Origin: a virus
Direction: 5' to 3' (one strand)
DNA length: 23,157 nucleotides
IMG/VR virus record: IMGVR_UViG_3300023435_000098
Coordinates: 1 to 23,157 of that record
Shown: piece after piece, positions 1 to 23,157 of the stretch
Layout of the letters: each line of letters starts with the position of its first letter
Position numbering within the stretch: position 1 is the first letter of the stretch
Notes under the pieces: model-generated
The model's database searches: none
Seen by the model: the letters and a program-made list of their open reading frames with translations, nothing else
What the model was told of the DNA's origin: nothing
Program-made: the position numbers and the translations under genes

Positions 1-793
1 CCAAATTCTTATATAGTTCTTTTTTGTCTTGTTTTAATTGTCTGCGAAGGAAATTTTTAGTTCTCCACATCCTTACAGCTACAAAAGAATTATCAAAAGC
101 GTCTTCTACGCTCTCACTATCAGCAGGAAAAATACAATCTTTAATATCTATTGTTGTTGCACTTGGAGCATATTTCTTCCAGCCATGTAGCTTCCTAGTT
201 ACATCTTTCTCTATAACATACTCAATACCCTTATCAGCCTTTAATAGCTCCATATACTTAGTGTTTCGGTCATTTACTATCAAAGGTTCACCTGTTTTCG
301 GGTCTTCTGCAATCTCTCCCAATACCATATAAGCAGAATCTAATACCTCACTATCAATCTTTCTTTCCATTTCCATATAGTTCTTTATAAAGCTAGTTCC
401 ACCCCAGCACATATTCTGCACCCAATACCATATTTGCTCATGTAATTCTGGATGTGTTTGTATATCCCAGATGATAAATGCCTTGATTATGTCTCTATGT
501 TGGTCTGATGTCATGTTTAATGCTCTAACTTGAATAGGAGGGTCAATATCAAACACTCCCTCTATTATGCGTGGAATAATACTGTCTGTTGTGGTTGATG
601 TTATAGGTACACTGAAATTCGCTGCATACTTCCACGGGAACAACTTAATACCCTTGATATCACGCCAATCATTGTACCACTGGTCTACAAGTTTATCGAA
701 CTCAACTCTTGCTGCAATAGCATCTTTGATACCCTTACAAACATATTCAGTCATTTCGGATTCTGAAAACTTACCTTCTATTTGTTCTTCCAT
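1..793 (-). CDS. Portal protein, N-terminal part (runs off the window)
   Basis: The minus-strand frame opens at the ATG at 793-791 and stays open to base 1, giving 264 residues without a stop. The translation starts MEEQIEGKFSESEM and contains a patch reading FPWKYAANFSVPITST, followed by a Thr/Asp-rich helix (TTTDSIIPRIIEGVFDIDP). An aromatic FPWK..AN..VPI segment before a T-x-x-D helix is a pattern I associate with portal proteins of P22-like and related environmental phages. The portal would form the dodecameric ring through which DNA enters and leaves the capsid. It sits downstream of the large terminase in the same direction, the usual packaging order. Its start codon shares one base with the stop of the upstream gene (TAATG). 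The C-terminal part lies outside the window. The call rests on motif recall and position, not on a search. Confidence 0.72.
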   Translation of the reverse strand, partial: MEEQIEGKFSESEMTEYVCKGIKDAIAARVEFDKLVDQWYNDWRDIKGIKLFPWKYAANFSVPITSTTTDSIIPRIIEGVFDIDPPIQVRALNMTSDQHRDIIKAFIIWDIQTHPELHEQIWYWVQNMCWGGTSFIKNYMEMERKIDSEVLDSAYMVLGEIAEDPKTGEPLIVNDRNTKYMELLKADKGIEYVIEKDVTRKLHGWKKYAPSATTIDIKDCIFPADSESVEDAFDNSFVAVRMWRTKNFLRRQLKQDKKELYKNL

Positions 794-1221
794 TATTTGT
801 TCTCCTTCTGAATCCAATCTTTATCTGTCCATATCTTGTTATATTTTTCTTTCATTACAAATGCCAGCCATAGTTGTTCCATTGAAGTGAATTTACTTGG
901 ATATAATCTATTTGAAAGCCATCCAGCTATCTCTGTAACAAATCTAAAAGTTGCCGATTTGCCTTCTGAACATCCTACTGCCTGTCTCCATATCTCTTGC
1001 AACTGGTCTTGACGTGGTAGCCAAACCTCACCATCTTGTCTATCTGGTAGACCATATTCTCCTTCATTACTTGAAACTTCTACTTCACCATAGCGGAAAA
1101 GCACGTCTCCTACGTTCCACTCTTTATCTATATTTCCATCCATATCGATTTTATTTTTATAAGATTTCTGTATCTCAACCGCCTTCTCACACATCAAAAT
1201 GTATTCTCGGCTTTTATCCAT
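793..1221 (-). CDS. Hypothetical phage protein upstream of the portal
   Basis: A 142-residue protein with no family I can name firmly. The middle has a WLPRQDQLQEIW segment, and the C-terminal half is helical and aromatic (residues about 90-130, LWLAFVMKEKYNKIW). I have a general impression that proteins with an EKAxEIQK start and a WLPRQDQLQEM-like patch recur next to phage packaging genes, but I give no function. It is soluble, with no membrane segment. Its stop overlaps the portal start by one base, so the two are probably translated together as part of the packaging operon. Confidence 0.8.
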   Translation of the reverse strand: MDKSREYILMCEKAVEIQKSYKNKIDMDGNIDKEWNVGDVLFRYGEVEVSSNEGEYGLPDRQDGEVWLPRQDQLQEIWRQAVGCSEGKSATFRFVTEIAGWLSNRLYPSKFTSMEQLWLAFVMKEKYNKIWTDKDWIQKENK

Positions 1222-1273
1222 TACAATCCTCCAATTTTAAATTATTCTTATTTTACTATATTTACTTTCGTTT

Positions 1274-1432
1274 TCAATTACTTATTTTAAAATTCTTAAT
1301 CTTAACTATGTTCCCGTCTTTTAGCTTTACAAGAACAGTCTTGCTATTTGCCTTCACAAGTTCCACTGTCTGCCACTTACCGCCTACCATTGCTCTTATC
1401 TGTAATCGCTTTGGTTTTATAATTAAGCTCAC
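1274..1432 (-). CDS. Small basic hypothetical protein behind the HNH gene
   Basis: A 52-residue basic protein, read from a GTG at 1432-1430 that lies one base after the stop of the HNH endonuclease gene. The same frame stays open upstream to a GTG at 1492, which would give 72 residues overlapping the end of the HNH gene. I prefer the shorter version because it avoids that overlap, but neither start has a good ribosome binding site. The predicted fold is mostly beta strand (KWQTVELVKANSKTVLVKLKDGNIVKI), like a small SH3- or KOW-type barrel, though I cannot assign a family. It may be an original packaging-operon gene whose 5' side was changed when the HNH gene arrived. Confidence 0.55.
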   Translation of the reverse strand: MSLIIKPKRLQIRAMVGGKWQTVELVKANSKTVLVKLKDGNIVKIKNFKISN

Positions 1433-1433
1433 T

Positions 1434-2195
1434 TTAAGTTTTCTGCCTTCTAATGTATATTTCAGGATGTTCTTTTTGATGACATTTTTCACACAAAGTA
1501 ATTCCGTCTTTTAATTTATGCTCATTAACAATTAAATCAATTAACTTGAATTTATCTTCTGTAATTTGTGGTGATAGTTGAGGATACTTAACTAAAATAA
1601 GGTTTTTTATATTACTAAATCTTCTTATATGATGTGGGGTAAGTTTTCCTTTTGCTCCACAATGTCTACAAGTGAAATTATCTCTAATAAAAATAGGTTT
1701 AGTCCAAACATTATATAATCTTCCCCATATTAAATTATTAAAACTTGAAATTCCATCTTTCCAAGCAGGATTGTCCTTGCCCTTAGCAAACGGTAAATGA
1801 CATTTAGCAAATAAAGCGTCTTTATGACTTTGTGTTAATTTTCTATGTTGTGCTTTCTTTGTATTACTTATTTTATTTTTTGTTTCCTCTAAACAAATTC
1901 TATCCTTATTTATTAATAACATTTTTTTTCTTGTTTCTTCTGACCAAGTCCTATTTCTATTAGCACAAGACTTACATTGTTGTTTTTTAACTCCGTAAGA
2001 AATTTTCTTACCACAAATTTTACAGTAATAATCTTTTTTAGTTGCACCATCTTTCCAATTTCCATTATTCACATCCTTAGCGTGATGATGATGAATAAAC
2101 CTATTATATTCTCCTTTAATTTCATTTCGTTTATTACATGTATGCGTTATTATTTTAGTAGGCTGTCCGCAACCACATTCACATAGTTTAATCAT
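1434..2195 (-). CDS. HNH homing endonuclease (free-standing, NUMOD3-like repeats)
   Basis: A 253-residue protein with several zinc-binding pairs. The N-terminus has CECGCG, followed by NWKDG. A ribbon lies at about residues 55-80 (CKICG...CKSCAN). Two NUMOD3-like stretches follow (SEETRKKM and a LEETKNKIS repeat). The C-terminal HNH nuclease has CRHCG, then TPHHIRR, and finally CEKCHQKEH. Homing endonucleases of this build cut one site in an allele lacking the gene and so spread by recombination. Its position as a free-standing gene between large terminase and portal is a common insertion point for such elements. Some phages use a short HNH protein beside the terminase as a packaging co-factor, but those are about 100 residues and lack NUMOD repeats, so the homing reading is preferred. 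Its base composition looks even more AT-rich than its neighbours, which fits separate arrival. Confidence 0.9.
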   Translation of the reverse strand: MIKLCECGCGQPTKIITHTCNKRNEIKGEYNRFIHHHHAKDVNNGNWKDGATKKDYYCKICGKKISYGVKKQQCKSCANRNRTWSEETRKKMLLINKDRICLEETKNKISNTKKAQHRKLTQSHKDALFAKCHLPFAKGKDNPAWKDGISSFNNLIWGRLYNVWTKPIFIRDNFTCRHCGAKGKLTPHHIRRFSNIKNLILVKYPQLSPQITEDKFKLIDLIVNEHKLKDGITLCEKCHQKEHPEIYIRRQKT

Positions 2196-2230
2196 AGTTC
2201 ATTATATCGCTTTTATTGTAAATTTACAAG

Positions 2231-3898
2231 TTAATAAGCACGGATGGTTTCCATGATTTTATCCTGTTCTCTATTACTCATATCCTGCTGCCTACTTTCT
2301 TTTACTGTTACCTTAGCAGGGGCATATTTCCTTAATTGTAAAGCTATTAGCCAAGCGATAACCAAGTCATCAAAACAACCCTGTTGTGCTTCTGTCTTGC
2401 CGTCTGCAAGCCTAACAAAGGTCATTAACTCACTTAATAACTCTGGGCTGTGTATTGTTGCTAATCCCTCTCTTATAATCCTATCTCCCTCTGCTACCAT
2501 TAAAGGCTTAGTCTTTGCATTAGTAAGCCAACCAAGTTTTTTCTTTCTAGTCTGTGTTGCTTCCTCAAAATCCTCCATATAGTACAAATTAGTATATTTT
2601 TTTTTAAGGTCTAACAATACACCAAGTCCAGGATGATTGCGTTCTACACCTATCATATCTTTGTGATAATAATTACCCAGCCTCTTTAATTCTTCTGCAA
2701 ATACATCTGGCTCAAGATGACACTTTATCTCTGCACATTGCTCTAAGGTGTCTAAATTAAGCACCTCTGCTGTTGAATAGTCATTTTTTTTACCACCTTC
2801 TACCTGCGTTTCTATTCCCTCTGAAATATCTGAACCAATAATAAACTGCTCATTCCTCTCTGGATGTTTCCAAACTCTCACCCAACCATTAGGATCTGGT
2901 CTAAATACTATTGTATCTTTAACCTCTTCCAAATAGCCCTTTTCCCCTTGATTAACCGTTGTGTTGCGTATAATCTTTAGACAGTCTGTATTAAATCTAC
3001 AACGACCTGACACAAGAAAAGCCTCCTCATCTGTTGCTGGATATTCCTGATTGAAAATATCAACGGATCCATCACATTTATTTTTAATACAATCTCTACG
3101 CCATGACATCTGCCTCAAGGTCAATCCATGCTTAGTCTGTATTGCTCTCTCATCATCTGTTAGTTCAAACCCGTCTGGTATATCCGATTGGTATGTATCA
3201 TCTTCGAACCATGCAAAGAATAATGGTGTCCAGTCTGTCTCCCCAGCCTTTGCTTTCTTCCATTGCTCATAAAAATATCCACCAACACCATTTGCTGTGG
3301 TCTCTCCGATTGCTATTGTATTTGGTAGCTCTGGGATAGCCTGATTCAATCCTATCATCAAAGTTCTTGCATCTCTAAAGAAGGCCACCTCTGAAAGGTG
3401 CGCTATTTGAAATGTATATTTTCGCCCAGCATCAAGGTTATCTGCTGTATCAACTAGAATCTGGCTATGTCTGCCCTCAAACTCTATCTTCTTCTCATTA
3501 CTACGCTGCAATGGATGTTTAAATTCCTTTGCAACTTGCTCATGGTACAACTTTGACATATTAAAGAGATAATTAGAACCGTCAAGGTCATCTGCAAGTA
3601 TCAAACTATTGATATTCTGTCTTTGACTTGTATAGGCATATATAATAGCCTCAATTAGCGTAGAACAGCCCATTTGACGTGCTTTAAGAATCCATATCCT
3701 TATTGGCTTTCCTTCTGCCTGTAACTCTCTGATTTTAGCGATTATCTTCTTTTGAATAGAATTAAGTTTAAAGGGGATTAGTTCTCCTGGCTTAGTCTTG
3801 ATAGATAGTTTTTCGTTCTCTACCAGCCAGATAGGATCATGCTCTGCGGCAATAACATCTTCAGACGTGAACATTCCTTCGGATATGTTAAGTTTCAT
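2231..3898 (-). CDS. terL: Terminase large subunit (packaging ATPase and nuclease)
   Basis: A complete 555-residue terminase large subunit, which drives DNA into the prohead with ATP and cuts the concatemer. The ATPase half has a Walker A-type loop KARQMGCST at residues 72-80, Walker B IAHLSE at 165-170 and the coupling motif ETTANG at 199-204. The RNase H-like nuclease half shows its acidic residues in order: Asp357 in IIGSDISEG, Glu419 in MIGVERNHPG and Asp510-Asp511 in CFDDLVIAW. No key residue is missing. The start overlaps the upstream small gene by four bases (ATGA), so translation is probably coupled. The nearest clear small subunit is about 950 bases upstream, with small genes between. 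Confidence 0.96.
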   Translation of the reverse strand: MKLNISEGMFTSEDVIAAEHDPIWLVENEKLSIKTKPGELIPFKLNSIQKKIIAKIRELQAEGKPIRIWILKARQMGCSTLIEAIIYAYTSQRQNINSLILADDLDGSNYLFNMSKLYHEQVAKEFKHPLQRSNEKKIEFEGRHSQILVDTADNLDAGRKYTFQIAHLSEVAFFRDARTLMIGLNQAIPELPNTIAIGETTANGVGGYFYEQWKKAKAGETDWTPLFFAWFEDDTYQSDIPDGFELTDDERAIQTKHGLTLRQMSWRRDCIKNKCDGSVDIFNQEYPATDEEAFLVSGRCRFNTDCLKIIRNTTVNQGEKGYLEEVKDTIVFRPDPNGWVRVWKHPERNEQFIIGSDISEGIETQVEGGKKNDYSTAEVLNLDTLEQCAEIKCHLEPDVFAEELKRLGNYYHKDMIGVERNHPGLGVLLDLKKKYTNLYYMEDFEEATQTRKKKLGWLTNAKTKPLMVAEGDRIIREGLATIHSPELLSELMTFVRLADGKTEAQQGCFDDLVIAWLIALQLRKYAPAKVTVKESRQQDMSNREQDKIMETIRAY

Positions 3899-4122
3899 TT
3901 AATCTTATACTCTTTGAGATACTTTGTAATTGCTTTTTTAGCGGCTATTCTTACATCATAAGTACCAAAACAATATACAGCATTATTAATATTCACAACC
4001 ACAGAACCAACACACTTTCCCATTTGTGTCATCTGCTCAATCTTCATTGAGATTACGTCTCCATCTTTAAATCTTTTAACTTCGCGATAATTATTGGCTG
4101 TTTTTAGTTTAGATTTTTTCAT
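3895..4122 (-). CDS. Small basic hypothetical protein, coupled to terL
   Basis: A 75-residue lysine-rich protein (pattern: basic N-terminus, a beta-strand core with VGSVVVNINNAVYCF, then a basic helix). I recognise no family. Its stop overlaps the terL start in an ATGA junction. A run of nine G residues on the coding strand ends six bases before its ATG and probably acts as a Shine-Dalgarno sequence, an unusual form described separately. Confidence 0.75.
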   Translation of the reverse strand: MKKSKLKTANNYREVKRFKDGDVISMKIEQMTQMGKCVGSVVVNINNAVYCFGTYDVRIAAKKAITKYLKEYKIK

Positions 4123-4128
4123 CTTCTA

Positions 4129-4137
4129 CCCCCCCCC
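4129..4137 (-). repeat. Nine-base homopolymer (G on the minus strand) between two genes
   Basis: The plus strand has nine consecutive C residues. On the coding strand this is a G9 tract: its first G completes the TAG stop of the upstream 102-residue gene, and its last G lies six bases before the ATG of the 75-residue gene. It is the longest G/C run in this AT-rich window. It can serve as a Shine-Dalgarno sequence and, being a slippage-prone tract, may vary in length. Confidence 0.85.
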
Positions 4138-4445
4138 TATAAATCATAACTCGTATCTCTGTGATAATCTCTATATTTTCTCTTAACTCTTTGCAGTCTA
4201 TGGCCCAGCAATACCATTGCTTTATCGTTACAAGTCCGAATTTCATCCTTGACTAATCTAATATGAGCATCGCAATATGTCATATCCCTATAAAGCGCCA
4301 GCATAACTTCGGTATCTCTCTTGTCTTTCTTAATCCTATCTCTAAGTGATTTGACATTTGGAAGTTCAAGGATAGATATTAATTCTTTGTCAAAGTGTTT
4401 TATCTCATCCTGTAGATATTCTATGAATTCAGGTGGTAGGTTCAT
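4137..4445 (-). CDS. Helical hypothetical protein between the terminase genes
   Basis: A 102-residue, almost wholly helical, charged protein (ELISILELPNVKSLRDRIKK; later RLQRVKRKYRDYHRD). It has no membrane segment and no motif I can place. A GGAGG lies seven bases before its ATG. Its first codons overlap the end of a possible 31-residue ORF upstream. Position between terS and terL suggests a packaging accessory role, but nothing in the sequence proves one. Confidence 0.72.
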   Translation of the reverse strand: MNLPPEFIEYLQDEIKHFDKELISILELPNVKSLRDRIKKDKRDTEVMLALYRDMTYCDAHIRLVKDEIRTCNDKAMVLLGHRLQRVKRKYRDYHRDTSYDL

Positions 4446-4524
4446 AATTTTGCCTCCACAACACCGTCAAAAACGCAATGTCTCGCCCCTGTTGGTGTGT
4501 TACATCCTCTTGTTTTGTGCTCAT
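4429..4524 (-). CDS. Possible 31-residue ORF bridging two genes
   Basis: Translation starts MSTKQEDVTHQQGRDIAF and ends within the next gene. Its ATG overlaps the stop of the upstream 46-residue gene (ATGA), and it runs over the ribosome binding site and first codons of the downstream 102-residue gene. Without it there would be a gap of about 75 bases in an otherwise gap-free operon. It may be a coupling ORF that brings ribosomes to the next start rather than a functional protein. Short length makes this weak. Confidence 0.35.
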   Translation of the reverse strand: MSTKQEDVTHQQGRDIAFLTVLWRQNYEPTT

Positions 4525-4661
4525 GTTAATTTTATCAAAAACGTCAGTGCCAATAAAAAAGCACCAAAAGTGAATGTTGCTGTTCCGTAATTCTTTTCAT
4601 GCACATTTATTGACGCTGTTAATAAGTTTGCCGCAGCCAATATCATTAATATTGCGCTCAT
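4521..4661 (-). CDS. Membrane microprotein, 46 residues
   Basis: The translation begins MSAILMILAAANLLTASI and ends TFGAFLLALTFLIKLT. Two hydrophobic stretches (about residues 2-18 and 28-44) are separated by a short charged turn (NVHEKNYG), so it looks like a two-pass membrane hairpin. Its start overlaps the stop of the upstream gene as ATGA and its own stop forms another ATGA with the next ORF. It could be a holin-like or assembly microprotein, but that is a guess. Confidence 0.6.
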   Translation of the reverse strand: MSAILMILAAANLLTASINVHEKNYGTATFTFGAFLLALTFLIKLT

Positions 4662-4858
4662 GTTATCTCAACCTCGATTGTAATTGTCTGGATATTATCG
4701 CCATTACTAAACACGGTAAAAACATCTTTAACAATATAAACTGTGTCCCACTTAGCAAGTCCAATATGCTCTCCAATACGAGGAATATGTTCTATTCTAG
4801 GAAGTTCACCAAAACAACTTTCGTATATCACTTCGCCTTTCCTAACTATTGATATCAC
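4658..4858 (-). CDS. Beta-rich hypothetical protein after terS
   Basis: A 66-residue protein rich in beta-strand residues (WDTVYIVKDVFTVFSNGDNIQTITIEVEI), with no zinc pair and no membrane segment. The build suggests a small barrel such as a head-completion or adaptor-type protein, but I recognise no family. It starts in an ATGA overlap with terS and ends in an ATGA overlap with the membrane microprotein, so it is translated as part of the packaging operon. Confidence 0.72.
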   Translation of the reverse strand: MISIVRKGEVIYESCFGELPRIEHIPRIGEHIGLAKWDTVYIVKDVFTVFSNGDNIQTITIEVEIT

Positions 4859-5322
4859 AACCCCAACTCCTTCAAATCTTCTGCTATCCTATTTCTTACT
4901 TCTGCATCCGGGATATGCTTAGAAATTACCTGCTGGATCTGCACAACCATAACTTTGACCTCTTTTATGTTGATTGTAAGCTCGGAACGGTCTATCCACA
5001 TTCCAATATGTTTACCTAATAGCTCTAATTGCTTTGTTGCGCCTGCTATCGCTCCCTTAGAAGTTAGAGAAGATTGACAACGAGTATATAATTGCTTTAA
5101 TTCTTGAATAACCCATTCAACAGTAATTTCAGCTTTTTCAGCTTGTTTAGCTGTTAGTTCTTGCAGTTTTTGTTGAATGTATATACTTTGTAATAACTTG
5201 TAAGCATAGATATGAGAATGTTTTGAATTTGTATAACCAGCACGAATATAAGCTTGAGTAGCATTATAATCTTTGAGATATTCCCTACAGAAAGCTTTTT
5301 GTTTTTCAGAAAGTTTTTTCAT
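4855..5322 (-). CDS. terS: Terminase small subunit
   Basis: A 155-residue protein starting MKKLSEKQKAFCREYLKDYN, followed by ATQAYIRAGYTNS. The pattern L-x-x-K-Q-x-x-F-x-x-E-Y-L-x-x-x-N-A-T-Q-A-x-I-R-A-G-Y is the helix-turn-helix start of the Terminase_2 small-subunit family, which recognises viral DNA and hands it to the large subunit. The middle (about 50-110) is helical and would form the oligomerisation core. The C-terminus (DLKELGL) is acidic and helical and may contact the large subunit. GGAG lies seven bases before the ATG. Its stop overlaps the next start by four bases. Length is normal for the family. Confidence 0.93.
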   Translation of the reverse strand: MKKLSEKQKAFCREYLKDYNATQAYIRAGYTNSKHSHIYAYKLLQSIYIQQKLQELTAKQAEKAEITVEWVIQELKQLYTRCQSSLTSKGAIAGATKQLELLGKHIGMWIDRSELTINIKEVKVMVVQIQQVISKHIPDAEVRNRIAEDLKELGL

Positions 5323-5575
5323 CTAAATTCTCCGTCAAACTTCTCCAACAATATAAAAATGCTCTACTTATTTTATCACTTCTACTATTATTTTTATCTA
5401 CGAAAAACTTATCTCTGTAAGGCAATGGATTAAAACTTAACGATATAAAACTATTCTCAAAGTCTTGTTGTTTTTTATATACGTTCGTATTGTCAATGCT
5501 TTTATATTTCTTGGAATTTATAAGTTTAATAATCTTATGATAGTTTTTATTTGCAGTGAATTTCTTCCCAGCCAT
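5306..5575 (-). CDS. Lysine/asparagine-rich hypothetical protein, possibly leaderless
   Basis: An 89-residue basic protein with no recognisable domain; the sequence is rich in Lys and Asn, with NPLPYRDKFFVDKNN near the middle. It overlaps terS by 17 bases. There is no Shine-Dalgarno sequence before its ATG. A sigma70-like promoter upstream would place the transcription start at or within a base or two of the ATG, so either the message is leaderless or this stretch is a long untranslated leader for terS. Coding status is therefore uncertain. Confidence 0.5.
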   Translation of the reverse strand: MAGKKFTANKNYHKIIKLINSKKYKSIDNTNVYKKQQDFENSFISLSFNPLPYRDKFFVDKNNSRSDKISRAFLYCWRSLTENLDEKTF

Positions 5576-5580
5576 AATTT

Positions 5581-5610
5581 ATAATATACCAATCAAGCAT
5601 TATTTGTCAA
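5581..5610 (-). promoter_or_regulatory. Promoter for the packaging operon (minus strand)
   Basis: On the minus strand TTGACA (5610-5605) is followed after 16 bases by TATATT (5588-5583), or after 18 bases by TATTAT (5586-5581). It sits just after the initiator gene and just before the 89-residue ORF and terS, a sensible place for a late or packaging promoter. Predicted transcription would begin around 5576-5575. Confidence 0.65.
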
Positions 5611-5621
5611 GTAGTTTTTGT

Positions 5622-6482
5622 TTAATTATATGCGTTCCAATTTTTATCTTCTTGCGTTTTAGTCGGCTCTATATAGTCAACCCAATCTATCCAGTTATTA
5701 AACCATGTTGATGCGCTCTTTGGTCTTAACCACTTCTCAGTTGTAAGATGTTTTTTATATTTAACTAGCGCAGTTTTTATATCCTGCCAGTCTTTCTCTG
5801 TCTTGATAGAAGCATTAAAATGTTCTTCTGCTTTTTTCTTACTATCTCTATTTGGATAGGATTTATATATTTCTTTAAATTTTTCTTTATATATTTCTTT
5901 AGTCTTTACATTATTAGCATTCTTTACATTCTTGTTTATAGTTGTGCTTTCATTGTGCTTTGGTTGTGCTTTGTGTTGTGCTTTGATTATATCTTTTATA
6001 TATTCTTTCCCCTCTTCCACAACCGTTTTATTTTGTGCTTTGATTGTGCTTTTCGTTGTGCTCAAATTTAGGATTGTGCTATTGGAAGTGCTTTCCACTT
6101 CTTCCGCTTCCGCTTTATCTTGTGCTTTTATAATTTTATAATTTTCTAACTTTTGGAACTTGTTATATTTCAACACTTTAACAATAATTCCTCTTGTGCT
6201 TTTCGTTGTGCTCAACATTCCATTTCTTTTAAAATAAGTCATTGAGTGCCTTATCATGTCATAAGTTATATCTCGCCCTATTTGCTTTAACTCCTGGCTG
6301 AAGTTAAAAAATCCTTCTCCTCTCTCAAATTGTTTATTATCTTGATGATTCACTTTACCTAATATATATATCCAAATTATTTTCCATGATGATGGCTTTT
6401 CGATCCAAAGTTCACTATCAAATAATTGTCTGGCTATTTGAAAAGCACCGTTTTTGATTTTTTCATCCATTATAATTTTCAA
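5622..6482 (-). CDS. Replication initiator with an embedded origin-like repeat array
   Basis: A 286-residue protein if read from TTG at 6482, or 282 from ATG at 6470. The TTG has GGAG seven bases upstream, while the ATG has no binding site, so TTG is favoured by spacing. The N-terminal 110 residues (ARQLFDSELWIEKPSSWKI, IWIYILGKVNH) look like the winged-helix domain of phage replisome organisers. The middle (about 112-195) is a low-complexity linker of KAQ, STTKST and KHN units. The C-terminal 75 residues (SYPNRDSKKKAEEHF..., PKSASTWFNNWIDW) match the C-terminal block I recall from phage replication and helicase-loader proteins. The protein would bind origin DNA and recruit the host helicase. 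The linker is encoded by DNA repeats that look like iterons. It is first in the minus-strand operon, behind its own promoter and a structured leader. Confidence 0.8.
   Translation of the reverse strand: MKIIMDEKIKNGAFQIARQLFDSELWIEKPSSWKIIWIYILGKVNHQDNKQFERGEGFFNFSQELKQIGRDITYDMIRHSMTYFKRNGMLSTTKSTRGIIVKVLKYNKFQKLENYKIIKAQDKAEAEEVESTSNSTILNLSTTKSTIKAQNKTVVEEGKEYIKDIIKAQHKAQPKHNESTTINKNVKNANNVKTKEIYKEKFKEIYKSYPNRDSKKKAEEHFNASIKTEKDWQDIKTALVKYKKHLTTEKWLRPKSASTWFNNWIDWVDYIEPTKTQEDKNWNAYN
5862..5930. repeat. AT-rich tract with direct repeats, candidate unwinding region
   Basis: This stretch inside the initiator gene is very AT-rich and contains two exact copies of TTTATATATTTCTTTA (5862-5877 and 5886-5901, 24 bp apart) and two of TCTTTACATT (5903-5912 and 5921-5930, 18 bp apart). 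It directly abuts the 7-mer array that starts at 5942. Iterons beside an AT-rich repeat tract is the layout of the lambda origin and of oriC-type unwinding elements; the function here is inferred. Confidence 0.6.
5942..6212. repeat. Iteron-like array of TTGTGCT inside the initiator gene (candidate origin)
   Basis: Exact TTGTGCT occurs at 5942, 5953, 5964, 5976, 6033, 6044, 6056, 6074, 6120, 6194 and 6206, all in the same orientation; eight continue as TTGTGCTTT. A degenerate copy (AAGTGCT) lies at 6086. Spacing is 11, 11 and 12 bp in the first cluster and 11 and 12 bp in the second, about one helical turn. A 22-bp exact repeat covers paired copies at 6044-6065 and 6194-6215. On the coding strand the copies fall in all three reading frames (encoding KAQ, KHN and STT), so it is the DNA sequence that is kept. 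This fits binding sites for the initiator. Confidence 0.7.
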
Positions 6483-6486
6483 AATA

Positions 6487-6560
6487 AAGCTCCCCCAGCC
6501 GGCAAAGATGCCCTATTGATAGGGAATGACGGATATAGTTATCCGACGCTGGAGGAGCTT
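6487..6560 (-). promoter_or_regulatory. 74-nt structured leader RNA that masks the initiator's ribosome binding site
   Basis: On the minus strand AAGCTCCTCCAGC (6560-6548) pairs with GCTGGGGGAGCTT (6499-6487) over 13 bp with a single U-G wobble. The plus-strand RNA would have a C-A mismatch at that point, so the minus strand is the better RNA. Inside are two hairpins, CGGATA-ACTA-TATCCG (6545-6530) and CCCTA-TCAA-TAGGG (6524-6511). A third, GGC-ATCTTT-GCC, competes with the second for its G residues. The 3' arm contains GGGGGAG, spaced seven bases from the TTG start of the initiator. The stem is followed by TTTATTTT, so a terminator or attenuator role is also possible. No known riboswitch class was recognised. 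Confidence 0.6.
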
Positions 6561-6594
6561 GCTCATTGAATTTTATCATCCTTGCCATATCCGC

Positions 6595-6622
6595 ATTTTA
6601 CCATAACCATTTTTAATGTCAA
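6595..6622 (-). promoter_or_regulatory. Promoter for the replication initiator (minus strand)
   Basis: TTGACA (6622-6617), a 16-base spacer and TAAAAT (6600-6595) on the minus strand form a strong sigma70-like promoter. Transcription would start near 6588, so the whole 74-nt leader (6560-6487) is transcribed ahead of the initiator start. Confidence 0.7.
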
Positions 6623-6826
6623 GTTATTTTATTTAAACTATCCAGAGTTATCACTAAAATGACGGTTTTGAAAAACATACTTTCGATACGCCTCGCCACT
6701 ATGACCCCCAAAGTTTGACAATCACACCAAAATAGCCCCGCCAATGTCAAGAAAAAAATCAATTTATTTTTAACCTCTACGCATAGTGATTGAGCAAACT
6801 ATCTTTATTATTATAATAGAAAGTAT

Positions 6827-6855
6827 TTGACATATGTTATAGCATTTGTTATATT
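6827..6855 (+). promoter_or_regulatory. Early promoter (plus strand)
   Basis: TTGACA (6827-6832), a 17-base spacer and TATATT (6850-6855) give a near-consensus sigma70 promoter, with a start near 6862. Two direct copies of TGTTATA (6835-6841 and 6847-6853, 12 bp apart) lie in the spacer and -10 region, and might bind a regulator. The first gene begins at 6895 behind AGGAGG. Confidence 0.75.
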
Positions 6856-6894
6856 TTGTGTATGATTAAATTAAACAAAACAGGAGGACGCAAG

Positions 6895-7050
6895 ATGAGT
6901 AACGAAAAATCAGAATATCCAAAAGAAGTTCCTGCTCCATTAGGATTATCAGAGTGGCTATGTTCAGATAATAAAATGTTTTATAATAGTGAAATGGCTA
7001 AGGCACATGAACATGGAATCCAAATAAAAAATAAAAGAAAGTTAATTTAA
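6895..7050 (+). CDS. Small hypothetical early protein
   Basis: A 51-residue protein starting MSNEKSEYPKEVPAPLGLSE. AGGAGG seven bases before this ATG fixes the start; the frame is open further upstream but that part would fall in the promoter. No domain recognised. As first gene of the early operon it may act in host takeover, but this is inference from position only. Confidence 0.75.
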   Translation: MSNEKSEYPKEVPAPLGLSEWLCSDNKMFYNSEMAKAHEHGIQIKNKRKLI

Positions 7051-7068
7051 CAAAACAGGAGGGGTAAG

Positions 7069-7257
7069 ATGAGTAAAATAAGCGAAATAGTAGAGGGTTG
7101 TATCCATGATATAGACCAAGAAAAAACAGATAATCGTCCTAAATCCTTACAAAGGATTAATAATACTTTCACTTTTTTTGAATTACAGGAAGTGGGTAAT
7201 CATATAATACGCAAATTAGAAGGAATGATATCAGATAATTTTATAAAGGAGGCATAA
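7069..7257 (+). CDS. Small hypothetical early protein
   Basis: A 62-residue soluble, helical protein (MSKISEIVEG, later FFELQEVGNHIIRKLEGM). AGGAGGGG precedes the ATG. Its stop overlaps the next start (TAATG). No family recognised. Its first residues (MSxISEIVEG) resemble the start of the protein at 15300 (MSEIVEGINE), perhaps by chance. Confidence 0.75.
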   Translation: MSKISEIVEGCIHDIDQEKTDNRPKSLQRINNTFTFFELQEVGNHIIRKLEGMISDNFIKEA

Positions 7258-7436
7258 TGCAATCAACCAAGCAACAAATCGCAGATAGGATCGCAGAGCT
7301 TGAAGATAAGGGCATGACAGGCATTGATGTAGCTAGAAAGATAGACGTTAATGTTGTTACGCTATACAGGTATAAAGCAATGCTAATAAATAGACCACAT
7401 AGACGGATTCTTAAAATATTAAGGAGGATAAAATAA
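7257..7436 (+). CDS. Helix-turn-helix DNA-binding microprotein
   Basis: A 59-residue protein with a clear helix-turn-helix pattern at about residues 16-42: ELEDKGMTGIDVARKIDVNV followed by VTLYRYKAM. This matches the G-x-S-x-x-x-V-A-x-x-x-x-V-x-x-x-T-V-x-R-W type seen in transposase- and repressor-like HTH proteins. The C-terminus is strongly basic (RPHRRILKILRRIK). It has no other domain. It is the only obvious sequence-specific DNA-binding regulator in the early operon and might act on the divergent control region just upstream. AAGGAGG precedes the start, and both ends overlap neighbours as TAATG. Confidence 0.75.
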   Translation: MQSTKQQIADRIAELEDKGMTGIDVARKIDVNVVTLYRYKAMLINRPHRRILKILRRIK

Positions 7437-7612
7437 TGAAGAACACCGGAACTTACTTCACAATGCGTAGAAGTCGCAACAAGATACCTTTAATGCAAAA
7501 ACTCATTGACTTGGGTATAGTGAGCTGGATAGCCTATAACTTGGTGATGATAGTGTATAAAATTAAGATAGCAAGGGCATTTCTAGCATACTTTCCAATG
7601 GCGGGGAGATAA
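7436..7612 (+). CDS. Basic single-pass membrane microprotein
   Basis: A 58-residue protein: a basic N-terminus (TMRRSRNKIPLM), one hydrophobic segment at about residues 26-42 (GIVSWIAYNLVMIVY) and a basic-hydrophobic tail (KIKIARAFLAYF). AAGGAGG lies eight bases before the ATG. No family recognised. It begins in a TAATG overlap with the HTH gene. Confidence 0.6.
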   Translation: MKNTGTYFTMRRSRNKIPLMQKLIDLGIVSWIAYNLVMIVYKIKIARAFLAYFPMAGR

Positions 7613-7613
7613 C

Positions 7614-7793
7614 ATGACAATAATTGAACTTAAAAAAATAGCCGACCAGTTATCTAAAACAGGTAAGTATGGAAAGTGTGAGGTAATCCCTGAAATTTGG
7701 GATGATGGTGGTGGTGCTCCAATATATCTTGAAGATTTAATAGAGGCATTAGATGAACATTGGAAAGGTAAAAAGCCAACACATAGGAGATAA
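7614..7793 (+). CDS. Small acidic hypothetical protein
   Basis: A 59-residue soluble protein, with IPEIWDDGGGAPIYLEDLIE in the middle. GGGGAG lies five bases before the ATG. No domain recognised. The run of three Gly codons (GGTGGTGGT) falls in a predicted loop. Confidence 0.65.
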   Translation: MTIIELKKIADQLSKTGKYGKCEVIPEIWDDGGGAPIYLEDLIEALDEHWKGKKPTHRR

Positions 7794-7795
7794 TT

Positions 7796-8089
7796 ATGGA
7801 TAGACCTGAAAAGTTTAAATATATTGTAAGCACACCCAACAAAAAAGAAGATAGATTTAAATTCCATGAGGATTGTGGTTATAACCGAGCCATAGACGAT
7901 TACGATAAATGGCTTGAAGAAGTTGCTAGTGTAGAAAACCTAGAGAAGATTATGCGTAAGGTTGGATTTAAAAATGGTGAAAAACAAATTGTGGAAGTTA
8001 ATAAAAAAGGATTATGGAGTGCTGATTTAATTTGGACTTCATTGAAAGATTTTGCTAAACCAATATCAAAAAGTATAATAGGAAAATAA
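7796..8089 (+). CDS. Hypothetical early protein
   Basis: A 97-residue charged soluble protein; the first half is rich in Lys and Asp (FHEDCGYNRAIDDYDKWLEE), and the second half has IVEVNKKGLWSADLIW. AGGAG six bases before the ATG supports the start. No family recognised. Confidence 0.78.
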   Translation: MDRPEKFKYIVSTPNKKEDRFKFHEDCGYNRAIDDYDKWLEEVASVENLEKIMRKVGFKNGEKQIVEVNKKGLWSADLIWTSLKDFAKPISKSIIGK

Positions 8090-8090
8090 C

Positions 8091-8210
8091 ATGATTATAA
8101 AAATTATCTGCTACAGCATGCTGATCGGATCAATATTGTGTTTTGCAAGTCCAATTGTAGCGGTTCTACTTGCAGAGTGGTATAATAATAAAACTAAGGA
8201 GGGGAAATGA
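8091..8210 (+). CDS. Membrane microprotein, 39 residues
   Basis: One long hydrophobic segment (about residues 3-27, IIKIICYSMLIGSILCFASP then IVAVLLAEW) is followed by a short polar tail. AGGA lies seven bases upstream of the ATG, and the stop overlaps the YopX gene as ATGA. The gene body also carries the strong AAGGAGGGG used by the next gene. Confidence 0.55.
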   Translation: MIIKIICYSMLIGSILCFASPIVAVLLAEWYNNKTKEGK

Positions 8211-8590
8211 GAGAGATTAAGTTTCGAGGAAAGCGAGAAGATAATGGAGAATGGGTTTATGGTTATTATATTAAAGAAAATGGTGTGTGTGGTATAATGA
8301 CCGAATCAAAAGCAAGGAATTTTTTAATTTGGAATGAAGTTATCCCTGAATCAGTAGGGCAATACATAGAGCGCAAAGATATAGACGGAAAAGAGATTTA
8401 TGGTGGGGATATATTAAGTGCTTTTGAGCGTGTACCAGAAGCAGGTGTATTTGAGGTTGTTTGGGAAAACGCTAGTTGGAGATATCATTGGCACGTTCAA
8501 GGGAAAGTTGAAAAAGAAATTATAACAGAAAACCCTAAATATCTAAAAGTAATCGGCAACATACATGAAAACAAGGAACTTTTAAAATGA
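8207..8590 (+). CDS. YopX-family phage protein
   Basis: A 127-residue protein with the YopX signature: MREIKFRGKREDNGEWVYGY at the start, then a VIPESVGQYIERKDIDGKEI core, YGGDIL, and the C-terminal KVIGNIHENKELL. YopX-family proteins are widespread in phages of low-GC Gram-positive bacteria and others, with no proven function. A strong AGGAGG overlaps the end of the preceding microprotein. Length is typical. Confidence 0.95.
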   Translation: MREIKFRGKREDNGEWVYGYYIKENGVCGIMTESKARNFLIWNEVIPESVGQYIERKDIDGKEIYGGDILSAFERVPEAGVFEVVWENASWRYHWHVQGKVEKEIITENPKYLKVIGNIHENKELLK

Positions 8591-8670
8591 TAGAACTATA
8601 TATGCTATGCTATGCAATATGTTTATTGATAGGAACATTAATTTACTTAGCAAAGAGGACTAAGAGATGA
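8587..8670 (+). CDS. Membrane microprotein, 27 residues
   Basis: Translates as MIELYMLCYAICLLIGTLIY followed by LAKRTKR: one membrane helix with a basic cytoplasmic tail. It starts and ends in ATGA overlaps with its neighbours. The two junctions, not the length, are the support for it. Confidence 0.45.
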   Translation: MIELYMLCYAICLLIGTLIYLAKRTKR

Positions 8671-8765
8671 TAGTAAACTGGGCTAATTATACAATATATT
8701 TTAGGATTTGTGTTGTGATATTTATAGTGACTTTAATTGTAATGTTTATAAAAGGAGGGAAGTAA
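8667..8765 (+). CDS. Membrane microprotein, 32 residues
   Basis: One membrane helix (about residues 11-28, FRICVVIFIVTLIVMFI) with a short GGK tail. GAGG lies eight bases before the ATG. Its last codons contain the AGGAGGG that serves the next gene. Together with the 27-residue gene it makes a tandem pair of single-pass peptides. Confidence 0.5.
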   Translation: MIVNWANYTIYFRICVVIFIVTLIVMFIKGGK

Positions 8766-8766
8766 A

Positions 8767-9222
8767 ATGAGTAACAAAACAGGTGGTTGGTATTATTTAC
8801 ACAAGAATAAAGACTTGATATACAAAGCTGGAGCAGACGCTATTGTAGATATTAGAGACAGCGATTTATGTCTATCTGCATGGTCGCTTGATGTTGCGCA
8901 TAGAGCTGATGCTTGGAATATATTAGTTGAGGCTTTGTCGCTTGGTGCAAAGAAAGAAAGGATAGATGAACTTGCAAAAAAATGGGAATGTGATGATGTT
9001 GACGCAGAACATTATGCTAAGTATCTTGGTATTGAGCTTGGTGAGGATGGTAATTCTAAGACTGCAAAAAGAACAGATTTTATAGACCTTATGGAAAATC
9101 AGTGTGGTTTTGGAGATACTTACCTTGAGGCTATGGCTGATTTATGCAAACAACTTGGTTTTAAAGGTGGCAAATTAGGGTGGCATAAAACATTTAAAAA
9201 ACTAATAGAGGAGAATAAATAA
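8767..9222 (+). CDS. Hypothetical early protein, 151 residues
   Basis: A soluble protein starting MSNKTGGWYYLHKNKDLIYK. A WYYLH...LIYK opening followed by a DSDLCLSAWSLD patch resembles phage proteins I have seen without function. The C-terminal half (FIDLMENQCGFGDTYLEAMA) is helical. AGGAGGG precedes the ATG, and its stop overlaps the next gene (TAATG). It sits just ahead of the recombination module. Confidence 0.8.
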   Translation: MSNKTGGWYYLHKNKDLIYKAGADAIVDIRDSDLCLSAWSLDVAHRADAWNILVEALSLGAKKERIDELAKKWECDDVDAEHYAKYLGIELGEDGNSKTAKRTDFIDLMENQCGFGDTYLEAMADLCKQLGFKGGKLGWHKTFKKLIEENK

Positions 9223-9548
9223 TGGTAAGAGTTAAAAGCGTAAAAGTTGTTAGTCCACCAGAAAGCATGATGAAAATAGCGATAAACTTAGTAAAACATT
9301 CATCTGATACGCATATTGCAACATTACAGGAAGAAATCGCACAGCTAAAAAAGTCATTATCTAAAGCAAGAGAATTGATTGAGGAGATTAAAACAGAGAA
9401 TAAATTACAAAAGGTGCAGCTTAGGAAATTCGGGCAGGAAATAGATATATGGTTTAAAAACAATAACAAAAAAGCAGAAGAAGTAGACGCAGAATTTAAC
9501 GAAGAAGAATTTAACAATAACAAAAAAGGAGAAAGTGACCATGAGTAA
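9222..9548 (+). CDS. Coiled-coil protein upstream of RecT
   Basis: A 108-residue protein with a strong coiled-coil heptad pattern at about residues 30-75 (ATLQEEIAQLKKSLSKAREL and onward) and an acidic, Asn-rich tail (EEVDAEFNEEEFNNNKK). It overlaps the RecT start by eight bases. Possibly a dimerising accessory of the recombination module; no family recognised. Confidence 0.75.
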   Translation: MVRVKSVKVVSPPESMMKIAINLVKHSSDTHIATLQEEIAQLKKSLSKARELIEEIKTENKLQKVQLRKFGQEIDIWFKNNNKKAEEVDAEFNEEEFNNNKKGESDHE

Positions 9549-10590
9549 CGAAGTAACGAAAACAAAAGAATACACAGTAGATCCGAACAGCATCAAGGAA
9601 TTGGTTACATCGGCAGCAGGAAAGAAACAGTTTGCAATGGCATTGCCTAAACATCTTAGTGCAGACAGATTCCTGAGAGTAGCACTAACGGCCTTCACAA
9701 GAACGCCGAAACTACTACAATGCACCAAAGAGAGCCTGACAGAAAGCCTTATGGACTGTTCATCGCTTGGACTTGAGCCGGATGGTCGCAGAGCGCATTT
9801 AATTCCATACGGCAATAAATGTCAGCTTATTGTTGATTATAAAGGCTTAGTAGAACTGGCTCGCAGAAGCGGAGAGATTGCAGATATACACGCTGATGTA
9901 GTGGGAGAAAATGATTTCTTCGAGTATTCTTTCGGAACTAATGGGAATCTTGAACACAAGCCAGCGATTAAGGAGAAAGGTGTCGTGATAGCTGCATATT
10001 CGTATGTGAAATTAAAAGACGGATCATCCAGCTACGAAGTTATGAACCTAGAAGAAATTGAGGCTATACGCAAGAGGTCAAAAGCTGCTGGCAATGGCCC
10101 GTGGAAAACTGACTGGAATGAGATGGCAAAAAAGACTGTATTCCGTAGGCATAGCAAATGGTTGCCAGTATCATCAGAACTTATGAAGGCGGCAGTAGAT
10201 AAAGACTATGACGTACCGATTGATATTATGAAGTACGCAGATGCCGGAAAGCCGGAAGTAGAACAGCCAAAAGCATTGTCAGATGATAAGACTGAGCCGG
10301 AGAACACAACGCAGCCTGAGCCAGAAGTGAAATCAAAAAAAGAGAAGGAAGTAGAGAAAAAACAGGAAATCGGGGATGATGGATATTTTGAATTGCTGGC
10401 GAAAGCGAGAGAACTCAAAAAGGCTGTAGGCGAGAAGGCATACTACGCAACACTAGGCGCAGCAGGATATGAGAAATCCAATGCAATGAAAGTACCAGCC
10501 CTCAAGGAATTCGTTAAAGTTCTCGAGGATATGAACGCAGGGTTAAAGACAGAAGATAAGGAAGAAAGAATACCCGGACAGGAAGGATAG
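9541..10590 (+). CDS. recT: RecT-family single-strand annealing protein
   Basis: A 349-residue recombinase that coats single-stranded DNA and anneals it to a complementary strand. The core at about residues 27-230 has RecT marks: FLRVALTAFTRTPKLLQCTK, then SLMDCSSLGLEPDG, LIPYGNKCQLIVDYKGLVEL, and NPxW-like GNGPWKTDWNEMAKKT VFRRHSKWLP around residues 180-205. The C-terminal 110 residues are an acidic-basic linker (EPENTTQPEPEVKSKKEKE) plus a helical end, likely for partner contact. ATG at 9541 is chosen; a GTG six bases earlier is also possible, and AAGGAG precedes both. The exonuclease gene follows after four bases, making a classic exonuclease-annealase pair. Confidence 0.94.
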   Translation: MSNEVTKTKEYTVDPNSIKELVTSAAGKKQFAMALPKHLSADRFLRVALTAFTRTPKLLQCTKESLTESLMDCSSLGLEPDGRRAHLIPYGNKCQLIVDYKGLVELARRSGEIADIHADVVGENDFFEYSFGTNGNLEHKPAIKEKGVVIAAYSYVKLKDGSSSYEVMNLEEIEAIRKRSKAAGNGPWKTDWNEMAKKTVFRRHSKWLPVSSELMKAAVDKDYDVPIDIMKYADAGKPEVEQPKALSDDKTEPENTTQPEPEVKSKKEKEVEKKQEIGDDGYFELLAKARELKKAVGEKAYYATLGAAGYEKSNAMKVPALKEFVKVLEDMNAGLKTEDKEERIPGQEG

Positions 10591-10594
10591 ATAA

Positions 10595-11182
10595 ATGAAC
10601 TTAACATTTAGCGAGAGCAATCACGAATATAGACTAGACGGCATCAAGCTACCCTCTGTAACGCAAGTGTTGCAGGGGGCAGGACTGAGTGATTTTAGCA
10701 AGGTCAATCCTGAGTTATTAGAGCGAGCAAAGAAGTTCGGATCTGCCGCTCATCTTGCTTGTCAACTTTTTGACGAGAATCGGCTAGACATAAAATCATT
10801 AGACATAGCACTTGAGCCGAGATTAGAATCTTGGATTCTATTCAAAAGAGATTTTGGCATTACAGATTTCAAAGAGATTGAGAAGCAAGTTTACAGCACT
10901 AAATACCAATATGCCGGATGTTTGGATAGATTGTGGGAAGATGCTTTGATAGAGATTAAAACCTGTACTACGATTCCCAAAACTACTGGGTTGCAGTTGG
11001 TTGGATATCAGGGAGCATACGAGGAAATGTATAAGGTAAAAATCAAGCGAAGAATATGCGTTCAGTTGTTAGATGGAACGTACAAAATGGAAGAATACAA
11101 GGATAGAACTGATTTTAGAGTGTTCACATCCTGCCTTAGCATAGTTAACTGGCAGAAAATCAATAACATAAAGGAGAAATAA
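10595..11182 (+). CDS. PD-(D/E)XK exonuclease, partner of RecT
   Basis: A 195-residue nuclease that would resect double-stranded ends to make single strands for RecT. The PD-(D/E)XK fold shows as GSAAH (His53), YAGCLDRL with Asp111, LIEIKT with Glu120 and Lys122, and QLVGYQGAYEE with Gln134. It opens with SESNHEYRLDGIKLPSVTQV, a start common to phage nucleases of the Cas4/RecB-like group. It is complete, though shorter than RecE or lambda Exo. It follows recT directly and has no clear strong ribosome binding site apart from AGGA at 10584-10587, consistent with coupling. Confidence 0.87.
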   Translation: MNLTFSESNHEYRLDGIKLPSVTQVLQGAGLSDFSKVNPELLERAKKFGSAAHLACQLFDENRLDIKSLDIALEPRLESWILFKRDFGITDFKEIEKQVYSTKYQYAGCLDRLWEDALIEIKTCTTIPKTTGLQLVGYQGAYEEMYKVKIKRRICVQLLDGTYKMEEYKDRTDFRVFTSCLSIVNWQKINNIKEK

Positions 11183-11183
11183 A

Positions 11184-11687
11184 ATGTCAGATGGTAAAGA
11201 ATTAGTATGGGTAGAAGAAGAATTTGCAAAAAAATACAAAGAACTCGAAAAGGATGAATCACAAAGAGAAAAAAGATTAGAAGCGTTTAATGAATATATG
11301 GAGAAGGTCAGTAAGGAAGCTCAAGACGATTTTAAGGCAAACCTTAATTCATTGGAAGAAGATGCCGCCATATATAGTGGGCTAATGTTGAGGGTTAAGC
11401 AATCATTTGAAAAGGCAGCAAAAGAACATTTAGATGCTTCTTATGCTCTGTGGGAAAAATTTGAGGCAGAGAAACCAAAAGTTGAACTGAAAGTAGATAT
11501 TTTACTTGGGATGTTGAACCCATTACAGGAAAAACTTGCGAAGATTGAGGAATTATTCGGAAAAATCTCAACTTGGAATATTGACAAACTAGGAGAATCA
11601 CTTAGAGGAATTTCTGGTTTATATGGAGAAAATAAAGAAATGATTAAATTCCTTGTTTCTAATTTTAAATCAAAGGGGAAGAAATAA
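11184..11687 (+). CDS. Coiled-coil hypothetical protein in the recombination module
   Basis: A 167-residue, nearly all-helical acidic protein (KELEKDESQREKRLEAFNEY, later ILLGMLNPLQEKLAKIEELF). No catalytic motif is seen. Heptad patterns suggest a dimer or oligomer. It follows the exonuclease with one base between stop and start, behind AAGGAG, and may be a structural partner of the recombination proteins. Confidence 0.78.
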   Translation: MSDGKELVWVEEEFAKKYKELEKDESQREKRLEAFNEYMEKVSKEAQDDFKANLNSLEEDAAIYSGLMLRVKQSFEKAAKEHLDASYALWEKFEAEKPKVELKVDILLGMLNPLQEKLAKIEELFGKISTWNIDKLGESLRGISGLYGENKEMIKFLVSNFKSKGKK

Positions 11688-11716
11688 AATATAATAACCA
11701 AAAGGAGAAGTGAACT

Positions 11717-11872
11717 ATGGATGTATGTAGCGGCGGAAATACAGCACACGAAGAAATAGCGTTTGAGGGAAGGGATTGTCCTATGTGTGCTTTAATAGAT
11801 GAGAAAGATGGCGAAATAAACGACCTTAACGAAGAAATAGAAAAATTAAACCAACAATTAGAGGAGAAATGA
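11717..11872 (+). CDS. Zinc-binding coiled-coil microprotein
   Basis: A 51-residue protein with CSGGNTAHEEIAFEGRDCPM followed by C: a Cys, a His and a CxxC pair that could bind one zinc, then a short coiled coil (EINDLNEEIEKLNQQLEEK). The HEEIAFEGRDCPxC block is one I recall from many small phage proteins of unknown role. AAGGAG lies upstream and the stop overlaps the next start as ATGATGA. Confidence 0.7.
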   Translation: MDVCSGGNTAHEEIAFEGRDCPMCALIDEKDGEINDLNEEIEKLNQQLEEK

Positions 11873-12567
11873 TGAATGAGCAAATCGTAGTAGAACCAAT
11901 CAGCACAGCTATTGCCATAAAGGCGCAAAAAGATGCGCCAGTGATGCTAAGACAGGCAGAGGCAGTAGTCATTAATACACAACAGCAGTATGAGGCAGCA
12001 AAGGATATGCTGGACATAGTTAAGGGAGCATGGAAAAGCAACGAGGCTAATCGTAAAACGATAGCAGCACCTCTTAATCTAGCGAAAGCCGCTCTTCAAG
12101 ATTTATTCCGCAATCCTCTCGAAACTTTCAAGAAAGCAGAATCTATTATTAAAACAGCGATGATTGCCTATGATGATAAAATGGAAGCAAAGCGCAGAGA
12201 AGAACAGCGCAAGATAGATGCTAAAGCCAGAGAAGAAGAAGAACGCAAGCGCAAACAGCTTGAGAAAAGAGCGGAAGAATGGGCGGCTAAAGGTAAAACC
12301 GCTAAAGCAGAGGAATTACAGGAGCAAGCGGAAGAAGTAGAGGTTGTTGCTCCGGTAGTTGCGGTTAAAATCGAGAAGCCAAAAGGTGTAAGTTATAGAG
12401 ATAAATATTCTGTTGATAAAATAACTGACGCAGAGAAAGTTCCAAGAGAATATTTAGAGATTAACATTGCTGCATTAAACGCCATTGCACAGGCTACTAA
12501 AGGACTTGCGAAGATAGCAGGAGTTACGTTCAAATGCGAAAAGATTTTAGCAAGTAGGGGGTATTGA
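11869..12567 (+). CDS. Long-helix hypothetical protein of phage recombination modules
   Basis: A 232-residue protein. The N-terminal half is helical (QQQYEAAKDMLDIVKGAWKS), the middle (about 105-165) is a long charged helix rich in Arg, Lys and Glu (KAREEEERKRKQLEKRAEEW), and the C-terminal 60 residues form a compact end (VSYRDKYSVDKITDAEKVPR, then ALNAIAQATKG and GVTFKCEKILASR). I recognise the layout from phage genes sitting next to RecT or ERF and single-strand binding genes, but not a biochemical activity. GGAG precedes the ATG within the previous gene. Confidence 0.8.
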   Translation: MMNEQIVVEPISTAIAIKAQKDAPVMLRQAEAVVINTQQQYEAAKDMLDIVKGAWKSNEANRKTIAAPLNLAKAALQDLFRNPLETFKKAESIIKTAMIAYDDKMEAKRREEQRKIDAKAREEEERKRKQLEKRAEEWAAKGKTAKAEELQEQAEEVEVVAPVVAVKIEKPKGVSYRDKYSVDKITDAEKVPREYLEINIAALNAIAQATKGLAKIAGVTFKCEKILASRGY

Positions 12568-12568
12568 T

Positions 12569-12835
12569 ATGAAGAAATTAACACAATGCGAGATGTTGCT
12601 AGAAGTTCTAAAAGACGGCAAAGCAAAGAGAAATTTTGACATCATAAGAGAGATTAAAGCAAGGTTTTATAATGGGTGTTCCGACCTGAGTATGTTTCCC
12701 ATTGCGGCGAGAATTAAGGATTTAAAGAATCGAGGTTGCGATATTGAAAGCGGTAATCCTGAACACTTCAACAAGGTTAGGCAAAGTCGGGGTGATTGGT
12801 ATTATCAAAGAAATGACTTAACTCTGCCGTGGTAA
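12569..12835 (+). CDS. Winged-helix-like small protein
   Basis: An 88-residue protein with the pattern of a winged helix: KLTQCEMLLEVLKDGKAKRN, then IAARIKDLKNRGCDIESG as the likely recognition helix and wing, and a W-Y-Y end (GDWYYQRN). Similar small phage proteins are thought to bind DNA; no target can be named. It starts one base after the previous stop. Confidence 0.65.
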   Translation: MKKLTQCEMLLEVLKDGKAKRNFDIIREIKARFYNGCSDLSMFPIAARIKDLKNRGCDIESGNPEHFNKVRQSRGDWYYQRNDLTLPW

Positions 12836-12836
12836 C

Positions 12837-12974
12837 ATGATAACAAAAATATTCCCATATACGCTTATAGTGCTTGATATATGCGCAGCCATAGTCTATT
12901 TTTGGCACAAGGATATTAGGCTTGGAATTTACTGGATTTCGGCTGCAATTTTAACTATTTGTGTGGTGTGGTAA
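12837..12974 (+). CDS. Two-pass membrane microprotein, 45 residues
   Basis: Two hydrophobic segments (about residues 6-22, FPYTLIVLDICAAIVYF, and 28-45, LGIYWISAAILTICVVW) are joined by the charged loop WHKDIRLG. It starts one base after the previous stop and ends 11 bases before the helicase start. Its tail overlaps the TTG and GTG alternatives for the helicase start, which is one reason those are not used. Confidence 0.55.
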   Translation: MITKIFPYTLIVLDICAAIVYFWHKDIRLGIYWISAAILTICVVW

Positions 12975-12985
12975 TGGAGGCAAGA

Positions 12986-15238
12986 ATGAAATACAATGAA
13001 TTTTTAAATACAAAAATAATAAATACTAATCGCTCTGGGTTTGATACGCAATTTAAAATCAATCCAATGTTATTTTTGTTTCAGAAAAATATAGTAAAAT
13101 GGGCATTGAAGCAAGGCAAAGCTGCGATATTTGCTGATTGTGGACTTGGTAAAACTCCGATTCAATTAGAATGGGCTTGGCATGTTCATAAAAAAGAAAA
13201 TAAACCAATTTTGATATTTGCACCATTGGCGGTATCTAAGCAAACTCAAAGAGAGGGAGTAAAATTTAATATTGATGTGAATATTTGCGAAAGTTCGGAT
13301 GATGTTATTAATGGAATAAATATAACTAATTATGAAAAGGTACATAAGTTTGATTTATCTGTATTTGTTGGAATTGTACTTGATGAATCTTCGATATTAA
13401 AATCGTATTCAGGTAAATTTAAAAACGAAATAACAGAAAAAACAAAAAACATTAAATACAAACTAGCATGTACTGCTACTCCTGCGCCAAATGATTTTAT
13501 GGAACTTGGCAATCATTCTGAATTTTTAGGGGTAATGACAAGAAGTGAAATGCTTGCTATGTTTTTTATACATGATTCCGGCTCAACCCAAAAATGGAGA
13601 TTAAAGGGACATGCAAGTAATAAATATTGGAAATGGTTATGTACATGGGCAGTAATGATTAGAAAACCATCAGATTTGGGATATAAAGATGATAATTTTA
13701 TCTTACCGGAAATAAGTATTAATGAGCATATTATTGAATGCGCAAAACCAAACGAAGGAGAGCTGTTCGTTATGGATGCGATAACATTGCAAGATAGGCA
13801 AAAATCAAGAAGAACATCAATAAAAGAGAGAACGGATTATGTTGCGAAACTCATAAACGGTTCCGATGAAAGCTGGCTTATTTGGTGTAATTTAAATGAT
13901 GAAAGCTTAGAAATTACTAAGAAATTAAACAATGCAACAGAAATAGCAGGTAGGCACACAAATGAATATAAAGAAGATACAATGTTAAAATTCTCAAGCG
14001 GAGATATTAAAATTCTAGTTAGTAAGCCAAAATTGAGCGGATTCGGAATGAACTGGCAACATTGCAACAATGTAGTATTTGTTGGGCTTTCTGATTCGTA
14101 TGAACAGTATTATCAGGCTGTTCGTAGATGTTGGAGATTCGGACAACAGAAGAAAGTAAATGTTTATATTATTGTTTCAAATGCCGAAGGATCTGTTTTA
14201 AAAAATATTCACAGAAAAGAAAAACAAGCATTAATTATGGCATCTAAAATGGTTCAAAATATGAAAGAAATATCATCTAATAATATCCATTATTTAAACA
14301 AAAGTAAAAAGGAGGAATACATGACTAAGTCTACGAAAGGAAAAAACTACGAATATATATTAGGGGATTGCATAGAGGAAGTTCCTAAAATAGAAACAGA
14401 TTCAATTGATTATACGATTTTTAGCCCACCATTTGCAGAATTATATACCTATTCGGATTCAATTAGAGATATGGGGAATTCAAAAAATTATGATGAGTTT
14501 TTTGTTCAATTTGGATTTTTGGTTAAAGAATTAAACAGGATTACAAAGCCGGGTAGATTAGTTTCTGTTCATTGTATTGATATCCCTGCTATGAAAGAAC
14601 GAGACGGATATATTGGTATAAAAGATTTTCCGGGCGACATTATAAGATTGTTTCAGTCGTTTGGTTTTATTTATCATTCGAGGGTTACTATTTGGAAAAA
14701 TCCATTAATTGAAGCCACAAGAACAAAGGCGCTGGGATTAATGCATAAACAACTATGCAAGGATTCTTCTAAGTGTAGACAAGGATTGCCTGATTATTTA
14801 GTAACATTCAGAAAAAAAGGCAACAATGAAGCTCCTATTGATAACGGACAAGGATTAAAAAAGTTTATTGGCGAAAACAAACCAACGGAAACAGGATTAA
14901 AATACTCGCATGAGATATGGCGAAGATATGCCAGCCCTGTTTGGATGGATATAAACCAATCCAATACATTGAATAAAATAAAAGCAAGGGGAAACAAAGA
15001 CGATAAGCATATATGCCCATTACAATTAGATACAATAGGCAGGGGCATTGAATTATGGTCGAATGAAAATGAGACTGTATTTGACCCATTTGGAGGTATT
15101 GCTTCATCTGGACATGAAGCTATTTTAATGAATAGAAAATTTAAGGGAATTGAATTGAAAAAATCATATTGGGAAGTCGGTTGCAAAAATCTACATAAAG
15201 CAGAGAATTTAAAGAAACAAGATTTTTTGAATATATAG
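12986..15238 (+). CDS. SNF2-type helicase fused in frame to a beta-class DNA methyltransferase
   Basis: A 750-residue two-enzyme protein. GGAGG five bases before the ATG at 12986 fixes the start. Residues 1-440 are a superfamily 2 helicase of the SNF2 kind: Walker A DCGLGKT (51-57), DESS box (133-136), TATP motif III (163-166) and a C-terminal lobe with GFGMNWQ and the Q-x-x-R-R-x-x-R-F-G-Q motif VI (378-387). From residue 446 on is a methyltransferase of about 305 residues: motif IV SPPF (480-483) precedes the AdoMet-binding DPFGGIASSG (about 700-709), the beta-class order; SPPF suggests N4-cytosine or N6-adenine as target. An internal GGAGG and ATG sit exactly at the junction. Likely roles are DNA modification against host restriction with ATP-driven movement along DNA. 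Confidence 0.9.
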   Translation: MKYNEFLNTKIINTNRSGFDTQFKINPMLFLFQKNIVKWALKQGKAAIFADCGLGKTPIQLEWAWHVHKKENKPILIFAPLAVSKQTQREGVKFNIDVNICESSDDVINGINITNYEKVHKFDLSVFVGIVLDESSILKSYSGKFKNEITEKTKNIKYKLACTATPAPNDFMELGNHSEFLGVMTRSEMLAMFFIHDSGSTQKWRLKGHASNKYWKWLCTWAVMIRKPSDLGYKDDNFILPEISINEHIIECAKPNEGELFVMDAITLQDRQKSRRTSIKERTDYVAKLINGSDESWLIWCNLNDESLEITKKLNNATEIAGRHTNEYKEDTMLKFSSGDIKILVSKPKLSGFGMNWQHCNNVVFVGLSDSYEQYYQAVRRCWRFGQQKKVNVYIIVSNAEGSVLKNIHRKEKQALIMASKMVQNMKEISSNNIHYLNKSKKEEYMTKSTKGKNYEYILGDCIEEVPKIETDSIDYTIFSPPFAELYTYSDSIRDMGNSKNYDEFFVQFGFLVKELNRITKPGRLVSVHCIDIPAMKERDGYIGIKDFPGDIIRLFQSFGFIYHSRVTIWKNPLIEATRTKALGLMHKQLCKDSSKCRQGLPDYLVTFRKKGNNEAPIDNGQGLKKFIGENKPTETGLKYSHEIWRRYASPVWMDINQSNTLNKIKARGNKDDKHICPLQLDTIGRGIELWSNENETVFDPFGGIASSGHEAILMNRKFKGIELKKSYWEVGCKNLHKAENLKKQDFLNI
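14311..14323 (+). promoter_or_regulatory. Internal ribosome binding site and ATG at the helicase-methyltransferase junction
   Basis: AAAAAGGAGG ends at 14315 and is followed after five bases by ATG (14321-14323), in frame with the fusion at residue 446. The same GGAGG and five-base spacing starts the whole gene at 12986. The site falls between the last helicase element and the first methyltransferase strand (YEYILGDC), where a free-standing methyltransferase would begin. A separate 305-residue product is therefore likely in addition to the fusion. Confidence 0.75.
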
Positions 15239-15299
15239 GATTATGAGCAAACTACTTGACAAACCAAAATTAAAAGAAGCTTAATAGAGGGGGTAAGAA

Positions 15300-15605
15300 A
15301 TGAGTGAGATAGTAGAGGGGATTAATGAAACAGTAAAAGAGTATTTAGAGTTGTTGGATGATCATATTCCTATTGCTAATTATCATATGGGAAGTGTGAC
15401 AGGACTATCTCAAGAAATCTACAACAATCGCAAAGAGATAGGATTATTCACGCTAGATGATATTGAGATTGATGAGGATAAGATAAGAAAAGCATTGAGG
15501 GATATGCCATTCCTGACTGCAATAGCAAAAGAAAGAAGAGATGAATGTAGATATGATATAGCAAAAGCCATAGCGAAGAAAAAGCCAATTCAGGTTAAGA
15601 AATGA
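15300..15605 (+). CDS. Helical hypothetical protein before RusA
   Basis: A 101-residue acidic protein (ETVKEYLELLDDHIPIANYH; EIDEDKIRKALRDMPFLTAI; basic tail AIAKKKPIQVKK). No family recognised. AGAGGGGG precedes the ATG. Its stop overlaps the RusA start by four bases, so the two are coupled. The preceding 61 bases hold only a 13-codon ORF that I do not count. Confidence 0.75.
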   Translation: MSEIVEGINETVKEYLELLDDHIPIANYHMGSVTGLSQEIYNNRKEIGLFTLDDIEIDEDKIRKALRDMPFLTAIAKERRDECRYDIAKAIAKKKPIQVKK

Positions 15606-16048
15606 AATTCATAATAGATATAGCTCCTACCACAAAGAAAAATAGTTCTCGGATATTCACAAAGAAAACATTGACAGGCAAGTTAGTTCCTTTTATTGTG
15701 CCGAGCAAGAGGTTCAAAGATTATCAAACAGAATGTACATTTTTCATGCCAAGAACACAAACAATCTCTACACCAATAAACATTAAGGCTATTTATTATA
15801 TGCCTACAAAAAGGCGTGTGGATATTACAAACCTACATTCAGCCCTGCATGATGTTTTGGTGCATTATAGAGTGATAGAAGATGATAATTGCAAAATAGT
15901 TGTTAGTACAGACGGATCAAGAGTAAGATATTCAAAAGAAAACCCAAGAACGGAGGTGGAGATAACAGACTCACATGAAATAATGAAGCAGGGAATGGAT
16001 AGTATGCTACCTAGTAAAAAGAGAAAATTAAGGAAGGTTAGATTATGA
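15602..16048 (+). CDS. rusA: RusA-family Holliday junction resolvase
   Basis: A 148-residue endodeoxyribonuclease that cuts four-way DNA junctions during recombination and before packaging. The family core is plain: MPTKRRVDITNLHSALHDVL, then VIEDD, giving the acidic residues Asp74, Asp84 and Asp94-Asp95 in the expected order. The N-terminus (PTTKKNSSRIF) matches the substrate-binding strand seen in RusA proteins. The basic tail (PSKKRKLRKVRL) may help DNA binding. ATGA overlaps join it to the gene before and the methyltransferase after. Length is slightly above the usual 120-140. Confidence 0.93.
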   Translation: MKFIIDIAPTTKKNSSRIFTKKTLTGKLVPFIVPSKRFKDYQTECTFFMPRTQTISTPINIKAIYYMPTKRRVDITNLHSALHDVLVHYRVIEDDNCKIVVSTDGSRVRYSKENPRTEVEITDSHEIMKQGMDSMLPSKKRKLRKVRL

Positions 16049-16779
16049 AACTTAATACTGTGATATGTGGGGACATATTCAACGTAATGCCTAAAATAGC
16101 AGATAAGAGCATAGACATGATTTTAACAGACATGCCATACAATACGACTGCTTGTGATTGGGATAAAGAAGTTATACCACTAGATAAGCTCTGGGATGGG
16201 TTTAAACGCATTATAAGAGACAATGGTGCTATTGTTATGACTGCTAGTCAACCTTTTACAAGTAAGTTGGTGATGAGTAACTTGAAAATGTTTAAATATT
16301 GCTGGGTTTGGGATAAAAAGAAGGGTGGTAGTCCATTATTGTCTAAAGTTCAACCAATTAGAATAACTGAGGATGTTATTGTTTTTGGTAATGGTAAGGT
16401 AACATATAATCCAATTATGACTATAAGAGATAAACCCGTAAGTAGGGGCAAAAATAAAGGGGCGGTGTCTGAAACAACAGGTAATGCGTTTTTAGTAGAT
16501 AAAATCTACACCCATAAATATCCCAAAAACATAATAGAAATAAGTAATGCTAATCAAAAAAATAAACTTCATCCCACCCAAAAACCAGTAGCATTAATGG
16601 AATACTTGATTAAAACATATACCAATGAAGACGATACGATATTTGATGGCTTTGCAGGTTCAGGAACGACAGGGGTAGCTTGTCAAAATACAGGAAGGAA
16701 TTATATTCTTATAGAGCAGGAGTTAAAATATATAGATATAGCAGAAAAAAGACTAGCACAGGGTATATTAGGTTTATAA
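16045..16779 (+). CDS. Beta-class DNA methyltransferase (probable N6-adenine)
   Basis: A 244-residue free-standing DNA methyltransferase. Motif IV is DMPY (residues 29-32, in ILTDMPYNTTACDWD), a known variant of DPPY. HPTQKPV lies at about 176-182, and the AdoMet-binding motif FDGFAGSGTTG at 200-210. The order IV then I is that of the beta class, usually N6-adenine. No partner restriction enzyme is next to it, so this is an orphan phage enzyme, probably protecting phage DNA or marking it for replication or packaging. It starts in an ATGA overlap with rusA. The last 27 bases of the gene recur downstream at 17007. Confidence 0.93.
   Translation: MKLNTVICGDIFNVMPKIADKSIDMILTDMPYNTTACDWDKEVIPLDKLWDGFKRIIRDNGAIVMTASQPFTSKLVMSNLKMFKYCWVWDKKKGGSPLLSKVQPIRITEDVIVFGNGKVTYNPIMTIRDKPVSRGKNKGAVSETTGNAFLVDKIYTHKYPKNIIEISNANQKNKLHPTQKPVALMEYLIKTYTNEDDTIFDGFAGSGTTGVACQNTGRNYILIEQELKYIDIAEKRLAQGILGL
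16753..16779 (+). repeat. Direct repeat, copy 1: end of the methyltransferase gene
   Basis: CTAGCACAGGG...TATTA..TTTATAA, the last 27 bases of the methyltransferase gene including its TAA, matches 17007-17033 at 23 of 27 positions. It encodes LAQGILGL. Confidence 0.75.
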
Positions 16780-16790
16780 GGAGAAAATAA

Positions 16791-17006
16791 ATGGAGAAGC
16801 GAAAATATCATTTAAAAGGGGCAATAGAAAGAGCATTAAGTTATCTTACTGAAAAATATGGAGCAGTAGAAGATGACGGAACTAAATTTTTAAGAATAGA
16901 CGAAAATGATTTATTTGAAGGAGATGGCGGGGTTTCATTTCAAACAGCGGTTGAATGGATAGAAAGAGAAATAGATAGAGCAGAAAAATATCAAAGAAAC
17001 TATTAG
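16791..17006 (+). CDS. Hypothetical protein between the two repeat copies
   Basis: A 71-residue acidic protein (KRKYHLKGAIERALSYLTEK; ENDLFEGDGGVSFQTAVEW; C-terminus IEREIDRAEKYQRNY). AAGGAG lies upstream of the ATG. No family recognised. The C-terminal IDRAEK resembles IDIAEK near the end of the adjacent methyltransferase, and the DNA just after its stop repeats the end of that gene, so its 3' end may derive from a lost methyltransferase copy. Confidence 0.72.
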   Translation: MEKRKYHLKGAIERALSYLTEKYGAVEDDGTKFLRIDENDLFEGDGGVSFQTAVEWIEREIDRAEKYQRNY

Positions 17007-17033
17007 CTAGCACAGGGAGTATTAAATTTATAA
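17007..17033 (+). repeat. Direct repeat, copy 2: methyltransferase-tail remnant
   Basis: Beginning at the base after the TAG stop of the 71-residue gene, this stretch matches 16753-16779 at 23 of 27 bases, has the same length, and if translated in the corresponding frame reads LAQGVLNL then stop. It looks like the tail of a second, diverged methyltransferase gene. Confidence 0.7.
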
Positions 17034-17050
17034 TAACATAGGAGGTAGAG

Positions 17051-17218
17051 ATGGAATCATACACAAAAACATTAGAAGAAACAATAAAAGAACAAGCGGA
17101 AGCTGAAAAATATGCTCCAATGGGTAAAAAATCAAAAAAGAAAGATAATTGGGAGCAAATTGAAGCAGAATTACAAGAATTTCTAACACATAGGAGAATA
17201 AATGAAAACCCAGTGTAA
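17051..17218 (+). CDS. Small charged helical protein
   Basis: A 55-residue protein (MESYTKTLEETIKEQAEAEK, then KKSKKKDNWEQIEAELQEF). AGGAGG lies before the ATG. Its last 17 bases overlap the next gene. No domain recognised. Confidence 0.68.
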   Translation: MESYTKTLEETIKEQAEAEKYAPMGKKSKKKDNWEQIEAELQEFLTHRRINENPV

Positions 17219-17402
17219 TGACTGCCAGATTGACATAGAGGTTAGTGAGGAGAAAAGTTTATGTATAAAACCCCTAGAATACATATTTGCGATCATATTA
17301 ATAGGCACGCTACTATTATTATTTGTACCGTTATGTGTGTATGGGTTGATTATGGCTGTGTATGATAAATATAAAGGGGTGAAGAAAAATGCAAGAATGT
17401 AG
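17202..17402 (+). CDS. CxxC membrane microprotein
   Basis: A 66-residue protein: the N-terminus has CNDC at residues 5-8 and a third Cys in SLC, followed by one long hydrophobic segment (about 26-52, EYIFAIILIGTLLLLFVPLC) and a basic tail. The CxxC pair alone would not complete a zinc site within one chain, so it may dimerise. AGGAG lies five bases before the ATG. It overlaps the next gene by 14 bases. Confidence 0.7.
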   Translation: MKTQCNDCQIDIEVSEEKSLCIKPLEYIFAIILIGTLLLLFVPLCVYGLIMAVYDKYKGVKKNARM

Positions 17403-17634
17403 AGATTGTGAGCATTATGAGTTATATAAAATGATTACAGCTAAACAACCTTATGGATATACGGGAGATATTCCTTGTGTTAGATGTGTTAGGTGTGGTA
17501 GGTTTGAGAAATTTAATGATGAGTTTGCAGGGGTTACACCAAGTAGTAATGTGGAATTAAAAACAACGGAAACAGAGTTGGTTAAGAAGGAAAAAGTACC
17601 TAAGTTATATCAAAAAGCGGATAGGACTAGATAG
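17389..17634 (+). CDS. Zinc-ribbon protein, last gene of the early operon
   Basis: An 81-residue protein with two Cys pairs, CRDC (residues 4-7) and CVRCVRC (about 30-36), forming a probable zinc ribbon, with GYTGDIP between. Similar short proteins with a YGYTGDIPC patch recur in phages. The C-terminal 35 residues are a charged Lys/Glu tail. AAGGGG precedes the ATG. It ends 29 bases before the stop of the convergent minus-strand block; I see no convincing terminator in that gap. Confidence 0.75.
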   Translation: MQECRDCEHYELYKMITAKQPYGYTGDIPCVRCVRCGRFEKFNDEFAGVTPSSNVELKTTETELVKKEKVPKLYQKADRTR

Positions 17635-17663
17635 ATTAAATTAGCTTTAGAATATCAGAGAAC

Positions 17664-18164
17664 TTAATCGCTAAACCAATGGCCTAAACATTTCATACTT
17701 GTTTTAGTTTTAAACAACTGATTTAATTCTGATGGACTTGGATGTTTTGGTAATTTCATTCCTATACTTCGTAGGTGTTTACTTGCCCGTTCACTACAAA
17801 AATATGTCTTTGGGTTGTTTATCCAGCTAAGATGTAGTAACTTCCCTATAATACCTAGAAAATCATACCTACGTTGGCGTACAGAGGACTTTAAATCCTT
17901 TTTGATACAATCTACCAGCTCTGCCTGTCTTTTGCCTGTATAAGCCCAGAATTTAAGCATATAACGCTTTTTAAGATATTTCTCTATATTAACCGTTCTA
18001 TAACCAACAGTATCTTGAGAAGCAAGCATATCCAGCATGAATAATTCTGCAATGTGATTATAGTTGCCTTTAGAATGTTGTTTAATCAAAAATCCGAACC
18101 ATCCCCTACGATCATCAACCAATACAAATGTAGGTATATCTAATTTATGAGGATTTATTATCAT
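17664..18164 (-). CDS. Permuted NlpC/P60-like cysteine peptidase or amidase (lysis)
   Basis: A 166-residue protein. His37 in YNHIAEL comes before Cys123 in YFCSERASKHLR, with aromatic strands between (MLKFWAYTG). His first and Cys followed by Ser-Glu late is the order of the permuted papain-like group (YiiX/YycO-like), whose members cleave peptide or acyl bonds, often in cell-wall peptides. An RRYDFLGIIGKLLHL helix precedes the Cys, as is usual there. Placed last in a block with a holin-like protein, it is a good candidate for the lysin or a wall-acting enzyme. It has no signal peptide, so export would need the holin. A third catalytic residue is not assigned. Confidence 0.68.
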   Translation of the reverse strand: MIINPHKLDIPTFVLVDDRRGWFGFLIKQHSKGNYNHIAELFMLDMLASQDTVGYRTVNIEKYLKKRYMLKFWAYTGKRQAELVDCIKKDLKSSVRQRRYDFLGIIGKLLHLSWINNPKTYFCSERASKHLRSIGMKLPKHPSPSELNQLFKTKTSMKCLGHWFSD

Positions 18165-18343
18165 AATTTATACCCCGAATTTTTAGCATAATTTAACAAT
18201 GCTTGCTCTAAACACCGTTCCATAATTTCATTTGTCTTTGGGTCTTCCATAAGTTTTACAAAAGTATCTTCCATTATTTTCATTGTGCTTTTATGCGTGA
18301 ATATCCAGACTAAACTTCTATGTAATACCTGTGAAAATATCAT
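18161..18343 (-). CDS. Small hypothetical protein in the lysis block
   Basis: A 60-residue helical protein starting MIFSQVLHRSLVWIFTHKST. The frame is open further upstream, but the ATG at 18343 is preferred because it overlaps the holin-like gene's stop as ATGA and has GAG-rich sequence upstream. The stop also overlaps the peptidase start by four bases. The first helix is amphipathic, not a clear membrane span. No family recognised. Confidence 0.65.
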   Translation of the reverse strand: MIFSQVLHRSLVWIFTHKSTMKIMEDTFVKLMEDPKTNEIMERCLEQALLNYAKNSGYKL

Positions 18344-18543
18344 ATCTTTCTCATTAAAACAATAATCAACCCTGCTGATAATGAAGTAAGGAAAGTTATT
18401 AGAGTTCCTACTACCCATGCTTTAAGATTATCTATCTTATTAAATATCCTTTGTATTGTAGTATTCATACCAGTAAAATCCTCCTTTAAGTTATCGATTT
18501 TTGTTGCGTTTTTATTTCCCAGTACACAATCTCCGTTTGCCAT
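18340..18543 (-). CDS. XhlA-like holin or membrane-bound lysis protein
   Basis: A 67-residue protein: an N-terminal coiled-coil-like part (KIDNLKEDFTGMNTTIQRIF) followed by one C-terminal membrane segment (about 43-64, WVVGTLITFLTSLSAGLIIV) and a basic end (LMRKI). Soluble coil then C-terminal anchor is the layout of XhlA-type haemolysin/holin helpers. The start is ATG at 18543 or GTG at 18549, the latter overlapping the upstream stop as GTGA and better spaced from AAAGGA. Confidence 0.65.
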   Translation of the reverse strand: MANGDCVLGNKNATKIDNLKEDFTGMNTTIQRIFNKIDNLKAWVVGTLITFLTSLSAGLIIVLMRKI

Positions 18544-18545
18544 GA

Positions 18546-18770
18546 TCACTTATTCCTTTCAAGTTGTTTGATTTTAGCCTCTACTTTTTTTAGTCTAATA
18601 TTAAATTGTTTCATTGTTAGTCCCTTATTGCGCTTTTCCATGTACTCTATGCGTTCAGGTATGGTTCTAATACTCTTCATACCCCTTGCAAATGATTGAG
18701 TTATACACGAGCCAATGATAAGCCCTACGACAAGTGCTATTGTTATGTATAATGGATTCTTATTGTTCAT
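18546..18770 (-). CDS. Membrane-anchored coiled-coil protein (possible inner spanin)
   Basis: A 74-residue protein with one N-terminal membrane segment (about 7-26, LYITIALVVGLIIGSCITQS) followed by a charged coiled-coil (ERIEYMEKRNK..., RLKKVEAKIKQLERNK). This is the shape of an Rz-type inner-membrane spanin, and the gene next to it encodes a lipoprotein. Spanins fuse inner and outer membranes at the end of lysis. The reading depends on the host having two membranes. Confidence 0.55.
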   Translation of the reverse strand: MNNKNPLYITIALVVGLIIGSCITQSFARGMKSIRTIPERIEYMEKRNKGLTMKQFNIRLKKVEAKIKQLERNK

Positions 18771-18781
18771 ATTATTTCTCC

Positions 18782-19039
18782 TTATTTATTTATAGTTTTT
18801 AATCCTACAAGTGTAAGTAAGTTACCAAACCAGCCTGAATCTTTCTTACTAGAATATGTATAAGTAATTGCTCCGTCTTTATCTATTGTCTTTGTAATGG
18901 CCATAGGTTTATTGCTCTCTACTTTTACGCCTGTTGGTGTTATATCCATTGACCCTGTGTATGTGGCGCATCCTGTCAATCCCATTATTACTATTAAGAT
19001 TGAAATTACTATTATTGCTATTGTCAGTTTTTTATCCAT
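18782..19039 (-). CDS. Small lipoprotein (possible outer spanin)
   Basis: An 85-residue precursor with a basic start (MDKKL), a hydrophobic signal segment and a lipobox LTGC (Cys at about residue 24, in IMGLTGCATYTGS). The mature part is about 62 residues and beta-rich. AAAGGAG four bases before the ATG at 19039 fixes the start; the longer frame is not needed. It follows the fibre gene closely and precedes the membrane coiled-coil gene. A wall- or membrane-attached lipoprotein in a phage lysis block could be an outer spanin or an exclusion lipoprotein. Confidence 0.68.
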   Translation of the reverse strand: MDKKLTIAIIVISILIVIMGLTGCATYTGSMDITPTGVKVESNKPMAITKTIDKDGAITYTYSSKKDSGWFGNLLTLVGLKTINK

Positions 19040-19050
19040 AATTCTCCTTT

Positions 19051-22000
19051 TTATTCTAAGCCGAGCAAACTCAAGCCAAATATATGGCAAGTAGTATCGT
19101 CTGAAACCACCTCACAACGTAAACACGTATCAGAACTTTCTCCAGATACATCAGCAGAATAGTTAAAACTATAATATGTGTCATTATAGACATCCGAATC
19201 AATCAAAACACCTTCGGTCAATGATGTACCTGTTCCTGTTCGTGTAAGAAAAACACTTGTTGGTTCTTTATTAGCCAGTATCATTGCTTTTACAGTAGCA
19301 GAATCTAGTCCTATTTGATAATAAGATGTATAAAGCTCCATATTTCCACCCCCAGTTACAGGCGTCTGCCCAAACATGTTGTCTATATAAAATGTATTTG
19401 CAGCGTCTGCGTTTACTATTGTAATTATAATGCTATCTATATCATCTTTGTTTGCGTTTGTAACTGCGGAAATATCCCAAGTTTGTTCTTCCCATGCTCC
19501 TGTTGAGGATATGTTTGCAGTATGTTCTGTTGTTGTCCCGCCTGAATCATGTATGCCTATTTTAATCTGGCTACCAGTTCTTGAAGCAGAATATATGTCG
19601 TATTTAATTGATGTTTTACCAGTTAAGTCTACTGTCGGATTAACTGTTCTTGTGAGAGTATCATTTAAGCTGTCTGTTATTACTGCTATACCTTTGAGAG
19701 AATAAGAACCTTGTTGTTTTATTGTGGATTCGGAATATGCTTCTAATCTTGAACCGTCTAATGTTGTTTGAGCTTCATCTGCACCATCAAAATGCAATAG
19801 TAATTTAGTATTCCCATCAGTTTGATGTGCTGAAGTTGGCTCCGTAATTGTATCATCTGGCGTAGCATTTGGAGCCGCTCCAAAGTAATTACTATGTTGT
19901 ATTCTTATTTCGTCAATATGCCCATCAAGATAAGCGTCCCCGTCGCCTCTACGCCCTATTTCTAATAAACCAGAAAAAGTATCTACCCAGCTATTTTGGT
20001 CATAAGCTACTTGAACCCCGTCTTTATATATTCCATATTCATCAGCAACTTTACATAAAGCAATATGATGCCAATCAGTATCCTCAAATGGGGAACCAAG
20101 CTGGTAGGCAAAAGTCTTTCCAACCCCACCTGATTTTACATAAAAATATAATCCATCTGCAGGATTATAATAAATACTCCAATAATTACTCATATCTTCA
20201 TAGTGCGTTACATAGTGCATAACCGTGCTTTCTGACGCCTCTCTGTGTTTAACCCAGAAATCTACTGTCCAATCATCAGTGTTAGAAGCAACCACATCCC
20301 AATCTGCACTATCAGCACAAGAAATATAATCTGAATTTCCGTCAAGTAATAGAGAAGCAGTCCCCCATTTCTTAACTGCTGTATCTAATTGAGCAGTTTG
20401 AACAAAAGTAATTGCATGATGTCCACTACTCACATAAGCAGCTTGAGCAGAATCATCATCGGCATATTCAAAATAGTCAAGTTCGGTTATTGCTCCTACC
20501 CCTGCATCTTGATAATAATAATCCCCTGCTGCGTCATATAAATATGTATCACTTAAAGCATCATCTATGCCCTCATTTTCCACAGTAAAGTCGTTAGTAT
20601 ATCCGTCTATCATATATTCATAATTGCCTATTCTAAAGGCGTTGAATTGGGTGTTTTTCCATAAGTTTATTGTAGATATATCAAGTTTGAGTTGAGCTTC
20701 TGCGATTTCCCCGTCATCATTCGGGTCATATACAGCCTTTGTCATATCGCCTGCACCGCCTGCACTATTATCTACATAATACTTTGTTGCTAGGTCGCTG
20801 TCTGCGGTAGGTTCGTCTGAATTAACACATTTATATCCGTTTAAATCTATATTTTCCGCCATAGCACCTAGAGCAGTATCGCTTCCTTGAACGTGTTTTT
20901 TAGTTACTGCGTCCTCTATATCTGCACCTGCGGAAGTTATATCAGATAAAACATTTACTGTATCAGCTTTTTTAACAAAGGTTGCTTCAAAGGTTGCGTC
21001 TAGGTCTGTGTCTGTGTTTTGTGAGTGTTTAGCTAAAGTATTCGCAACTATCTCATTCCACTTTGTGCCACTAAGTAAACCTGCTTCGTTTGTGTTTGCC
21101 TGTGGTAGAATAAGGTCAGGAGAACTGCCATCAGAATTTATTCCATAGGTTGTATCGTCTCTAGTTCCTTCGCTTAAAGCTGTTGACACGTTGGTATCTT
21201 TCCCACTATTAGCAACTATTTCTTCCCACTTCGCCTTTGTCAACATACCTGCTGTTGTGGATGTAGCTGCTGGTAGAGTAACATCATCAGCCCCGCCATC
21301 ACTTGTAATTGCTACCGTGCTTACTCCTACTGTGCCTACGCTTAATTCGGTAGGAACATTGGTATTTTTTGCACTATTAGCTGTTACTGCCGTTGTACCT
21401 GAAATATCAACTGTTTTAGTTCCCTCGCCATCTCTTTCTAAACTTAATTGAATATCATTTCCACTAATACTAAAGACATCAATAGTCTGGTCGTCTGTGT
21501 TAGTTACTTTGTCGGTGTTGAGGTCTATCGCTGCTTTCTGTCCTACATCCAAATAACTATCTGCTGTTGCTGCATCTAGTTCCGCTTTATATGCGTCTGA
21601 GAAGTCGTTATGAGATAGTTTATAAGTTGAGCCGTCTGGTATGTCATCTAAGGTGTGTAAGTCTGTATCAAAGTAGCTTGCGTCATTAGTCCATACAGAA
21701 ACATTACCTGTCATACTTGCATTACTAAAGTTTGGACTTGAGGCACTCGTTACATCTTGGTCTATATACGCTTCCTTAGTAGCTGTAAGTCGTTTATATG
21801 TAGTTCCGTCTGGTATGTCATCAAGAGTATCTACGCTTGTATCGAAATAAGCCTCATCTGCATGGTCTCCCCAGCCATAAGCAGTATTCCAGTTAGGTGT
21901 ATCTGCTTGATTTGCCTTGTCATCTAATAGTAAGTCTGCCTCTACCTTTGTATATTTATCTTCCCAAACTCCACTATCAGCATTAACTTCAGCAGCAGCA

Positions 22001-23034
22001 GCTTCCCAGACACCTGTATCTGTTAAATTAACCTTAGCATCTAGCAAGTCGTCTACCTCTGTTGTTGTATATTTATCTAGGTCTGTTATATCAGCTTCTA
22101 CATGTTGGTGTAATGCACTATCAGCAAGAGCTACTTTGTCGTCAAGTTCGGCTTGTAAGTCGGTTTGATTAGATAATGTCCCTGTAATATTTCCCCATAC
22201 AGCAGAATCGTCAGCAGAAAGTCCATCTAATTGGTCTTGAATATCACTTGAAACACCATGTACATAGCCCATTTCTGTTTGAGTAGTGCCATTTCTCCAT
22301 GTATCCTCTTCAGTTTCCGTGTAATACCTATCATCATGAGCATGAGGAGTATCCGCTTTATCTAATAATAAGGCATCACTTTCGCTTTCAGTATAGTATC
22401 TATCGTCATGTGCGTGTGGTGTGTCTGCCTTATCCAGTAAGAGTGCGTCAGCTTCAGATTCAGTATAATATAGATTATTATGGTCGTGGGGAGTATCGGC
22501 TTTGTCTAGTAAAAGAGCATCTGCTTCCGCTTGAGTATATTTATCAGCCCAGACTAACGAATCAGCTAGAACTTTATCTGAAGCTGTATCATAGTCAGTT
22601 TTCTCTGCGTCAGTTGGAACAGTATATCCGCTTGCTATGATTATATTAGGTTGTTCTGCTGTCCCGTCATCATCAATAGGAGAGGTAGTAGTTATAAGTT
22701 CTACTCCTGTATCTCCTAATGTTATATCATCCTCTGTGGCAAACACATTCGCAGCAGAAGGACTATTTGCCCCTGTCATTGCTGCTTTTTCGTCTGTGGT
22801 AGGTAGTCTTGAATCATTACCCTCACATACTTTATTTGCGTCTGTGCCATAGTCGGGCCATAGTTGCGTATCATCTCCTGTAATGCCATTTATGCCTATA
22901 TCGTCTATTCCATAGCGCGTGATCAGATCAAACCTTACAATATCTCCTCCATCCAGCAGATAACGTACAGCAGTAAAACCCGTTACTACCGAGAACAAGA
23001 CTAATATGAGGGCTAGAATTAGCTTATTTTTCAT
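19051..23034 (-). CDS. Large tail fibre or adhesin with N-terminal membrane/signal segment
   Basis: A 1327-residue protein, one third of the minus-strand coding in the window. Residues 4-24 are a hydrophobic segment after MKNK, resembling a signal peptide or anchor, which is unusual for a virion fibre. Residues 167-241 hold three HxH repeats (DALLLDKADTPHAHDDRYYT type). About 400-490 has two LDDIPDGxTYK repeats, and about 560-680 two longer units ending in KWEEIVANS or KWNEIVANT. ATKYYVDN (about 760) is a common fibre motif. About 860-1090 is a LamG/concanavalin A-like domain (LDGNSDYISCAD, WTVDFWVKHRE, DTDWHHIALCK, GHIDEIRI). About 1100-1220 is a carbohydrate-binding-like beta domain ending in FYIDNMF. 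It likely forms a trimer that binds cell-surface sugars. AAGGG lies nine bases before the ATG. Confidence 0.85.
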   Translation of the reverse strand: MKNKLILALILVLFSVVTGFTAVRYLLDGGDIVRFDLITRYGIDDIGINGITGDDTQLWPDYGTDANKVCEGNDSRLPTTDEKAAMTGANSPSAANVFATEDDITLGDTGVELITTTSPIDDDGTAEQPNIIIASGYTVPTDAEKTDYDTASDKVLADSLVWADKYTQAEADALLLDKADTPHDHNNLYYTESEADALLLDKADTPHAHDDRYYTESESDALLLDKADTPHAHDDRYYTETEEDTWRNGTTQTEMGYVHGVSSDIQDQLDGLSADDSAVWGNITGTLSNQTDLQAELDDKVALADSALHQHVEADITDLDKYTTTEVDDLLDAKVNLTDTGVWEAAAAEVNADSGVWEDKYTKVEADLLLDDKANQADTPNWNTAYGWGDHADEAYFDTSVDTLDDIPDGTTYKRLTATKEAYIDQDVTSASSPNFSNASMTGNVSVWTNDASYFDTDLHTLDDIPDGSTYKLSHNDFSDAYKAELDAATADSYLDVGQKAAIDLNTDKVTNTDDQTIDVFSISGNDIQLSLERDGEGTKTVDISGTTAVTANSAKNTNVPTELSVGTVGVSTVAITSDGGADDVTLPAATSTTAGMLTKAKWEEIVANSGKDTNVSTALSEGTRDDTTYGINSDGSSPDLILPQANTNEAGLLSGTKWNEIVANTLAKHSQNTDTDLDATFEATFVKKADTVNVLSDITSAGADIEDAVTKKHVQGSDTALGAMAENIDLNGYKCVNSDEPTADSDLATKYYVDNSAGGAGDMTKAVYDPNDDGEIAEAQLKLDISTINLWKNTQFNAFRIGNYEYMIDGYTNDFTVENEGIDDALSDTYLYDAAGDYYYQDAGVGAITELDYFEYADDDSAQAAYVSSGHHAITFVQTAQLDTAVKKWGTASLLLDGNSDYISCADSADWDVVASNTDDWTVDFWVKHREASESTVMHYVTHYEDMSNYWSIYYNPADGLYFYVKSGGVGKTFAYQLGSPFEDTDWHHIALCKVADEYGIYKDGVQVAYDQNSWVDTFSGLLEIGRRGDGDAYLDGHIDEIRIQHSNYFGAAPNATPDDTITEPTSAHQTDGNTKLLLHFDGADEAQTTLDGSRLEAYSESTIKQQGSYSLKGIAVITDSLNDTLTRTVNPTVDLTGKTSIKYDIYSASRTGSQIKIGIHDSGGTTTEHTANISSTGAWEEQTWDISAVTNANKDDIDSIIITIVNADAANTFYIDNMFGQTPVTGGGNMELYTSYYQIGLDSATVKAMILANKEPTSVFLTRTGTGTSLTEGVLIDSDVYNDTYYSFNYSADVSGESSDTCLRCEVVSDDTTCHIFGLSLLGLE
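22312..22536 (-). repeat. Tandem 25-residue HxH repeats within the fibre gene
   Basis: Three adjoining units encode the pattern A-x-x-D-A-L-L-L-D-K-A-D-T-P-H-x-H-x-x-x-Y-Y-T-E at about 24-25 residues each. The protein repeats are near-identical while the codons differ, so the array is old or protein-selected rather than a recent DNA duplication. HxH pairs in fibre shafts such as T4 gp37 bind iron in the trimer core; the same is inferred here. Confidence 0.8.
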
Positions 23035-23157
23035 ACTTTAATACCCTTATTCTTGCAACTATTTCGTTTATTCTTTTATTATATGTTTCTCTCTTTGAAG
23101 GATTATCTCTTTTTGCTTGTAGTAGTTTTCTTTTCTGAGCTTTTAGCCTTTTTATTG
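23024..23157 (-). CDS. C-terminal end of a gene upstream of the fibre (partial)
   Basis: The frame entering from the right edge gives about 43 residues, very basic and helical (RLKAQKRKLLQAKRDNPSKR, then RINEIVARIRVLKYEK), ending at TAA 23026-23024. It overlaps the fibre start by 11 bases, which fits the coupled gene packing here. Its start lies outside the window and no family can be named. Confidence 0.6.
   Translation of the reverse strand, partial: IKRLKAQKRKLLQAKRDNPSKRETYNKRINEIVARIRVLKYEK

Follow-up and report, generated by a model that had tools for sequence, protein, structure and literature searches.

Phage P4 makes use of a Rho-dependent site and of a processed CI RNA. Its replication genes are kept off by premature termination, which occurs through pairing of the CI RNA with seqA and seqC (PMC4825925). 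Prophage Gifsy-1 carries the IsrK-orf45-anrP system, in which a terminated short RNA is made from the same promoter and the leader ORF has two in-frame starts; the stop of orf45 overlaps the next start, and its nucleotides are conserved while its amino acids are variable (PMC4825925). The c4 RNA of P1/P7 is 77 nt long and its loops are complementary to a ribosome-binding region within the same operon (PMC12197685). In the tap-repA system of plasmid R1 a leader peptide is needed for the replication protein, and control by CopA blocks translation of the leader (PMC5883639).

The leader RNA described here is best read as related in logic to P4 CI RNA, P1 c4 and IsrK-orf45, and not as a member of those families. 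It lies on the minus strand of an IMG/VR virus record that is 23,157 bases long (the window, that is, the whole stretch of DNA that was analysed). The gene 3' of the leader matches PHROG 270 "replication initiation protein" (E 3.6e-9), and the terminase genes come next after it. The main features of the locus are the following:

5622 to 6470, minus strand: replication initiator gene of the DnaD-like/replisome organiser type (PHROG 270; N-terminus aligned with the initiator of the related contig L118)
6595 to 6622, minus strand: promoter TTGACA-16-TAAAAT with TG before the -10 box (consensus scan, 11/12)
6463 to 6588, minus strand: leader ORF of 41 aa and a stop codon (MARMIKFNEQAPPASDNYIRHSLSIGHLCRLGELYFENYNG), an open frame that continues through the P1 stem
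6577 to 6587, minus strand: segment A, UGGCAAGGAUG, in the start region of the leader ORF, 11-bp complement of A'
6548 to 6560, minus strand: 5' arm of the P1 stem, AAGCUCCUCCAGC (fold and stem comparison with relatives)
6500 to 6510, minus strand: segment A', CAUCUUUGCCG, the anti-start loop, complement of A and abutting the P1 3' arm
6487 to 6499, minus strand: 3' arm of the P1 stem, GCUGGGGGAGCUU, containing GGGGGAG
6481 to 6486, minus strand: U-tract UAUUUU directly 3' of the stem, a terminator-like end of the leader RNA at which the conserved block stops
6481 to 6601, minus strand: conserved cassette of 121 nt that reaches from the -10 box as far as the U-tract and shares 91% identity with the reverse strand of L118

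A preliminary description of this DNA had placed a promoter 28 bases 5' of the RNA structure, and the consensus scan agrees: the promoter ends at 6595, so transcription is expected to start near 6588, 28 nt 5' of the stem. The same description took TTG 6482 as the start of the initiator; ATG 6470, which overlaps the end of the leader ORF, is probably the start instead. Within the initiator gene (5942 to 6202, minus strand) there are eight exact AAAGCACAA repeats and one variant, several of them about 11 bp apart, which look like iterons of a replication origin inside the initiator's own gene. A gene resembling HNH/NUMOD3-type homing endonucleases, for which the Pfam matches are only weak, adjoins the large terminase gene (1434 to 2195, minus strand).

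The minus-strand RNA from 6560 to 6487 folds as a 74-nt hairpin whose closing stem (P1) has 13 bp with one U-G wobble and encloses two or three hairpins. Its minimum free energy is -37.4 kcal/mol, compared with -22.1 +/- 3.0 for dinucleotide shuffles (z -5.06), and none of 200 shuffles was equally stable. The structure, its stem and the single wobble are as first described, and the earlier proposal of a structured leader RNA on this strand with competing conformations is also supported. Both the GGGGGAG of the 3' arm, formerly taken for a masked Shine-Dalgarno sequence, and the U-rich tail UAUUUU are present. The hairpin and its tail can also be read as an intrinsic terminator, although the U-tract of the window is short, and attenuation, which had been mentioned as an option, is consistent with this terminator-like combination. 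The hairpin is missing from a simple terminator scan because that scan accepts loops of 3-8 nt only. No family was matched in an Rfam search of the leader region, neither a riboswitch model nor C4, in line with the earlier failure to recognize a known riboswitch.

The leader ORF and the complementarity of the hairpin loop to its start codon were absent from the preliminary description. The ORF has two in-frame ATGs (6588 and 6579) and no clear Shine-Dalgarno sequence; since the predicted transcription start falls on or next to ATG 6588, it may be leaderless. Its stop codon TGA overlaps the initiator ATG at 6470 (ATGGATGA). The pairing between the start region of this ORF and the loop (A:A') comprises 11 bp including two G-U pairs. 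In a first significance test with free duplex energies the window scored weakly (z -1.2), and contiguous-helix and permutation tests took over from it. Against dinucleotide shuffles of the upstream stretch, A:A' in the window gave p 0.018, or p 0.043 counting two segments, and is by itself only moderately significant. A second upstream segment (CGGATAT, facing AUAUCCG) was dropped, being absent in L118 and probably untranscribed. The window's own loop ranks first among 31 loops for its start region.

Folding of partial and complete transcripts points to an order of events. RNA cut at A' folds with A:A' unconstrained (-28.7 in the window, -30.2 in L118), whereas the complete RNA favours P1 (-39.3 versus -31.0 with A:A' enforced). 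It is predicted that nascent RNA pairs A:A' first and that the completed stem then displaces this pairing. As A' abuts the P1 3' arm without a spacer, coexistence of A:A' and P1 would be sterically unlikely.

A relative of the cassette was found in L118, a 37-kb contig picked up through the 3' arm sequence. The flanks on both sides of the 121-nt block diverge. The initiator of L118 is the second gene and is just 32% identical to that of the window, against 91% for the leader, while the first gene (128 aa) differs and has its own Shine-Dalgarno sequence, GGGGGUGG, beyond the stem. The -10 box, which falls within the conserved block, reads TATAAT in L118. Segments A and A' are identical in both leaders and the P1 3' arm is likewise unchanged; the two changes in the P1 5' arm preserve the pairs. 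The frame of the leader ORF and its stop overlap are kept, with seven non-synonymous changes and one synonymous, which argues that the RNA and not the peptide is conserved. A second relative, L006, has a large terminase 84% identical to that of the window and a related stem ending in GGCGGAGCUUUAUCUUUUU; a GGAG separate from the stem follows, and the first gene is DUF559-like; the matching frame is open and ends in UAAUG (read by eye).

P1 is fully paired (13/13) in the window, L118 and L006 (39/39 cells), with one two-sided and four one-sided changes and none broken, whereas slid stem registers pair at 36-61%. The kind of compensatory change that the preliminary description asked for in relatives is present as one two-sided pair change; the stem shuffle control gave 177/500, and with only three sequences significance is impossible. 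In L006, L018 and L027, too, the next gene has a ribosome site that falls outside the stem. Since the stem is kept while the next gene and its ribosome site vary, the stem with its U-tract is what is conserved, and masking of the initiator ribosome site is not. Judging from gene content, the first operon position is exchangeable, being taken by the DUF559-like gene in L006 and by the 128-aa gene in L118. The former (L006, 108 to 680; Vsr/REase-related) lies between the leader and the replication gene. Genes for tRNA-Gly(TCC) and tRNA-Thr(TGT) are located immediately 5' of the L118 cassette (3387 to 3538, minus strand). Searches of phage and plasmid collections returned no copy of the window's leader.

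A scan based on initiator alignment provided 71 loci and a genome scan five more; among the five relatives from the genome scan a clear leader occurs in L087 only. Many initiator relatives are without such a leader, often because the initiator gene is not first in the operon. The A-B-A'-B' layout was recognized in 13 curated phage leaders of unrelated sequence, in which the promoter is followed by A, the 5' arm of the stem, A' within the loop, the 3' arm, the U-tract and then the gene. Counted from the leader ORF start, A occupies positions between -18 and +19 in these 13, over the Shine-Dalgarno sequence or the start codon, and A' falls within the P1 loop; most of the leader ORFs end at the start of the next gene or right beside it. 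Examples are:

L018: A/A' pair UGCGAGGGAG/CUCCCUCGCG
L040: A/A' pair GGCUAGAUACAC/GUGUGUCUAGCC
L067: A/A' pair GGGCAGAG/CUCUGCCC
L027, L060 and L032: A:A' of 19, 19 and 15 bp, respectively
L087 (Sulfuricurvum MAG), L093 and L097: further examples of the layout

The leader ORF extends across the terminator as far as the next start in the window, L018, L040, L060, L067, L087 and others, and by inspection in L118; in L027, L093 and L016 the leader ORF stops in or before the loop and not at the next gene. The seven-bp pairings of L020 and L097 could be chance.

Because the 13 loci were picked by eye, two unselected tests matter. The blind set consisted of 31 short ORFs, anywhere in the loci, that overlap the following gene and hold a large-loop terminator-like stem. 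The ORF's own loop scored at least 20 in 8/31, compared with 1.7% of foreign loops (binomial p 4e-8), and the top five, namely L060, L040, L018, the window and L067, are all replication-operon leaders. When leader ORF starts were picked by Shine-Dalgarno strength, 9/52 scored at least 22; among 657 other gene starts the share was 1.7%. A position test made earlier on terminator-like stems had given a less strong result, with p 0.004 at a threshold of 20. Across the phages with the layout complementarity alone is conserved, and sequence is not.

Other candidates and variants were noted during the scans. L088 and L108, alike at first sight, were set aside, the complement lying 5' of the promoter or the U-tract being absent. 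A generic stem pattern scan of viral contigs returned six stretches: L013 is a relative of L006; L009, L011 and L014 lie within unrelated genes and were rejected; L010 and L012 have a possible stem on the other strand. The stem of L010 (6147 to 6224, minus strand; AGCUCCAUAU..GUGUGGAGCU) has a U-rich tail and precedes a gene of 159 aa and a replication gene, and is a possible further class member without clear A:A'. Seven leaders (L067, L060, L093, L087, L065, L044 and L024) contain a second, simple terminator-like hairpin with a U-tract between A and the large-loop stem, often directly followed by [AGT]UGCC; the leader ORF passes through it in L060, L067, L093 and L087.

The stem and its conservation, the leader ORF with its overlap, the A:A' complementarity and the recurrence in other phages can be read from the sequence itself. 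Together they make it reasonably probable that the element is a translation-coupled transcription attenuator of a phage replication operon. The RNA would begin on the start codon of the leader ORF or immediately beside it, and A would pair with A', just 5' of the P1 3' arm, A:A' and P1 being predicted to be mutually exclusive. Ribosomes on the leader ORF would traverse P1, allowing the polymerase to continue, and would finish on the initiator start codon, so that the initiator is translated by coupling. With A blocked, the leader ORF would go unread, P1 would form and transcription would end before the initiator. The spacer that separates A from the stem is A/U-rich; a cut there could free the 74-nt hairpin, whose exposed A' might then occupy A on newly made transcripts, so that the off state would reinforce itself. 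Termination, translational coupling and any action in trans are the putative parts of this scheme.

Compared with the described systems, the likeness to P4 CI RNA lies in the replication-operon leader and in a hairpin RNA whose complement (seqA in P4) is found further 5' on the transcript that carries it (PMC4825925). A same-strand hairpin segment complementary to an upstream segment is found in the 13 leaders (permutation p 4e-8), and their position in replication operons is seen from the initiator PHROG matches and the loci of the initiator scan. The difference is that the complementary loop of the window sits inside the terminator-like stem. The likeness to IsrK-orf45 is striking, with two starts, an overlapping stop and nucleotides kept over amino acids; however, IsrK is located 5' of orf45, whose translation it activates, the target gene is an antirepressor, and the loop of the window lies inside the leader ORF, 3' of its start. 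As in c4, the loop is complementary to a start region in the same operon, but c4 is located ahead of its target and its fold is conserved, and Rfam C4 is unmatched in this region. The R1 system differs in that CopA comes from the opposite strand, whereas the complementary segment of the window is on the same strand.

The main competitor of a translation-coupled attenuator with a functional A:A' is a plain intrinsic terminator or attenuator governed by leader translation alone, with A:A' incidental. A stem, a U-tract and a coupled leader ORF would suffice for translation-dependent read-through, and the window's own A:A' reaches p 0.018 only. This account is nonetheless unlikely, as own-loop complementarity far exceeds that of foreign loops across the class, A and A' are invariant between the window and L118 while adjacent positions vary, and a structured loop of 48 nt is unnecessary for a plain terminator. 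A translational riboswitch along the lines of the preliminary description, in which a ligand or protein would open a stem that hides the initiator Shine-Dalgarno sequence, draws on the GGGGGAG that the 3' arm places 7 nt ahead of TTG 6482, and on the competing inner hairpins. It is very improbable: the gene after the stem is served by a ribosome site of its own, outside the stem, in L118, L006, L018 and L027, so that the proposed masking is unsupported, the cassette precedes different genes, and neither an Rfam family nor an aptamer-like sequence conserved across the class speaks for a ligand switch.

There is equally little to recommend plasmid-type control by an opposite-strand counter-transcript (pT181/pIP501 or CopA-like), even though the site precedes a replication gene and the leader ORF is coupled to that gene as in tap-repA of plasmid R1 (PMC5883639). 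No promoter-like site was found on the plus strand between 6300 and 6490, and the stem changes in L118 and L006 create G-U pairs when read as sense RNA, and in no case a pair that would be G-U in the antisense RNA only. A DNA element, be it a single-strand origin, a recombination site or a protein-binding palindrome, would account for an inverted repeat adjoining a replication gene that contains the AAAGCACAA repeat set, but the promoter-proximal position, the U-tract and the sense-strand G-U pairs suit RNA and the origin-like repeats are located elsewhere, so this explanation is scarcely credible.

Most leader-bearing contigs (31-47 kb, maybe partial) gave no match to a tyrosine/serine integrase, ParA or an HTH_3 repressor; an integrase is present in the L093 and L066 contigs. 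As integrase and HTH_3 are mostly absent, lysogenic immunity is not indicated by these markers, and the leader may instead serve to control dosage or to exclude relatives. No report of this leader class was found in a literature search that reached few subscription papers, which makes its novelty provisional. The class would be invisible to sequence search because only complementarity is conserved, and it can be searched for by its signature, an overlapping leader ORF whose start is complementary to the loop.

So far, the examples of RNA-based control of phage replication come from a small number of enterobacterial elements (P4, P1/P7, Gifsy). That the layout recurs in unrelated phages suggests an RNA on/off switch for phage replication, and its occurrence, with unrelated sequences, before the initiators of phages from the environment, one of them on a Sulfuricurvum MAG contig, suggests that the principle is far commoner. 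Tentatively, these leaders may represent a widespread, undescribed class of RNA-only phage switches, in which the terminator hairpin of a replication leader would act in trans as an antisense RNA against the start of the coupled leader ORF, so that superinfection immunity with sequence specificity, or the timing of replication, would require no protein repressor. The finding bears on how phages without obvious repressors or integrases may regulate their replication or exclude their relatives.
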